Assembly: GCF_023556315.2 (NCBI RefSeq)
Contig: NZ_CP116221.1
Coordinates: forward strand, 3,486,001-3,550,000
From: Psychroserpens ponticola
Lineage (GTDB): Bacteria > Bacteroidota > Bacteroidia > Flavobacteriales > Flavobacteriaceae
Length of the DNA: 64,000 nucleotides
Reading direction: 5' to 3'
The notes beneath the pieces were generated by a model. It made no database searches. It was given only the letters and a program-made list of their open reading frames with translations, and was not told the DNA's origin. The position numbers were made by a program, and so were the translations under genes. This document shows, piece after piece, positions 1 to 64,000 of this stretch (positions within the stretch are counted from its first letter, which is position 1; every line of letters begins with the position of its first letter).

Positions 1-447
1 ATTGTTCCCAATGGTGACACCTCGAGATATACTTCCAGAAGTATTTAAACCATCAAAAGGCAAAAACGAACGTTCCACATTAGATTGATTTAATTTGTAC
101 AAACGCTGAAGATTGTCTGTGTTTTCAACAATAATCCGTTCATCTAACTGAAAATATTTTTTTGTAATAAAATCTGGATACCTTAAATAATCAATAATAA
201 TTGAATCTGTATCTACAGGTTTTTTAAACGTCAATAGCGCATTTGAAAAATCAACTCGATAATATGACGAATCGATTATGGTATTATTCTTTCGTCTTAA
301 AATAAAACTACTGGTATTAATACTAACTGTATCTACTTTTACTGAATCTCTAACGGCTACTTTTTTTGTTCTATAATTTGAAGTTGGCTCTTGCGCAAAT
401 GCAGAGCAACCCATAATAAAACAGATAAGTGAAATAGCAATTTTCAT
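1..447 (-). CDS. N-terminal part of a large surface/outer-membrane protein (cut by window edge)
   Basis: The frame is open from an ATG at 447 down to base 1 (149 codons) and runs off the left edge, so only the N-terminus is visible. It starts with MKIAISLICFIMGCSAFAQ, a clear signal peptide ending in the flavobacterial AFAQ type of cleavage site. A stretch rich in short beta-like segments follows, and the visible part ends in GSISRGVTIGNN. I remember this SRGVTIGNN block from large uncharacterised Bacteroidota surface proteins, but I cannot assign a function. It is divergent from xth with a 111-base spacer. Reading frame and secretion signal are directly visible; the family assignment is recollection only. 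Confidence 0.75.
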   Translation of the reverse strand, partial: MKIAISLICFIMGCSAFAQEPTSNYRTKKVAVRDSVKVDTVSINTSSFILRRKNNTIIDSSYYRVDFSNALLTFKKPVDTDSIIIDYLRYPDFITKKYFQLDERIIVENTDNLQRLYKLNQSNVERSFLPFDGLNTSGSISRGVTIGNN

Positions 448-558
448 TCAGTATATAAACTTCTAAAGACAGAAATTATTTTATCCTTAAAATCGGGTTA
501 AAATAATAGTGTAAAAGTACAGTATTATTTAATTTAGCTGAAATCTAAACTATTCCAT

Positions 559-1320
559 ATGAAAATCATCTCATACAATGTCAACGGTATTCGTGCAGCT
601 ATGAAAAAAGACTTTATCGGTTGGCTTACAAGTGCAAATCCAGATGTGATTTGCTTACAAGAAATCAAAGCCATGAAAGAGCAAGTTGATATCGAAGCCA
701 TTGAAAATGCTGGTTATAAATACAACTATTGGTTTAGCGCTCAAAAAAAGGGTTACAGTGGTGTTGCTATTTTAAGTAAAACGGAACCAAAACATGTAGA
801 ATATGGAACTGGCATTGAATCTATGGATTTTGAAGGCCGAAATATTAGAGCAGATTTTGATGATCTCTCTGTAATGAGTATGTATTTGCCCTCTGGAACT
901 AATAGTGCACGATTAGAACATAAGTTTGAATATATGGATATGATTCACCAATATTTGAATGATTTACGTACAGAACATCCAAATCTAGTTGTTCTTGGTG
1001 ATTATAATATTTGTCATGAAGCTATTGACATTCACAATCCTAAAATGAAAGGTGTTTCTGGCTTTTTACCTGAAGAACGTGAATGGCTTGGAAACTTTAT
1101 TGATAGTGGATTTATAGATTCCTTTCGATTTTTACATCCTGAAAAACAAGAATACTCTTGGTGGAGTTATAGAGCTAATTCTAGAGCAAATAATAAAGGT
1201 TGGCGTTTAGATTATGCGATGGTTAGTAAACCCTTACAAGAAAACATCAAACGAAGCGTTATCCTTTCGGAAGCAGTACATAGCGACCATTGTCCAATTT
1301 TAATTGAAATTCAAAACTAA
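559..1320 (+). CDS. xth: Exodeoxyribonuclease III (AP endonuclease)
   Basis: A 253-residue protein of the exonuclease III/APE1 endonuclease-exonuclease-phosphatase family. It cuts DNA 5' to abasic sites and removes 3' blocking groups in base excision repair. Visible active-site signatures in order: NVNGIRAA at the N-terminus (N7), LQEIK with metal-binding E35, GDYNICH (D148, N150), the RLDYAMVS block (D218) and the terminal SDHCPI with the catalytic Asp-His pair (D243, H244). Length is normal for the family. An OmpA-family lipoprotein gene follows after 35 bases on the same strand. I saw no clear promoter in the short spacer in front. Confidence in function is high. Confidence 0.96.
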   Translation: MKIISYNVNGIRAAMKKDFIGWLTSANPDVICLQEIKAMKEQVDIEAIENAGYKYNYWFSAQKKGYSGVAILSKTEPKHVEYGTGIESMDFEGRNIRADFDDLSVMSMYLPSGTNSARLEHKFEYMDMIHQYLNDLRTEHPNLVVLGDYNICHEAIDIHNPKMKGVSGFLPEEREWLGNFIDSGFIDSFRFLHPEKQEYSWWSYRANSRANNKGWRLDYAMVSKPLQENIKRSVILSEAVHSDHCPILIEIQN

Positions 1321-1355
1321 AGAACAAACAAATCAACAACTTAATATTACAACCT

Positions 1356-2315
1356 ATGTTTAAAAAATTGTCATTAATAGCACTGACTTTAATTCTAACA
1401 ACCTCATGTGTATCTAAAAAAATCTATACAGACTTAGAAGATAAATATGCTGAATTAAAAAAAGAAAATCGAAAGTTATCAGATAGTAATCAGGATTTAG
1501 AAACCGCATTAAATCAAGCTAAAAACGATATTGCTAACCTTCAGAAAGATTATGAAGACACTTTAGCACAACGCAACAAATTACAAGCCGATTACGATGC
1601 TACTAAAACAAATCTTGATAATTTAAATGCGTCATATGATGCTTTAGAAAAAAATAGTTCAGCTTCAATTGCAGCAAATTCAAAGAAAAATCGTGAATTA
1701 TTAGCACAATTGGAAGCTAAAGAACAAGCCTTAGCTGCTGAAAATGTTAGACTTGAAAAAATTAAGCAAGAATTAGAAGCTCGTTCACAACGTGTTGCCG
1801 AATTAGAAAATGTAATCGCATCAAAAGATGCCGCAATGACCAACTTAAAAAATGCCATTTCAAAAGCCTTAACTAATTTTGAAGGCAATGGCTTAACTGT
1901 TGAACAGCGTAACGGAAAGGTTTATGTATCGATGGAGAATAAATTATTATTCGAATCTGGAAGTTGGGCAGTTGGATCAAAGGGAAAACAAGCTGTGAAG
2001 AAATTAGGTGAAGTCCTTGCCGAAAATCCTGAAATCGCTATTTTAATTGAAGGACATACAGATAATGTACCTTATAAAGGAAATACTCAACTGAGTGGTA
2101 ATTGGGATTTATCAGCAAAACGTGCAACGGCAATTGTAAATATCTTACGAGAAAATGACAGCATCAACCCAGAGAATCTAACAGCAGCTGGACGAGGTGA
2201 ATTCGCACCAATTGCTAGTAATGATACAGCTGAAGGCAAAGCTCAAAATCGACGTATAGAAGTTGTATTAACGCCTAAACTCGATGAGATTTCTAAGCTT
2301 TTAAATGAAATTTAG
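1356..2315 (+). CDS. OmpA-family peptidoglycan-binding lipoprotein with long coiled coil
   Basis: A 319-residue envelope protein. The N-terminus MFKKLSLIALTLILTTSC is a lipoprotein signal with a lipobox Cys at residue 18. Residues about 25-170 are heptad-rich with many Lys, Glu, Leu and Ala, predicting a long coiled coil. The C-terminal 120 residues form an OmpA/MotB-type peptidoglycan-binding domain, with LIEGHTDNVPYKG and the NRRIEVVL signature near the end. It probably sits in the outer membrane facing the periplasm and tethers it to the wall; the coiled coil would act as a spacer. It may be cotranscribed with xth upstream (35-base gap). A palindromic repeat follows the stop codon directly. 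Confidence 0.9.
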   Translation: MFKKLSLIALTLILTTSCVSKKIYTDLEDKYAELKKENRKLSDSNQDLETALNQAKNDIANLQKDYEDTLAQRNKLQADYDATKTNLDNLNASYDALEKNSSASIAANSKKNRELLAQLEAKEQALAAENVRLEKIKQELEARSQRVAELENVIASKDAAMTNLKNAISKALTNFEGNGLTVEQRNGKVYVSMENKLLFESGSWAVGSKGKQAVKKLGEVLAENPEIAILIEGHTDNVPYKGNTQLSGNWDLSAKRATAIVNILRENDSINPENLTAAGRGEFAPIASNDTAEGKAQNRRIEVVLTPKLDEISKLLNEI

Positions 2316-2319
2316 TTTA

Positions 2320-2397
2320 TCATTCCGCACTTGATGCGGAATCTCAATAAAATAACACAAATAAATAATGAGATCCTGAATCAAGTTCAGGATGACA
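2320..2397. repeat. Intergenic palindromic repeat (two-hairpin element)
   Basis: Two small perfect hairpins lie between the OmpA-family gene and the aldo-keto reductase gene: ATTCCGCA/TGCGGAAT (2322-2329 with 2335-2342) and ATCCTGAA/TTCAGGAT (2373-2380 with 2386-2393). The two hairpins are also roughly reverse complements of each other (19 of 25 bases, from CAT to TCTC). Positions that differ between the arms are compensated inside each hairpin, as expected for a structured element. The wording (CATTCCGCA..., GGATGACA) matches a class of short repeats common in flavobacterial genomes; the genome-wide count cannot be checked here. Confidence 0.7.
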
Positions 2398-2413
2398 AAT
2401 TCAAGAATTTGAC

Positions 2414-3451
2414 ATGAGATATACAACACTTCCAAAAACAGATATAAAAGTTAGTAAAATATGCCTTGGCACAATGACTTTTGGCAATCAAAATACTCAA
2501 GAAGAAGGTTTTGATCAAATGGATTTTGCATTAAATAAAGGTGTTAATTTTTTTGATGTTGCCGAATTATATCCTGTTCCAGCAACTGCAGAAACCTATG
2601 CCGAAACAGAACGCATAATTGGTCGTTGGTTTGAAAAAACAGGCAATAGAGACAAAGTAGTTTTGGGAACAAAAATTGCTGGAACTGGTGATTACACTGC
2701 TCACATAAGAACTTCAGGATTTAGTAAAGACGCACTAAACGAAGCTGTTGAAAATAGCTTAAAGCGATTAAAAACAGATTATATTGATTTGTACCAATTA
2801 CATTGGCCAGAACGTGAAACTAACACTTTTGGTGTTAGAGATTACGTCCATAATCCTAGCGATCAGTGGACCGATAATTTTAATGAAATTCTTCACAACC
2901 TAGATGAGATTGTGAAATCTGGAAAAGTACGTCAGGTTGGCATTTCAAATGAAAAAGCTTGGGGAACGATGCGTTATTTAGAAGAATCTAACAAAAATGA
3001 ATTGCCAAGAATGACAACCATACAAAACGCATATAATTTATTAAATCGCGTTTTTGAAGGTGATATGGCAGAAGTTGCTATTCGTGAAGAGATTGGCTTA
3101 TTAGCCTATTCACCAATGGCATTTGGTGTCTTATCTGGTAAATATATTAAAGGAACTGAAGGTGATAATGCAAGATTAAACCTTTTCCCAAGGTTTGCGA
3201 GATATAGTAGTGATAAATCTACTGAAGCTACAAAACGTTATTTAAAAATTGCGGAAGACAACAATATGACCTTAGCCCAAATGTCGTTAGCCTTTGTAAC
3301 TGACAAACCTTTTATGACGAGTAATATAATTGGAGCAACTTCACTTGAGCAGCTAGAAGAAAATATTGATAGTATTGACATTAAACTAAGTGACAATATT
3401 CTAAAAGCGATTAATGAAGTTCATGCAGAGATTCCTAATCCTGCGCCTTAA
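2414..3451 (+). CDS. Aldo-keto reductase, Tas-like NADP(H)-dependent oxidoreductase
   Basis: A 345-residue TIM-barrel oxidoreductase of the aldo/keto reductase superfamily, closest in wording to E. coli Tas. The catalytic tetrad is visible: D48 and Y53 in FFDVAELYP, K87 in VLGTKIAG, and the His of LYQLHWPER. The cofactor region near the C-terminus includes SNIIGATSLEQLEENI. Length fits the Tas subgroup (about 346). The physiological substrate cannot be told from sequence; a carbonyl compound reduced with NADPH is the family role. It stands after a palindromic repeat and ends at a strong shared terminator, so it is probably transcribed alone or with the OmpA gene. Confidence 0.92.
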   Translation: MRYTTLPKTDIKVSKICLGTMTFGNQNTQEEGFDQMDFALNKGVNFFDVAELYPVPATAETYAETERIIGRWFEKTGNRDKVVLGTKIAGTGDYTAHIRTSGFSKDALNEAVENSLKRLKTDYIDLYQLHWPERETNTFGVRDYVHNPSDQWTDNFNEILHNLDEIVKSGKVRQVGISNEKAWGTMRYLEESNKNELPRMTTIQNAYNLLNRVFEGDMAEVAIREEIGLLAYSPMAFGVLSGKYIKGTEGDNARLNLFPRFARYSSDKSTEATKRYLKIAEDNNMTLAQMSLAFVTDKPFMTSNIIGATSLEQLEENIDSIDIKLSDNILKAINEVHAEIPNPAP

Positions 3452-3473
3452 TAACTCAAGAGGCTTAAAAACA

Positions 3474-3507
3474 AAAACCCCTTTCCGTTTAAACGAAAAG
3501 GGGTTTT
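3474..3507. terminator. Bidirectional intrinsic terminator between convergent genes
   Basis: AAAACCCCTTTCCGTTT at 3474-3490 pairs with AAACGAAAAGGGGTTTT at 3491-3507, a 17-base inverted repeat with one mismatch. The A-tract and T-tract at the ends suit termination in both directions. It lies between the convergent aldo-keto reductase and RNase G genes. Confidence 0.85.
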
Positions 3508-3512
3508 AGATA

Positions 3513-5057
3513 TTATTTGATTTCCTTACCATCTTTATCAAAAAAGTGGTATTCAAGATATGTGTAAGCATCTCTAGGTAAAACTTTTACCCATTTTTTG
3601 TGTTCTAAAAACCATTTAGAACGTACTGATGGAAACCCTTTGGTTAAAAAGGCTGCTATAAATGGATGCGCATTTAAGGTCATCTTTTTATAGTCTTTTT
3701 TGAAAAGCCTTTCTAAGTCTTGCGTAATGTTTTGAATCACTTTAATTGGCGCTTCAATTTCACTACCTGCAATACCATTAGGATTTTCTTCTTTAGTTTT
3801 AATGTTGCGTTCTGGGCGAACACGTTGTCTGGTAATTTGTATCAAACCAAACTTACTAGGTGGCAAAATCTTATGTTTTGCCTTATCATCATTCATTTCG
3901 TCACGAAGATGATTGTACAATTTTTTTCGATTCTCTGCTCTTCCCATGTCTATAAAATCTACAACTATAATTCCTCCCATATCACGTAAACGTAATTGAC
4001 GAGCAATTTCTGAAGCAGAAATTAAATTGACTTCTAAAGCAGTGTCTTCTTGGTTTTTCTCTTTGTTAGATCGATTACCACTATTGACATCAACTACATG
4101 CATCGCTTCGGTATGTTCAATAACCAAATAGGCTCCTTTTGCCATAGAGACTGTGCGACCGAAAGATGTTTTTATTTGACGTTCAATGCCATACTTTTCA
4201 TAGAGTGGCACGCCATTTTTATACAGCTTTACAATTGATTCTTTAGCAGGTGCAATCTCTTGCACGTAATCTTTAATCTGTCCATAAAGCACTTCGTCAT
4301 CTACTGTAATGCTTGAGAATGAATCGTCAAAGATGTCTCTCAAAATTGAAGAGGCTTTGTTCATTTCACTCAACACCTTACTAGGATGATGTGCTTTATT
4401 TAATTTTCTACACATTGCTGTCCATCTATTCAGCAAATTCTGTAAATCTTTGTCGAGTTCGGCCACTTTTTTGCCTTCTGCGACAGTACGAATTATAACT
4501 CCAAAACCTTTAGGTGTTATGCTTCTTACCAAACGTTTTAAACGTTCTTTTTCTTCTTTAGACTCAATCTTTTGAGAGATTGAAATTCGATCAGAAAATG
4601 GCACTAAAACAATATAACGACCAGCAATAGATAACTCGCTACTAATACGAGGACCTTTGGTTGAAATTGGTTCTTTTACAATTTGTACTAATAGAGATTG
4701 ATTTGATTTTAAAGCGTTAGCAATGCTTCCGTTTTTATCAATATCTTTCTCAAACTGAAAATTTTTCAGTAAAAAATCGGTATGTCTACCTGCGCTTACA
4801 CGTTTAACGAATTTTAAAAGAGAAGGTAATTTTGGTCCTAAATCATGATAATGCAAAAAGGCATCTTTTTCATAACCTACATTTACAAATGCAGCATTTA
4901 GACCAGGAACAGCTTTACGTATTTTGGCAATAAATATATCACCAACGGCAAAGTTGTTATCATCTTCATCTTTGTGTAACTCGATAAGTTTTCCATCTTT
5001 TAATAAGGCAAAATCAACAATATCAGAACTCGATCGTATAATCAATTCTTTTTCCAT
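3513..5057 (-). CDS. rng: Ribonuclease G/E family endoribonuclease
   Basis: A 514-residue RNase E/G family protein for rRNA 5'-end maturation and mRNA decay in the cytoplasm. An S1-like RNA-binding region spans about residues 35-130 (VGDIFIAKIRKAVPGLNAAFVNVG), followed by the DNase I-like catalytic core. The Mg-binding aspartates are present: D323 in VVDVNSGN and D367/D370 in IVVDFIDMG. The C-terminus ends shortly after the catalytic core, as in RNase G rather than the long scaffold of RNase E. Odd: the CPxC zinc-link expected after the TRxR segment (residues 409-430) is absent, and the protein's only Cys is C216. It lies downstream of hup and the small basic protein gene but beyond a strong terminator. 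Confidence 0.94.
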   Translation of the reverse strand: MEKELIIRSSSDIVDFALLKDGKLIELHKDEDDNNFAVGDIFIAKIRKAVPGLNAAFVNVGYEKDAFLHYHDLGPKLPSLLKFVKRVSAGRHTDFLLKNFQFEKDIDKNGSIANALKSNQSLLVQIVKEPISTKGPRISSELSIAGRYIVLVPFSDRISISQKIESKEEKERLKRLVRSITPKGFGVIIRTVAEGKKVAELDKDLQNLLNRWTAMCRKLNKAHHPSKVLSEMNKASSILRDIFDDSFSSITVDDEVLYGQIKDYVQEIAPAKESIVKLYKNGVPLYEKYGIERQIKTSFGRTVSMAKGAYLVIEHTEAMHVVDVNSGNRSNKEKNQEDTALEVNLISASEIARQLRLRDMGGIIVVDFIDMGRAENRKKLYNHLRDEMNDDKAKHKILPPSKFGLIQITRQRVRPERNIKTKEENPNGIAGSEIEAPIKVIQNITQDLERLFKKDYKKMTLNAHPFIAAFLTKGFPSVRSKWFLEHKKWVKVLPRDAYTYLEYHFFDKDGKEIK

Positions 5058-5202
5058 GTTGTTAATTTTAATCTATTTTGATTCATTTCAAAACAGATGG
5101 ATTTTATTTTGACACAGGATGTTAAATCCAGTAAACTCATGCACTACGAAGGTATACGTAATGAAAACTCATGAATTTTATATCAAAGAACGTTGTTTTT
5201 AA

Positions 5203-5240
5203 AATTAAGAAAAGTAGTTAAAAAACTACTTTTCTTAATT
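5203..5240 (-). terminator. Intrinsic terminator after the 29-residue basic protein gene
   Basis: AATTAAGAAAAGTAGTT (5203-5219) is the perfect reverse complement of 5224-5240, giving a 17-base-pair stem with a 4-base loop. On the minus strand it is followed by a T-rich run. It overlaps the last base of the TAA stop of the small basic protein gene and separates that gene and hup from rng. Confidence 0.85.
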
Positions 5241-5329
5241 TATTTCTTCTTGTGACGATTAGCACGTCTACGTTTCTTACGCTTGTGCGTCGCTACCTTG
5301 TGTCTTTTTCTTTTTTTACCACTTGGCAT
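5240..5329 (-). CDS. 29-residue Lys/Arg-rich protein, possible ribosomal small protein
   Basis: A 29-codon gene: starts MPSGKKRKRHKVATHKRKKR, ends ANRHKKK, stop TAA. About 60% of residues are Lys, Arg or His, so a nucleic-acid-binding, probably ribosome-bound, peptide is likely. The reading frame is clean. It sits 38 bases after the HU gene on the same strand and ends exactly at a strong terminator, which supports a real expressed gene. I recall near-identical peptides in other Flavobacteriia, and tiny basic ribosomal proteins such as bTHX and bL38 are known in this group, but I cannot say whether this is one of them. No Shine-Dalgarno sequence is seen. Confidence 0.8.
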   Translation of the reverse strand: MPSGKKRKRHKVATHKRKKRRRANRHKKK

Positions 5330-5367
5330 AAATAAGTCTTTTTAAATTAATATTTCTTTTTAATGTC

Positions 5368-5658
5368 TTAGTTGACCTCAACATTGGTCTTAACACCTTC
5401 AACAAATACTTTTGCAGGTTTAAATGCAGGAATATTATGAGCAGGTATTTTTATTGTTGTATTTTTTGAAATGTTACGTCCAGTTTTTTCAGCTCTTGTC
5501 TTTACGATAAAACTTCCAAAACCTCTTAGGTATACGTTATCTCCTCCTTCTAATGAAGATTTAACTTCTTCCATGAATGTTTCAACTGTTGCTTGAACAT
5601 CTCCTTTCTCAATTCCTAATTTATCAGAAATTTTAGCTACTATATCAGCCTTTGTCAT
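5368..5658 (-). CDS. hup: HU/IHF-family DNA-binding protein
   Basis: A 96-residue nucleoid protein that bends and compacts DNA. The whole chain is the bacterial histone-like fold: N-terminal helices starting MTKADIVAKISDKLGI, then the beta-arm core VYLRGFGSFIVKTRAEKTGRNISKNTTIKIPAHNIPAFKPAK, with the family signature GFGSF and the proline of the DNA-intercalating arm (IPAHNIPAFKP). It is first in a short minus-strand unit with the 29-residue basic protein. A good -7 box (TATATTTG) lies 42 bases upstream of the start. It could act as HU or IHF-like; sequence alone does not separate them. Confidence 0.95.
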   Translation of the reverse strand: MTKADIVAKISDKLGIEKGDVQATVETFMEEVKSSLEGGDNVYLRGFGSFIVKTRAEKTGRNISKNTTIKIPAHNIPAFKPAKVFVEGVKTNVEVN

Positions 5659-5699
5659 TGTTATTAATTTTTAGGGTTATCTATTAATTATAAGGGATG

Positions 5700-5707
5700 C
5701 AAATATA
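5700..5707 (-). promoter_or_regulatory. Putative -7 box of the hup promoter
   Basis: Reads TATATTTG followed by C on the minus strand, matching the Bacteroidota -7 consensus TAnnTTTG, 42 bases before the hup ATG. The -33 element is weak (a TTG-like stretch about 20 bases further up). Confidence 0.5.
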
Positions 5708-5765
5708 GGTAATTTAATTTCAATATTTCAAGCGTAATTAATTAAAATTTAACCTTATAAAGATT

Positions 5766-5773
5766 TATTTTTG
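5766..5773 (+). promoter_or_regulatory. Putative -7 box of the mutY promoter
   Basis: TATTTTTG followed by C, matching TAnnTTTG, 19 bases before the mutY ATG. The -33 box is not convincing. Confidence 0.42.
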
Positions 5774-5792
5774 CTTTAATTGTAAAAAAAAT

Positions 5793-6839
5793 ATGGATTT
5801 TAAGAAAGTTTTAACTAATTGGTATTCAGTAAATAAGCGAGACCTCCCTTGGAGAAACACCAAAAATCCTTATTTTATATGGTTGTCAGAAATAATCATG
5901 CAACAAACACAAATTAAACAAGGATTACCTTATTATGAAGCTTTTATTACCAATTACCCAACTGTTTTCGACCTTGCAAATGCCGAAGAGCAGGATGTTT
6001 TAAAACTTTGGCAAGGTCTAGGTTATTACTCTAGAGCAAGAAATTTACACACTTCGGCAAAATACGTTGCAAAAGATTTAAAAGGTGTGTTTCCAAATGC
6101 CTATTCAGATATTTTAAAACTTAAAGGTATTGGAGACTATACTGCAAGTGCAATTGCCTCTATCTGTTTTGATGAGCCTACTGCTGTTGTTGATGGGAAT
6201 GTATATCGTGTATTATCTCGTTATTTTGGAATAGACACTCCTATCAATTCTTCAAAAGGTATTAAAGAATTTAAACATCTAGCAACGACACTTATTGACG
6301 CTTCAAATCCTGGTGATTACAATCAAGCGTTAATGGAGTTTGGAGCCATACAATGTAAGCCTAAAAATCCTAATTGTAATGTTTGTCCATTAATGAATAG
6401 TTGTGTCGCGCTTCAAAAAGGAAACGTTGACAGCCTTCCTATAAAACTAAAGAAAACCAAAGTCACAAAAAAACACATTAATTTTTTAGTCTTTATGTCT
6501 TCAGATAAAAGAACACTATTTGAACAAAGAACAACAAAAGGAATTTGGCAAAAGCTGTATCAGTTTCCATTAATTGAAACTGAAGACGCACTTCCTTCAG
6601 ATGGCTTTAAAACACATCCAAAAATCACATCCTATTTTAATGATATTGAATACGAATATAGCTTATACAATACAAAAGAACTTATACACAAACTATCACA
6701 TCAACATTTATATACTAAATTCTGGATTATTGAAGTTGATAAACTCCCAAAGAATAGCATTCTCATTTCAAAATTAAAAACCTACCCAACTCCTATTGTA
6801 ATTGGTAATTTCATTGAGGAATTTAGTTTCCCTATATAA
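5793..6839 (+). CDS. mutY: A/G-specific adenine glycosylase
   Basis: A 348-residue DNA repair enzyme that removes adenine mispaired with 8-oxoguanine. Features in order: SEIIMQQTQ with catalytic E33, the helix-hairpin-helix LKGIGDYTASAIAS (about 109-123), catalytic D134 in AVVDGNVYRVLSR, and the four Cys of the [4Fe-4S] cluster (C188, C195, C198, C204). The C-terminal third (about 220-348) is the NUDIX-like 8-oxoG recognition domain, including KGIWQKLYQFPLIE. Length is typical. It opens a plus-strand run mutY, ssb, gldE, gldD, an order I remember from other gliding Flavobacteriaceae. Confidence 0.96.
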   Translation: MDFKKVLTNWYSVNKRDLPWRNTKNPYFIWLSEIIMQQTQIKQGLPYYEAFITNYPTVFDLANAEEQDVLKLWQGLGYYSRARNLHTSAKYVAKDLKGVFPNAYSDILKLKGIGDYTASAIASICFDEPTAVVDGNVYRVLSRYFGIDTPINSSKGIKEFKHLATTLIDASNPGDYNQALMEFGAIQCKPKNPNCNVCPLMNSCVALQKGNVDSLPIKLKKTKVTKKHINFLVFMSSDKRTLFEQRTTKGIWQKLYQFPLIETEDALPSDGFKTHPKITSYFNDIEYEYSLYNTKELIHKLSHQHLYTKFWIIEVDKLPKNSILISKLKTYPTPIVIGNFIEEFSFPI

Positions 6840-6887
6840 AGAACTCACAATTTTTTCATACTTTTAAAACTACCATTACAAATTGTT

Positions 6888-6895
6888 TAATTTTG
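6888..6895 (+). promoter_or_regulatory. Putative -7 box of the ssb promoter
   Basis: TAATTTTG, matching TAnnTTTG, 22 bases before the ssb ATG. A TTTT stretch at 6862-6865 could be the -33 element, but the spacing of 22 is long. Confidence 0.42.
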
Positions 6896-6917
6896 TAATC
6901 TTAAACTACAAATAATT

Positions 6918-7361
6918 ATGTCAGGAACATTAAATAAAGTGATGCTTATTGGGCATTTAGGTGATGAAGTGAAAATGCATTATTTTGATGGCGGAAATTG
7001 TGTTGGACGCTTTCCGTTAGCGACAAATGAAACCTACACTAACAAACAGACAAACGAACGTGTTACAAATACAGAGTGGCATAATGTTGTTGTGAGAAAT
7101 AAAGCAGCTGAAATTTGTGAAAAGTATCTTTCTAAAGGTGATAAAGTATATATCGAAGGCCGTTTAAAAACTAGAAAATGGCAGGACGACAAAGGGAATG
7201 ATCGGTATTCAACAGAAATTCAATGTACAGATTTCACGTTTTTAACTAACAAAAATGAAGCTCAAACTGGTCATGTTGGACAACAACCTGAATCTAATCA
7301 GACAACAGCAAACACCACGTCGCAACCAATTACTAACGCTAATGATGACTTACCATTTTAA
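6918..7361 (+). CDS. ssb: Single-stranded DNA-binding protein
   Basis: A 147-residue SSB. The N-terminal OB fold covers residues 1-110 (MSGTLNKVMLIGHLGDEV, TNTEWHNVVVRNKAAE, YIEGRLKTRKWQDDKGNDRYSTEI). A Gln/Asn/Thr-rich linker follows, then the acidic tip DDLPF that docks replication and repair partners. It binds ssDNA as a tetramer in replication, recombination and repair. It lies between mutY and gldE; gldE begins 15 bases after its stop, so translation of gldE probably depends on the ssb transcript. No anomaly is seen. Confidence 0.97.
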   Translation: MSGTLNKVMLIGHLGDEVKMHYFDGGNCVGRFPLATNETYTNKQTNERVTNTEWHNVVVRNKAAEICEKYLSKGDKVYIEGRLKTRKWQDDKGNDRYSTEIQCTDFTFLTNKNEAQTGHVGQQPESNQTTANTTSQPITNANDDLPF

Positions 7362-7376
7362 TTAAATATTTTTATT

Positions 7377-8687
7377 TTGGATCCTGAACCCTCGTGTTTA
7401 ATATTGTTACTAGTTTCTGGAAATTCAGCATTAATTTCCGGTCTATTACTGCTTATAATTTTACTATTTTCATCTGCATTAGTATCTGGTGTTGAAGTTG
7501 CTTTATTTTCGTTAACAAAATCGGATATTGATACTGGCTTAGTTGAACAACCTAAAGCATTTTCAATTATTTCAAGGCTTTTAGAACGGCCTAAGAAATT
7601 ACTAGCAACGATATTGGTGGCAAATAATTTCATCAATATTGGTATTGTAATTCTGTTTGCCTATTTAGGTGAATCTTTATTTTATAATATTGAAGTTACT
7701 TGGATGCGATTTCTTTTAGAAGTTGTAGTCATCACCTTTTTAATTTTATTATTTGGCGAGATTATCCCAAAAATTTATGCAAGTAGAAATCGCGTTAAAT
7801 TTTCAACGTTTATGGCTATACCGTTAAAGGGATTAGATTTTATTTTCTCTCCTGTAAGTTTACCTATGCGATTTGTAACCTTAGCCATTCATAATCGTTT
7901 AGGCAAACAAAAATCTAATATTAGCGTCGATCAATTATCTCAAGCATTAGAGCTTACAACAAACAGTGACACAACTATTGAAGAACATAAAATCTTACAA
8001 GGTATTGTATCTTTTGGCAATACAGATACTAAACAAGTGATGCGACCAAGAATGGATATTTTTGCACTAAATGAAGATCAAAAATTCAGTGAGGTTATCC
8101 ATGAAATAACAAAAAATGGGTATTCAAGAATACCTGTCTATAAAGACAGTATCGATACCGTTACAGGTATTTTGTATGTGAAAGATTTATTACCACATAT
8201 AGAACGAAAAGAATTTGACTGGACTGGTTTACTTCGGGAACCGTTCTTTGTTCCTGAAAATAAAAAGTTAGATGATTTAATGGTTGAGTTTCAAGAGAAG
8301 AAAGTTCATTTAGCTCTTGTGGTTGATGAATATGGTGGAACCTCAGGATTGGTATCTCTCGAAGATGTTATTGAAGAAATTGTTGGAGATATTAGCGATG
8401 AATTTGATGACGATGATGTCATTTATACCAAAATAGATAATAATAATTTTACGTTTGAAGGCAAAACAACATTAAAAGACTTTTATAAGATTATTAATAT
8501 AGAAGACGAATCTGTATTTGAAGACTACAAAGGTGAAGCTGAGACTATTGCTGGTTTTGTTTTAGAAATTTCGGGAATATTCCCAAGACTAAAAAGTAAA
8601 ATAAATTTTAAAGATTACGTTTTCACTATCGAAGCAATTGAAAAGAAACGCATCAAAGACATTAAATTTACCATTTTGAATAAATAA
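7377..8687 (+). CDS. gldE: Gliding motility protein GldE (CNNM/CBS/CorC-type membrane protein)
   Basis: A 436-residue inner-membrane protein. The N-terminal half has several hydrophobic segments (DUF21/CNNM type, about 10-190). Two CBS domains follow (about 205-335: MRPRMDIFAL, GYSRIPVYKDSIDTVTGILY, HLALVVDEYGGTSGLVSLED), then a C-terminal CorC/HlyC transporter-associated domain to 436. The start is a TTG codon, giving (M)DPEPS, which matches the xDPEP opening I remember for GldE proteins. GldE acts with GldD in gliding and type IX secretion in Flavobacterium. gldD follows after a spacer holding a palindromic repeat. Gene order ssb-gldE-gldD strongly supports the name. Confidence 0.93.
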   Translation: MDPEPSCLILLLVSGNSALISGLLLLIILLFSSALVSGVEVALFSLTKSDIDTGLVEQPKAFSIISRLLERPKKLLATILVANNFINIGIVILFAYLGESLFYNIEVTWMRFLLEVVVITFLILLFGEIIPKIYASRNRVKFSTFMAIPLKGLDFIFSPVSLPMRFVTLAIHNRLGKQKSNISVDQLSQALELTTNSDTTIEEHKILQGIVSFGNTDTKQVMRPRMDIFALNEDQKFSEVIHEITKNGYSRIPVYKDSIDTVTGILYVKDLLPHIERKEFDWTGLLREPFFVPENKKLDDLMVEFQEKKVHLALVVDEYGGTSGLVSLEDVIEEIVGDISDEFDDDDVIYTKIDNNNFTFEGKTTLKDFYKIINIEDESVFEDYKGEAETIAGFVLEISGIFPRLKSKINFKDYVFTIEAIEKKRIKDIKFTILNK

Positions 8688-8691
8688 GGAA

Positions 8692-8757
8692 CGTCAACCT
8701 TGAGTGCAGTCGAGAGGTTCTTAAAAACAATAGGTTTCGACTGCGCTCAACCAGACA
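8692..8757. repeat. Palindromic repeat inside the gldE-gldD spacer
   Basis: TTGAGTGCAGTCGAGA (8700-8715) pairs with TTTCGACTGCGCTCAA (8735-8750), 14 of 16 bases, around a 19-base A/T-rich loop. The arm wording (GCAGTCGAGAGGT) is shared with the elements found inside bioF and the ketoacyl synthase gene. Here it lies between two genes that should be cotranscribed, so it would form a hairpin in the gld mRNA. Confidence 0.85.
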
Positions 8758-8778
8758 TCTCTTTAATCGAATTACATT

Positions 8779-9354
8779 ATGAGAAAGTTACTTTTATTAT
8801 GTATTGCAATATCGTGTATTGCTTGTGGAAGCGATCCAATTCCAAAACCAAAAGCGATGTTACGCTTGGAATATCCTCAGCCAACCTATAAAAAAGTAGG
8901 GCTTCCATTGCCTTTTACTTTTGAAAAAAACGAATTAGCAGATCCAATTTCAAAAATCAAACTAGATGGTGTTAATAATATTTATGGTGTAGATATCAAC
9001 TACCCAAAACTGAAAGGAACTGTTTACCTCACCTATAAAAAAGTTAAGGACAACAACCTTATCGATTTATTAAGAGATGCTCAAAACCTAACTCAAAAGC
9101 ACACTATGAAAGCTGATGAAATTGAAGGTGACACATATGAAAACCCTAAAAATAATGTTTTTGGAATGTTTTATGAAGTTGGTGGTAATGCAGCTTCGCA
9201 ATCTCAATTTTATGTAACTGATAGCATCAATCATTTCTTGGTTGGTTCTCTTTACTTTTACGCCAAACCAAATTATGACTCTATTTATCCAGCTGCTGTA
9301 TATTTAAAAAATGACATCAAGCATATTATGGAAACTATTGAGTGGAAGAACTAA
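8779..9354 (+). CDS. gldD: Gliding motility lipoprotein GldD
   Basis: A 191-residue lipoprotein. The signal ends at Cys 16 in [10 protein letters not shown], and the mature part begins [19 protein letters not shown], wording I recognise from GldD proteins. GldD is an essential gliding/type IX secretion accessory protein in Flavobacterium and is partnered with GldE, the gene just upstream (92-base spacer with a hairpin repeat). No catalytic motif is visible. Its last 4 bases overlap the 3' end of pgi on the opposite strand, and no terminator is seen between these convergent genes. Confidence 0.93.
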
Positions 9355-11006
9355 ATTGACTGTTTTTTATTTTGATAATACTCAATCAGATTCTGAGTCG
9401 AATTATCATGCGAATTGGACACATTAGTATCCACTAATTCTTTTAAAATTGTATTCGCTAATTGTTTACCAAGTTCAACACCAAATTGGTCGTAACTAAA
9501 GATATTCCAAATAATTCCTTGTACAAAAATCTTATGCTCATACATAGCAATTAATTTTCCTAAACTTTCAGGCGTTAATTGATCAATCAAAAAAGTAGTT
9601 GTAGGCTTGTTGCCTTCAAATATTTTAAAAGGTGTTAGTTCTTTTATTTTTTCTTCTGAAAGTCCTTGCGCTTTTAATTCTTGAACGACTACTGCTTCAG
9701 ATTTACCATTCATTAAGGCTTCTGTCTGAGCAAAAAAGTTAGACATTAGTTTATCTTGATGATCTTGGTTTCCGTGTAACGATTTTGCAAATCCGATGAA
9801 TTCTGCAGGAATCAATTTAGTTCCTTGATGAATTAACTGAAAAAAAGCATGTTGAGAATTGGTTCCAGGTTCTCCCCAAATTATAGTTCCTGTTTGATAA
9901 TTTATTTTATCTCCATTTCGATCAACACTCTTACCATTACTTTCCATTATACCTTGCTGAAGGTATGTTGCAAATTGGTTTAAGTATTGAGAATACGGAA
10001 TAACCGCTTCACTTTCAGCATTAAAAAAGTTATTATACCAGACACTTAAAAGCCCAGTAATAACAGGGATGTTTTTATCAAAATCTTCAGTTTTGAAATG
10101 CTCATCCATTTTATGAGCACCTAAAAGTAAGTTGTCAAAGTTCTCAAAACCAACAGCTAAACTGATAGACAAACCAACGGCACTCCAAAGAGAGAATCGT
10201 CCTCCAACCCAATTCCACATTGGAAAAACATTAGCTTCATCAATACCAAACTCTTTTACTTTTTCAATATTAGTTGATACCGCAACAAAATGTTTTGAAA
10301 CCGCTTCTTTCGGAGCATTTTTCAAAAACCATTCTCTTAATGTATTGGCATTTGACAAGGTCTCTTGAGTCGTAAATGTTTTAGAAACGATTACGAAAAG
10401 TGTTGTTTCAGGATGTAAATTTTTAATCACTTCATTAACATGATCTCCATCGACATTACTAACAAAATGTGTCGTTAATTGATTTTTATAATACGTTAAA
10501 GCATCAACAACCATTGCTGGTCCTAAATCTGAACCTCCGATTCCGATGTTTACAACATCAGTAAACGCCTTACCTGTATGACTTTTTAGTTCACCATTAA
10601 TCACCTTTGTAGAGAAGTCTTTAATTTTAGTTTTAACATCATAAATTTCAGACATTACATTTTCTCCATTGACATTAACTTCAGTAGTTTTAGGATTACG
10701 TAAAGCCGTGTGTAATACTTCGCGACCTTCGGTTTCGTTAATCACATCACCACCAAAGTATTTATTCATGGCATCTTTTAAATCCACTTCATTTGCTAAT
10801 TCAATGAGTAAATCTAAGGTCTCTTTAGACACGCGATGTTTAGAATAATCTACATAAAAATCTTCCCATTGTATCGTCATTTCATTTGCTCTACTGTTAT
10901 GCTTAGCAAATAAATCTACTAGGTGTGAATCTTCAATGGTTTTAAAATGTGCTTGTAATTTAGACCAAGCTTTTGTTGTAGTTGGGTTGATTGTTTTTAA
11001 TGCCAT
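9351..11006 (-). CDS. pgi: Glucose-6-phosphate isomerase
   Basis: A 551-residue cytosolic isomerase interconverting glucose 6-phosphate and fructose 6-phosphate. Both family signatures are present: [15 protein letters not shown] (about 254-268) and [16 protein letters not shown] near the C-terminus. The catalytic Glu is in [10 protein letters not shown], the catalytic His in [15 protein letters not shown] and the active-site Lys in VELGK. Length is normal. Its ATG shares one base with the TAA of the M23 peptidase gene upstream (TAATG), so the two are translationally linked. It is last in a long minus-strand run that begins with hmgA. Confidence 0.97.
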
Positions 11007-12307
11007 TATTGAATTTGTGAAATTGAATCTTTTTCTATATTAATTTGAGGTTCATTAGAACCATCTTGAAATTGTATAGCATCTAATCTTATTTTTACAG
11101 GCGCTACGAAATCTAAATACCTCACTTTTAAACTATCTGAAATAGGTTTAGCCTCAGGTAGTTTTTCTCTTAAAGGATCGACTTGTCTTCCGTTTTTCCA
11201 GAAGCGATAACACACATGCGGTCCACCAGAATTTCCTGTCATACCAATCCAACCAATCACATCACCTTGCTTAACAAAATCTCCTTTTTTAACATTTTGC
11301 GCTTTCATGTGCAAGTACTGTGTACTATACGTTGCATTATGTCTAATCTTAACATATTTTCCGTTACCACCTCTTCTTGTTGATTCACTTACTGTTCCGC
11401 TTGCGGTTGCTAATATTGGTGTTCCAATTGGTGCAGCAAAATCGGTTCCTTTATGTGGTCTTAATTTATAACCATAATAAGCAATACGACGATTCAAATT
11501 ATAGCGTGAAGAAATTCTACTAAACTGAACTGGTGCTTTTAAAAATGCTCTTCTTAAGTTTTTAGCATCTTCATTAAAATAATCTATAATTCCTTTTATA
11601 GAATCTGTTTCAAACTGAAATGCATAAAAAGGTTGTTTTTTATGTTCAAAATACACAGCTTTAATATCGTGTACACCAACATAAATTGAATCGTCAATAT
11701 ATTTATCTGTGTAAATTACTTTAAACTGATCCCCTTTTTGAAGTCTTCTAAAATCGATGGTCCAAGCATAAATTTCGTCAGCCATTTTATAGGCTAATCT
11801 TGGACTTAATCCTTGTTCTATCATTAACTGTGAAATCCCCATACCTTCAGGAATAATTCCTGTAGCAGTTTTCTCAATATATTTAATGGGCTTTTTATTA
11901 GTATAAGCATGAATTGAATCCGCAAAATTAATCACCACATAATCAACACTATTAGGCTGATAAACAAAACATTGTGGTGTTTGCAAAGAATCATTAGCGC
12001 AAAATAGCGTATAAGGTTTACCAACATGTAATTTTCTTATATCGAAACTATCTTTAGCTTTTTCAGCAATATTGAAAATTCTAGGATATCCTATATGATT
12101 CCGTTCTAAAATTTCACCAAAGCTATCCCCTTTTCTTATGGTATCTCTCTTAACAATGTAGTCTTCAAGCACAAAACCAAATTCTTTTTTTGGTTCTAGT
12201 ACTATTGGAGTTTGTATTTCTTCTATCTGTACTTTTTTATCGTCGTCTTTACAAGACCACAAACCAATACAGATGAAAAGTGCTATTAATAATTGTTTTG
12301 GTTGCAT
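11006..12307 (-). CDS. M23-family (LytM) peptidase lipoprotein
   Basis: A 433-residue envelope lipoprotein. The signal peptide ends with the lipobox IGLWSC (Cys 19). The N-terminal half carries LysM-like or OapA-like segments ([31 protein letters not shown]). The C-terminal third is a LytM/M23 zinc metallopeptidase domain: [16 protein letters not shown] holds the first His and Asp ligands, [29 protein letters not shown] the conserved core, and GPHVCYRFW the last His. It should cleave peptidoglycan cross-links during cell growth. Its stop overlaps the pgi start by one base, and tryptophan dioxygenase ends 9 bases upstream. Confidence 0.92.
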
Positions 12308-12316
12308 TAATTAGTT

Positions 12317-13249
12317 CTATATGTTTTCTCCCCAATTTTTTAGTTCGTCTTCGCTCCAAAGTTCTGGAAAAAATATTCGTTTTTGATATTTAGGATGCAT
12401 GTATTTTTTCCAATCGCTACCTCCTGTTGCTTCACCATCTCCAGTACCACTTTCTATATAGTGTTTTGCAGCGTTGTAATGTGCGATTACCCAAGTGATA
12501 TTTACAGTGTAATCATAGTGTCGCATGGCTTTAATCAAATCGGCATCTTTTTGATCTGCTTCTGGTAATTCTTTAAAGCGAGACCATAAATTCTTGGTAT
12601 TGTAGGTTTGCATAAAACGTATAAAATCGCCTTTATAGCGTTTTTCAAAATTTACTAAGAGCGTTGATTTTTTTCCAGTTTTATAGTCTTTTCCTGCGGC
12701 TTGCCAATAGAGATGCTCAAAAGCATGTTCAAATGGCGTGTCTCTATCTATGGTTTTTCTGAATCTAAAATCAATAAGATTAATAAGTTCTGTTGAAGCA
12801 AACTCAATCATTCTATACTGCGCACTTTGAAATCCACTTGCAGGCGTTAAGGTATAGCGAAATTTCATGTATTGTTCAATTTCCATTCCATGCTGCATGA
12901 TATTAAAAGAGGTTGTAAGCATGTCAAAATAACGACTAATACGCATCAATTTATCTTCAAAATACTTCGCATTTAAATCTTCTTTTTCTGCGACTTGCTG
13001 AATTTCCCAAAGAATCATTTTAAAAATCAACTCATTAATTTGATGATAAGCAATAAATACCATCTCATCAGGAAGCGTTGTTCGCTGTGTTTGGAGATTC
13101 AATAAAGCATCGGTTTGAATATAGTCCCAATACGTAATAGGTTTACTGTAAAGCAAGCCATATAAATGATCTTCTGTATCTTGATCTATTTTTGTGTATT
13201 TCTCTTGTATTTGCTTGATAATCTTATCAAACTTGTGTAAATCTTCCAT
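12317..13249 (-). CDS. kynA: Tryptophan 2,3-dioxygenase family protein
   Basis: A 310-residue heme enzyme family member that opens the indole ring of tryptophan to N-formylkynurenine, the first kynurenine-pathway step. Motifs: FIAYHQINELIFKMILWEI (about 66-84, distal active site) and ASGFQSAQYRMIEF (about 138-151, the conserved substrate-binding block). A proximal-His region near the C-terminus reads TWVIAHYNAAKHYI. The family is usually about 280-400 residues. It lies between the DUF3108 gene (5 bases upstream) and the M23 peptidase gene, in the same strand run as hppD and hmgA, which fits a role in aromatic amino acid degradation. No kynureninase gene is in the window. Confidence 0.9.
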   Translation of the reverse strand: MEDLHKFDKIIKQIQEKYTKIDQDTEDHLYGLLYSKPITYWDYIQTDALLNLQTQRTTLPDEMVFIAYHQINELIFKMILWEIQQVAEKEDLNAKYFEDKLMRISRYFDMLTTSFNIMQHGMEIEQYMKFRYTLTPASGFQSAQYRMIEFASTELINLIDFRFRKTIDRDTPFEHAFEHLYWQAAGKDYKTGKKSTLLVNFEKRYKGDFIRFMQTYNTKNLWSRFKELPEADQKDADLIKAMRHYDYTVNITWVIAHYNAAKHYIESGTGDGEATGGSDWKKYMHPKYQKRIFFPELWSEDELKNWGENI

Positions 13250-13254
13250 CTTAG

Positions 13255-14043
13255 TTAGTCAAATTGAATTTGAAAAGAATGTTTTAATCCTTTAAAAGCT
13301 TCTAGATTAGCTTGAAGCGATCCCACTGCTAAATCTGCTTTAATTTTTAAAGGAATTTTATTATCGTCAGCACTTACCCAAAGGGTTAAGCTTTCTTGCT
13401 CTTTAAAAACACGACCAGCCATTACGTAAGGTCTAAATTTCAAAGTTTTCACTTTACCGAATTCAGTTTTTATGGTTTCTCTTCCTAAAAACTTTAGTTT
13501 AAAATTGTAGTTTTCTTCATCAAAAAACATATTGAGGGTCACAATTTCACCTTCCCTAATACTTTCAGTATCGTAATTATTACGCAAGTAATAAAAAGCC
13601 GAAACCATGTCTTGAACATCTTTTTCAGTTGCGACTGTTTTTTTTGTCTTATACTTTTTATTATTAATTAAGGCTTCTTGTTTTTCATGATCAAAAGCAA
13701 TTTCAATGTCTTTTGTATGTCCACCTTCATCTATTTTTCTAATGAATTTATAAGGTATTCCTGTTTCTTTATCAATATAACTTTCGTATTTATCTTTTAC
13801 CTTAAAAAACCATTTGATTGCACCAGTAGTCCAACCTTTACCAACAACATGATATACAGGTTTACCATTAATATTTGATTCTTTAACCTCAAGAGTCGCG
13901 TTACCAGCTTTCAAGAAATTACTATAGCTCATTTCAAATTTGAACCATTCTCCTTCTTGAAATGCAGATTGCTCTTGAGCAAAAGATAATTGCATCCCAA
14001 ACAGAAAGCCTATTATAAGTAGTATATTTTTCATTTTAGTCAT
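13255..14043 (-). CDS. DUF3108 domain secreted protein
   Basis: A 262-residue exported protein. The N-terminus (M)KNILLIIGFLFGMQLSFAQ is a signal peptide; the Met at residue 4 would also serve as a start. The mature part is beta-rich and matches DUF3108: EGEWFKFEMSYSNFLKAGNATLEV, KFIRKIDEGGHTKDIEIAFDH and LTLWVSADDNKIPLKIKADLAVGS. The family's function is unknown; the fold resembles lipid-binding barrels of the periplasm. It sits between hppD and the tryptophan dioxygenase gene, but that context does not reveal a role in catabolism. Confidence 0.85.
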   Translation of the reverse strand: MTKMKNILLIIGFLFGMQLSFAQEQSAFQEGEWFKFEMSYSNFLKAGNATLEVKESNINGKPVYHVVGKGWTTGAIKWFFKVKDKYESYIDKETGIPYKFIRKIDEGGHTKDIEIAFDHEKQEALINNKKYKTKKTVATEKDVQDMVSAFYYLRNNYDTESIREGEIVTLNMFFDEENYNFKLKFLGRETIKTEFGKVKTLKFRPYVMAGRVFKEQESLTLWVSADDNKIPLKIKADLAVGSLQANLEAFKGLKHSFQIQFD

Positions 14044-14180
14044 AATTGTAGAGTAACATTTAAGTTACAGGTTATTATTTATTAGGGAGAATTACAATTA
14101 CTATTCCAAAAATATAAATTTTATTGAAACCATGATAAATAAAGGTGTTATAGTTCTGTAAGAGATTGATAAAAACAAAT

Positions 14181-15341
14181 TTATAACGTACCTCTTTTAG
14201 CCTGTTCACGTTCAATTGACTCAAATAGTGCTTTAAAGTTTCCAGCACCAAAACCTTGAGCTCCCATTCTCTGAATAATTTCAAAAAACAGCGTTGGTCT
14301 ATCTTCAACAGGCTTTGTGAAAATTTGTAGCAAGTAACCTTCTTCATCTGCATCTATCATTATAGATAATCTTTGAAGTTCACCAATATCTTCTTTCATC
14401 ATGTCCATATGTTCTCCTAAACGCTTAGGAATATCATCATAATACGCTTGAGGTGGTGGTGGTAAGAACTCGATACCTCTTGCTTTTAATTGAGCAACTG
14501 TTTTGATAATATCATCTGTAGCAACTGCAATATGTTGCACTCCAGAATCTTCATAAAAATCTAAGTATTCTTCAATTTGAGATTTCTTTGCTGCTTTAGC
14601 AGGTTCGTTTATTGGGAATTTGATTCGGCCATTTCCATTACTCATCACTTTACTCATAAGCGCTGAATATTCAGTATGAATTTGTTTATCATCAAAGGAT
14701 AGAAAATTTACAAATCCCATGACGTCTTCGTACCATTTCACCCAAGTATTCATTTGTCCCCAACCAACATTACCAACCATGTGATCGATATATTTTAGAC
14801 CAACGGGTTCAGGATTATAGTCTGATTCCCATTTTGTAAAACCAGGCATAAACGTTCCTGTATAGTTTTTACGCTCTACAAACATGTGAACCGTTTCACC
14901 ATAGGTATAAATTCCTGCACGAACAACTTCACCAAATTCATCTTTTTCAACCGTTGGTTCCATGTAAGATTTTGCTCCTCTTTTAGTAGTTTCTTCGTAA
15001 GATTTTCTAGCATCATCAACCCAAAGCGCAACCACTTTAACGCCATCACCATGTTTTACAATATGATCATTGATTGGCGACTTACTATTTAAAGGTGTTG
15101 TTAGCACCAATTTAATTTTATCTTGTTTTAAAACATAACTCACAGAGTCTTTAGATCCCGTTTCCAAACCTCTATAAGCATACGATTGAAATCCGAATGC
15201 TGTTTTATAAAAATGAGCAGATTGTTTTGCGTTTCCTACATAGAATTCTACATAATCTGTTCCTAAAAGTGGTAAAAAATCTTGAGCATCTTTAAAGATT
15301 TTCTCCAATCCGTAATTAACACTTTTTACTTCTTTTGCCAT
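14181..15341 (-). CDS. hppD: 4-hydroxyphenylpyruvate dioxygenase
   Basis: A 386-residue non-heme Fe(II) enzyme that converts 4-hydroxyphenylpyruvate to homogentisate in tyrosine degradation. It has two vicinal-oxygen-chelate domains. The iron ligands are visible: the His of YIDHMVGNV (about residue 187), the His of VQHIAVATDDI (about 270), and the Glu of LFFEIIQRMG near residue 349. The C-terminal helix that gates the site is recognisable (GFGAGNFKALFESIEREQ). hmgA, the next pathway step, is the gene just upstream, 196 bases away, with a repeat element in the spacer. Confidence 0.97.
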   Translation of the reverse strand: MAKEVKSVNYGLEKIFKDAQDFLPLLGTDYVEFYVGNAKQSAHFYKTAFGFQSYAYRGLETGSKDSVSYVLKQDKIKLVLTTPLNSKSPINDHIVKHGDGVKVVALWVDDARKSYEETTKRGAKSYMEPTVEKDEFGEVVRAGIYTYGETVHMFVERKNYTGTFMPGFTKWESDYNPEPVGLKYIDHMVGNVGWGQMNTWVKWYEDVMGFVNFLSFDDKQIHTEYSALMSKVMSNGNGRIKFPINEPAKAAKKSQIEEYLDFYEDSGVQHIAVATDDIIKTVAQLKARGIEFLPPPPQAYYDDIPKRLGEHMDMMKEDIGELQRLSIMIDADEEGYLLQIFTKPVEDRPTLFFEIIQRMGAQGFGAGNFKALFESIEREQAKRGTL

Positions 15342-15415
15342 GATATTATTGTTTATTTGTTGATTCGTTTATCTGTTTATTTGAAAACGAACTCATTATA
15401 CTTTGTTCTTATTTT

Positions 15416-15520
15416 TAGCCCTGATTGTAGCATTTGTTGAAGCTCTTTTTTGTGGATTCCTGCTTTCGCAGGAATAACAGCTCAAAAAAAGCGACTGCGG
15501 AAAGCAGGAAATTGCTCCTA
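15416..15520. repeat. Composite palindromic repeat between hmgA and hppD
   Basis: The stretch starts TAGCCCTGATTG and ends GGAAATTGCTCCTA. Its arms AGCTCTTTTTTG (15441-15452) and CAAAAAAAGCG (15483-15493) can pair. Inside the loop lies a separate hairpin, ATTCCTGC (15456-15463) with GCAGGAAT (15468-15475). The outer wording matches a repeat I remember from many Flavobacterium genomes, and the inner one resembles another common short repeat, so this looks like one element inserted in another. Copy number cannot be checked here. Confidence 0.65.
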
Positions 15521-15537
15521 ATTAGAATTAAAAAAAA

Positions 15538-16695
15538 TTATTCTAACCATGATTTATAATACGTTTCGTCGGCAATTTTCATAGCTTCTTCAGTAACCAT
15601 CAAAGGCTTAAATGTATCGACCATAACTGCTAATTCTTCGGTTTTCACTTTACCAATACTACGTTCTGTAGCTCCAGGATGTGGACCATGAGGAATACCT
15701 GCTGGATGCAATGAAATATGTCCAGCTTCAATATCGTTACGACTCATAAAATCGCCATCGACATAATACAACACCTCATCACTATCTATATTGCTGTGGT
15801 TATAAGGTGCAGGAATACTTTCTGGATGATAATCGTACAAACGTGGTACAAAACTACAAATTACAAATGCGTCTGTTTCAAAAGTCTGATGCACAGGAGG
15901 TGGCTGATGAATACGTCCAGTTATTGGTTCAAAATCATGAATTGAAAGCGCATAAGGGTAATTATATCCATCATAACCTACAACATCAAAAGGGTGTGAA
16001 GCGTAAACCATTTCAAAAATATCGTCTTGCTTTTTTACTTTCATTAAAAAATCTCCAGACTCATTATGCGTTTCTATTTCTTGAGGTTGACGTATATCAC
16101 GTTCACAAAATGGTGAGTGTTCTAATAATTGTCCGAACCAATTTCTATAGCGTTTAGGTGTGTAAATTGGTCGTCTTGATTCGACAATAAACAATCTATT
16201 ATCTTCAGTATCAAAATCAATTTTATAGATAATTCCTCTTGGAATCACTAAATAATCTCCATATTTAAAATCGAGATTACCAAGATGTGTTCTTAATTTA
16301 CCTGTTCCTTTATGAATAAAAATCACTTCATCAGCATCTGTGTTTTTATAGAAATACTCTGTTGTTGATTTTTTAGGAGCGGCTAAAATAATGGTACAAT
16401 CATTATTGGTGAGCACAGCTTTTCTACTATCGAGATAATCATGTTCTGGTTTAACTTGAAACCCTCTTAATCTGTAAGATTGAATGCTATTTTTTTTAGC
16501 AATTTTAGGAGCTACACTATATTGCTTTTTGATTTCTTTTACTTGTGTTGGACGTTGTTCGTGATAGGAATTTGTAGACATTCCGTCAAATCCAATAGTA
16601 CCAAACAATTGTTCGTAATATAAGCTACCATCTGCTTTTCTAAATTGAATGTGTCGCTTATGTGGAATATTTCCAAGCTTATGATAAAAAGGCAT
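15538..16695 (-). CDS. hmgA: Homogentisate 1,2-dioxygenase
   Basis: A 385-residue cupin-fold Fe(II) dioxygenase that opens the ring of homogentisate to maleylacetoacetate. The N-terminus MPFYHKLGNIPHKRHIQFRK is typical. The C-terminal iron-binding block is visible: SLHPAGIPHGPHPGATE, with the active-site His residues, preceded by DEVLYYVDGDF holding the Glu ligand region. Length is at the short, bacterial end for this family. It is the first gene of the minus-strand aromatic catabolism run, followed by hppD. Maleylacetoacetate isomerase and fumarylacetoacetase are not in the window. Confidence 0.96.
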   Translation of the reverse strand: MPFYHKLGNIPHKRHIQFRKADGSLYYEQLFGTIGFDGMSTNSYHEQRPTQVKEIKKQYSVAPKIAKKNSIQSYRLRGFQVKPEHDYLDSRKAVLTNNDCTIILAAPKKSTTEYFYKNTDADEVIFIHKGTGKLRTHLGNLDFKYGDYLVIPRGIIYKIDFDTEDNRLFIVESRRPIYTPKRYRNWFGQLLEHSPFCERDIRQPQEIETHNESGDFLMKVKKQDDIFEMVYASHPFDVVGYDGYNYPYALSIHDFEPITGRIHQPPPVHQTFETDAFVICSFVPRLYDYHPESIPAPYNHSNIDSDEVLYYVDGDFMSRNDIEAGHISLHPAGIPHGPHPGATERSIGKVKTEELAVMVDTFKPLMVTEEAMKIADETYYKSWLE

Positions 16696-16873
16696 TTTTT
16701 TTAGTTTAAAAGTTGATTTGTTTATACGTTGCTTTGTATAAATTAAAGTGTTTTAAAGATACAAAAAATGCTAGTTTATTCTGGGTTTCTTTTTATAAGA
16801 AAGTGAAGATGACTTAATAAATCTTTGAAGATGAGATTTGACATGTTTCAAATATCGTGAATTTCTATATATT

Positions 16874-19114
16874 TTAAAACCAAAAACCGATATTAAAAAA
16901 CCAGATGCTTTTACGTTGTTCTGGTGAGTAAGAGAATTTTGCTTGTACAGGTCCTAAAAAAGTATCAATACCATATCCTAGTGCATAGCCTCTATAATCA
17001 GGAAGTGAAAACCATTCTCCTGTTTCAAAAATATTATTATCAACATTTGCCCAATTGCCTTCTACAGTAATATGATGCTTTTTAAATATTTCATAATCTG
17101 CGGAAGCAGATGCTTTTACATAACTGTTACCAGTTAAAGAAATGAAATCATATCCATAAAAAGGAATAAAGTTATTGATAAAATTATTTCCGTAACCTCC
17201 TAGTGCAAAATCTAGTGTATTTGTAGCGTTCTCACCTATTTTAAAGCCGCCTTCAGTTTTTAAATTAAATGAAAACTTATCTGTCATGCAAAATGCATAA
17301 CCTAAATCTCCTTTAACTATAGAAAAGGGTTCAAAACCAGAATTAAAACCAGAAGCCACTAGATAAGAATGCAAATCTCCATTAAAATAAACGCCACGTT
17401 TAGGAAAGTATTTATTATCATATGTATCTAACTTTAGTGTAGCAAAAACACTTCCATAATCTGTGTTTTCAAATAGAAACTCATCGGTTTGAGAATTTAA
17501 GGTAATTGTTTCTGATTTAATTTTTAATCTTTTATGTTCAACACCAATGCTTAATGCAAAATCTTTTCTAAATGCTGTTTGCAAATAAAACCGATTGGTT
17601 TGGTCTTGAATCTCAACGTCAATTTTATTTAAACCTGAACCAATGTTACCAAAATTTGTAATTAATAATTCGGGATTAACACTCTTATGAAATTGATTAT
17701 ATCTAGACGTAATACCAATGCTCCAATAAAATCCTTTATCAATAAAATACTCAAAATTATACCTTACATTATCACCTAAAATCACATCTAAGGATGCTAC
17801 ATCATTATCAAATAACAGTCTTTTCTTCGTAAAATTAACTAAAGCTGCACTTTTATAAAGATCATCATAATGAAGACCCAACTTTAAAAATGTAGTGATT
17901 TCATTCTCCATGATTGTTGCATGGAGATCATAACCTTCTTTGTCTTTTGATTTTTTGAATTGATATTTAAATGTATCAAAGTTATTGGTGGCTATAAGAT
18001 TGTTGACTCCACTATCAAAATCCTCATAACTAACTTTTGTATCGCCTTTAAATTTTAGTTTACCAACAATATAAGACCTTGTATATCTTTTATTTCCTTT
18101 TAAAGTCAACAAATTTATTTTAATACTATCTTTTAAAACCATATTTACACTTGGTCGTATTGAATTAGTCGATACGTATTTAGGCAACGTTTTTAACTTT
18201 TCAATTTCTACCAATGTAGCCTGCTTACCATTATCAATGATTTTTTGGCTTTCACTAAAAGATACAACAGAAAAATCTTTAATATCAGGATGGATATAAA
18301 TGTCTGTTAATTTAGATTTCAACTTCATATCGTTGACTGTCCTAAAATTATTTATTTGAAGTAAGACATCTGGTGCTGATTTTAATTCATTTCTATCCTT
18401 TAACTCATCTTGAACATCGACACCTATAATAATATCCATACCTTTTGCTTTGAGCTCATTTATTGGATAATTATTAACTACACCTCCATCGATTAACATC
18501 TGATCATCAATCATTACTGGCTGAAACAAAGAAGGGAATGCTCCACTTGCTGTAACTGCTTGTGCTAAGTTCCCAGATTCTAACATTACAGCTTCTCCGT
18601 TTTCAACATTGGTTGCAACACAAAAAAATGGAATAGGCAATTGATTAAAATTATTTATTTCACTAACATGCAAAGTGAGTTTAGATAATAAATTAAATAC
18701 GTTTTGACCTCTCGAAAGCGCAGAAGGCAACTTTATTTTAAACTTATCAAAAGGAAGATTGGCAGCATATTTTTCAGAATTATCACGTTCGTAAAATGTT
18801 CTTGCAGACCTTGGTAAATTATCACTAATCACCTTATCATAATCTAAGCTTTTAAAAATAGAATCTAATTGTTTTCCCGAATACCCAGAAGCATATAAAG
18901 AGCCAACAATAGCTCCCATACTTGTTCCAGCGATATAATCTATTTTAATACCAAGACTATCAATGACCTTTAAGGTTCCTATATGAGCAAACCCTTTTGC
19001 ACCACCACCACTTAACACCAAACCTACTTTTGGAGTAGAAGTCGTTGTTGCATCTTGAGCTTTTAAAGAAAAAGGCAAACACATAATCAATATAGCGATA
19101 AGGAGCTTTTTCAT
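16874..19114 (-). CDS. Patatin-like phospholipase fused to an outer-membrane beta-barrel
   Basis: A 746-residue secreted/outer-membrane protein. A signal peptide (residues 1-19) is followed by a patatin domain (about 28-310): oxyanion loop GGGAKG (36-41), nucleophile S65 in GTSMG, and catalytic D209 in the DGG motif. Residues about 325-410 look like one POTRA-type domain (LKGNKRYTRSYIVGKLKFKGD), and about 410-746 a 16-strand Omp85/surface-antigen barrel ending NIGFWF, with an aromatic last residue as usual for barrel insertion. The layout is that of PlpD-type (type Vd) patatins. It overlaps the uvrC stop by 4 bases. The substrate is presumably phospholipid. Confidence 0.9.
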   Translation of the reverse strand: MKKLLIAILIMCLPFSLKAQDATTTSTPKVGLVLSGGGAKGFAHIGTLKVIDSLGIKIDYIAGTSMGAIVGSLYASGYSGKQLDSIFKSLDYDKVISDNLPRSARTFYERDNSEKYAANLPFDKFKIKLPSALSRGQNVFNLLSKLTLHVSEINNFNQLPIPFFCVATNVENGEAVMLESGNLAQAVTASGAFPSLFQPVMIDDQMLIDGGVVNNYPINELKAKGMDIIIGVDVQDELKDRNELKSAPDVLLQINNFRTVNDMKLKSKLTDIYIHPDIKDFSVVSFSESQKIIDNGKQATLVEIEKLKTLPKYVSTNSIRPSVNMVLKDSIKINLLTLKGNKRYTRSYIVGKLKFKGDTKVSYEDFDSGVNNLIATNNFDTFKYQFKKSKDKEGYDLHATIMENEITTFLKLGLHYDDLYKSAALVNFTKKRLLFDNDVASLDVILGDNVRYNFEYFIDKGFYWSIGITSRYNQFHKSVNPELLITNFGNIGSGLNKIDVEIQDQTNRFYLQTAFRKDFALSIGVEHKRLKIKSETITLNSQTDEFLFENTDYGSVFATLKLDTYDNKYFPKRGVYFNGDLHSYLVASGFNSGFEPFSIVKGDLGYAFCMTDKFSFNLKTEGGFKIGENATNTLDFALGGYGNNFINNFIPFYGYDFISLTGNSYVKASASADYEIFKKHHITVEGNWANVDNNIFETGEWFSLPDYRGYALGYGIDTFLGPVQAKFSYSPEQRKSIWFFNIGFWF

Positions 19115-20904
19115 TTTGTTTTATAATAGGCTTTTATTTTTTTTGCTCTAGAATTGCCAACCACACGTTCTAAATCTTTTTGATCAGCTTCGGCAATTCG
19201 TTTTACAGATTTAAATTGTTTCATTAAGGCCACTACGGTTTGTTCTCCAATTCCTGGTATGGTTTCTAATTCTGTAGTTAAAGCGCTTTTACTTCTTCTA
19301 TTTCTATGGTGTTCAATTCCGAAACGATGTGCTTCATTTCGCAATTGTTGAATTATTTTAAGCGTTTCACTTTTCTTGTCTAAATATAATGGAATTGGGT
19401 CATCTGGATAAAATAATTCTTCCAAACGCTTCGCAATTCCGATGATTGCAATTTTATGCCTAAGATTTAAGGCATCTAAGCTTTTTAAAGCTGAAGACAA
19501 CTGACCTTTTCCTCCATCAATAATAATTAATTGAGGCAATGATTGTTCTTCATCTAATAACCTTTTATATCTGCGATACACAACCTCTTCCATTGAAGCA
19601 AAATCATCTGGACCTACAACTGTTTTAATATTAAAATGCCTGTAATCTCTTTTACTAGGCTTTCCGTTTTTAAAAACAACACAAGCTGCTACAGGATGTG
19701 TTCCTTGAATATTCGAGTTATCAAAACATTCTATTTGACGAGGCTCTTCAGAAAGTCTTAAATCTAATTTCATTTGCGCCATAATTCGATTTGCATGACG
19801 ATCTGGATCTACAATTTTTGCTTGCTTAAAGCGCTCAATTCTATAATACTTGGCGTTGCGAAGCGATAGGTCTAAAATTCGTTTTTTGTCACCAAGTTTT
19901 GGAATTGACACTTTTAAATCTTTACCTAATTCTACTTTAAATGGCACATAAATTTCAGTTGAATTTGAATTGAATCGTTGTCTAATTTCAGTAATAGCCA
20001 ATTCTAATAACTGTTTATCGGTTTCGTCGAGTTTCTTTTTAATTTCTAATGTGTGTGATCTAATAATACTTCCGTAAGATAATTGTAAAAAATTAACGTA
20101 AGCATAGCCTTCATCACTCATAATTGAAAACACATCAACATTACTTATCTTAGGGTTGACAATTGTAGATTTTGCTTGATAATTCTCAAGAACTTCAATT
20201 TTTTCTTTAATGCGTTGTGCATCTTCAAAATGCATGTCTTCAGCCAAAAGCTTCATTTGCGTTTTAAATTGGGACAACGAATCTTTAAAATTCCCTTTTA
20301 AAATTTCTCGAATGGCTGAAATATATTGATTGTATGCTTCTTCCTTTTGCAAACTTTCACAAGGGCCTTTACAATTTCCTAAATGATATTCTAAACAAAC
20401 TTTATATTTACCTGATTCGATTTTTTCTTCGGAAAGGTTATAGTTGCACGTTCTGAGTTGGTATAACCCTTTGATTAGATCTAGCAATGTATGAACCGTT
20501 TTCATACTTGTATAAGGACCAAAATATTCGGAACCATCTTTAAAAACTCTTCGTGTTGAAAACACTCTAGGAAAACGTTCTTTTTTAATACAAATCCATG
20601 GATATGATTTATCATCTTTTAACAACACATTGTATCTAGGCTGATATTTTTTTATAAGATTATTCTCTAATAAAAGTGCATCCTTTTCGGTTTCTACAAC
20701 AATGTGTTTTATGGTTACAATCTTTTTAACTAAAACTCGAGTTTTGCCATTCTCATGGGTTTTAGTAAAATAGGAGCTGACTCTTTTCTTTATGTTTTTG
20801 GCTTTACCAATATAAATAAGTTGACCATCAACATCGTAATATTGATACACACCAGGTTCTTGAGGCAAGGTTTTTAATTGTAAATCTAGTGTAAGATTTT
20901 CCAT
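19111..20904 (-). CDS. uvrC: UvrABC excinuclease subunit C
   Basis: A 597-residue nucleotide excision repair endonuclease that makes both incisions around a lesion recognised by UvrA and UvrB. Domains in order: GIY-YIG nuclease (about 14-95, GVYQYYDVDGQLIYIGKAKN), a Cys-containing middle (CNYNL, CLEYHLGNCKGPC), a UVR motif binding UvrB (about 200-235), the RNase H-like C-terminal nuclease (QIECFDNSNIQGTHPVA, LIIIDGGKGQL), and helix-hairpin-helix repeats (TTELETIPGIGEQTVVALMKQF). Length is normal. Its -7 box lies only 5 bases before the ATG, suggesting a leaderless transcript. The patatin gene follows with a 4-base overlap. Confidence 0.97.
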   Translation of the reverse strand: MENLTLDLQLKTLPQEPGVYQYYDVDGQLIYIGKAKNIKKRVSSYFTKTHENGKTRVLVKKIVTIKHIVVETEKDALLLENNLIKKYQPRYNVLLKDDKSYPWICIKKERFPRVFSTRRVFKDGSEYFGPYTSMKTVHTLLDLIKGLYQLRTCNYNLSEEKIESGKYKVCLEYHLGNCKGPCESLQKEEAYNQYISAIREILKGNFKDSLSQFKTQMKLLAEDMHFEDAQRIKEKIEVLENYQAKSTIVNPKISNVDVFSIMSDEGYAYVNFLQLSYGSIIRSHTLEIKKKLDETDKQLLELAITEIRQRFNSNSTEIYVPFKVELGKDLKVSIPKLGDKKRILDLSLRNAKYYRIERFKQAKIVDPDRHANRIMAQMKLDLRLSEEPRQIECFDNSNIQGTHPVAACVVFKNGKPSKRDYRHFNIKTVVGPDDFASMEEVVYRRYKRLLDEEQSLPQLIIIDGGKGQLSSALKSLDALNLRHKIAIIGIAKRLEELFYPDDPIPLYLDKKSETLKIIQQLRNEAHRFGIEHHRNRRSKSALTTELETIPGIGEQTVVALMKQFKSVKRIAEADQKDLERVVGNSRAKKIKAYYKTK

Positions 20905-20909
20905 TATTT

Positions 20910-20917
20910 CAAAGTTA
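20910..20917 (-). promoter_or_regulatory. Putative -7 box of uvrC, immediately before the ATG
   Basis: Reads TAACTTTG on the minus strand, a full match to TAnnTTTG. Only 5 bases separate it from the uvrC ATG, so transcription would start at or beside the start codon. No good -33 box is seen. Confidence 0.45.
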
Positions 20918-21023
20918 GCATTTACTATTTAATCCCTTCTTTTTTTCATCGAAAAAATTATTGAAAAAAAGAATCTTCTATGTATCAATTTGATTACATT
21001 GCGCCACTTTTCTAGAAAACCAA

Positions 21024-21449
21024 ATGACAAAAAAAACCATAGGTCGTGTTGATAAAGTTGATTTTCCAAAATTAAATTTGCAACAAGTAGATGTTAAAAT
21101 CGACACAGGAGCTTATACCTCAGCCATTCACTGTTCAAAAATTATTGAGCAAGACAACACATTGATTTGCACTTTTGAAAGCAAAGGACATCCTAACTTT
21201 AAAAGTGAACATATTATCTTTGATAATTACACATTTACTGATGTAAAAAGCAGCAATGGATTTAAAGAAAACCGCTATAAAATCAAATCTGAAGTGATAT
21301 TCTTTGGTAAAACATACAAGATTAACTTAACTTTAAGCACTAGAGACGATATGAAATTCCCTGTATTGATTGGGAGACAATTTCTAAGTAAAAAATTCTT
21401 AGTAGATGTCAATCTAGAAAACGTTTCTTTTAACAACCCAAACAAATGA
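21024..21449 (+). CDS. RimB-like retropepsin-type protease (RimK-associated)
   Basis: A 141-residue protein of the family often annotated as ATP-dependent zinc protease or RimK/LysX family protein (DUF785). The fold is retropepsin-like; the single aspartyl motif [11 protein letters not shown] (D27-T-G-A) is visible, so it likely works as a dimer. In Pseudomonas the RimB homologue acts with RimK to trim glutamate tails on ribosomal protein S6. Its stop overlaps the rimK start by 4 bases, a strong sign of joint function. The role in this organism is inferred from context, and the metal versus aspartic mechanism is not resolvable from sequence. Confidence 0.86.
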
Positions 21450-22321
21450 ACATAGTCATTTTATCAAGAAATCCGCATTTATATTCAACACAACGCCTCA
21501 TCAAAGAAGGTGAAGCTAGAGGTCACGACATTGAAGTTATTGATCCTTTAAAATGTGATATTATCATAGAAAAGGAGAAACCTACCATTTATTATAAAGA
21601 TCGCTATTTAGATTATGTAGATGCGATTATACCAAGAATTGGAGCTTCTGTAACCTTTTATGGATGCGCTGTTGTACGTCAGTTTGAAGAAATGGGTGTG
21701 TTTACAATCGTGACTTCAGATGCTATTCAACGTTCAAGAGACAAATTAAGAAGTTTACAACGCCTAAGTAAAGCTGGAATTGGGATGCCAAAAACGGTGT
21801 TCACAAATTATTCACGAGATGTAGAAGAAGTTATTGAGCATGTTGGAGGAACTCCTGTTATTATCAAACTCTTAGAAGGCACACAAGGTTTAGGTGTTGT
21901 TTTAGCTGAATCTAAAAATGCAGCAGAATCTGTGTTGGAGGCCTTCAACGGACTCCAAGCTAGAGTAATTGTTCAAGAATTTATTAAAGAAGCAAAAGGC
22001 GCAGATATTAGAGCATTAGTTGTTAATGGTCAGGTGGTTGGAGCTATGAAACGACAAGGCAAGGAAGGTGAATTTAGATCTAACTTACATCGTGGTGGAA
22101 GTGCAAATATTATCAAACTTGATACCGATGAATTAAAATTAGCTATGAATGCTTCTAGAGCATTAAAACTGCCTGTTTGTGGTGTTGATATGCTACAATC
22201 TGCTCGAGGTCCTTTACTTTTAGAAGTAAACTCAACGCCAGGTTTAGAAGGTATTGAAACAGCAACTGGTAGAAATATAGCCAGAGCTATCATCACCTTT
22301 ATAGAAAGTAACAGGAAATAA
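21446..22321 (+). CDS. rimK: RimK-family ATP-grasp ligase
   Basis: A 291-residue ATP-grasp enzyme. The N-terminal preATP-grasp region is [25 protein letters not shown]-binding elements include [10 protein letters not shown], the Lys of [20 protein letters not shown], and the Mg-binding GVDMLQ...[15 protein letters not shown]. coli RimK adds glutamates to the C-terminus of ribosomal protein S6. Length (about 300) and wording match RimK closely. It overlaps the RimB-like gene by 4 bases and abuts the next gene directly (stop 22321, start 22322). Whether the target here is S6 is inference. Confidence 0.93.
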
Positions 22322-23293
22322 ATGAGTGATAAAGATATTTTAGAAATATTAGGAGAAAAAGTTGCTTTAGGTCAAAGCGCAACTGTTACTTTTGAAGTCG
22401 CGAAACTGCATACGCGTAATACACTAGATGTACCAATTATTATTGAGCGTTCAAAAAAACCTGGGCCAACAGTTTTAATTACTGCTGGCATACATGGCGA
22501 TGAAATTAATGGTGTAGAAATCGTTAGGCAGATTATTGCCAAAGGAATTAATAAACCCAAAAAGGGCACCATTATTTGCGTGCCAGTAATTAATGTTTTT
22601 GGATTCTTGAACATGGATCGCTTATTTCCAGATGGTCGTGATCTTAATCGTGTTTTTCCTGGAAGCTCAAATGGTTCGTTAGCGAGTAGAGTTGCTCATT
22701 TTGTAATGAAAGAAATCATACCTCATGTAGATTTTGTGATGGACTTTCACACTGGTGGAGCAGATCGATTTAATGCAGCCCAAATACGAATCACAAAAGG
22801 CAACCCAAGACTTGCAGAATTAGCGCATATTTTTGGAGCGCCTTTTATCTATTATTCACAAAACTTAAATAAATCATTTAGAAATGCTTGTAGTAAACTT
22901 GGAGTACCAATGCTTTTGTTTGAAGGCGGTAAATCTTTTAATATTCACGATACAATAACAAATACCGCTGTAAATGGCGCTAAACGAGTTTTGCATCACT
23001 TAGGTATGTTGAGTAGTAAATTTAAAGTCTCACAACCAAAAACTCAAGCAATAATCATTGAAGATAGCAAGTGGCTAAGAGCTAAGTTCTCTGGCATGTT
23101 TAAACCAACAGTAGCTATAAATTCTTATGTAGAAAAAGGTGATGTTTTAGGCAATATTACAGATCCATATGGTAGTTTTAATCACTTTGTAAAAGCACCT
23201 AACACTGGCTATATTTTTAATGTGAATGAGTCGCCTATAATTTATCAAGGTGATGCCATTTTTCATATTTCAACTAAAGTAAAAAATGACTAA
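22322..23293 (+). CDS. Succinylglutamate desuccinylase/aspartoacylase-family zinc hydrolase
   Basis: A 323-residue M14-like zinc amidohydrolase. Zinc ligands are visible: H58 and E61 in AGIHGDEINGVE and H143 in MDFHTGGADRF; the catalytic Glu is E201 in LLFEGGKSF. The C-terminal beta domain (about 235-323) is of the biotinyl/lipoyl-like type seen in this family. Family members remove acyl or aminoacyl groups from amino acids. It starts on the base after the rimK stop, so it belongs to the RimB-RimK unit and could trim or recycle a glutamyl product. That role is inference, and nothing marks it as a true AstE (no arginine catabolism genes nearby). Confidence 0.88.
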   Translation: MSDKDILEILGEKVALGQSATVTFEVAKLHTRNTLDVPIIIERSKKPGPTVLITAGIHGDEINGVEIVRQIIAKGINKPKKGTIICVPVINVFGFLNMDRLFPDGRDLNRVFPGSSNGSLASRVAHFVMKEIIPHVDFVMDFHTGGADRFNAAQIRITKGNPRLAELAHIFGAPFIYYSQNLNKSFRNACSKLGVPMLLFEGGKSFNIHDTITNTAVNGAKRVLHHLGMLSSKFKVSQPKTQAIIIEDSKWLRAKFSGMFKPTVAINSYVEKGDVLGNITDPYGSFNHFVKAPNTGYIFNVNESPIIYQGDAIFHISTKVKND

Positions 23294-23852
23294 AACTGAA
23301 CTGCGAAAGACTTACAAGTTATTACGAAAAAATCTTACAGAAGATCAAGTTGAAGATTGGAGTTTAAAAATTGCAAATCAATTACTCACATTGGCTATTT
23401 GGGACTACGAGTTTTACCATACATTTTTATCGATTACTGAACATAAAGAAGTGAATACAGACTATCTCTTAAATATTCTCTCCGGAAAGGATAAGCATAT
23501 TGTGATATCAAAAAGCGATTTTTCAACTTTAGAAATGACACATTACTTGTTAACCGATAGTACAAGAATCAAAAAAAATGAATGGAATATTCCAGAACCC
23601 TTAGATGGTATTTCAATTGACACTAAACAAATTAATGTAATTTTTATTCCGCTTTTGGCTTTTGACAAAACTGGAAATCGCATAGGATATGGAAAAGGAT
23701 TTTATGATAAATTCTTAGCTAAATGTAACCCTGAAACTATAAAAATTGGTTTGTCATTTTTTAAAGCCGAAGAAAAAATCGCTGACGTTTTTAAAGGCGA
23801 TGTAAAATTAGATTATTGTGTGACACCACTACATGTTTATAATTTCAACTAA
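23286..23852 (+). CDS. 5-formyltetrahydrofolate cyclo-ligase
   Basis: A 188-residue MTHFS-family enzyme that uses ATP to turn 5-formyl-THF into 5,10-methenyl-THF, rescuing a storage or inhibitory folate. The C-terminal signature FIPLLAFDKTGNRIGYGKGFYDKFL with the phosphate-binding GYGKGFYD loop is clear, and the N-terminal LRKTYKLLRKNL carries the basic residues of the family. It overlaps the preceding hydrolase gene by 8 bases, so it is translationally coupled to it. It converges with the deaminase gene, 2 bases apart. The reason for its link with the rimK unit is not evident. Confidence 0.93.
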   Translation: MTKTELRKTYKLLRKNLTEDQVEDWSLKIANQLLTLAIWDYEFYHTFLSITEHKEVNTDYLLNILSGKDKHIVISKSDFSTLEMTHYLLTDSTRIKKNEWNIPEPLDGISIDTKQINVIFIPLLAFDKTGNRIGYGKGFYDKFLAKCNPETIKIGLSFFKAEEKIADVFKGDVKLDYCVTPLHVYNFN

Positions 23853-23854
23853 GC

Positions 23855-24298
23855 TTATTCTCCAATATCTTCATTCCAAAGTTTTGGTTGTGCTTTTATA
23901 AAGTCATTCATCATTGTTTTACAGGTATCATTATCTAAAACAACAACTTCAACGCCTTTAGATTTTAACAGTTCTTCCTCTCCTAAAAACGTACTGTTTT
24001 CACCAATAATAACTTTAGGAATTCCATAAAGTAAAATGGCTCCTGTACACATTGAACAAGGTGAGAGTGTGGTATAAATTTCACATTCTTTGTAAAAGTT
24101 AGCTGTTTGTCTTCCCGAATTTTCTAAAGCATCCATTTCTCCATGCAAAATCGCGCTGCCTTTTTGTATTCTACGATTATGACCTCTTCCAACAATTTTT
24201 CCATTATGAACTAAAACAGAACCTATAGGAATTCCGCCTTCATCTAAACCTTTTTCAGCTTCTAATATGGCTTCATTTAAAAATGTATCGTAATTCAT
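23855..24298 (-). CDS. FCY1-like cytosine/nucleobase deaminase
   Basis: A 147-residue zinc deaminase of the cytidine deaminase fold. Zinc and catalytic residues: H52 and E54 in ILHGEMD, C81 and C84 in SPCSMC. The wording is strikingly like yeast cytosine deaminase FCY1 along the whole chain: GRGHN, QKGSA, LHGE, LENSGR, YTTLSPCSMCTGAI, YGIPK, GEN, and the C-terminal EDIGE. The FCY1 substrate residues N51, F114, W152 and D155 appear to have partners in N41, F104, W141 and D144. So cytosine to uracil is the likeliest reaction; generic annotation would say nucleoside deaminase. It ends 2 bases from the convergent cyclo-ligase gene. Confidence 0.88.
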   Translation of the reverse strand: MNYDTFLNEAILEAEKGLDEGGIPIGSVLVHNGKIVGRGHNRRIQKGSAILHGEMDALENSGRQTANFYKECEIYTTLSPCSMCTGAILLYGIPKVIIGENSTFLGEEELLKSKGVEVVVLDNDTCKTMMNDFIKAQPKLWNEDIGE

Positions 24299-24312
24299 CT
24301 TTTAATATTTAG

Positions 24313-24930
24313 TTAGTTAGAAAATGCTCTTTTATTAAAGAAAATTAAAATTCCAATTCCTGTACTAATTGCCATATCTGCTATGTTAAATACAGGTTCG
24401 AAAAACGTAAAATATTGTCCACCATAAAACGGAATCCAATCTGGCATTACACCACTCCACATTGGAAAATGTAGCATATCAACAACTTTACCATGAAAAA
24501 CAGAATCATAACCACCTTCAATTGGTAAAAAAGAAGCAACTTGTCCTGAACTTGAATCGAAAACTATTCCGTAAAACACAGAATCAATGATATTTCCTAA
24601 AGCACCTGCTAAAATGAGTGACACTGCAAAAATTAGTGTTTTAGATTGTCTGGCTTTAATCGATTTATTTAACCAAAATCCAATCCCAATAACTGCTAAT
24701 ATTCTAAAAATAGTTAAACAAACTTTAGCTGTTCTATCGGAAATGAATGACACAAAATCACTAATTTTAGTTCCCCAAGCCATGCCTTCATTTTCTACAA
24801 ATAAAATTTGAAACCAATTAAATATTTCAATTTTATCATGCAAAGCAAAATGCGTTTTAATATAGATTTTAGATATTTGATCTATCAATAAAATAATGAT
24901 AATAAGAAGTGACGCTTTTTTTAATGACAT
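24313..24930 (-). CDS. lspA: Lipoprotein signal peptidase (signal peptidase II)
   Basis: A 205-residue inner-membrane aspartyl protease that cleaves the signal peptide of prolipoproteins before the lipidated Cys. Four hydrophobic segments are visible. The catalytic aspartates lie in the conserved blocks ILAGALGNIIDS and VFNIADMAISTGI. The chain is longer than the roughly 160 residues of E. coli LspA because of an extra loop between these blocks (about residues 125-175, with VDMLHFPMWSG), usual in Bacteroidota. The window encodes many lipoproteins (OmpA-like, M23, GldD, DUF4270, SGNH) that would be its substrates. A terminator separates it from the DksA-like gene upstream. Confidence 0.95.
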   Translation of the reverse strand: MSLKKASLLIIIILLIDQISKIYIKTHFALHDKIEIFNWFQILFVENEGMAWGTKISDFVSFISDRTAKVCLTIFRILAVIGIGFWLNKSIKARQSKTLIFAVSLILAGALGNIIDSVFYGIVFDSSSGQVASFLPIEGGYDSVFHGKVVDMLHFPMWSGVMPDWIPFYGGQYFTFFEPVFNIADMAISTGIGILIFFNKRAFSN

Positions 24931-24992
24931 GATGAATGGCTACTGATGTAAAAATAAACCTTTTATTTTGTTTGCTATCTCTTGAAAAAAGA

Positions 24993-25020
24993 AAAACGCC
25001 TTATTTAGATAAGACGTTTT
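24993..25020 (-). terminator. Intrinsic terminator after the ileS-dksA-like unit
   Basis: AAAACGCCTTAT (24993-25004) pairs with ATAAGACGTTTT (25009-25020), one mismatch, loop TTAG. On the minus strand a T-rich tail follows. It lies 20 bases past the stop of the DksA-like gene. Confidence 0.8.
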
Positions 25021-25039
25021 TTATAAGACTATCAGTCTG

Positions 25040-25420
25040 TTATTGCATGTTTTTTGCTTCGATACTCAACGTAGCATGAGGCACTAACTTTAGACGTTCT
25101 TTATTAATGAGTTTTCCTGTAACTCTACAAACACCATAGGTTTTGCTTTCTATTCTAATAAGTGCATTTTTCAAATCTCTAATAAACTTTTCTTGTCTGA
25201 TCGCTAATGCTGAATTTGCTTCTTTACTCATTGTTGCACTACCTTCTTCAAAAGCTTTAAACGTTGGAGATGTATCATCTGTACCATTGTTATGGTCGTT
25301 CATGTACGCGCTTTTAATGAGTTCTAAATCATGTTCAGCTTTTTCTATTTTATCTAAAAGTAATACTTTAAATTCTGCTAGATCTTTATCTGGATACCTT
25401 ACGTTACTATCTGTTGCCAT
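25040..25420 (-). CDS. DksA/TraR-family protein with a degenerate zinc site
   Basis: A 126-residue protein of the TraR/DksA family that binds the RNA polymerase secondary channel and modulates transcription, often with ppGpp. It has an N-terminal helical part and coiled-coil arm (about 14-95), then the C-terminal globule YGVCRVTGKLINKERLKLVPHATLSIEAK. In DksA four Cys bind zinc with a C-x2-C-x17-C-x2-C spacing. Here those positions are C98, T101, S119 and A122: spacing is kept exactly but only one Cys remains. I recall the same pattern in other Flavobacteriia. It starts 4 bases after the ileS stop, so it is cotranscribed with ileS. Confidence 0.9.
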   Translation of the reverse strand: MATDSNVRYPDKDLAEFKVLLLDKIEKAEHDLELIKSAYMNDHNNGTDDTSPTFKAFEEGSATMSKEANSALAIRQEKFIRDLKNALIRIESKTYGVCRVTGKLINKERLKLVPHATLSIEAKNMQ

Positions 25421-25424
25421 GTTT

Positions 25425-28400
25425 TTAAATTTTTTGTATAAACAATTTGGTATTTACATCATCAAAAGCTATTTCTATACCATCATTTAGGACTTCTAAA
25501 ATTTCCAATTCGTCGGTAAGTGTCTCTGTTTTTATATACTCTAAATTCTTGTTTATCGCGTTAATAATTTGTTCGTCTTTTTGAAACTGTACTGCTATCC
25601 TATCTGTTAATTCAAAACCAGAATCTTTACGTAGATTTTGGATTCTATTCACTAATTCTCTTGCAACACCTTCTTTTTGTAATTCTTCAGTTATTGTAAC
25701 ATCTAAAGCTACTGTTAATACGCCTGAACTTGCTACTAGCCAACCTTCAATATCTTTTGATGTAATCTCTACATCTGATTGTTCTAAAGTAATGCTTTTT
25801 CCATTAATTTCAACGTCTAAACTACCATTTTGCTCGATTTTTTTGATATCTTCTCCAGAAAAATCATTAACTGCCTGAGCAACAGCTTTCATATCAGCTC
25901 CAAAACGTGGTCCTAAAACCTTAAAATTTGGTTTAATTTGTTTTACCAATATACCTGAAGCATCTTCTAAAACTTCAACAGATTTTACATTAACCTCAGA
26001 TTTTATCAAGTCTGCAACTGCAAGAATTTCCTCCTTTTGTTCTTTAGAGTCAATTGGAATCATAATCTTTTGTAATGGCTGACGTACTTTAATCTTCTCT
26101 TTAGCTCTTAACGACAAAACTAATGAAGAAATTGTTTGAGCGCTTTCCATTTTACGTTCTAAAGCTTTATCAACAAAAGATGAGTTAGATTTAGGGAATT
26201 CAGCTAAATGTACACTTTCAAATGTTTCCTTATTTGTCACCGAATTTAAGTCCATGTACAAGCGATCCATAAAGAAAGGAGCAATTGGAGCACCTAACTT
26301 TGCTATGGTTTCCATACAGGTATACAACGTTTGGTAAGCTGAAATTTTATCTGTTTGATAATCGCCTTTCCAGAAACGTCTTCTGCTTAAACGCACATAC
26401 CAGTTACTCAAATAATCTTGAGTAAAATCTGAAATTGCTCTCGCTGCTTTTGTTGGTTCGTATTCAGCATAGTAATCATCAACTTTCTGAATTAATGTAT
26501 GCAATTCAGACAAAATCCAACGGTCAATTTCTGGTCTTTCATTCAATGGAATATCAGCTTCAGCATAACTGAAACCATCCAAATTAGTATATAATGTAAA
26601 GAATGAATAGGTGTTATATAAGGTTCCAAAGAACTTACGTTTCACTTCTTCAATACCTTCTAAATCAAACTTTAAATTATCCCAAGGATTGGCATTCATA
26701 ATCATATACCAACGCGTCGCATCAGCACCATAAGTTCCTAAAGTTTCAAAAGGATCGGTTGCATTGCCTAGGCGTTTCGACATTTTTTGTCCGTTTTTAT
26801 CTAACACTAAACCGTTAGACACAACGTTTTTGTAAGCCACAGAATCGAACACCATTGTTGCAATCGCATGAAGTGTATAAAACCATCCACGCGTTTGATC
26901 GACACCTTCAGCAATAAAATCGGCTGGAAACGATTTGTTATCATCAATCAATTCTTTATTCTCAAAAGGGTAATGCCATTGTGCATAAGGCATAGAGCCA
27001 GAATCGAACCAGACATCAATTAAGTCGCTTTCACGTTTCATTGGTTGTCCGTTTGGAGAGACTAATACAATCTCATCAACGATATTTTTATGCAAATCGA
27101 TTTTGGCATAGTTTTCTTCGGAATTGTTTCCAACTTCAAAGTCTTCGAAAATGTCTTTAGACAATACTCCAGCTTGAACCGCTTTAGCCATTTCAGATTT
27201 TAATTCTTCTACAGAACCAATACAGATTTCTTCTTTACCATCTTCGGTTCTCCAGATTGGTAATGGGATTCCCCAATAACGAGATCGTGATAAATTCCAA
27301 TCGTTTGCATTTGCTAGCCAATTTCCAAAACGACCAGTTCCTGTAGATTTAGGTTTCCAGTTGATTGTCGTATTCAATTCGTGCATACGACCTTTAACAT
27401 CTGTGATTTTTATGAACCAAGAATCTAAAGGATAGTATAAAATTGGTTTATCTGTTCTCCAACAATGTGGATAATTGTGTTTATACTTTTCAACTTTAAA
27501 AGCCTTATTTTCTTCTTTTAACTTGATAGCAAGTTCAACGTCAATTGAACGCTCTGGAGCTTCGCCATCATCATAATATTCATTTTTAACATACTTGCCA
27601 CCAAACTCTTTCATTTCTGATCTAAAACGACCTTGTAAATCGACAAGTGGAACTAAGTTACCATTGTCATCTTTGACTAATAATGGCGGAACTTCTGGTG
27701 TGGCTTGTTTTGCAACAAGTGCATCATCTGCTCCAAAAGTTGGTGCTGTATGTACGATTCCTGTTCCATCTTCAGTCGTCACGAAATCTCCAGAAATAAC
27801 TCTAAAGGCATTTTCTGGATGATCATTTGGTAATGCATATGGTAATAATTGTTCGTATTTAATTCCGACTAAATCTTTTCCTTTGAATTCTTTTACAACA
27901 AAATATGGAATTTTTTTGTCACCATCTTTATAATCTAAAAGTGTAGATTTTTCTTCCACTCTATTAAACTTACCATCAAATTGTTTGTTGACTAATGCTT
28001 TTGCCAAAATCACATTCATTGGCTTGAATGTGTATTGATTATATGTTTCAACTAAAACATAATCAATTTTTGGACCAACAGTTAATGCTGTGTTACTTGG
28101 CAACGTCCAAGGTGTCGTTGTCCAAGCTATAAAATGAATATCGCCTTCATTTTGTAAAAAATCTGGCAATGTATTTTCTAAAGCTTTAAACTGAGCAACA
28201 ACTGTAGTATCTGTTACATCTTGATAAGCACCTGGTTGATTGACCTCATGCGAACTAAGACCAGTTCCTGCTTTTGGAGAATAAGGCTGAATTGTGTAGC
28301 CTTTATACATTAATTTTTTAGAATAGATTTCTTTCAATAACCACCAAACACTTTCCATGTATTTTGGCTCGTAGGTAATGTATGGATCATCCATATTAAC

Positions 28401-28829
28401 CCAATAGCCCATTTTTTGGGTAAGGTCATTCCAAACATCTGTATAACGCATGACAGCTTTGCGGCATGCTGCGTTGTAATCTTCAACAGAAATTGTTTTT
28501 CCAATATCTTCTTTAGTGATTCCTAATTCTTTTTCGACACCAAGCTCAATAGGTAAACCATGTGTATCCCAACCTGCTTTTCGCTTTACTTGAAAGCCTT
28601 TCATGGTTTTATATCTAGGGAAAATATCTTTAATAGCACGTGCTAAAACGTGGTGTACTCCTGGAAGTCCGTTTGCTGAAGGAGGTCCTTCAAAAAAGAC
28701 AAAAGGTTTGTTACCTTCTCTCGTGGAAATACTTTTTTCAAAAATGTTATTTTCTTGCCAATTGTTAAGAATGTCTTCTGCAACTTTTGGTAAGTCAAGT
28801 CCTTTATATTCAGGAAATTTAGCGCTCAT
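25425..28829 (-). CDS. ileS: Isoleucyl-tRNA synthetase (IleRS2 type, GVHH motif)
   Basis: A 1134-residue class I aminoacyl-tRNA synthetase charging tRNA-Ile. The Rossmann catalytic core starts near FEGPPSANGLPGVHH. The usual HIGH motif reads G57-V58-H59-H60, so residues 1 and 3 of the motif are swapped. The second signature is KMSKRLGN in place of KMSKS. The editing domain (CP1) lies at about 190-420 (FIAWTTTPWTLPSNTAL, THGLPIE nearby). The long C-terminal part is of the eukaryote-like IleRS2 kind rather than the zinc-ended bacterial IleRS1. It is followed after 4 bases by the DksA-like gene. Two tiny membrane-peptide genes lie 131 bases upstream on the same strand. Confidence 0.96.
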   Translation of the reverse strand: MSAKFPEYKGLDLPKVAEDILNNWQENNIFEKSISTREGNKPFVFFEGPPSANGLPGVHHVLARAIKDIFPRYKTMKGFQVKRKAGWDTHGLPIELGVEKELGITKEDIGKTISVEDYNAACRKAVMRYTDVWNDLTQKMGYWVNMDDPYITYEPKYMESVWWLLKEIYSKKLMYKGYTIQPYSPKAGTGLSSHEVNQPGAYQDVTDTTVVAQFKALENTLPDFLQNEGDIHFIAWTTTPWTLPSNTALTVGPKIDYVLVETYNQYTFKPMNVILAKALVNKQFDGKFNRVEEKSTLLDYKDGDKKIPYFVVKEFKGKDLVGIKYEQLLPYALPNDHPENAFRVISGDFVTTEDGTGIVHTAPTFGADDALVAKQATPEVPPLLVKDDNGNLVPLVDLQGRFRSEMKEFGGKYVKNEYYDDGEAPERSIDVELAIKLKEENKAFKVEKYKHNYPHCWRTDKPILYYPLDSWFIKITDVKGRMHELNTTINWKPKSTGTGRFGNWLANANDWNLSRSRYWGIPLPIWRTEDGKEEICIGSVEELKSEMAKAVQAGVLSKDIFEDFEVGNNSEENYAKIDLHKNIVDEIVLVSPNGQPMKRESDLIDVWFDSGSMPYAQWHYPFENKELIDDNKSFPADFIAEGVDQTRGWFYTLHAIATMVFDSVAYKNVVSNGLVLDKNGQKMSKRLGNATDPFETLGTYGADATRWYMIMNANPWDNLKFDLEGIEEVKRKFFGTLYNTYSFFTLYTNLDGFSYAEADIPLNERPEIDRWILSELHTLIQKVDDYYAEYEPTKAARAISDFTQDYLSNWYVRLSRRRFWKGDYQTDKISAYQTLYTCMETIAKLGAPIAPFFMDRLYMDLNSVTNKETFESVHLAEFPKSNSSFVDKALERKMESAQTISSLVLSLRAKEKIKVRQPLQKIMIPIDSKEQKEEILAVADLIKSEVNVKSVEVLEDASGILVKQIKPNFKVLGPRFGADMKAVAQAVNDFSGEDIKKIEQNGSLDVEINGKSITLEQSDVEITSKDIEGWLVASSGVLTVALDVTITEELQKEGVARELVNRIQNLRKDSGFELTDRIAVQFQKDEQIINAINKNLEYIKTETLTDELEILEVLNDGIEIAFDDVNTKLFIQKI

Positions 28830-28960
28830 GATAATAGTGTTCTAATCGAGTCGCGAAATTAAGGAATTTTGGCAATATTATATAGGTGTTGAGGGCAAAA
28901 AAGAGAATGCATTAATCCTATTTAAGCTATAATTATTCTGTAGCGTTAATTAATCAATAA

Positions 28961-29035
28961 TTAAATGATAAACATTACGAATACAAATACAATTAATAGC
29001 ACTAGTAAAGAGACGATTCTTTTTGTGTTTTTCAT
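28961..29035 (-). CDS. 24-residue transmembrane peptide (second of a tandem pair)
   Basis: A 24-codon frame starting MKNTKRIVSLLVLLIVFVF and ending in FII, stop TAA. After a short basic N-terminus the rest is one hydrophobic stretch long enough to span a membrane. Its ATG overlaps the TGA of the upstream tiny gene by 4 bases (TCATGA), and the two peptides are alike at the start: M-x-N-T-basic-basic-V/I-V-S-L. Overlap plus paralogy support a real coding pair. I do not recognise a function; small toxins, regulators of membrane enzymes or leader peptides are all possible. ileS begins 131 bases downstream. Confidence 0.6.
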   Translation of the reverse strand: MKNTKRIVSLLVLLIVFVFVMFII

Positions 29036-29139
29036 GAGCTAGTAAGTAACTCATTAATAATAGTAAAGACACTAATGATTACCATAATAAATACGATAAT
29101 AAATGCAATTAATGAAACAACTTTTCGAGTATTGCTCAT
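29032..29139 (-). CDS. 35-residue transmembrane peptide (first of a tandem pair)
   Basis: A 35-codon frame starting MSNTRKVVSLIAFIIVFIM, continuing with more Ile/Val residues and ending NELLTSS, stop TGA. There is one membrane-spanning segment with a basic N-terminus and a short polar C-terminal tail. Eight of 35 residues are Ile. It overlaps the second tiny gene by 4 bases and resembles it at the N-terminus, suggesting duplication and coupled translation. No convincing promoter or ribosome binding site is visible upstream. It lies between the terminator of the broken Crp/Fnr gene and ileS. Function unknown. Confidence 0.6.
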   Translation of the reverse strand: MSNTRKVVSLIAFIIVFIMVIISVFTIINELLTSS

Positions 29140-29234
29140 GAGAGATAAAATGATGTGTCTTTGGCAATTATGACACAAAAATCTCTAAAAAGTCACATTA
29201 GTCATCTTTCTAATCTTACAAAAATTATTATACA

Positions 29235-29266
29235 AAAAAAGCAAACATATATATGCTTGCTTTTTT
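29235..29266 (-). terminator. Intrinsic terminator after the Crp/Fnr pseudogene
   Basis: AAAAAAGCAAACATAT (29235-29250) pairs with ATATGCTTGCTTTTTT (29251-29266), one mismatch, with essentially no unpaired loop in the DNA. It lies about 100 bases past the original end of the Crp/Fnr gene and in front of the tiny peptide pair. Its symmetry allows action on either strand. Confidence 0.7.
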
Positions 29267-29367
29267 AATACTATTAAATGTTAAGATTTGCTATTAATTA
29301 ATGGGATTAATGTTTTTAGCTAGATTACAAACGTAAGAACTTCTCTCCCAAAACCCAATAACATATG

Positions 29368-29946
29368 TTAATTCTGCTTCATTTCTTTTCTGATTCTACT
29401 TAATTGAACTGGAGTAATGTTTAAATATGAAGCTATTTGATGCTGTGCAATTTGATTATCGATTTATGGAATACTATTTTTTAATAATTGATAACGTTCA
29501 GTTGCATTTAAAGACAAGGATTCAAATTGCTTTTTTTCATATATTATAAATAGATACTCTAATACTCTATTATAGACATTGCTAATGTCAATATTTGTCT
29601 TAGTCAATCTATAAAAATCTTCAAAATTCAACTCATAAACATTACAATCAGTAAGTGTTTCATAGGTTAATAATGATGGTCTTTTAGTTAAAATAGAACT
29701 GAAAGGACCAACAAAGCTAATGGGTGAATAGATGTTTTTTGTGTACTCTTTCCCTGTTTCTGATAAACGAACTGAACGCATTAAACCAGAAGTCAAAAAG
29801 TAAAGTTTATTACTCATACCTCCTTGATTAATTATGCTTTCTCTAGCTTTTAATTTTTTTTGGGTAGAAAGATTTTTAAGAATTATAAATGTTTCTTTCG
29901 ATACATTAAATTTTGACTTAAAAAAATCAAAACTTTGATTTTCCAT
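29368..29946 (-). pseudogene. Crp/Fnr-family regulator broken by an in-frame stop before the HTH
   Basis: The cyclic-nucleotide-binding-like domain is intact (residues 1-150, INQGGMSNKLYFLTSGLMRSVRLS). The frame stops with TAA at codon 161 (29464-29466) right after ERYQLLKNSIP. In the same frame it then continues without error for another 31 codons as IDNQIAQHQIASYLNITPV, then QLSRIRKEMKQN and a final TAA at 29368. That tail is exactly the DNA-binding helix-turn-helix of this family. One base change (for example GAA to TAA) explains the break. The truncated 160-residue product would lack DNA binding. Recent decay, a sequencing error or readthrough are the alternatives. Confidence 0.85.
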
Positions 29947-30113
29947 GTTTAAGTTGGTTAATAGGGTTGGTTATTAGCCAAGATTGTTATTTTTAATGAT
30001 GCAAACAAATATTAACTATGAAGATGTCGATAAAAAGGATAACGTGTTTTGATCAACATATCCTACTACAAAAAATCAACAAATTTTTTAATTATTTGAA
30101 ATGAGTAGAACTT

Positions 30114-33100
30114 TTAATTGATAATTATTTTCTTGGTTCTGACACCAGAATTCGATTTAAGATATACAACATAAGTACCGCTACTTACATTTGAAATTTC
30201 TAATCCGTTTTCTAGATCATGAGTTTTGATATTGGTAAACTCTTTAATTGATTGTCCTAAAATATTAAGTAGTCTAATTTGTTCTACATCAGTCTGAAGT
30301 CCTTTTACAAATAACTTATCTGTAACATTATTAAAATAAATCAAGTTGTATGGGTACTCATTTTCTTCAGTTGAAAGTGTATTTGACTGCTCTTGAAAAA
30401 CAATTTCAAATCTTGAAGGAAACACTCCTGTTTCTGAAGAAAACTGATACGTTTGCTCAGTTCTCAAATCAAAATATATACCTGTTAAATTATCTTTTAA
30501 ATATACATCTTGACCTTCATTTAGATACTCAAAAGAAGTCGCTTTAATTGTATAACTATAATGGCCTGAAGTCTTGAAAGTCAAAGCAACTGATTTCTCA
30601 TCATAAATTGAACTATACGATTGAATTAGCATTAATTCATCCTCTAACATTAGATTTAGATCATCATCATTTTCAGTAGTGTTTTTGGCCTCATACCCAT
30701 AATCAAAATCATCTGATGTAAAATCACTAAACCCTAACAACAATTCTCTACGTGCTGCTGGTCCATCAACTGAATTAAATTCCAAACGAATTTTCTGCAT
30801 GAGACTTTCGTTTTCAGAAGCGTCTTCACTATTTACAGAATTAGCTGTTCTTAAAAACACAGAACCTGTATTATAAGTTCCATTTGCATCATCTTCTTTT
30901 ATAAATTCTCGCTGACTATTTTTAAAAACGACAGTTCCGTTAGATACAATTTCAGTAAAGAATCCTTGTCCAACCGGTAAATATCGTGTAGGCAATTTTG
31001 TACCTTCTTCTCCACCACTACTTCCTCCATCTACACCTACAAATTGAGAAGCTCTAACTGAACCCGTTTTAGTCACAACAGCATAACCTCCATTGTAATC
31101 ATTTAAATAGTGAGATGATCCACTCCACTGTTGCCATAACTGAATCGAACCATCAATAACACCAACATTATCATCTATAAAATCATGAAGATCAATTGCT
31201 GAAGGATATGGATTTCCTAATAAATAACTCGTTCTAGATATTGAAGGTATTGAACCATTTCCTCCTGTATCAGTAACACCAATCGTTACAGTTCCGTTAT
31301 TAGGTTTTCCTTCAAATAAATATTGCTGTTCTGGATCTGTAGTACCTGTTCCTTTTTGAGTATACCCAATACCTGATTGCACATTTGAATCTTGATTAAT
31401 GGCTGTATAATCTAAATAAGTGACTCCATTTTTGTATGTATATAACCAACGTGTGCTCACGCTTCCAATTTGATTATTGGCATTTGTAAATGTCAGATTA
31501 CTACCATCTCCTTTTTTAAGCAAATTCAATTTAAAAACGGAGTTATTAGCATTGTTAAAACTTGTATTGTTATTCGTTAATGCTGTAGCTTCTTGTATTC
31601 CAACTGGTGCTGCCCAATAATTATACCAGTACACACTAGAACTCCCTTCTTGTCGTCTTAAAATTTTTCCTTGCGAAGAGGTTACTAAATCACTATTTGG
31701 ACCTTGTATAAGCTGTGAATCGTCACTAAGATCTAAAGTTCCGTTAAGTTCAAAGTACCAAGAGTTATCTACTTTCTGATCTCCATGTATGGTTAATTTT
31801 TTATTAGCATCTATAAACAAACCAAGGTTTGTATGTGAGTTTGATGATGTTACATTGTTTTTTATTTTAACAATACTCCAATCTTTATTTGTGGTCGCAT
31901 TTTCAATATCCCAAACAGTTCCATGTAACCAAGTGTCTTCTTCGCTCCAGTCATCATCAGTTACAGTTTCAAAAGGCATAGGTGCTGTTTGCGATTGCAT
32001 GGAACTAATTCCTGAAATCGTTAAATTTCTTGAATATTGAGAATAGTCGTTTAATGTGTTTCCTTTCACTACAGACATTGGATAATAAGCTATCAGATTA
32101 GCCCAAAACACTTTGTTCAATGACTGATGATCTACAATATCTTTATCAATTATTGTACCTTTTACTTTTGTTGAATTCTTTGTTATTTCTTGAAAAACCA
32201 TTTGTTGAATTTGTTCAGATGTTAGCGTTTTATTAAACACTCTTAACTCATCAACCTCTCCTTTAAAATATTCTTTATTATTAACTCTACTTGAACGTCT
32301 TCCTATTTCAAAAGCACCATTACTTTCAGTAGTCACTTCAATATCTGAACCAATTGGCCCTATATTATGACTTACTAATTCGCCATCTATATATAATTCA
32401 TTTCGACCATTTAAAGAAGAAAAGGTTCCTGTAACATGGTGCCATTCGTCATAATTGATACTTGTAGAACTCAATACTGAATGTGACGTATTACCATTTG
32501 TTTTAGTTGCAAACCCTATTGTATTTCCGTTTTCAACATATAATCTGCAACCCAAATCTTCTCCTGCAATTGTCATTGTGCCAGAAGCTGAATTATTTAT
32601 TTTAACCCAAGCCATAATAGTAACCTGATCTAAACCATCAACAAATCCACTACATGATAAATAATCATCAGAGCCATCAAAATCTAATGCAGCTATTTCA
32701 GGTGGATTCGTGTCAAATAAATCACGATAATCTACATTTCCTCCAGTTAACAAATCACCATCAGCATCAGGTAAAGTAGAAGGGTTATCGATATCTTCAT
32801 TTACATCAAGTGAGACATCATTAATTCCGTTGGTTTCAAAATTATCATCTAAACCGTCGTTATCTGTATCTGTTTCTGAAAGCATATTTGCCAATCCATT
32901 TTCAAAAATATCTAAAGTTTCATCATTATCTGAATCATCATCGAGATAATCTGGAATACCATCAGCATCAGTATCTATTGCAGTTAGACCTGTTCCATAA
33001 TTATTAGGAATACCAGAAGCATTAACAGTTGCAGAAGGTGGAAGATAACCAATAGTAGGTTGTGCTTCAACATTATCTGGAATACCGTCGTTATCGCTAT

Positions 33101-33968
33101 CGATATCTAAATAATTGGGAATACCATCTCCATCAGTATCTGAAAAAACAATTTGAGGATCAACAAAATTAGTTACACAAGAAAACTCTAAACTAAAACG
33201 TCTTACTACATAATTAATATTAGTTCTTGCAAGTATTCCTAGACGAACCGTATAATTCGATAAGTCAAAATATCGAGCAGCAATATTATTGTTTGGAAAA
33301 ACATTTGATGTTCCTGTATAATTTGTGTCTCCAGAAGTTGCAACTAAAAAATTTGGTTCTTCAGTAGTTGTTACATTTGTTGGACTATCAATAACGTAGC
33401 TTATTGGGATTTGTATTTTATCTATTTCAAATAACGTTGAATTTCCATCAATATCATTTATATTAATAAATACTTCAGGCACAACAATAGCAGTTGCGGT
33501 TCCTGATTGTACAAACTGAATGTTAAATTCAACATATGCTTCCTGTTCTGGAACCATGTTTAAAAATTGTAAGTTTGGTTTAAAATAGGTTGAATTGGTT
33601 GTGTTATCATCTAAATCTGTAACCGTTGCACCTACAACTTCAACAATTGTAATTAAAGCGTCAACACCAGTACCAATATTTGCAAATCTAAATACTTCTC
33701 CTAATAAAATCGTAGAATCATCTCCATCTCCAGACACCTCTGTTGGAAACGTATTAAAATCAAAATTGACTTCTCCTCCACATTCTGATCCACCAGAAAT
33801 AGCAGTACCTTGACGTTCATCAACATCTAAAACACCATCATTATCATCATCTAAATCTTGATGATCCAAAATAGTATCGTTATCTGCATCTTGAGCAAAA
33901 AGAGATGGTGAAACAAAAAAAAGTATTAGAAAAAATACTGAATGTAGTAGTTTTAACTTCATAACCAA
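30114..33968 (-). CDS. Large secreted protein: TSP3 calcium repeats, LamG domain, T9SS sorting tail
   Basis: A 1284-residue exported protein. Signal peptide (SPSLFAQ), then thrombospondin type 3-like Asp-rich calcium motifs at about 26-50 ([19 protein letters not shown]) and again at about 270-410 ([19 protein letters not shown] and relatives). A LamG/concanavalin-like domain spans about 430-600 ([31 protein letters not shown]). A long beta-rich region follows, and the C-terminal ~75 residues form a type IX secretion sorting domain ending [21 protein letters not shown]. It is therefore probably exported by the same machinery that GldD/GldE support and attached to or released from the cell surface. 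Ligand unknown. A start 2 codons later is equally possible. Confidence 0.9.
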
Positions 33969-34198
33969 TAGTAAATAATTCAGACTTTAGGTCTGTTGAT
34001 AGATTTTAGAGGGCAACTAAATTAGATATGAAGACATGATTAAGTCTACATATTCTATACAAAATTAATCATTTACTAAAAATTGACACTAGTGTCTCTA
34101 TAGGGTTTTAGATAAAGTGTTGCAGAAATCGGTTGAAGGTCAAATCGCAGAATATGAACTACAAAAAACACCGTTTATTTACTATCAAATTTCTTCTT

Positions 34199-35557
34199 TT
34201 AAACTAAAAAATCAACCAAATCTTCAACCTTTGAGATAAGTTGAATTTTAATTGCTGTGTTTTTCAATGAGATTTTATTGTATTTAGAAATGAAAATGGT
34301 TGAAAATCCTAATTTTTCTGCTTCCAAAATACGCTGTTCCACACGTTGAACAGGACGAATTTCTCCTGACAGACCAACTTCAGCAGCAAAGCAAATATCA
34401 CTTGCTAAAGATTCGTCTTCGTTTGAAGATAAAATAGCAGCTACAACAGCCAAATCAATTGCAGGATCATCAACAGTAATACCACCTGTGATATTTAAAA
34501 AAACATCTTTAGCGCCTAATCTAAATCCAGCTCTTTTTTCTAAAACAGCCAATAACATATTTAAACGTTTGGCATTAAAACCTGTAGCACTTCTTTGAGG
34601 TGTACCATAAACAGCTGTACTCACTAAAGCTTGCACTTCAATTAATAGAGGTCGCATACCTTCAAGAGTTGCAGCAACTGCATTACCCGAGAGTTCTTCA
34701 TCTTTTTTAGAAATTAAAATTTCTGAAGGGTTAGACACTTCTCTAAGACCAGAACCTTGCATTTCGTAAATTCCTAATTCGTTTGTAGATCCAAATCGAT
34801 TTTTATTAGCACGAAGGATTCTAAACACATGATTACGATCGCCTTCAAATTGCAAAACAGTATCTACCATATGCTCCAAAATTTTAGGTCCAGCAATATG
34901 TCCATCTTTTGTAATATGACCAATTAAAATTACAGGAGTTGCTGTTTCTTTAGCAAATTTAATAAGCTCAGTCGTACACTCTTTAATTTGTGAAATGCTA
35001 CCACTTGAAGATTCGATATAATCACTATGCAACGTTTGGATAGAATCTATAACGACGATATCTGGCTGTAAACTTTCAACTTGTTTGAAAATATTTTGTG
35101 TCTTAGTTTCTGTTAAAATATAACAATTGTTAATATTAGGATTAATCCGTTCAGCACGCATTTTAATTTGTTGCAGACTCTCTTCACCTGAAACATATAA
35201 GGTTTTGTATGGTAATTTTAAAGATATTTGAAGTAGCAAGGTGCTTTTTCCAATACCAGGCTCTCCTCCTAAAAGTGTTAAAGATCCAGGCACTAAACCT
35301 CCACCAAGTACACGATTAAATTCTTGATCAGAAGTATCTAATCTTGCTTCTTTAGAAATGTCAATTTCGTTGACTTTTAATGGTTTTGAAATGCGCTTTG
35401 AAGTTGAAGATGGCGTTTTCCAATCGCTTTTTTCAGGCTTCTGAATAACTTCTTCAGTAATTGTATTCCATTCTTTACAAGCTGTACATTGTCCTTGCCA
35501 TTTTGAATATTGGGAGCCACAATTTTGACAGAAAAAGGTTGTTTTTAATTTAGCCAT
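34199..35557 (-). CDS. radA: DNA repair protein RadA (Sms)
   Basis: A 452-residue RecA-like helicase that promotes branch migration in recombination. Domains: N-terminal C4 zinc finger (CQNCGSQYSKWQGQCTAC, residues 10-27), RecA-type ATPase with Walker A GGEPGIGKST, the RadA-specific block KNRFGSTNELGIYEM, and a C-terminal Lon-protease-like domain (AAEVGLSGEIRPVQRVEQRI). Length is as usual. It lies downstream of the two hydrolase-fold genes with a 172-base spacer, so it may have its own promoter, though no clear box is seen. A 230-base stretch between its end and the start of the large secreted protein gene holds nothing I can assign. Confidence 0.97.
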   Translation of the reverse strand: MAKLKTTFFCQNCGSQYSKWQGQCTACKEWNTITEEVIQKPEKSDWKTPSSTSKRISKPLKVNEIDISKEARLDTSDQEFNRVLGGGLVPGSLTLLGGEPGIGKSTLLLQISLKLPYKTLYVSGEESLQQIKMRAERINPNINNCYILTETKTQNIFKQVESLQPDIVVIDSIQTLHSDYIESSSGSISQIKECTTELIKFAKETATPVILIGHITKDGHIAGPKILEHMVDTVLQFEGDRNHVFRILRANKNRFGSTNELGIYEMQGSGLREVSNPSEILISKKDEELSGNAVAATLEGMRPLLIEVQALVSTAVYGTPQRSATGFNAKRLNMLLAVLEKRAGFRLGAKDVFLNITGGITVDDPAIDLAVVAAILSSNEDESLASDICFAAEVGLSGEIRPVQRVEQRILEAEKLGFSTIFISKYNKISLKNTAIKIQLISKVEDLVDFLV

Positions 35558-35729
35558 GAATACAATTTAGACAGCTAAATTAAGATATTTTTAGTTGATG
35601 TCCCTAAACCAAGTTATGATAGAGATGATTTTAATTGTAACCAATTTTGAAGGTATATTTGTAAAAACAAATGTCTTTGCCTTGATATACAACCACTCAA
35701 ATACATAATCTGTTGAGTATATGCTATAT

Positions 35730-36911
35730 TTAGTTTTCTTCATCTTCATTTTCTCTTTCATTATCATCAGTAGCTAAATCTTGTAAGTTTTTAAGTTTAG
35801 ATTTAATATATTCTTTATCAATTACAATAGTTTCGCTAAGAGTTAAGGCTGATTCATAATACTTAGTTGCTTTTTTATTCTTTCCTAATTTTTCGGCATG
35901 CAGTGCTAAATAATAAGTTCCTAAAGCTGATTCTGGATCTTGTTTATTGGCAAGTTTTCCTATGTTTTGTAAAGATTCTAAATCATCACGCTCTTCAGCA
36001 ATCGAAACAATTTTTGCAAACTCATCTTCAGTTATAGGTTTAATAATTCCGAAATATTCTTCAATTCGTTCATATCGATTTACAATATATTCATCTAAGG
36101 TTCCTTCATAAGTCAATACTTTTTCATTGATTTCCTTTTCATCTAAAGGTTTATAAATCTCAAAAATCTTATCCAATGCTTTTGACAATGCTCCAGTTAC
36201 CAATGTATAGTGAGTATCTCCTTTAAGTTCATCATAATAAAACGTTAGCTTCTGAGTATCTAAGGTTTTTAGTACACTACTAGTTTCACGAATTGTATTT
36301 TTAATACTAGACACATCTTTATCACTTGTCGCTAAATAATAAAACACATCATTTTTTAGATGGCCTAAACGTGTTGTAAGGTTATTTGCCATAGTTCCTT
36401 TATAATCTGGACTTATATTGATATAAGCCTGAAAAACAGGTTCATCTGTAAACAAATACGAGTTAATAAAATTTGCCATTTTATTATGACCTATTGCAAC
36501 TCTAAAAGGGCTTGTCTTATAATTATTATCGATATAAGGAAGGAGTTCATTTTGTACAAAATCGTAAAAACGCTTTCCTGATTCAAAAGGCATCCCTGTA
36601 AGTTCATCAAAATAGCCATCATAAAATCGTTCTTCACCTTGAACAATACCAACAATGATTGACTCTGGCATTTCTTTAAAATACGTTTGAAAGTGCACTT
36701 GTCCCAATACAGGCTCAAATAAGTAATCACCATCAAACACAATGATTACTGGATACTTTACTAAAGATTCAGGATCATAATTATTAGGTAATTTGATTTT
36801 AATATCTCTTGTAGTATTAAGCGCTCTTGAAGGCAGCTCCTTATAAATAGTTTGCGAAAAAAGTGAAGTACAAAATAGGACAACACATGAAATAAGTAGG
36901 TGTTTTTTCAT
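35730..36911 (-). CDS. Secreted alpha/beta-hydrolase-fold protein lacking the nucleophile Ser (copy 2)
   Basis: A 393-residue exported protein. Signal peptide ends at SLFSQ (residue 20). Residues 21-270 match the esterase D-like alpha/beta hydrolase fold (YPVIIVFDGDYLFEPV, LLPYIDNNYKTSPFRVAIGH). The nucleophile elbow, normally GHSxG, reads G141-H-N-K-M, so Ser is replaced by Asn143. The C-terminal ~120 residues are helical, TPR-like (ESALGTYYLALHAEKLGKNKKATKYYESAL), and end in an acidic tail. It is a tandem paralogue of the gene just upstream (87 bases away). It is probably not a standard esterase; a binding or structural role is more likely. Function unknown. Confidence 0.85.
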   Translation of the reverse strand: MKKHLLISCVVLFCTSLFSQTIYKELPSRALNTTRDIKIKLPNNYDPESLVKYPVIIVFDGDYLFEPVLGQVHFQTYFKEMPESIIVGIVQGEERFYDGYFDELTGMPFESGKRFYDFVQNELLPYIDNNYKTSPFRVAIGHNKMANFINSYLFTDEPVFQAYINISPDYKGTMANNLTTRLGHLKNDVFYYLATSDKDVSSIKNTIRETSSVLKTLDTQKLTFYYDELKGDTHYTLVTGALSKALDKIFEIYKPLDEKEINEKVLTYEGTLDEYIVNRYERIEEYFGIIKPITEDEFAKIVSIAEERDDLESLQNIGKLANKQDPESALGTYYLALHAEKLGKNKKATKYYESALTLSETIVIDKEYIKSKLKNLQDLATDDNERENEDEEN

Positions 36912-36998
36912 CGTTTAGTAGGGATTTGGAGGAGTAAATATAATAAACCTAACGATAAAACACTTATTTATTCGATGAACTGCATAAATTTTTAAGAA

Positions 36999-38135
36999 TT
37001 AATCTTGAAGCTCATATATTTTATCAAGCAACATATCTTTGTTCACAAAATCTGACTCTTCAAGTAATAAGCCAGATTGATAGCTATTTAGCGCTCTTTT
37101 TAAATTCCCATCTTCTTCATAATACATGCCTTGATAGTAAGCACCAATCATAGAATCTGGATACTCTTGTCTTGCTAATTTTGCAAGTTGTTTTAAAGAC
37201 TCAACATCATTTTTTTTCTTAGCTGCAGATGCAATAGCTCTTAAATCGTTTTCTACAACTTTCTTTTTAAAACCATAAAACAACTCAATATCTTCATATT
37301 TTCTCATGAGATATGCATAAGGACCAGCTTCATATTCTAACACTTTTTCTTTGTACTCCTTTTTTGTAATTGGCTTATAAAAAGAAAATATTTGGTTTAA
37401 CGCCTTTGGAATACCTAATCCAACTAAAGAATAATGATTAGCATCTTCGAAATCATCAAATCGATAATGAAAAAATTCATTTTGAATTCCTTTAATAGAA
37501 TTATCTAGCGCCAGAATATCATTTTTTAAACGTTTTACATCATCATCTGCAGTCGCTAAATAGTAAAATGTATTTCTATCTAATAAAGGTGCTTTCTCAC
37601 TCATGAAAGCTGCCATTTCAGGAGCTAATTCAGGGCTAAGCAATACATAGGCTCTAAATAATGGTTTATCTTTAAATATGTAATAATTAATAAAATTGGC
37701 GCTCATATCATGTCCGACTGCAATTCTAAAATCTGAAACCATATAATTATCCTCGATGTACGGAATGAGTTCCATTCCTAAAAATTCAAAGAAATTTGCA
37801 CCTTCAGCATGCGGAAAATTAGTTTCTTCGGCAAAAAAGAAATCGTTATCTCTAGTATCACTTTGATTTACACCTACAACAATACAGTTAGGAATATCTT
37901 CCCAATACGATTGATAATCCGTGTTACCAACTACAGGTTCAAAAAGATAATCGCCATCCAAAACAATCACTAAAGGATACAATGTTTCTTCTTCAGCATC
38001 ATAATTTCTAGGCAGTTGAATTTTAATATCTCTAGATTCTCCAAGCTTTGAAGACTCAAAAGGCTCATAAATCACTTGAGCAGATATAGGAAATGAAAAA
38101 AGTAAAACTAAGGTGAATAAAGAAAAATGCTTCAT
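36999..38135 (-). CDS. Secreted alpha/beta-hydrolase-fold protein lacking the nucleophile Ser (copy 1)
   Basis: A 378-residue exported protein; I chose the Met at 38135 because it gives a clean signal peptide MKHFSLFTLVLLFSFPISAQ, although the frame is open up to an ATG at 38162. Esterase D-like fold at 21-265 (YPLVIVLDGDYLFEPVVG, ELIPYIEDNYMVSDFRIAV). The nucleophile elbow reads G141-H-D-M-S, with Asp143 where Ser is expected. The C-terminal ~110 residues are TPR-like. It is about half identical by eye to the following gene, so this is a tandem duplication. The flippase-like gene ends 9 bases upstream, which puts it in the panC-panD unit. Confidence 0.85.
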   Translation of the reverse strand: MKHFSLFTLVLLFSFPISAQVIYEPFESSKLGESRDIKIQLPRNYDAEEETLYPLVIVLDGDYLFEPVVGNTDYQSYWEDIPNCIVVGVNQSDTRDNDFFFAEETNFPHAEGANFFEFLGMELIPYIEDNYMVSDFRIAVGHDMSANFINYYIFKDKPLFRAYVLLSPELAPEMAAFMSEKAPLLDRNTFYYLATADDDVKRLKNDILALDNSIKGIQNEFFHYRFDDFEDANHYSLVGLGIPKALNQIFSFYKPITKKEYKEKVLEYEAGPYAYLMRKYEDIELFYGFKKKVVENDLRAIASAAKKKNDVESLKQLAKLARQEYPDSMIGAYYQGMYYEEDGNLKRALNSYQSGLLLEESDFVNKDMLLDKIYELQD

Positions 38136-38171
38136 CATGATTATTGTGTTATAGCTATGCAAGGTAAAAAA

Positions 38172-39125
38172 TTATTCCTTTCTATTATAGATAGGTAAGT
38201 ATATAAAAGATAAACTACCAGCAATTATAATCATAATGGTTTGTGATGACCACATAATCCAACCAAAAGCAAAACTAGGATCTTTAGCAATCCCAAACAC
38301 TGTAAACGCTGCCATAACTGCAGCTGGATACACGAAAATCCCTCCATTTGTTGCTGCAATAGTGAAACTTGCTGAAATGAAAGCCACCAAAATAGCGCCA
38401 ATACTAACTTGGTCTAATTCAGGAAGCGCAAACGTGGTCACGTAAAACATCAAAATATACATTCCCCAAATAAATAAAGTATGCGCAATAAATGCCCATT
38501 TATGTTTCATCTTAAAAATACTCAACATGCCTTCAACTAATCCCTTTAAAAAGCGTTTAACTTTAAGAGCAAATTTTGATTGACTTCTTTTAATATACAA
38601 GAAAATTATGGCAACAAAACCTAAACCAATACATCCAAATACAATTAGTTTTTTGGGTTGAAATGATTTTTCAAGCAATTCAATAATGAAATCAAATTCT
38701 AATACCAACGTAATTGCTATAATAAAGAGCATCACTAGCAAATCTGCCATTCGTTCTGCTACGATAGTCCCAAAGCTTTTCTCAAAAGGAACATCTTCAT
38801 AATTTGTTAGTACTGCAGCTCTCAAAACCTCTCCAGATCTAGGAATTCCATAGTTGGCTAAATACGTAATAAAAACAGCCATAATACTGTTTGGCAATTT
38901 TATTTGATAACCCAAAGGTTCAAGAAGATATTGCCAACGATAAGCTCTAGACATATGACTTAAAAGCCCAATAAATATACCCAATCCTATCCACCAATAA
39001 TTTGCAGATTTCACATAAGGTATTATTGTTGAAACTGGTAATTTAGAAAATGTATACCACCCAAAAAAAATAGCTAAAGCTAGCGGAATTATTAACCTTA
39101 GACGTTTTTTATGTTTAGGACTCAA
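38172..39125 (-). CDS. Lysylphosphatidylglycerol synthase-type (flippase-like) membrane protein
   Basis: A 317-residue polytopic membrane protein of the LPG synthase TM/UPF0104 (AglD2) family. About eight hydrophobic segments are visible, starting LIIPLALAIFFGWYTF, with the family pattern LLSHMSRAYRWQYLLEPLGY and NYGIPRSGEVLRAAVLTNYEDVPFEKSFGTIVAERMADL. Relatives are thought to move or bind lipids across the membrane; the substrate is unknown. There is no soluble lysyl-transferase domain, so it is not MprF. It starts 4 bases after panD ends. I remember this panC-panD-flippase order in other Flavobacteriia; the link to pantothenate is not understood. Confidence 0.88.
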   Translation of the reverse strand: MSPKHKKRLRLIIPLALAIFFGWYTFSKLPVSTIIPYVKSANYWWIGLGIFIGLLSHMSRAYRWQYLLEPLGYQIKLPNSIMAVFITYLANYGIPRSGEVLRAAVLTNYEDVPFEKSFGTIVAERMADLLVMLFIIAITLVLEFDFIIELLEKSFQPKKLIVFGCIGLGFVAIIFLYIKRSQSKFALKVKRFLKGLVEGMLSIFKMKHKWAFIAHTLFIWGMYILMFYVTTFALPELDQVSIGAILVAFISASFTIAATNGGIFVYPAAVMAAFTVFGIAKDPSFAFGWIMWSSQTIMIIIAGSLSFIYLPIYNRKE

Positions 39126-39129
39126 ATGT

Positions 39130-39480
39130 TTATTTTAAAAGATTGGTAGCTTCATCAGGAAATACCAATGATGGCTTAAACACCTTTGCATTCTCGATAT
39201 CCATAAATGCATAAGTTATTAAAATAAGTGTATCTCCTACAGCTACTTTACGAGCTGCTGCTCCATTTAATGTAATTTCTCCACTATTTCGCGGACCAGG
39301 AATACAATAGGTTTCTAAACGCTCACCATTATCGTTATTTACGATTTGGACTTTTTCTCCTTGTATAATATTAGCGGCTTCCATTAAATCTTCATCAATA
39401 GTGATGCTACCAATATAATTAAGTTCAGCACCAGTAACTTTTACTCTGTGAATTTTAGATTTTACAACTTGTATTTGCAT
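39130..39480 (-). CDS. panD: Aspartate 1-decarboxylase
   Basis: A 116-residue pyruvoyl enzyme that makes beta-alanine from aspartate for pantothenate synthesis. The self-cleavage site is the Gly24-Ser25 bond in [10 protein letters not shown], where Ser25 becomes the pyruvoyl group. Other family blocks: [17 protein letters not shown] and [20 protein letters not shown], followed by LILITYAFM. Length is typical. It follows panC with a 13-base gap, and PanC uses its product directly. Confidence 0.96.
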
Positions 39481-39493
39481 GTGGCAAAGATAA

Positions 39494-40345
39494 TTAATTT
39501 AGTGCGATATTGTCAATAAGTCTAATGTCATCTGCATATACAGCAATAAAACCTCTATATGTCTTTTTATTGGATTTCCGTTTTACAGTTTTTAGAGTGT
39601 TTACATCTGCAATTATGAAATATTCTAATTCTAACAAATCATGTTTAGCAAATTGTTTCTCAACCCACTCTGTAACTTTATTAGCACTATTAGCACCAAA
39701 TTTTTCTTTTGCGACATTTAAAGTTTTGTATATAAAAGGGGCTGCTTTTCTATATTCTGGTTTCAATCTCGAATTACGAGAACTCATAGCCAAACCATCA
39801 TTTGCCCTATGTATTTTGCAACCCACAATTTTTACAGGCATGTGATGTTTTTCAACTAACTTTTTTATAATCATTAATTGCTGAAAATCCTTCTCACCAA
39901 AATAAGCTCTATCAGGTCTAACAATTTCAAAAAGTCGTTTAACTATGGTACCTACACCATCAAAATGACCATCTCTAAAACGACCTTCCATTTCGTGTTC
40001 TAGGCCATCATAAGAAAATGATGTTGCTTTCACATTATCACCATATATATCTTTTACCGTTGGCGCATAAACAATAATTTTATGCTTTGAAATTTCCTGT
40101 AATAACTCCACATCACTGTCTAAAGTTCTTGGATATTTCAAAAGATCATCTTGATTGTCAAATTGAGTAGGGTTTACAAATACGCTAACTACAACAATAT
40201 CATTTTGTTGCATCCCTTTTTCAATTAAAGACGCATGACCTAAATGTAATGCTCCCATGGTAGGAACAAAACCAATTGATTTTTTATTTACTTTGAGATG
40301 CTCAACATAACTATTGAGATCTTTTTTATTGTGATATATATTCAC
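39494..40345 (-). CDS. panC: Pantothenate synthetase
   Basis: A 283-residue ATP-dependent ligase joining pantoate and beta-alanine to pantothenate. Motifs: [16 protein letters not shown] with the nucleotidyltransferase HxGH-like loop, [28 protein letters not shown], and MSSRNSRL near the KMSKS-like position. The start is a GTG codon (40345-40343), giving (M)[12 protein letters not shown]; no ATG lies in a better place. A -7 box (TAAGTTTG on the minus strand) lies 26 bases upstream. It is the first gene of the panC-panD-flippase-hydrolase unit and is divergent from the glycogen synthase-like gene, with both promoters in a short shared region. Confidence 0.96.
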
Positions 40346-40370
40346 CTTATAACAAAAGTTTAACAGCGTG

Positions 40371-40378
40371 CAAACTTA
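40371..40378 (-). promoter_or_regulatory. Putative -7 box of the panC promoter
   Basis: Reads TAAGTTTG on the minus strand, a full match to TAnnTTTG, 26 bases before the GTG start of panC. It is back-to-back with the box of the divergent glycogen synthase-like gene, 31 bases away. Confidence 0.48.
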
Positions 40379-40409
40379 ATATTTTACTAGCAATCTGCAT
40401 AAATTTTTG

Positions 40410-40417
40410 TAATTTTG
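40410..40417 (+). promoter_or_regulatory. Putative -7 box of the glycogen synthase-like gene
   Basis: TAATTTTG followed by CA, a full match to TAnnTTTG. The ATG at 40419 would lie at or before the transcription start, so this box favours the ATG at 40455 as the real start codon. Confidence 0.5.
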
Positions 40418-40454
40418 CATGTTTTTTAATTTTAATTCCAAAAACGACAGATTT

Positions 40455-41264
40455 ATGAAAGATAAGAGAATATTGTATGTGTCATCTGAAGTTGTACCAT
40501 ATTTACCAGAAACAGAAATCTCTTCAATGTCATTTGAAGCGCCAAAAATGGTAAACAAACAAGGAGGACAAATACGAATATTTATGCCTCGTTATGGGAA
40601 TATAAATGAACGTAGACATCAATTACACGAAGTGATTAGATTATCAGGTATAAATCTAGTTATAAACGATTTAGATATGCCGTTAATTATTAAAGTAGCT
40701 TCTATTCCAAAGGAAAGAATTCAAGTTTACTTTATCGATAATGAAGAATACTTCAAAAGAAAAGCTACACTTACAGATGAAAACGGAAAATTGTTTCCAG
40801 ATAATGATGAGCGCGCTATATTTTTCGCAAAAGGCGTTATTGAGACTGTAAAAAAATTAAACTGGTCACCTGATATTATTCACGTTAATGGATGGTTGGC
40901 ATCATTATTACCTTTATACCTAAAACAATTCTACAAAGACGAACCTTTATTTACAGAAAGTAAAATTGTGACCTCTATATACAATCAAAGCTTTGAAGGA
41001 ACGTTAGATAAAGAAATGATTAACAAAGTGAAATTTGATAATATTGATGAAGCTAGCATTAAGTTACTAGAAAAGCCTAATTATAGCAATCTCATGAAGA
41101 TTGCAATAGACCATTCAGATGCTTTAATTAAAGGCTCTAGTGATTTGCCAAAAGAGTTGGAAGACCATTTAGGCGCTAGTGATAAACCTGTTTTGGAGTA
41201 CTTCCCAATTGAAGAATTTGCTGAACCTTACACAGAATTTTACAACACCAAAGTACTAAATTAG
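40455..41264 (+). CDS. Glycogen/starch synthase-like protein, N-terminal GT5 domain only
   Basis: A 269-residue protein matching the N-terminal half of glycogen synthase (GT5): MKDKRILYVSSEVVPYLPE, APKMVNKQGGQIRIFMPRYGN, the substrate-side block DIIHVNGWLASLLPLYLK. The C-terminal GT1-type half with the ADP-glucose site is absent; the chain ends at a normal stop, and the next gene follows 12 bases later. The usual KxGGL glucan motif is altered (start of the chain reads EVVPYLPETEISSMSFEAPKMV). I recall this short form throughout Flavobacteriia. Catalysis alone is therefore doubtful. The start was moved from 40419 to 40455 to fit the promoter and the family N-terminus. It is first in a unit with the DUF4270 gene and glmS. 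Confidence 0.85.
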   Translation: MKDKRILYVSSEVVPYLPETEISSMSFEAPKMVNKQGGQIRIFMPRYGNINERRHQLHEVIRLSGINLVINDLDMPLIIKVASIPKERIQVYFIDNEEYFKRKATLTDENGKLFPDNDERAIFFAKGVIETVKKLNWSPDIIHVNGWLASLLPLYLKQFYKDEPLFTESKIVTSIYNQSFEGTLDKEMINKVKFDNIDEASIKLLEKPNYSNLMKIAIDHSDALIKGSSDLPKELEDHLGASDKPVLEYFPIEEFAEPYTEFYNTKVLN

Positions 41265-41276
41265 TTAAAAGCATAC

Positions 41277-42932
41277 ATGAAAAATAAGACAATTGCCCTT
41301 AGAAACTTAGCAGTTTTTGCAATAATTACAAGTTTTTTTATTGCTTGTGATAAAGATTTTGCAACTATAGAGTCTGATCTAGTAAACACTAATAATGCCA
41401 CAAATTTTGAAGGCTTATCAAGAGACTTTGATGTTATTGCATACACAAAAGCATTACCTCCTGTTCAAACAAGTACCTTACCAATTAACCTTTTAGGTGT
41501 TTATAATGATCCATTATATGGACAAACAACCGGAAGCATTGTTACACAGTTGAGATCTTCATTACTTGGTCCAGACTTTGGAGATGGTGTTATTTTAGAC
41601 TCAGTAGTATTGAACATCCCTTACTTTAGCAGTGCTATAGAAATTAATAGTGAAGGAGAAACCATTTATGAATTAGATTCTGTATTTGGAGACTCTACAA
41701 TGAAACTTTCAATATATGAAAGCAATTATTTTTTAAGAGATTTTGATCCTAACTCAAGCATTAACGATTCTCAAATTTATTATTCAAATCAAACCACAGG
41801 AACCAGTCCAATTGGAGATGCCCAACTTGAAGGAACATTATTGTACTATGATGATGCTTTTCTTCCATACGAAAGGCAAATCATATTAACAAATGAAGAC
41901 AATGAAGTAATTGGTCGTTCTTCTCCTGCATTGAGAATTTCATTTACCGAAGCTCAAAGCTTAGAGTATTGGACTGAAGACTTAGAGTATTGGAATGACA
42001 AGATTATTGCGAAAGAAGGTGAACCCGAATTAAGTAATGCCAACAACTTTAATGATTATTTTAGAGGTCTATACTTCAAAGCTGAATCTACTAATAACAA
42101 TGGAACAGGCTCTTTGTCTCTCTTAAATTTCGCAAGCAGTAATGCAAATATCACCTTGCATTATACAAGAAATAACACACTTAGTGATGGCGATCCAATT
42201 CAATCGACATATGTCCTAAACTTCACAGGAAACCGTGCAAATTTTTTATCAAATGACTATGTATACCCTGAAGGAGATGACGTGTTAGGTGACGAAAAAT
42301 TATACCTGAAAGGTGGCGAAGGCTCTATGGCTGTTGTAAAATTATTTGATGGCGAGGATTTAGATGAAGATATGGATTTAAATAGTTTTGAATCTTTTAA
42401 AAATGAATTTGTTGAAATAGATGAAGATGGAAAATTCATTAAAAGTAAAAAACTAATTAATGAAGCTAATCTCGTTTTTTATGTAGACGAGTCAAGTGTC
42501 GCTAATTTAGAAGAGCCAGATCGTATTTATTTATATGATGCACAAAACAACACTCCACTAATTGATTATTTCTATGATGCTGCTAATACGCTTTCACCTT
42601 TAGACTCGAGAACTAGTCACTTAGGAAAACTTCAACGAGAAGATAACGACGGAAATGGCATTAAGTATAAGATTAGAATTACTGAACATATTAATAATTT
42701 ATTAATAAGAGATTCAACTAACGTTGATCTTGGCCTAGTAGTCTCAGGCAATGTTAATTTAGAAAGTAATTCAGGTGATTTTGACTTATTAAACCTAGAC
42801 GATTCAAATGATGAAAAAATCCCAGTAAGTTCAATAATTACACCAAGAGGAACAGTTCTTTTTGGAAATAACACTTTGGATGACGAAAAAAAATTATATT
42901 TGGAAATCTTTTATACAGAACCAAATAATTAG
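41277..42932 (+). CDS. DUF4270 family lipoprotein
   Basis: A 551-residue lipoprotein: signal ends in the lipobox FFIACDKDF (Cys 16-17 region). The body is beta-rich and matches DUF4270 wording: YTKALPPVQTSTLPINLLGVYNDPLYG, LLGPDFGDGVILDSVVLNIPY, LRGLYFKAES-like segment (FRGLYFKAEST), and RIYLYDAQNNTPLIDY. The family is restricted to Bacteroidota and its function is unknown; an outer-membrane or surface role is likely from the lipid anchor. It lies between the glycogen synthase-like gene (12 bases) and glmS (8 bases), an arrangement I remember from related genomes, so it may act in envelope sugar metabolism or surface assembly. That is inference. Confidence 0.9.
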   Translation: MKNKTIALRNLAVFAIITSFFIACDKDFATIESDLVNTNNATNFEGLSRDFDVIAYTKALPPVQTSTLPINLLGVYNDPLYGQTTGSIVTQLRSSLLGPDFGDGVILDSVVLNIPYFSSAIEINSEGETIYELDSVFGDSTMKLSIYESNYFLRDFDPNSSINDSQIYYSNQTTGTSPIGDAQLEGTLLYYDDAFLPYERQIILTNEDNEVIGRSSPALRISFTEAQSLEYWTEDLEYWNDKIIAKEGEPELSNANNFNDYFRGLYFKAESTNNNGTGSLSLLNFASSNANITLHYTRNNTLSDGDPIQSTYVLNFTGNRANFLSNDYVYPEGDDVLGDEKLYLKGGEGSMAVVKLFDGEDLDEDMDLNSFESFKNEFVEIDEDGKFIKSKKLINEANLVFYVDESSVANLEEPDRIYLYDAQNNTPLIDYFYDAANTLSPLDSRTSHLGKLQREDNDGNGIKYKIRITEHINNLLIRDSTNVDLGLVVSGNVNLESNSGDFDLLNLDDSNDEKIPVSSIITPRGTVLFGNNTLDDEKKLYLEIFYTEPNN

Positions 42933-42940
42933 AAAAAACT

Positions 42941-44788
42941 ATGTGTGGAATTGTTGGATACATTGGTCATCGTGAAGCTTACCCTATTATTCTTAAAGGT
43001 CTTAAACGATTAGAATATAGAGGTTATGATAGTGCAGGAATTGCACTATATGATGGTAATGATATTAAATTATCAAAAACCAAAGGTAAAGTCGCTGATC
43101 TTGAGGATAAACTTGAAAAAGAAATAAAAACCAATGGTAGCCTAGGCATAGGCCACACACGTTGGGCAACTCATGGTGTTCCAAATGATGTAAATTCACA
43201 TCCTCATTATTCAAATTCTGGCAATCTTGTTATCATTCATAATGGTATTATTGAAAATTATGAATCTTTAAAAAAAGAATTAATAAAAAGAGGTTACACT
43301 TTCAAATCTGATACTGATACAGAAGTATTAGTCAACCTTATTGAAGATGTAAAGAAAAATGAAAACATCAAACTAGGAAAAGCCGTTCAGATCGCTTTAA
43401 ACCAAGTTGTTGGAGCTTATGCTATTGCTGTTTTTGATAAAAACAAACCTAACGAAATTGTGGTTGCTAGACTTGGTAGTCCTTTAGCTATAGGAATTGG
43501 TGATGATGAATTTTTTATTGCTAGCGATGCATCTCCATTCATTGAATACACAAAAAATGCTATTTATCTTGAAGATGAAGAAATGGCAGTTGTACGCAGA
43601 AAAAAAGGAGTTAAGATTAGAAAAATTAAAGATGATTCTTTAGTAGACCCTTATGTTCAAGAACTTCAACTTAATCTAGAACAAATTGAAAAAGGAGGCT
43701 TCGATCACTTTATGCTTAAAGAAATATACGAGCAACCTAGCGCAATTCTTGATACATTTAGAGGACGTATGTTACCAAATGAAGGCATTATAAAAATGTC
43801 TGGCATAGAAGATAACATGAAAACATTCTTAAATGCCAATAGAATTATTGTTGTAGCATGTGGTACTTCATGGCACGCTGGTTTGGTTTCAGAATATATT
43901 TTTGAAAATTTAGCAAGAATACCTGTTGAAGTTGAATACGCTTCAGAATTTAGATACAGAAACCCTGTCATTACGGATAAAGATGTTGTCATCGCTATTT
44001 CACAATCAGGTGAAACTGCAGATACTTTGGCCGCAATTAAATTAGCTAAATCTAGAGGCGCTTTTGTTTTTGGAGTATGTAATGTAGTTGGATCATCTAT
44101 CGCAAGAGAAACAGATGCTGGAGCTTACACGCATGCTGGCCCAGAAATTGGTGTTGCATCAACAAAAGCATTTACTACTCAAATCACTGTTTTAACTTTA
44201 ATTGCACTTCGTTTAGCTAGAGCAAAAGGGACTATTTCTAGTTCTGAGTTTAGACATCACATGATTGAATTAGAATTGATTCCAGAAAAAGTAAAAAAAG
44301 CGCTAGAATCTGATGCATACGTAAAAACGATTGCTGATATTTATAAAAATTCAAATAACTTCTTATACTTAGGTAGAGGTTACAATTTTCCAGTTGCACT
44401 AGAAGGAGCCTTAAAACTTAAAGAAATTTCATACATACATGCAGAAGGATATCCTGCAGCAGAAATGAAACATGGTCCTATTGCTTTAATCGACGAAAAT
44501 ATGCCAATAGTTGTTATTGCAACAAAAAAAGGACATTACGAAAAGGTAGTAAGCAACATCCAAGAAATTAAATCTCGTAAAGGAAAAATAATTGGTATTG
44601 TTACTGAAGGTGATGAACAAGTGAAAGCATTAGCAGATCATGTTATTGAAGTTCCAGAAACAATAGAATCATTAACACCTCTATTAACTACAATTCCATT
44701 ACAGCTCTTATCCTATCACATTGCATTAATGTTAGATAAAAATGTGGATCAACCTAGAAATCTAGCAAAAGCTGTAACTGTAGAATAA
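42941..44788 (+). CDS. glmS: Glucosamine-6-phosphate synthase (glutamine-hydrolysing)
   Basis: A 615-residue enzyme making glucosamine 6-phosphate from fructose 6-phosphate and glutamine, the entry to peptidoglycan and lipopolysaccharide amino sugars. The N-terminal glutaminase starts MCGIVGYIG with catalytic Cys2, followed by the GHTRWATHG block (about 75). Two SIS sugar-isomerase domains follow (about 290-430 and 460-600), with VACGTSWHAGL, AISQSGETADT and AEGYPAAEMKHGPIALI. The C-terminal end NLAKAVTVE is the family signature. pgi in this window supplies its sugar substrate. No glmS-type riboswitch is visible; the 8-base gap to the DUF4270 gene leaves no room for one. Confidence 0.98.
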   Translation: MCGIVGYIGHREAYPIILKGLKRLEYRGYDSAGIALYDGNDIKLSKTKGKVADLEDKLEKEIKTNGSLGIGHTRWATHGVPNDVNSHPHYSNSGNLVIIHNGIIENYESLKKELIKRGYTFKSDTDTEVLVNLIEDVKKNENIKLGKAVQIALNQVVGAYAIAVFDKNKPNEIVVARLGSPLAIGIGDDEFFIASDASPFIEYTKNAIYLEDEEMAVVRRKKGVKIRKIKDDSLVDPYVQELQLNLEQIEKGGFDHFMLKEIYEQPSAILDTFRGRMLPNEGIIKMSGIEDNMKTFLNANRIIVVACGTSWHAGLVSEYIFENLARIPVEVEYASEFRYRNPVITDKDVVIAISQSGETADTLAAIKLAKSRGAFVFGVCNVVGSSIARETDAGAYTHAGPEIGVASTKAFTTQITVLTLIALRLARAKGTISSSEFRHHMIELELIPEKVKKALESDAYVKTIADIYKNSNNFLYLGRGYNFPVALEGALKLKEISYIHAEGYPAAEMKHGPIALIDENMPIVVIATKKGHYEKVVSNIQEIKSRKGKIIGIVTEGDEQVKALADHVIEVPETIESLTPLLTTIPLQLLSYHIALMLDKNVDQPRNLAKAVTVE

Positions 44789-44951
44789 CACTTAATTTTA
44801 GTTATAACCCCTTGATGTTTTAGGAATTAACCAAAAACAAGTATGCATTTTTGTTAAAAACTATTATGCATGCATGCTTTTTTGAGAATTATTCATTGCA
44901 TTAGCATATAATTATTTATATTGCTGTACTAAATTTAACTAATTCCCTAAA

Positions 44952-47720
44952 ATGAAGACACTTTTTAAAACAATTATGCTGTTTTGTTGTGCGATCTCTT
45001 TTGCGCAAACTACAGTAAAAGGTAAAATCATCGATAATTATGGTCAACCATTACCTGGAGCCAATATTATTGTAACTGGCACAACCACTGGTACAATTTC
45101 AGATTATGATGGAAACTATACCTTAACCGTTAACCAAGATCCACCATTTACTATTCAAATAAGTACTGTTGGATTTGAAACCGTTGATCTAGAAGTTACA
45201 ACTAATCCACAAACTATTGATGTAACCTTAGTTGAAGGAACCGCTTTAGATGAAGTTGTTATTTCTGCTTCAAGAACTCCTGAACGAATCTTCGAATCAC
45301 CAGTGACCGTTGAACGTTTTGGTTTAAAAGAAATAAAAAACACTTCATCTCCTTCCTTTTTTGATAGTATTGAAAACTTAAAAGGTGTAGATATGAATAC
45401 CAATAGTTTAACATTCAAATCTGTTAACACTAGAGGATTTGCTACTTTCGCTAATAATAGGTTTATGCAATTAGTGGATGGGATGGATAACTCATCACCT
45501 GCTTTAAATTTCGCATTAGGTAACTTATTAGGAATGTCAGAACTGGATGTTAACACAGTTGAACTACTACCAGGTGCATCTTCTGCACTATATGGAGCTA
45601 ACGCTTTTAATGGTATTATGTTTATGACTAGTAAAAACCCATTTGATCATCAAGGGGTTAGTGTTTATGCAAAAACGGGGATTACTTCTAGTGAAAATGC
45701 TGGAGACAATAATTTTGTTGATGCAGGTATTCGTGTAGCAACAGCTTTTTCAGATAAATTTGCTGCTAAAGCATCTTTTTCATTCCTTAATGGTACTGAA
45801 TGGTATGCTACTGATTATACTGATTATAATAATCCTGGATTATCAAGATTAGATCCTAATTATGACGGACTAAACGTTTATGGTGATGAGGTATCTACAA
45901 CACTTGATTTTGATGAATTAGCTGCTGGATCACTTCCAATTCCTGCTCTTACAAATTATGGAACATCAACGATAAGTAGAACAGGTTATGAAGAACGTGA
46001 CCTTATGGACTATGAAGCTGAAAGTATCAAAGCTGATTTCGCTTTACACTTTAAGCCTTGGGCTAATGACTTTGAAATCATCTTAAATTCTAAATTTGGT
46101 AGAGGAAATACAATCTACCAAGGTGCAAACAGATATGCCATTAAGGATTTCTTTATGCAACAACATAAATTAGAAGTTAAAAACAAGAACTTCTTTGCAA
46201 GAGTATATACTACGGCTGAAAAAGCAGGAAACTCTTATGATACACGTTTTACTGCAATCAATATTAACAGAGCATGGAAAAATGATACACAATGGTTTAC
46301 AGATTATGCTGGTGGATTTATTGGTGCATTAGCTGGTCAAGGTATTTTTGAAAACCCAACTCAAGAACAAATAGCTGCTGCACATGCTGCCGCAAGATTA
46401 AATGCAGACAATGGAAGATATCTTCCTGGCTCAAGCGATTTTAATAACGCTTTAACAAAAATCACTGCTGATAGTGACTTAGCAACTGGGTCAAAATTTA
46501 CCGATAATTCTAAAATATATCATGCAGATGCTAATTATAACCTTAGCCATCTTATCGATTTTGCTGATATTATGGTTGGTGGATCTTGGAGACAATATTC
46601 ACTAAATTCTGATGGATCTATTTATACTGATTATAATGGACCAATAGATTACAATGAATTTGGTGCATACACACAAATACAGAAAAAATTGATGGATGAC
46701 AGATTAAAACTTACAGGATCTGTACGTTATGATAAATCAGAATTTTTTGATGGATTTGTATCACCAAGAGTATCATTCAACTATACCGCAGATCAAAACG
46801 ACAAACATAATATTAGAGGATCTTTTCAAACAGGATTTAGAAACCCTTCAACACAAGATTTATTTATTGGGTTGAATGCAGGAAGAGCTATTTTAGTTGG
46901 ATCTGCTCCTGAAAACTTAGACCGTTACACTGCAACTAGTGCTCAACTTAGTACTTCTGGACAAGCAATTGCAGGATCACCCACAGTACAATTAGATGGT
47001 GGAGATGCTTATGACAATGCATTTAGTTTAGCTTCTGTAGAGTCTGGAGCTCCTGAAGCAGCAAATGTTAGCATTGTAAAACCTGAAAAAGTAACTGCTT
47101 ACGAAGTTGGTTATAGAGGAAAAGTTGATAGGTTTATTATTGATTTAAGTGCCTACTATAATGCTTATGAAGATTTCATTTCAAATAAAACGGTTTTAGC
47201 TCCGCTTTATGGTACTGTAGGAGATAACACATTATCCTTATTAGCTTTACAAAATGAAGATTACCAAGCTTACCAAACATACACTAATTCTGATGTTAAA
47301 ATTAATTCTTATGGCGCATCAATTGGTGTAGATACTAAATTAAGTGGATTCAACCTTGGATTTAGCTATACTTATGCTAAATTAGATTTTGATCAAGATG
47401 AAGATCCTGATTTTGAAACTAGTTTTAATACTCCAGAACATAAAGTTAAAGCCTCTTTAGGTAAAGAAAACTTATTTAAAAATCTCGGTTTTAACATTAA
47501 TTGGAGATGGAATGACACGTATTTATGGCAATCATCATTTGCTGATGGTATGTTACCAGCACGTCATACAATTGATGCTCAAATCAATTATTCTATGCCA
47601 AGTATAAAATCTACATTTAAAATTGGTGGTGCAAATATTCTTGCCCATGACTATGTGAGTGCTCCTGGCTCAGGCGCTATTGGTGCTCAATATTTTGTCT
47701 CTTGGACTATTAATCAATAA
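44952..47720 (+). CDS. TonB-dependent outer-membrane receptor with CarboxypepD-like N-terminal domain
   Basis: A 922-residue outer-membrane transporter. After the signal peptide (ending SFAQ) comes a carboxypeptidase-regulatory-like domain (about 20-100: VKGKIIDNYGQPLPGANIIVTGTTTGTISDYDGNYTL), then the TonB-dependent plug (about 110-230: VVISASRTPERIFESPVTVERF, ELLPGASSALYGANAFNGIMFM), then a 22-strand barrel ending in QYFVSWTINQ. The substrate is unknown. The gene immediately downstream encodes an SGNH-hydrolase lipoprotein instead of a SusD homologue. A 163-base spacer after glmS precedes it. No Fur box or sugar-regulator gene is seen. Confidence 0.93.
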   Translation: MKTLFKTIMLFCCAISFAQTTVKGKIIDNYGQPLPGANIIVTGTTTGTISDYDGNYTLTVNQDPPFTIQISTVGFETVDLEVTTNPQTIDVTLVEGTALDEVVISASRTPERIFESPVTVERFGLKEIKNTSSPSFFDSIENLKGVDMNTNSLTFKSVNTRGFATFANNRFMQLVDGMDNSSPALNFALGNLLGMSELDVNTVELLPGASSALYGANAFNGIMFMTSKNPFDHQGVSVYAKTGITSSENAGDNNFVDAGIRVATAFSDKFAAKASFSFLNGTEWYATDYTDYNNPGLSRLDPNYDGLNVYGDEVSTTLDFDELAAGSLPIPALTNYGTSTISRTGYEERDLMDYEAESIKADFALHFKPWANDFEIILNSKFGRGNTIYQGANRYAIKDFFMQQHKLEVKNKNFFARVYTTAEKAGNSYDTRFTAININRAWKNDTQWFTDYAGGFIGALAGQGIFENPTQEQIAAAHAAARLNADNGRYLPGSSDFNNALTKITADSDLATGSKFTDNSKIYHADANYNLSHLIDFADIMVGGSWRQYSLNSDGSIYTDYNGPIDYNEFGAYTQIQKKLMDDRLKLTGSVRYDKSEFFDGFVSPRVSFNYTADQNDKHNIRGSFQTGFRNPSTQDLFIGLNAGRAILVGSAPENLDRYTATSAQLSTSGQAIAGSPTVQLDGGDAYDNAFSLASVESGAPEAANVSIVKPEKVTAYEVGYRGKVDRFIIDLSAYYNAYEDFISNKTVLAPLYGTVGDNTLSLLALQNEDYQAYQTYTNSDVKINSYGASIGVDTKLSGFNLGFSYTYAKLDFDQDEDPDFETSFNTPEHKVKASLGKENLFKNLGFNINWRWNDTYLWQSSFADGMLPARHTIDAQINYSMPSIKSTFKIGGANILAHDYVSAPGSGAIGAQYFVSWTINQ

Positions 47721-47731
47721 AAAAAATAATT

Positions 47732-49360
47732 ATGAAAATAAATAATATATGGCTATTAGCCTTCCTTTTTATAGGATTAACAGCTTGTGAAAGTGACGAT
47801 GATTCACTTGCAGACCCAATAGACGAAGAACAAGAATTAATTAATGGACCAGCACCAGTTTATACAAGTGGTACTGCAGATTTCTCAACATTTGTTTCAC
47901 TAGGTAATTCATTAACTGCAGGATATTCTGATGGAGCTTTATTTGCTCGAGGTCAAGCAGAGTCTTTTCCTAACATTTTATCCAAACAATTTGCATTAGC
48001 AGGTGGAGGCACATTTACGCAACCTCTTATGAGTGATGATATTGGTGGTTTTTTATTAGGTGGTAGCCCAGTATTAGACCCAATAACAGGTGAAAATTTA
48101 TTTAAACCTAGATTAATTTTTGATGCTGCAAATCAAACACCTATTTCAGTAAACGGAACTTCAACAACAGACATTACTAATGTGAATCCAGGCCCATATA
48201 ATAACATGGGTGTTCCTGGTGCTAAAAGTTATCATTTATTAGCTCCAGGTTATGGTGATATAAGTAACTTCCCAGCTGCAGCTAATCCTTACTTTATCAG
48301 AATGGCATCTACTCCAGGCACTACTGTAATAGCAGATGCAATGACATTAAATCCTACATTCTTTTCTTTATGGATTGGTAATAATGATGTTTTAGGATAT
48401 GCAACTAATGGTGGTGACAGTTCAGATGTTATTACAAACCAAGGTACATTTGATGCTGCAATGACTGGATTAGTTTCAACATTAACATCTAATAATTCAG
48501 AAGGTATAATTTCTAACATTCCTAATGTTACAGATGCACCATACTTTACAACTGTTCCTTATGCGCCATTAGATCCTACAAACCCTTCATTTGGCCCGCA
48601 AATACCAACATTAAATTCTGTATTTGGTGCTTTAAATCCTATTTTTCAAGCAATAGATCCAAGTAGAGTTATTGTGTTTTCTGAAACTTCTGCAAGCCCA
48701 GTTGTAATTCAAGATGAAACATTAACTAATATCGCACCACAAATTGCTGGAGCTTTAGGCGCTAGTCCAACTTTTCCTGCTTTTATTAGTCAATTTGGAC
48801 TTGATGGAAGCAATCCTGCTGTAGTTCAATTAGCAGCTGGATTATTGGCAAATCTTTACGGACAGTCTAGACAAGCAACTCCTAACGACTTACTTGTTTT
48901 ACCAAGTCGTTCTATAATTGGAAACGTAAATCAAATGACTGCTGACGGATTAATACAAGCTGGTTTACCTGCTGCTGTAGCTGGACAATTCTCTACAGAA
49001 GGTGTTACACTTCCTTTAGAAGATAAATGGGTATTATTACCTTCAGAACAAACCGAAATTGCAAATGCTACAACTGCATTTAATCAAACTATCGCAAATC
49101 TTGCAACACAATATGATTTAGCTTTGTTTGATGTTAATACCTTTTTCAATAGTGTTGCAACAGGTGGCTACCAAGCTGGAAATGCTTTCATGACTGCCGA
49201 CTATGTTTCTGGTGGAACATTCTCTCTAGATGGTGTTCATCCATCTCCAAGAGGTTATGCAGTAATAGCTAACCAAATGATAAATATTATAAATACAAAG
49301 TATGGTTCGAACTTACCAACAGTAAACCCTGTTGACTACAGAGGATTGTATTTAGACTAA
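47732..49360 (+). CDS. SGNH/GDSL-hydrolase-like surface lipoprotein
   Basis: A 542-residue lipoprotein: signal peptide with lipobox IGLTAC (Cys19), then an acidic linker (ESDDDSLADPIDEEQE) like those that direct lipoproteins to the cell surface in Bacteroidota. The SGNH signature is FVSLGNSLTAGYSDG, with nucleophile S60 but Asn in place of the Asp of GDSL. Block III is IGNNDVLGYA, and the catalytic pair is in SLDGVHPSPRGYAVIA near the C-terminus. It starts 11 bases after the TonB-dependent receptor gene and must be cotranscribed with it, so the two probably process and import one substrate, perhaps an acylated or lipid-like molecule. Substrate unknown. Confidence 0.88.
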   Translation: MKINNIWLLAFLFIGLTACESDDDSLADPIDEEQELINGPAPVYTSGTADFSTFVSLGNSLTAGYSDGALFARGQAESFPNILSKQFALAGGGTFTQPLMSDDIGGFLLGGSPVLDPITGENLFKPRLIFDAANQTPISVNGTSTTDITNVNPGPYNNMGVPGAKSYHLLAPGYGDISNFPAAANPYFIRMASTPGTTVIADAMTLNPTFFSLWIGNNDVLGYATNGGDSSDVITNQGTFDAAMTGLVSTLTSNNSEGIISNIPNVTDAPYFTTVPYAPLDPTNPSFGPQIPTLNSVFGALNPIFQAIDPSRVIVFSETSASPVVIQDETLTNIAPQIAGALGASPTFPAFISQFGLDGSNPAVVQLAAGLLANLYGQSRQATPNDLLVLPSRSIIGNVNQMTADGLIQAGLPAAVAGQFSTEGVTLPLEDKWVLLPSEQTEIANATTAFNQTIANLATQYDLALFDVNTFFNSVATGGYQAGNAFMTADYVSGGTFSLDGVHPSPRGYAVIANQMINIINTKYGSNLPTVNPVDYRGLYLD

Positions 49361-49379
49361 CTATAATTACTACAATATA

Positions 49380-49419
49380 AACACCTTCTTTTTTCTGTAT
49401 AAAAAGGAGGTGTTTTTTT
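49380..49419 (+). terminator. Intrinsic terminator after the SGNH gene
   Basis: AACACCTTCTTTTT (49380-49393) pairs with AAAAAGGAGGTGTT (49401-49414), one G-T wobble, loop of 7, followed by a T run to 49419. An overlapping perfect 17-base inverted repeat (49389-49405 with 49415-49431) could form instead; see findings. Confidence 0.8.
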
Positions 49420-49467
49420 ATACAGAAAAAAGCAAAAAAAATGCCTTTATTTTTAAATTAAAAAATA

Positions 49468-49475
49468 TATCTTTG
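49468..49475 (+). promoter_or_regulatory. Putative -7 box of the atpD promoter
   Basis: TATCTTTG followed by CAG, a full match to TAnnTTTG, with TTTA at 49446-49449 as a -33-like element 18 bases upstream. It lies 83 bases before the atpD ATG and after a terminator, so atpD-atpC likely form their own transcript. Confidence 0.6.
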
Positions 49476-49555
49476 CAGCGCGAAAAAGTAGTGATTTGTT
49501 ATATTATAAGAAGTCTATTTTTAAGTATTGAAATATCTAAACATTAAATACATAA

Positions 49556-51067
<1,512 letters not shown>

Positions 51068-51086
51068 TCTTAAAACAACCTAAATT

Positions 51087-51362
51087 ATGTATTTAGAAAT
51101 TGTATCACCAGAAGCTACATTATTTAGCGGAGAAGTAACTAGTGTTGCTGTTCCTGGTGTGATGGGTGAGTTTGAAATGCTTAACAATCACGCACCTGTT
51201 GTATCACTTTTAAAAGAAGGTAATGTGAAGATTAATGGAAACATTACTTTAGAAGAAGAGGTTGAAGCTAAATTCAACAAAACCGATAAAGGGTTTTGGT
51301 TACCAATTAATTCTGGTACTATTGAAATGAAAGACAATAAAGTTATTGTACTCGCAGATTAA
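51087..51362 (+). CDS. atpC: F1 ATP synthase subunit epsilon (short form)
   Basis: A 91-residue epsilon subunit consisting of the N-terminal beta-sandwich only: MYLEIVSPEATLFSGEVTSVAVPGVMGEFEMLNNHAPVVSLL. The C-terminal two-helix hairpin of E. coli epsilon (about 139 residues in total), which can inhibit ATP hydrolysis, is missing. The chain ends at a normal stop followed by a strong terminator, so this is the natural length, as in many Bacteroidota. It links the gamma rotor to the c-ring. Confidence 0.93.
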   Translation: MYLEIVSPEATLFSGEVTSVAVPGVMGEFEMLNNHAPVVSLLKEGNVKINGNITLEEEVEAKFNKTDKGFWLPINSGTIEMKDNKVIVLAD

Positions 51363-51384
51363 GTCTACTTTATTTACAAATATT

Positions 51385-51415
51385 AAAAACGCCAAACAAA
51401 TAGTTTGGCGTTTTT
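51385..51415 (+). terminator. Intrinsic terminator of atpD-atpC
   Basis: AAAAACGCCAAAC (51385-51397) pairs perfectly with GTTTGGCGTTTTT (51403-51415), loop AAATA. It lies 22 bases past the atpC stop. Confidence 0.92.
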
Positions 51416-51468
51416 GTATTTATTATATATTGTTAAAGACTAGCATTGAATATCAATAATTCATTATT

Positions 51469-51476
51469 TATATTTG
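51469..51476 (+). promoter_or_regulatory. Putative -7 box with ATG only 5 bases downstream
   Basis: TATATTTG, full match to TAnnTTTG, with TTG at 51446-51448 as a -33 element 20 bases upstream. The ATG at 51482 is 5 bases after the box, so the mRNA may be leaderless. The box overlaps the frame's upstream ATG-less extension and rules out a start at 51446. Confidence 0.5.
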
Positions 51477-51481
51477 TCGAT

Positions 51482-52012
51482 ATGGATGCAATAATCAGTT
51501 ATACTAGAAAAGTACCTATTTGGAAAATAATACTTGGTATTGGTTTTATACTCTTAAGTATTTACGCAATTTTATTTATTAGCATATTAAATGGAATCGT
51601 TTTTATGATTATGTCTTTTTTTTTAATAAAAACAGATGGCTCAGAAATTAATTTGGAATCAAAAACATATAGGAAAACCTATTCCTTTTTAGGCATTAAA
51701 ACTGGTAAATGGGAACCTTTACCTAAAGTAGAATATATCACAGTTTTTGCAACTACAGAAGACATCACTGTCAGAGCTTTATCTGCTGAGACAACAAACT
51801 CAAAAGATGTAATACTGCTAAATATTTTTTATGATAGAAATAAAAAATTCACAGCATATTCTACAACTAATTTAAAAGATGCTTTTGATGTCGCTTCACA
51901 CATTGCCAATGCATTATTAATTGATCTTTTAGATGCAACCAAAAAAGGAGATTATAGATGGGTAGATAAGGATGTCCTTAGAGAGAAAGGAGAGGTTTTA
52001 TATACAGATTAA
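51482..52012 (+). CDS. Uncharacterised two-helix membrane protein upstream of bioF
   Basis: A 176-residue protein starting MDAIISYTRKVPIWKIILG. Two hydrophobic segments near the N-terminus (about 14-35 and 37-50) are separated by a very short turn, followed by a soluble domain of about 120 residues. SKTYRKTYSFLGIKTGKW followed by PKVEYITVF resembles bacterial PH-like membrane proteins, but this is a weak likeness. The frame is open from 51446, but the promoter box overlaps that part, so 51482 is the better start. It is 10 bases from bioF and probably shares its transcript. Function unknown. Confidence 0.8.
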   Translation: MDAIISYTRKVPIWKIILGIGFILLSIYAILFISILNGIVFMIMSFFLIKTDGSEINLESKTYRKTYSFLGIKTGKWEPLPKVEYITVFATTEDITVRALSAETTNSKDVILLNIFYDRNKKFTAYSTTNLKDAFDVASHIANALLIDLLDATKKGDYRWVDKDVLREKGEVLYTD

Positions 52013-52022
52013 TTGAGAACAA

Positions 52023-53180
52023 ATGCTTCCTAAAAAACTCAAAAACAAATTAGAAATACGACTGCAAGAAAATGCTTTTAGGCAATTAGGAAAATCAAAT
52101 CATTTGATCGATTTTTCTTCAAACGACTATTTGGGATTTTCTAAATCTGCAACTATTTTCAATACTACTAATGAGTTGCTAAAAACTCAAAACAGTGAAC
52201 AAAATGGAGCAACAGGTTCTCGTTTACTCTCAGGAAATCATAAATTATATCCATTTGTAGAAGAACACATAAGTACTTTTCATAATTCGGAAACTGCATT
52301 AATTTTTAATTCAGGCTATGATGCCAACTTAGGATTTTTTTCATGTGTACCGCAACGTAATGACATTGTTTTATACGATGAATATTGTCATGCTTCAATT
52401 CGTGATGGCATAACAATGAGTAAAGCAAAATCGTTTAAGTTTAAGCATAACGATTTACAAGATTTAGAATGTCACCTCGAGCGCAGTCGAGAGGTCTCAG
52501 AATCTCATCAAGATATTTACATTATTACAGAATCTGTATTCTCAATGGATGGAGACTCACCTGATTTAGTCACACTTTCCCAAATAAGTAAAAAACACAA
52601 TGCAAACCTCATCATCGATGAAGCTCATGCCATTGGTGTCTTTGGAAAAAATGGAAACGGTTTAATAAGTCAACTTAAACTTGAAGATGCTGTTTTTGCA
52701 AGAACCATCACTTTCGGAAAAGCCTTAGGTGCTCATGGTGCAGCTATTTTATGCAATCAAGATCTTAAAGAATATCTTATCAATTTTTCAAGACCATTTA
52801 TTTATACCACTGCGCTTCCTCCTCATAGTTTAGCAACTGTAAAAGCTTCATATGACGAACTTAATATTCAGAACGCTAAAGAAGTTTCACAAATAAGTGT
52901 ACTAAAAGATAATATTAGTTTCTTTAAATCAGAGTTACAACGACTTAATCTACAAGAGTTTTTCATCAAAAGCGATTCTGCAATTCATAGTTGTGTCATT
53001 TCAGGAAATGAAAATGTTAAACGTATTGCTCAAGAGATTCAAAAACATGGTTTTGATATAAAAGCTATCCTATCTCCTACGGTTTCAAAAGGAAAAGAAC
53101 GCTTACGATTTTGTTTACACAGTTACAATTCTTCAGAAGAAATCACAAAAGTCTTACAGTTACTTGCTATTTTTGTGTAA
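52023..53180 (+). CDS. bioF: 8-amino-7-oxononanoate synthase (BioF) with an in-frame repeat insertion
   Basis: A 385-residue PLP enzyme condensing pimeloyl-thioester and alanine in biotin synthesis. Family blocks: NDYLGFSKS, GATGSRLLSGNH, LIFNSGYDANLGFFS, the PLP-binding TESVFSMDGD and IIDEAHAIGVFG, and the active-site Lys in TFGKALGAHGAA. Odd: codons 150-159 (52470-52499) encode CHLERSREVS and are a 30-base palindromic repeat of the kind found between genes in this window. They fall in a surface-exposed stretch between helix and strand, where family members vary in length, so the enzyme is probably still active. DUF2007, bioD and bioA follow. Confidence 0.94.
   Translation: MLPKKLKNKLEIRLQENAFRQLGKSNHLIDFSSNDYLGFSKSATIFNTTNELLKTQNSEQNGATGSRLLSGNHKLYPFVEEHISTFHNSETALIFNSGYDANLGFFSCVPQRNDIVLYDEYCHASIRDGITMSKAKSFKFKHNDLQDLECHLERSREVSESHQDIYIITESVFSMDGDSPDLVTLSQISKKHNANLIIDEAHAIGVFGKNGNGLISQLKLEDAVFARTITFGKALGAHGAAILCNQDLKEYLINFSRPFIYTTALPPHSLATVKASYDELNIQNAKEVSQISVLKDNISFFKSELQRLNLQEFFIKSDSAIHSCVISGNENVKRIAQEIQKHGFDIKAILSPTVSKGKERLRFCLHSYNSSEEITKVLQLLAIFV
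52470..52499. repeat. 30-base palindromic repeat inserted in frame inside bioF
   Basis: Starts TGTCACCTCGAGCGCAGT and ends CGAGAGGTCTCA. It is exactly 10 codons (C-H-L-E-R-S-R-E-V-S) in the bioF frame and differs at only 2 of 30 positions from the element in the ketoacyl synthase gene at 56693-56722. It corresponds to one arm of the two-arm element seen between gldE and gldD. Confidence 0.88.
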
Positions 53181-53195
53181 AACCAATTCATCTTT

Positions 53196-53573
53196 ATGAT
53201 AGATAATTACACAGTGCTTTCAACGTTTCCGTATTCAACAGAAGCTCAAGTCACAAAATCTAAACTCGAATCAGAAGGTATTACTGTGATGTTATTGGAT
53301 GAAAAAACAGTAGATTCCGACCCTTTAATAAGTCAGGCCATTGGAGGTGTAAAACTTTTAGTATCTGACAATGATTTTGAAAAAGCATTGCTAATCTTTA
53401 ATGAGATTAGACCTTATGAAGTTGATGAAAATGGGAATTCAATTCATTGTCCATCTTGTACATCAAATCGCATTTTAATTGCGCCTTTAGAACGCAAGAA
53501 TTTATTTCTGATGCTATTTCCATTTTTTGAAAAAACGAAACACATTTGTAACAATTGCAAAACCATTTTTTAA
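53196..53573 (+). CDS. DUF2007 protein with a zinc-ribbon-like tail
   Basis: A 125-residue protein. The N-terminal 70 residues match DUF2007 (putative signal-transducing family): YTVLSTFPYSTEAQVTKSKLESEGITVMLLDE, with the IGGVKLLVSDNDFEKALLIFNEI end. The C-terminus holds two Cys pairs, HCPSC (about 84-88) and ICNNC (about 117-121), which would make a zinc ribbon. It lies between bioF (15 bases) and bioD; its stop overlaps the bioD start by one base (TAATG). No enzymatic motif. The family's ligand is unknown, and its place in the biotin operon may be incidental. Confidence 0.85.
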   Translation: MIDNYTVLSTFPYSTEAQVTKSKLESEGITVMLLDEKTVDSDPLISQAIGGVKLLVSDNDFEKALLIFNEIRPYEVDENGNSIHCPSCTSNRILIAPLERKNLFLMLFPFFEKTKHICNNCKTIF

Positions 53574-54184
53574 TGAATACATATTTCATAACAGGAATAG
53601 GAACTGATGTAGGAAAAACTGTTGCTTCTGCAATTATTACTGAAGCTCTAGAAGCTGATTATTGGAAACCAATTCAAGCTGGTGAATTGGAGTATTGCGA
53701 CACAAAAAAAGTTCAGGATTTAGTCTCTAATTCAAGCTCCAAATTTCATAAAAACAATGTAGCATTACAAACGTCAATGAGTCCACATGCAGCTGCTAAT
53801 ATTGATGGAATTTCTATTCAACTTAAACAAATTAAACCACCAAAAACCAAGAATGATTTAGTGATTGAAGGTGCTGGCGGATTGCTAGTTCCTATAAATA
53901 CTAAAAACACAGTTTTAGATCTTATCAAACCCAATTATAAAGTGATTGTCGTCTCAAGACATTATTTAGGAAGTATCAACCACTCGCTTTTAACTTTAAA
54001 TTTATTAACAGAAAAGGGATTTGATGTATCAGTTATCTTTAGTGGAAATGAACATAAATCCACAGAAGATATCATAAAAAAAATGACAAACATAAAAGTA
54101 ATTGGTCGCATTGATGAAGAGCCTTATTTTGATAAAAATGTTATTAAAGAATACAGTGAACTTTTTAAAGAAAACTTAAAATGA
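53573..54184 (+). CDS. bioD: Dethiobiotin synthetase
   Basis: A 203-residue ATP-dependent enzyme closing the ureido ring of dethiobiotin from 7,8-diaminopelargonate and CO2. P-loop: ITGIGTDVGKTVAS (residues 5-18). The catalytic Lys is in YWKPIQAGE. The block LVIEGAGGLLVPINTKNTVLDLI carries the Mg-binding Glu. The frame is open from 53555, but the ATG at 53573 overlaps the DUF2007 stop as TAATG and gives the standard N-terminus MNTYFITGIGTDVGKT, so I start there. bioA follows after an 81-base spacer that contains a degenerate repeat. Confidence 0.95.
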   Translation: MNTYFITGIGTDVGKTVASAIITEALEADYWKPIQAGELEYCDTKKVQDLVSNSSSKFHKNNVALQTSMSPHAAANIDGISIQLKQIKPPKTKNDLVIEGAGGLLVPINTKNTVLDLIKPNYKVIVVSRHYLGSINHSLLTLNLLTEKGFDVSVIFSGNEHKSTEDIIKKMTNIKVIGRIDEEPYFDKNVIKEYSELFKENLK

Positions 54185-54195
54185 ATTTATTACTA

Positions 54196-54252
54196 CTGTC
54201 ATTTCAAGTACAATCGATAATCTAAGTATTTAAACGGCACTCAATATGACAG
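54196..54252. repeat. Degenerate palindromic repeat between bioD and bioA
   Basis: The stretch is bounded by CTGTCAT (54196-54202) and ATGACAG (54246-54252), perfect 7-base inverted ends, with CTGTCATTTCAAGTACAATC at the left. This resembles a decayed copy of the common flavobacterial CTGTCATTTCGAG-type element. The middle no longer pairs well. Confidence 0.55.
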
Positions 54253-54265
54253 AGCGAACAAAAAT

Positions 54266-55531
54266 ATGAACTTAAAACAAAGAGATAAAAACCACATTTG
54301 GCATCCATTAACGCAACATAAATTGCATCCTGAAACTATTGGAATTACAAAAGCCCAAGGTTGTATTTTATTTGATGAAGATGGCAATGAATATATTGAT
54401 GCCATTGCATCTTGGTACACTTGTATGTATGGTCATTGCAATTCATATATAACACAAAAAGTTGCTACTCAAATGCAGGTTTTAGATCAAGTTGTGTTTA
54501 GCGGGTTTACACATGAACCAGCTATAAAACTATCTGAAGCATTAATCGAAATTCTTCCAAGCAATCAAAACAAACTTTTTTTTAGTGACAATGGCTCAAC
54601 ATCTGTTGAAATAGGAATCAAAATGGCGTTGCAATTTCATTTCAATCAAGGAGAAAAACGCAACGTTCTATTAGCTTTCGAAGATGGATTTCATGGTGAT
54701 ACGTTTGGAGCCATGAGTGTCTCTGGATTGTCAATTTACAATGGTCCATTTGAAGATTTCTTTTTAGATGTGAAACGTATTCCAACTCCAAATGGAGAAA
54801 ATCATGAGGCTATTTTATATCTGCTAAAAGAATTAACCTCCAAGTATAAAATTGCTGGATTTGTTTATGAACCTTTAGTACAAGGTGCTGCTGCAATGAA
54901 AATGCATAATCCCGAAGGGTTAAATAGTATTTTACGTTTCTGTAAAACAAACAATATTATAACTGTCGCTGATGAAGTTATGACAGGTTTTGGTAAAACT
55001 GGACACTTTTTTGCATCCGATTATTTAGACATTAAACCAGATATTATCTGTTTGAGTAAAGCATTAACAGGTGGATTATTACCAATGGCAATCACAAGCT
55101 GTTCACAAGAGATATTTGATGCTTTTTATAGTGACGATATGAGTAAAGGTTTATTTCATGGTCACACCTATTCAGGAAATCCATTATCATGTACTGCTGC
55201 ATTAGCTGGTATTGAATTACTTAAATCTGATGACATTCAAATTAACATACAACGAATTATAACTTCTCATGAAACATTTGGAAAACATATAAAAAACCAT
55301 TCTAAGGTAGCTTCAATTCGCCAAACTGGAATTATTTTCGCTTTAGATTTAAATATCGAAATGGAACGCTATGGTAATTTGCGTGATAAACTTTTTCAAT
55401 TTTTCATGAATAATGGCGTCTTCTTAAGGCCCTTAGGAAACACAATTTATATTCAAGCACCTTATGTTATATCAAAAAAACAATTACAAAAAGTGTATCA
55501 AGTTATAGAAGGTGCATTAGACTCATTATAA
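54266..55531 (+). CDS. bioA: Adenosylmethionine-8-amino-7-oxononanoate aminotransferase
   Basis: A 421-residue class III aminotransferase that converts KAPA to DAPA using S-adenosylmethionine as amino donor. Family wording: HIWHPLTQHKLHPETIGI at the N-terminus (typical of BioA), SWYTCMYGHCNSYI, FFSDNGSTSVEIGIKMALQF, the PLP-binding Asp in VADEVMTGFGKTG, and the Schiff-base Lys in CLSKALTGGLLPMAI. Length is normal. It converges with the Coa1-like gene, whose stop lies 6 bases away. Confidence 0.96.
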   Translation: MNLKQRDKNHIWHPLTQHKLHPETIGITKAQGCILFDEDGNEYIDAIASWYTCMYGHCNSYITQKVATQMQVLDQVVFSGFTHEPAIKLSEALIEILPSNQNKLFFSDNGSTSVEIGIKMALQFHFNQGEKRNVLLAFEDGFHGDTFGAMSVSGLSIYNGPFEDFFLDVKRIPTPNGENHEAILYLLKELTSKYKIAGFVYEPLVQGAAAMKMHNPEGLNSILRFCKTNNIITVADEVMTGFGKTGHFFASDYLDIKPDIICLSKALTGGLLPMAITSCSQEIFDAFYSDDMSKGLFHGHTYSGNPLSCTAALAGIELLKSDDIQINIQRIITSHETFGKHIKNHSKVASIRQTGIIFALDLNIEMERYGNLRDKLFQFFMNNGVFLRPLGNTIYIQAPYVISKKQLQKVYQVIEGALDSL

Positions 55532-55537
55532 AAGACA

Positions 55538-55969
55538 TTAAATGCCTTCTAAATTTTTGCCTATCAAATTAATTTCTTCTTGAGATGCTTTTATTAATAC
55601 GTAAAGTTTTTCATAGATCCATTCATCATTTTCTTTTGTTGCTAAAACAATAATAGTTGCTTGTCCGTTTTCACCTTTAATAGGAATTTTTATATCCGCT
55701 TCTCCTCTATTGTTTTTCAAAGAAATTTCTCCTTGAAACATGCCATTGGTTATAATTGGTGCTCCCAAAGCATTTTGAACTCTAATATCATTTTGAGCCA
55801 AGTCAAATGAATATTCATAAGGTGTCGAATTTTTAACAACATTAGTTACTCCATAAAATACAGCTCCTATTCCTAATACAAATAATACAATTACTGTTAA
55901 ACAACCTCCAACTGGTAAAACCCAAAGCCAGTTTCTTCCAAACCAACTTTTTTGACGCACTTCTTCCAT
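55538..55969 (-). CDS. Coa1-like (cytochrome oxidase assembly factor 1 family) membrane protein
   Basis: A 143-residue protein with one membrane segment (about 15-42, WLWVLPVGGCLTVIVLFVLGIGAVFYG) and a soluble C-terminal domain. The wording (YEYSFDLAQNDIRVQNALGAPI, GEISLKNNRGEADIKIPIKGENGQATI) matches the bacterial relatives of Coa1/Tim21, which in mitochondria help assemble cytochrome oxidase. Its role in bacteria is unproven. No respiratory gene is adjacent. It is transcribed opposite to its neighbours, bioA and the ketoacyl synthase gene. Confidence 0.8.
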   Translation of the reverse strand: MEEVRQKSWFGRNWLWVLPVGGCLTVIVLFVLGIGAVFYGVTNVVKNSTPYEYSFDLAQNDIRVQNALGAPIITNGMFQGEISLKNNRGEADIKIPIKGENGQATIIVLATKENDEWIYEKLYVLIKASQEEINLIGKNLEGI

Positions 55970-56059
55970 AATACTAATGATTTAAATGATAAGTATCTAC
56001 TTTTTGCAAATTGTTACTTAATCTGTTTTAATTTTATGTTCAAAAACTTTTCAATATCC

Positions 56060-56067
56060 TATTTTTG
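56060..56067 (+). promoter_or_regulatory. Putative -7 box of the ketoacyl synthase gene
   Basis: TATTTTTG followed by CAT, a full match to TAnnTTTG, with a TTTATG-like stretch about 20 bases upstream. It lies 20 bases before the TTG start at 56087 and downstream of the ATGs at 55952 and 56036, so it supports the TTG start. Confidence 0.45.
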
Positions 56068-56086
56068 CATAAAACATCTACTGCTT

Positions 56087-57280
56087 TTGCAACAACCCAT
56101 TTCAATAACAGCAATTTCATCTATTTCTCCTTTAGGAAAAACATCTGAAGATATCTGGAACAATTATAAAAACAATCAGCATTGTTTTACAATAAATAAA
56201 GGGCATTGGGTTGCCAAAATATCTTCAGAATTAAAAACCGAAATTAATAATTTAAAAGGATCTAATCCAAAATACAAAACATTAGACGATTCAGTTCTAT
56301 ATGCAATTTACGCATCAAGACAAGCCATTAATAATGCAAATTGGGATGCTTCAGATAACTTCGGAATTAATATAGGATCATCAAGAGGAGCAACAACACT
56401 TTTTGAACATTACCATAAAGCATTTCTTCAAAATCATTTATCCGAAACTTTAGCATCTCCAACCACTACTCTAGGCAATATTTCATCATGGGTTGCGCAT
56501 GATTTACAAACCAAAGGGCCAGAAATCTCACATTCTATTACTTGTTCAACAGCATTACATGCCATGTTAAATGGAATAGCATGGATTAACTCTGGAATGT
56601 GTACTAAATTTTTAGTTGGTGGAAGTGAAGCTCCTTTAACACCATTCACTATTGCACAAATGCAAGCATTGAAAATTTATGCGAAATCAAATTGTCACCT
56701 CGAAAGCAGTCGAGAGGTCTCAAAACATCTCGACTCCGTTCGACCAAACTATTACCCAAATCAAGCTCTAAACAACAACAAAACCGAAAACACAATGATT
56801 CTTGGAGAAGGTGCTGCAATGGCATGTTTAGAATCTGGAGAACAATCAAATGCATTGGCAAAAATTATAGGATTGGGCTATGCTACTGAAATCCTTGAAC
56901 ACAATGCGTCCTTATCAACAAATGCAGTTTGTTTTCAACGTTCTATGGCTATGGCTTTAGATCAATTAAATCCTGATGACATAGATGTTATTGTCACACA
57001 TACACCAGGAACCATAAAAGGGGATCAAGCTGAAATAAATGCGATAAATACGGTTTTTTGTAACAAAACGCCATCATTAACTACTAATAAATGGAAGATA
57101 GGTCACAGCCTTGGTGCTTCCGGACTTTTAAATATTGAAATGGCAATTTTAATGTTGCAAAAACAAGAATTCATTTCAATACCTTACCTAAAAGTTAAAA
57201 CACCTAAACGCATCAAAAATATTCTAGTAAATGCAGTTGGTTTTGGTGGAAATGCAGTATCTATTTTACTTTCAAAATAA
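56087..57280 (+). CDS. Beta-ketoacyl synthase (KAS I/II type) in the biotin locus, with in-frame repeat
   Basis: A 397-residue condensing enzyme of the KAS I/II fold. Catalytic Cys in SITCSTALHAMLNG, first His in THTPGTIKGDQAE, second His in KIGHSLGASGLL, and the C-terminal NAVGFGGNAVS. I start at a TTG (56087), giving (M)QQPISITAISSISPLG, because the open frame further up overlaps the opposite Coa1 gene and the promoter box; an ATG at 56036 is the alternative. Codons at 56693-56746 (CHLESSREVS then KHLDSVRP) are an inserted palindromic repeat in a variable loop. Its position between bioA and bioB suggests a role in making the pimeloyl precursor, but that is inference. Confidence 0.88.
   Translation: MQQPISITAISSISPLGKTSEDIWNNYKNNQHCFTINKGHWVAKISSELKTEINNLKGSNPKYKTLDDSVLYAIYASRQAINNANWDASDNFGINIGSSRGATTLFEHYHKAFLQNHLSETLASPTTTLGNISSWVAHDLQTKGPEISHSITCSTALHAMLNGIAWINSGMCTKFLVGGSEAPLTPFTIAQMQALKIYAKSNCHLESSREVSKHLDSVRPNYYPNQALNNNKTENTMILGEGAAMACLESGEQSNALAKIIGLGYATEILEHNASLSTNAVCFQRSMAMALDQLNPDDIDVIVTHTPGTIKGDQAEINAINTVFCNKTPSLTTNKWKIGHSLGASGLLNIEMAILMLQKQEFISIPYLKVKTPKRIKNILVNAVGFGGNAVSILLSK
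56693..56746. repeat. Two-arm palindromic repeat inserted in frame inside the ketoacyl synthase gene
   Basis: Arms TCGAAAGCAGTCGAGA (56700-56715) and TCTCGACTCCGTTCGA (56728-56743) pair at 14 of 16 bases around a short loop. The first 30 bases are nearly the same as the element in bioF and are read in the same frame (CHLESSREVS). The second arm adds KHLDSVRP. No stop is introduced. Confidence 0.88.
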
Positions 57281-57351
57281 CATTTGACATCTATTGTAAG
57301 ACAGATTTAAAGGTCTTATATTTAAATATTAATTTTTAATACGAACCTATT

Positions 57352-57978
57352 ATGGAATGGTTTTCAGCTTTAGACGGATTCTCTCAATTCTTTTGGATTA
57401 TTGCACTTACTAGTTCATTAATTTTCGTTTTTGTAATTATAACTACATTTCTTGGAATGGATGGTGGAGACGATTTTGATGGTATTGACTCTGAAATGGA
57501 TGCTGATGCTGGAATCGGATTTCAATTCATTACTTTCAAAAACTTAGTTGGCTTCTTTACCATTTTTGGTTGGATAGGTATCGCATGTATTAATGCCGAA
57601 TTTTCGAAACCTTTAAGTGTTATTATTGCTTTAGGTTGCGGGCTCTTAATGATGACTATCATGGCTGCCATGTTTTATGGGATGCAAAAATTAACTGATA
57701 GCGGAACATTAAACTATAAAAATGCAATTGATGCGATTGGAGAAGTCTACCTTACCGTTGGAGCAAATCGCTCTAAAATGGGAAAAGTAAGCGTCAGAGT
57801 TCAAGGCACTTTAAGAGAACTTGAAGCACTTTCAGATTCTTTAACAGAACTAAAATCTGGAACCATAATTCAAGTTATAGATGTCACTAGTAATGGTATA
57901 TTAATAATAGAACAAACAAAAAAACCTATAGAACCAATTAAAACAGAAACATATGAACTACCTAGTAACACAAAATAA
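57352..57978 (+). CDS. NfeD-like membrane protein, partner of flotillin
   Basis: A 208-residue membrane protein: hydrophobic segments at about 12-36 (FWIIALTSSLIFVFVIITTFL), 63-80 and 88-110, an acidic loop between the first two (GMDGGDDFDGIDSEMDADAG), and a C-terminal OB-fold domain (about 125-200, AIGEVYLTVGANRSKMGKVSVRVQGTLRELEA). This is the short NfeD arrangement that partners SPFH proteins. Its 3' end overlaps the flotillin gene by 26 bases, so the two are made together. NfeD/flotillin pairs organise membrane microdomains; the exact cargo here is unknown. Confidence 0.85.
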   Translation: MEWFSALDGFSQFFWIIALTSSLIFVFVIITTFLGMDGGDDFDGIDSEMDADAGIGFQFITFKNLVGFFTIFGWIGIACINAEFSKPLSVIIALGCGLLMMTIMAAMFYGMQKLTDSGTLNYKNAIDAIGEVYLTVGANRSKMGKVSVRVQGTLRELEALSDSLTELKSGTIIQVIDVTSNGILIIEQTKKPIEPIKTETYELPSNTK

Positions 57979-59377
57979 TTTTGATTTAGGCTTTCCTATT
58001 GCAGCAATTGCGGCAATACTTTTCGTCTTTGTCTTTCTAATCATTCTTATAAAACGTTATAAACGCTGTCCTTCAGACCGCATTTTAGTGGTCTACGGAA
58101 AAGTAGGTGGTGGACAATCCGCCAAATGTATTCATGGTGGAGCTGCCTTTATTGTTCCTGTATTTCAGGATTACGAATTCTTAGACTTAACACCAATTTC
58201 TATTGAAGTCAATTTGGTAAACGCACTGTCTAAACAAAACATTCGTGTTAATGTACCATCGCGATTTACCATTGGTATCTCTACAGAACCTGGTGTGATG
58301 CAAAATGCTGCAGAACGCTTATTAGGCTTAGGTCAAAATGAAATTCAAGAATTAGCACAAGAAATTATTTTCGGACAATTACGTTTAGTAGTCGCCTCAA
58401 TGGATATTGAAGAAATTAATAACGATCGTGATAAATTCTTAACTAATATTTCTCAAAGTGTAGAATCTGAATTAAAGAAAGTTGGTTTAAAATTAATCAA
58501 CGTAAACATCACAGATATCGTTGATGAGTCTGGATATATCGAAGCTTTAGGAAAAGAAGCGGCTGCACACGCTATTAATGCAGCACGTAAATCTGTTGCC
58601 GAAAAAACTAGAGATGGATCAATTGGTGAAGCTAATGCTGTACAAGATGAAAGAACTCAGGTTGCTGCAGCCAATGCGCAAGCTGTAGAAGGTGAAAATT
58701 CAGCTAAAATTTCAGTAGCAAATTCTGATTCATTACGTCGTCAACGTGAAGCAGAAGCAGAACGTGTGGCTATCGCTTCAGAAAAAGTACAAGGCGCAAA
58801 AGCCTTACAAGAATCTTATGCAGCTGAACAAGAAGCAGAAACAGCAAGAGCAGAACGAGAGCGTTCATCTCAAATGGCAGATGTTATTGTTCCTGCAGAA
58901 ATTGACAAACGTAAAGTAGAAATTGATGCAGAAGCGGAAGCTGAACGCATTAGAAGAAAAGCAAAAGGTGAAGCTGATGCCATCCTATTTAAAGCACAAG
59001 CTGAAGCGCAAGGTCAATTTGAAATCTTAACTAAACAAGCCGCTGGTATGGAACAGATTGTAAAAGCTGCAGGAGATTCAAGTAGAGATGCAGTACTTTT
59101 ATTAATTGCTGACAAATTACCTGAGCTGGTAAAAATACAAGCTGAAGCTATCAAAAACATCAAGATAGATAAAGTAACTGTTTGGGATAATGGTAGTAAT
59201 GGCGAAGATGGAAAATCATCGACAGCTAATTTCCTCTCAGGAATGTACAAATCGGTTCCTCCTCTTCAAGAAATGTTTAATATGGCTGGTATGGATTTAC
59301 CTGAGTACTTAAAAGGTAAAGATAAAGTTGAGCCAGAAGACGCTAAAATACTGCCGAAGAAAAAAGAAGACAATTAA
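57953..59377 (+). CDS. Flotillin/SPFH-family membrane scaffold protein
   Basis: A 474-residue flotillin. An N-terminal membrane segment (about 12-33, FPIAAIAAILFVFVFLIILI) is followed by the SPFH/band 7 domain (about 40-210: RILVVYGKVGGGQSAKCIHGGAAFIVPV, RLLGLGQNEIQELAQEIIFGQLR, LIDVNITDI-like segment). A long Ala/Glu-rich coiled coil follows (about 215-370), with repeated EAEAER patterns. It resembles YqiK-type flotillins. It oligomerises at the inner membrane into lipid-raft-like assemblies. The ATG lies inside the end of the NfeD-like gene (26-base overlap). A clear terminator follows. Confidence 0.92.
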   Translation: MNYLVTQNNFDLGFPIAAIAAILFVFVFLIILIKRYKRCPSDRILVVYGKVGGGQSAKCIHGGAAFIVPVFQDYEFLDLTPISIEVNLVNALSKQNIRVNVPSRFTIGISTEPGVMQNAAERLLGLGQNEIQELAQEIIFGQLRLVVASMDIEEINNDRDKFLTNISQSVESELKKVGLKLINVNITDIVDESGYIEALGKEAAAHAINAARKSVAEKTRDGSIGEANAVQDERTQVAAANAQAVEGENSAKISVANSDSLRRQREAEAERVAIASEKVQGAKALQESYAAEQEAETARAERERSSQMADVIVPAEIDKRKVEIDAEAEAERIRRKAKGEADAILFKAQAEAQGQFEILTKQAAGMEQIVKAAGDSSRDAVLLLIADKLPELVKIQAEAIKNIKIDKVTVWDNGSNGEDGKSSTANFLSGMYKSVPPLQEMFNMAGMDLPEYLKGKDKVEPEDAKILPKKKEDN

Positions 59378-59384
59378 AAAATGG

Positions 59385-59409
59385 AAATCCGCTTAATGCG
59401 GATTTTTTT
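59385..59409 (+). terminator. Intrinsic terminator after the flotillin gene
   Basis: AAATCCGC (59385-59392) pairs perfectly with GCGGATTT (59398-59405), loop TTAAT, with the T run continuing to 59409. It lies 8 bases past the flotillin stop. Confidence 0.85.
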
Positions 59410-59490
59410 ATAACGAGAATCTAAATTACGATTGTTAAAAAACAATTCATAATTACAACACAGTTTTTATCATTTATATATTTTAAGTTT

Positions 59491-59498
59491 TATTTTTG
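59491..59498 (+). promoter_or_regulatory. Putative -7 box of bioB, 4 bases before the ATG
   Basis: TATTTTTG, a full match to TAnnTTTG, with the bioB ATG starting at 59503. Transcription would begin at about the A of the ATG, so bioB may have a leaderless mRNA. TTTTAT at 59464-59469 is a poor -33 candidate. No BirA-type operator palindrome was seen. Confidence 0.45.
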
Positions 59499-59502
59499 AA
59501 CT

Positions 59503-60597
59503 ATGAGCAAAACAAGACACAATTGGACTAAAGAAGAAATTCTAGACATATACAATACACCTTTAATGGAACTGCTTTACGATGCTGCTACAATACATCG
59601 TAAACATCATGATCCCAATACTGTTCAAGTATCTACATTATTATCAATTAAAACTGGTGGTTGTCCTGAAGACTGTGGCTATTGTCCGCAAGCTGCAAGA
59701 TATCATACAGATATAGAAGGCAATGATTTGATGACTGTTCAACATGTTAAAGCTCAAGCCTTAAGAGCAAAATCTTCTGGAAGTTCTCGTGTGTGTATGG
59801 GAGCCGCTTGGAGAAATGTAAAAGATGGTGAAGAATTTGACCAAGTTCTTGAAATGGTTCGCACCATTAATAAATTAGATATGGAAGTGTGTTGCACATT
59901 AGGTATGATTACCGAAAACCAAGCACAACGTTTAGCCGAAGCTGGATTATATGCCTATAATCACAACTTAGATTCATCTGAAGAATATTATAAAGAAGTC
60001 ATATCTACTCGTGGATATGAAGATCGTTTACAAACCATAGATAACGTTCGTAAAACAAATGTCACTGTATGCTCTGGTGGAATTATTGGTATGGGAGAAC
60101 ATGAAGAAGACAGAGCAGGAATGTTAGTGGCTTTATCAACACTTAATCCACAACCAGAATCCGTTCCTATTAATGCATTGGTTGCAGTTGAAGGCACTCC
60201 ATTAGAAGACCAAACACCTGTTTCAATTTGGGATATGGTTCGAATGGTTGCCACAACACGAATTGTGATGCCAGAAACTCAAGTGCGTCTTAGTGCTGGT
60301 AGAACTGAAATGACAAGAGAAGGTCAAGCCATGTGCTTCTTTGCTGGAGCAAATTCTATTTTTGCAGGTGACAAATTATTAACAACACCTAATCCTGATG
60401 TAAATCAAGATATGGAAATGTTTAAGCTTCTAGGATTAAATCCACAAAAGCCATTCATAAAAAAAATGCAACCAGAATCGGTTGAAGCTAAAGACTCACA
60501 ATATCAGACATTAGGTGAAAAACCAAAATGGTCAAGGCCAGAGCACACCATTGAACGCAATATTGAGGCAAAACAAAAAGCGAAAGCTGTTAGGTAA
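59503..60597 (+). CDS. bioB: Biotin synthase
   Basis: A 364-residue radical SAM enzyme inserting sulfur into dethiobiotin. The [4Fe-4S] cluster motif C-x3-C-x2-C is GGCPEDCGYCPQAA (about residues 53-66). Other blocks: SSRVCMGAAWRNV, MEVCCTLGMI and AYNHNLDSSEEYYKEVISTRGYEDRLQTI, plus the Arg of RLSAGRTEM that holds the [2Fe-2S] cluster. Length is slightly above E. coli BioB because of a charged C-terminal tail. It is separated from bioA by four genes but clearly belongs to the same pathway. A DUF3784 gene follows 2 bases after its stop. Confidence 0.97.
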   Translation: MSKTRHNWTKEEILDIYNTPLMELLYDAATIHRKHHDPNTVQVSTLLSIKTGGCPEDCGYCPQAARYHTDIEGNDLMTVQHVKAQALRAKSSGSSRVCMGAAWRNVKDGEEFDQVLEMVRTINKLDMEVCCTLGMITENQAQRLAEAGLYAYNHNLDSSEEYYKEVISTRGYEDRLQTIDNVRKTNVTVCSGGIIGMGEHEEDRAGMLVALSTLNPQPESVPINALVAVEGTPLEDQTPVSIWDMVRMVATTRIVMPETQVRLSAGRTEMTREGQAMCFFAGANSIFAGDKLLTTPNPDVNQDMEMFKLLGLNPQKPFIKKMQPESVEAKDSQYQTLGEKPKWSRPEHTIERNIEAKQKAKAVR

Positions 60598-60599
60598 AA

Positions 60600-60917
60600 A
60601 TGTTAATTGTAGTTTCCATTATTTTTATTGCATTAGGCATCGCTATTAAATATGCTAAGATGTATTTTTTGATTGCAGGATATAACACAATGTCACAAAA
60701 AGAAAAATTAAACTATAATATAGAAGGTATTGCAAGTGTGTTTAGAAATGTAATGTTTGGTATGTCTTTTATTATGATATTGGGTTACTTCATTTCCAAA
60801 TGGTTTGTAAATCCAAAAATTGAAATGTATGCCTTATTTGGCGCTATTTCAATTGGACTGCCATACTTAATAATTGTTTCAAATTCTAGCAAATACAAAA
60901 TTAAAAAAGACAACTAA
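60600..60917 (+). CDS. DUF3784 small membrane protein
   Basis: A 105-residue membrane protein with three hydrophobic segments (about 1-18, 53-70, 78-95). The wording AGYNTMSQKEKLNYNIEGIASVFRNVMF between the first two matches DUF3784, a family found widely but without known function. It starts 2 bases after bioB, so it is cotranscribed. Whether it has anything to do with biotin (for example transport) is not shown by the sequence; there is no BioY-like or EcfT-like motif. Confidence 0.85.
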   Translation: MLIVVSIIFIALGIAIKYAKMYFLIAGYNTMSQKEKLNYNIEGIASVFRNVMFGMSFIMILGYFISKWFVNPKIEMYALFGAISIGLPYLIIVSNSSKYKIKKDN

Positions 60918-60996
60918 ATCGTTTTAAACGGATCAACTTTCGTTATGAAATATTAAATTTTTATCAAACAATTTATTACATTTTGTAACGTTTTCT

Positions 60997-61004
60997 TAAC
61001 TTTG
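60997..61004 (+). promoter_or_regulatory. Putative -7 box of the JmjC-like gene
   Basis: TAACTTTG, a full match to TAnnTTTG, 17 bases before the ATG at 61022. A TTTA at 60972-60975 could be the -33 element (spacer 21). Confidence 0.45.
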
Positions 61005-61021
61005 AACTTTATCATTTTCTG

Positions 61022-61885
61022 ATGTCAACACTGAATCTTCAAGACATTCCTCGTGTAAAAAACATCACCAAAGAGGAATTTATTAAAAACTACTTTAAAC
61101 CACAAAAACCTGTGGTTATCGAACATTCTATTGAAAATTGGCCTGCTTATAAAAAATGGAGTTTAGATTACATGAAGGATATTGCTGGTGATAAAGTAGT
61201 CCCTTTATACGACGATAGACCTGTAGATTATAAAGATGGTTTTAATGATCCACATACAAAAATGAAGATGAGTGAATATGTAAATTTACTCAAAAAAGAA
61301 CCTACAAAATATCGCATCTTTCTTTGGAATATCATAAAAGAAATTCCGCAATTACAACATGATTTCACCTATCCAGATTTTGGATTAAAACTAATGAAAA
61401 GTTTACCAATGTTATTTTTCGGTGGTAGAGATTCTCATACATTTATGCACTATGACATTGATTTTGCTAATATCTTTCATTTTCATTTTGAAGGTAAAAA
61501 ACAATGTATTTTGTTTGATCAAAAACAAAATGACTTTTTATATAAAATTCCTCACTCATTAATTACAAGAGAAGATATCGATTTTTCAAATCCAAATTTT
61601 AATGAATGGCCAGCTTTAAAACATGCAAAAGGGTGGCAATGTGAGTTAAGTCATGGTGAAGTTTTATATATGCCTGAAGGCTATTGGCATTATATGAAGT
61701 ATCTAACTCCAGGATTTTCGATGAGTTTACGTGCAATTGCAAGACATCCAAAAAATTTAATTAAAGCATTTTACAATGTGCTAATCATGCGTCACTTTGA
61801 TAACGTAATGAGACAAATCAAAGGGCAAAAATGGATAGACTGGAAAAACGAACAAGCAATTTCACGAACTAATAAGAGTTTTTAA
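61022..61885 (+). CDS. Cupin-like/JmjC-domain Fe(II) 2-oxoglutarate oxygenase-like protein
   Basis: A 287-residue protein of the cupin_8/JmjC family. The iron triad is visible: H143 and D145 in FMHYDIDFAN and H223 in MPEGYWHYMKYL. Other family blocks: KPVVIEHSIENWPAYKKWSLDYM at the N-terminus (like FIH-type hydroxylases) and KKQCILFDQKQNDFLYKIP, where Lys would bind 2-oxoglutarate. Family members hydroxylate proteins, including ribosomal proteins, or small molecules. The substrate here is unknown. It stands alone with its own promoter box between the bioB-DUF3784 pair and a small outer-membrane protein gene. Confidence 0.87.
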   Translation: MSTLNLQDIPRVKNITKEEFIKNYFKPQKPVVIEHSIENWPAYKKWSLDYMKDIAGDKVVPLYDDRPVDYKDGFNDPHTKMKMSEYVNLLKKEPTKYRIFLWNIIKEIPQLQHDFTYPDFGLKLMKSLPMLFFGGRDSHTFMHYDIDFANIFHFHFEGKKQCILFDQKQNDFLYKIPHSLITREDIDFSNPNFNEWPALKHAKGWQCELSHGEVLYMPEGYWHYMKYLTPGFSMSLRAIARHPKNLIKAFYNVLIMRHFDNVMRQIKGQKWIDWKNEQAISRTNKSF

Positions 61886-61914
61886 TAGATATACTTCAAT
61901 ATTAAAAACTTGTA

Positions 61915-61922
61915 TATATTTG
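61915..61922 (+). promoter_or_regulatory. Putative -7 box of the small outer-membrane protein gene
   Basis: TATATTTG followed by CA, a full match to TAnnTTTG, 25 bases before the ATG at 61948. The -33 region has no good TTTG. Confidence 0.5.
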
Positions 61923-61947
61923 CAAACTCAAATTTTAGACAATAACT

Positions 61948-62439
61948 ATGAAAAAATTATTTTTAATTATCGCATTAATATCTGTTTCTTTAGTCAATGC
62001 ACAAGCATATAAAGGAAAAGGAGATCAAAAATTTCAAATTGCTGCAAACTTTCAAGATGAAGCATCTGGGCTTAACGTAAGTTACGATTATGGTTTAGGT
62101 GAAAACTTTTCTGTTGGATTTGCATCTACTTATGCCTTAGGAATTGATAGCAGATTAGATGCAGATTTTGGTGATCGTTTTGATTTAGAAGCTCGATTTA
62201 ATGCAAATTTAAGTAATGTGATTAATGTTGATGATAATTTTGATCTTTATCCTGGACTAAATCTCAGTTTAAAAAACTTTGGTGGTCATATTGGTGCTCG
62301 CTACTTCTTTTCAGATGGATTTGGCGTTTTTACAGAAGCAAATTTCCCATTAGCGAAGTATAGTAATGACAAATCAGAAATTAGTTATTACATTCACAAC
62401 CAGTTTACAGTAAATATAGGAGCGACATTCAGCTTATAA
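61948..62439 (+). CDS. Small outer-membrane beta-barrel protein (DUF6646-like)
   Basis: A 163-residue exported protein. Signal peptide ends SLVNAQ (residue 19). The mature part is made of alternating amphipathic strands with aromatic girdles (NVSYDYGLGENFSVGFASTYALG, FDLEARFNANLSNVI, NLSLKNFGGHIGARYFF) and ends in FTVNIGATFSL, a terminal strand with an aromatic/hydrophobic end that fits an eight-strand barrel. It resembles a family I know as DUF6646 in flavobacteria. No function is known. It shares a terminator with convergent recX. Confidence 0.82.
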   Translation: MKKLFLIIALISVSLVNAQAYKGKGDQKFQIAANFQDEASGLNVSYDYGLGENFSVGFASTYALGIDSRLDADFGDRFDLEARFNANLSNVINVDDNFDLYPGLNLSLKNFGGHIGARYFFSDGFGVFTEANFPLAKYSNDKSEISYYIHNQFTVNIGATFSL

Positions 62440-62457
62440 ATTGAAAACATATAATAT

Positions 62458-62486
62458 AAAAGCATCTTTTTAAAGGTGCTTTTTTT
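62458..62486. terminator. Terminator between the convergent barrel and recX genes
   Basis: AAAAGCATCTTT (62458-62469) pairs with AAAGGTGCTTTT (62472-62483), one G-T wobble, loop of 2 bases, flanked by an A run and a T run. It can serve both strands and touches the recX stop codon. Confidence 0.78.
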
Positions 62487-62958
62487 ATGGAATTAATTCA
62501 CGAATCTTATCATAGACCAATTGACTCTCCCAACCTCTATAAAAGAGATAATCTGCCAACTTTTTTCGTTTCTTTTGAATATTAGTTTCTCTTAGTGTTG
62601 CTGTTTTTTTTTCTGCAAGTGTATTGAATGTGTCAAAATAATCGTTCATATCAATTTCTTTTAGAGCAATTGAAATAATCGTTTTGTTAATATCTTTTCG
62701 TTTCAACTCTAACTGAATCCTTTGTTTTCCCCATTTCTTTATTCTGAATTTTCCACGCACAAAAACCCTTGCAAAACGTTCTTCATTTAAAAAATTATGT
62801 TGAAGTAAATGAACAATGATTTTATCTCTCGCCTCAGGAATCATCTTCATTTCATATAGTTTTTGTGTAACTTCTTTATGACAACGTTCTTGATAAACAC
62901 AGTAACGCTCTAATCGTTTTTGTGCTTCATCTACGGTATATGTTTTTCTAGGAATCAT
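62485..62958 (-). CDS. recX: Regulatory protein RecX
   Basis: A 157-residue all-helical modulator of RecA filaments. The start at 62958 gives the normal N-terminus MIPRKTYTVDEAQKRLERYC; an open frame goes 6 codons further up, but the promoter box lies there. Repeated three-helix blocks are visible: RLERYCVYQERCHKEVTQKLYEM, then LLQHNFLNEERFARVFVRGKFRIKKWGKQRI with the family signature (F/Y-x-x-x-R-x-x-x-K-x-W-G-x-x-R-I), then LADYLFYRGWESQLVYDKI. recA itself is not in the window. Its -7 box lies 4 bases before the ATG, suggesting a leaderless mRNA. Confidence 0.93.
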   Translation of the reverse strand: MIPRKTYTVDEAQKRLERYCVYQERCHKEVTQKLYEMKMIPEARDKIIVHLLQHNFLNEERFARVFVRGKFRIKKWGKQRIQLELKRKDINKTIISIALKEIDMNDYFDTFNTLAEKKTATLRETNIQKKRKKLADYLFYRGWESQLVYDKIRELIP

Positions 62959-62962
62959 ATAA

Positions 62963-62970
62963 CAAAAATA
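62963..62970 (-). promoter_or_regulatory. Putative -7 box of recX, 4 bases before the ATG
   Basis: Reads TATTTTTG on the minus strand, a full match to TAnnTTTG, 4 bases from the recX ATG. No clear -33 element is seen. Confidence 0.42.
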
Positions 62971-63027
62971 TAACAATTTGTTAATAAATATGTTGACTTA
63001 AACTGCTCATTTTTAACTATTTTTACT

Positions 63028-63035
63028 TAAATTTG
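63028..63035 (+). promoter_or_regulatory. Putative -7 box of the lamin-tail protein gene
   Basis: TAAATTTG followed by CTAG, a full match to TAnnTTTG, 36 bases before the ATG at 63072. A TTTTT stretch about 15 bases upstream is a weak -33 candidate. Confidence 0.42.
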
Positions 63036-63071
63036 CTAGCTTGCCTTTATGGCAATTAATTGATTATCCCT

Positions 63072-64000
63072 ATGAAAAAAAAATACGCTCATATCGTTAT
63101 CACATTCTTTTGTGGTATTATGTTTTCTTATGGACAAGTATCAGACTTGATTATATCTGAGTATGTTGAAGGATCCAGTAATAATAAATATATTGAAATT
63201 TATAATGGAACTGGAAGTGCAGTTGACCTTACAGATTATGAGGTTTGGAGAGCTGCAAATGGTAATGCTTGGCCTGATGCAAAAATTTTACCAACCGGAA
63301 CTTTAGCTGATGGTGCAACTTATGTGATTGCTCACACTTTAGCAAACGGAACTATTTTAGCTGCTGCAGATTTAACATCTTATAATGCCTCATGGAATGG
63401 TGATGATGCCGTAGGTTTAGCCAAAGATATTGCTGGAACTTTTACTCTTATCGATGCTGTAGGTGTAGGTGGAGTAGATCCAGGGACAGCATGGAATGTA
63501 GCTGGAACAAACAATGCTACAGCCAATCATACTTTAGTTCGAAAAGTTAATACCTGTGCACCAAATACAAACTGGGTTACTTCAGCAGGTACTACAGTGG
63601 CAAATAGTGAATGGGTAGTGACCGCTGTTGATGACTTTGCTAGCCTTGACTCTCATACTTCCGTTTGTACGGATACTTATTTAAATTTCGCAGTTGCTTC
63701 GTCTACTTTAGTTGAAAACGGAGTTTCTATTGATGTTTGTGTCAGTATACTTAACCCTTCTGCTAGTGTAGCTACAACTGTAGATATTATTTTAGACGGA
63801 AGTTCATCTGCAACCAATGGAACCGATTACGATGATGGCACCTCTGCAATATCATTTCCAGTAACTGTAACTTTTCCAGCTAACACAACCGCAGATCAAT
63901 GTTTAACTATTTTTATTGCCATCGATGATTTAGTTTATGAAGGTGATGAAACTGTCGTTTTAGATTTAACTAATCCTACAGGAGGTACAGCTGCAGATTT
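63072..64000 (+). CDS. Secreted lamin-tail/Calx-beta domain protein (cut by window edge)
   Basis: The frame runs from an ATG at 63072 off the right edge (309 codons visible). The N-terminus MKKKYAHIVITFFCGIMFSYGQ is a signal peptide. Residues about 24-190 form a lamin-tail (LTD) domain: DLIISEYVEGSSNNKYIEIYNGTGSAVDLTDYEVW, then DAVGLAKDIAGTFTLIDAVG. From about 200 a Calx-beta-like domain begins: LNFAVASSTLVENGVSIDVCVSILNP and DDLVYEGDETVVLDLTNPTGGTA. Such proteins in Bacteroidota are often nucleases or adhesins with a T9SS tail; the part that would decide this lies outside the window. Confidence 0.88.
   Translation, partial: MKKKYAHIVITFFCGIMFSYGQVSDLIISEYVEGSSNNKYIEIYNGTGSAVDLTDYEVWRAANGNAWPDAKILPTGTLADGATYVIAHTLANGTILAAADLTSYNASWNGDDAVGLAKDIAGTFTLIDAVGVGGVDPGTAWNVAGTNNATANHTLVRKVNTCAPNTNWVTSAGTTVANSEWVVTAVDDFASLDSHTSVCTDTYLNFAVASSTLVENGVSIDVCVSILNPSASVATTVDIILDGSSSATNGTDYDDGTSAISFPVTVTFPANTTADQCLTIFIAIDDLVYEGDETVVLDLTNPTGGTAAD

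Follow-up and report, generated by a model that had tools for sequence, protein, structure and literature searches.

The bioF gene of the marine bacterium Psychroserpens ponticola raises the question of how a short palindromic DNA repeat came to lie within the reading frame of a core enzyme. The gene lies within the 64,000-nucleotide stretch analysed here (the window), and the identity of its product is backed by Pfam and by a fold that matches solved AONS enzymes. The original prediction held that 30 bases of this gene are a ten-codon insertion, equivalent to the peptide-encoding palindromic elements of Rickettsia. These bases do read as ten codons of the intact frame between conserved BioF blocks, as was claimed:

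52023..53180, forward strand: bioF, 8-amino-7-oxononanoate synthase, 385 aa, open, conserved blocks intact
52446..52520, forward strand: REP hotspot loop of BioF, codons ~142-166, between HND and the IYII-TESVFSMDGD block
52470..52499, forward strand: F1 arm in bioF, TGTCACCTCGAGCGCAGTCGAGAGGTCTCA, codons 150-159, CHLERSREVS

We conclude that the 30 bases very probably belong to a REP-like hairpin family, termed F1, and reside in a permissive loop whose occupant has been replaced repeatedly in Flavobacteriaceae.

The repetitive nature of the segment was established by searching the whole genome, which is one contig of 4.03 Mb. With no more than 3 mismatches allowed, the 30-mer in lightly degenerate form matched at 22 places, and the stem-degenerate form GTCAnnTCGAGCGNAGTCGAGAnnTCT gave 69 arms, with no matches for the reversed-pattern control in either case. 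In the AT-rich bioF gene, the arm is identical over 27 bases to several other genomic copies. In the window, the 12-mer TGTCACCTCGAG with one mismatch allowed has three matches compared to 0.02 expected, one of which (positions 15-26) occurs without the remainder of the element. The family is also present in 18 of 22 other congeners searched and is repeated in 8 of 9 genomes tested from other Flavobacteriaceae outside the genus. Two relatives of the bioF copy had been proposed in the window. The one inside another gene was recovered with 28 of 30 positions matching, and the intergenic one proved to be part of a head-to-head pair with more diverged sequences (67% in fixed register):

8692..8722, forward strand: left arm of the intergenic head-to-head F1 pair, tag CGTC
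8730..8757, reverse strand: right arm of the same pair
55952..57280, forward strand: beta-ketoacyl synthase ORF (Pfam) with an F1 pair, 17 residues longer than the empty form in the sister species
56693..56722, forward strand: F1 arm in the ketoacyl-synthase gene, CHLESSREVS, tag TGTC
56726..56749, reverse strand: second, inverted arm of the ketoacyl-synthase head-to-head pair, KHLDSVRPN

Structurally, the family is supported as a stem of AnnTC and GAnnT, followed by a bulge of 2 nt in the 3′ strand and then by a GA/TC segment that closes a 6-nt loop. In the bioF arm, these elements are ACCTC/GAGGT and GA/TC with the bulge, the loop GCGCAG, and a TGTC tag. The variable dinucleotide and its partner occur as CC/GG (24), GG/CC (20), CT/AG (5) and GT/AC (4), with rarer combinations of CA/TG (3), CG/CG (3) and TG/CA (2). 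Both variable positions are paired in 51 of 57 distinct arms, whereas shuffling yields a mean of 12.1 and a maximum of 21. A second count based on 40 distinct arms found 90.7% of cells paired versus 75.2% after shuffling, and a covariation score of 0.401 versus 0.106; sliding the stem partner by any column causes the covariation to collapse. Folding the lone 30-mer as DNA gave a stability that is not unusual (z 0.20 to −0.67), and the support for the hairpin comes from covariation, not from folding of a single 30-mer. Among F1 neighbours within ~100 bp, seven pairs are head-to-head, four are tail-to-tail and none is head-to-tail. Numerous intergenic copies take the head-to-head form, with tags at the outer ends and with stems that often differ between arms, as when a CC/GG arm is paired with a GG/CC arm (examples are window positions 8692-8757 and loci L015, L016 and L018).

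The majority of F1 arms lie outside genes. The remaining 18 of 69 are located within 13 long ORFs, all of them in the open frame, and LeuS carries two. Pfam identifies BioF, ketoacyl synthase and LeuS among the host proteins, and relatives with solved structures identify PurL, MvaD, HemW and ValS. Putative hosts named by sequence alone are MetH, two 2-oxoacid dehydrogenase E2 proteins, an E1 subunit and a BaiN-like flavoprotein, and there is also one membrane protein with a sub-threshold GT87 match. The HemW arm is a clean 14-residue insertion relative to 9p2u, and the PurL pair is found in a linker region before the C-terminal amidotransferase part. We therefore have a repeat family with a covarying stem that is placed in frame in core genes. 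Coding sequence makes up most of a bacterial genome, and the presence of only about a quarter of the arms in genes is consistent with the loss of most genic copies.

Two additional loci deserve mention. At genome positions 411859-411885 (L055), an arm joins a GIY-YIG-like frame and an aldehyde dehydrogenase in a 598-codon open frame. Since two unrelated reading frames meet at this arm, the ORF was not counted among the coding copies, and the arm is probably an intergenic copy without stops. At 3242610-3242725 (L066), a membrane protein gene contains three translated REP arms in two orientations within 116 bp.

An AlphaFold model of BioF built from 38 sequences (mean pLDDT 89.9, pTM 0.88) made it possible to map the segment, as the original prediction had proposed. 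Residues 150-159 are predicted to comprise the end of a helix (145-158) and the loop before a strand (165-170), with a pLDDT of 82 across residues 151-160 and of 91 across residues 161-170. The nearest orthologue, from the sister species, is 78% identical. Its stretch from HN to SMDGD spans 27 residues compared to 31 in the window protein, and by this sequence comparison the net length gain is about 4 residues, not 10. The notion of a clean ten-codon insertion was dropped for this reason, although the segment is indeed an in-frame repeat. Moreover, another repeat occupies the loop of the nearest relative, in the opposite orientation and with the sequence GAGATACTGAAACAAGTTCA...ATGAC, which is the reverse of family F2 (GTCATTCTGAACTTGTTTCAGAATCTC). 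No close orthologue has a clearly empty loop, and therefore replacement and insertion are indistinguishable in BioF.

Comparison with additional orthologues likewise reveals that the bioF copy is not a clean one-off event, because many loops in Flavobacteriaceae hold repeats from at least three families. Sense F2 is found in the bioF genes of congeners G005 (1 mismatch) and G001 (2 mismatches), and reversed F3 (GTCATTCAGAGCGAAGCGAAGAATCTC) is found in that of G014. The consensus sequences of F2 and F3 were chosen once the loops of the genus had been inspected, and were then confirmed as genomic repeats; both are multi-copy in the genus with zero control matches. One F2 arm is also present in the window:

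2370..2396 (genome 3488370-3488396), reverse strand: F2 arm, GTCATCCTGAACTTGATTCAGGATCTC

We examined 96 bioF genes of flavobacteria, of which 18 belong to the genus and the others come from a scan of named genomes. Matches to F1-F3 in either orientation with a score of at least 15 are present in 28 of the 96 loops, and the reversed-version control gave none. Matches scoring at least 16 occur in bioF genes only at residues 150-180 (28) and 270-300 (4), where the second hotspot corresponds to a predicted loop between helices 267-282 and 290-307. In a tree of 46 genes constructed without the loop, the repeat state requires at least 20 changes, and the window bioF (G000; F1, sense) and the G020 bioF (F2, antisense) are supported sisters (97/88). 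Elsewhere in Flavobacteriaceae (L140, L156, L158, L168, L176, L180, L181, L189 and L200), the BioF hotspot carries other sequences that are apparently repeat-derived, including CHTEPVEV-type segments, ERPPA...AGS palindromes, and short tandem CAACTCGAAACCCG or ACCATCAACC units.

Sites in two other enzymes include alleles that are empty. The ketoacyl-synthase site is empty (7-8 residues) in seven genomes, including that of the sister species. It extends to 25 residues in the genome under study (G000), where the F1 pair adds 17 codons, and to 19 residues in G012, which carries F1. Lengths across G012, G005, G014, G008 and G016 range from 14 to 19 residues, and several sites of 14-15 residues hold F3 or F1. 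In LeuS, site A precedes EVFTTRPDT and comprises 13 residues in its empty form. Among 23 congeneric genomes, this site is empty in 12, holds REPs in seven (as F1, F3, F2/F2, F2/F3 or F2/F1), contains a whole DUF559 domain in three (G002, G012 and G021; loci L249, L248 and L252), and contains another sequence in one. A second LeuS site, B, has arms in six genomes. These comparisons directly show that placement depends on position, that alleles may be empty or filled, and that the occupants turn over in a lineage-specific manner. The DUF559 domains in LeuS are endonuclease-like, have palindromic ends and are inserted in frame, and another such whole domain resides in frame in a MetH-like gene of G005 (L243).

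Presumably, an F1 copy came to rest in the permissive BioF loop and was kept since it adds or replaces whole codons and has no stop in the frame used. The BioF loop, like single loops of LeuS and a ketoacyl synthase, probably tolerates extra residues and consequently has been colonised many times in Flavobacteriaceae, with its occupant being exchanged for other repeat families in either orientation. Copies may move as single-stranded hairpins or via template switching. Most genic copies would be lost, while those in frame within tolerant loops would persist and stay replaceable. Selection might then only filter for tolerated in-frame copies, and the peptide itself would have no function. Movement is inferred from divergent species, as we saw neither a pair of strains with and without a copy nor any target-site duplication or excision, and the mobility claimed in the original prediction accordingly rests on the distribution of copies.

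Several other explanations can be weighed against this account. The BioF loop is strongly variable in length and sequence and some orthologues are repeat-free, as would be expected of an ordinary hypervariable loop that resembles a repeat by chance or base composition. This is refuted by the exact 27-base identity to other genomic copies and by the absence of reversed-repeat matches in all 96 loops, which leaves chance with a negligible likelihood. The F1, F2 and F3 segments could instead descend from a single ancestral bioF insertion that diverged in place, an option also raised for RPE-4, -6 and -7 by Matsutani et al. (PMC3767692). Loops of 26-27 residues occur in many species, and the sequence TCAGAATCTCATCAAGA located 3′ of the F1 arm in the window is common to the F2 loop of G005, such that an older repeat may underlie the F1 arm. 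Nonetheless, we consider a single origin quite improbable because sister genes differ in both family and orientation, because each of the three families is itself a multi-copy repeat, and because empty alleles of LeuS and ketoacyl synthase are interspersed with different fillings among congeners. The claim that the element is selected for the peptide that it adds fared worse. All three sense frames of F1 are free of stops and 15 of 18 coding arms are in the sense orientation, but this bias is explained by the presence of TGA in two of the three antisense frames. The products are unrelated across frames and strands (VTSSAVExS, such as VTSSAVETS; CHLERSREVS; LSxRAQSRxx, such as LSGRAQSRPL; and antisense RNLSSALEET), and arms are mostly outside genes. 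That arms are read in several frames, and on either strand, suggests that they are tolerated and not selected for a peptide, and hence a selected peptide is highly improbable.

The means by which these repeats spread can also be considered. REPs elsewhere are linked to RAYT (Y1 transposase) genes, and DUF559 domains occupy the same LeuS site as the arms in G002, G012 and G021, and therefore either type of element might move the repeats. However, Y1 transposases (PF01797) are found in only five of 23 congeners, and the domain was not found in the REP-rich genomes G019, G012, G013, G015, G005 and G009. The sole Y1 gene of this genome (L023) is flanked by a different palindrome, not by F1. Likewise, the DUF559 genes whose ends could be inspected, which represent only part of the loci since several could not be parsed, terminate in their own GC-rich palindromes and not in F1-F3 arms. 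Both candidates were set aside as unsupported, and mobilisation by either is unlikely; a search of the Y1 class identified no transposase linked to F1, and no mobilising enzyme was found for the repeat that had been proposed to be mobile. A more elaborate alternative is that several hairpin families repeatedly enter the same few permissive sites in core enzymes, displacing each other there, through an active, transposase-poor system that is directed by site or structure (for example, by hairpin-templated strand switching), beyond what random insertion and selection would produce. We regard this as doubtful, albeit less so than the other alternatives. The preferred reading remains a REP-like copy in a tolerant loop with changing occupants.

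Separately, HemF (coproporphyrinogen oxidase) carries an in-frame fusion to a Y1 (RAYT-like) transposase domain, in proteins of 496 aa in this genome and 518 aa in G021:

L023:1477-2967 (genome 3665683-3667173): Y1-HemF fusion of this genome
L242:253-1809: Y1-HemF fusion of congener G021

A CAAGGTTTTGAAAACCTTG-type palindrome flanks the transposase part in G000, and one copy is within the fused ORF. In G021 (L238:586-3180), the reading frame of a restriction-modification-like methylase gene includes a Y1 transposase match, beside tandem TREHAPLAEEEG repeats.

Among known systems, F1 resembles the CGTC/TGTC-tagged REPs, which have stems of 8-9 bp, form head-to-head pairs, include intragenic units and lack a transposase, and for which the flavobacterium Gramella forsetii is among the positive species (Di Nocera et al. 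2013, PMC3733652). The shared features include an unpaired end tag, which is TGTC in the bioF and ketoacyl-synthase copies or CGTC at 8692, mostly head-to-head hetero-pairs, a mostly intergenic location with some intragenic copies, and no linked transposase within the Y1 class searched. However, those REPs have an 8-9 bp stem and a 4-5 nt loop, whereas in F1 a stem of 5 bp is followed by a 2-nt bulge, two more base pairs and a 6-nt loop. In addition, their first two stem pairs are A/T, while the first pair of F1 is A-T in 48 of 69 arms and the second is mostly C-G or G-C. F1 is thus best described as a bulged variant, not a member, of this group. By inspection, F2 arms do fit its 8-bp stem and 5-nt loop. 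GTAG REPs associated with RAYTs (REPtrons) are similar to F1 as short imperfect palindromes in inverted pairs, but F1 has neither the GTAG tag nor an adjacent Y1 transposase. The Wolbachia palindromic elements (WPE; via PMC3767692) are comparable by description, as palindromic repeats translated inside genes.

The proposed likeness to the Rickettsia elements is well founded, given that F1 occurs in frame in 13 genes and that RPE-4 and RPE-6 have been placed in the CGTC-tagged REP superfamily that F1 resembles (PMC3733652). Compared through published features, RPE-4, -6 and -7 are likewise short palindromic repeats in frame within several unrelated or housekeeping genes. They have ATGAC (GTCAT) in common, a motif that the present repeats also carry, and reside in solvent-exposed segments (Matsutani et al., PMC3767692). 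They also include different groups at near sites in orthologues from different species (PMC3767692), as we see here. Different REPs also occupy about the same site in recB of two Xanthomonas species (PMC3733652). The present repeats differ in being hosted by free-living Flavobacteriaceae, in their sequences and in the bulged F1 hairpin. The BioF segment, predicted to be a helix end and loop, may likewise be exposed. We found nothing specific in the open-access literature on REPs or in-frame repeats in Flavobacteria, or on DUF559 domains in LeuS.

When different palindromic elements share a gene site in Rickettsia, they might reflect a common origin or a hotspot, a choice that was left undecided (PMC3767692). 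In Flavobacteriaceae, the combination of empty alleles, orientation reversals, and supported sisters with different repeats favours hotspots, and makes repeated colonisation much clearer than in Rickettsia. This kind of element is already known, but the evidence for hotspots is unusually clear here. Because the hosts are free-living bacteria with many sequenced relatives, the movement of REPs without a transposase is directly testable, as is the rate at which short repeats supply new peptide segments to enzymes. The findings also advise caution, in that loop variation in the core proteins of Flavobacteriaceae is often repeat-derived. In this family, 'junk' DNA that is presumably mobile returns again and again to the same loops of essential enzymes and alters them.
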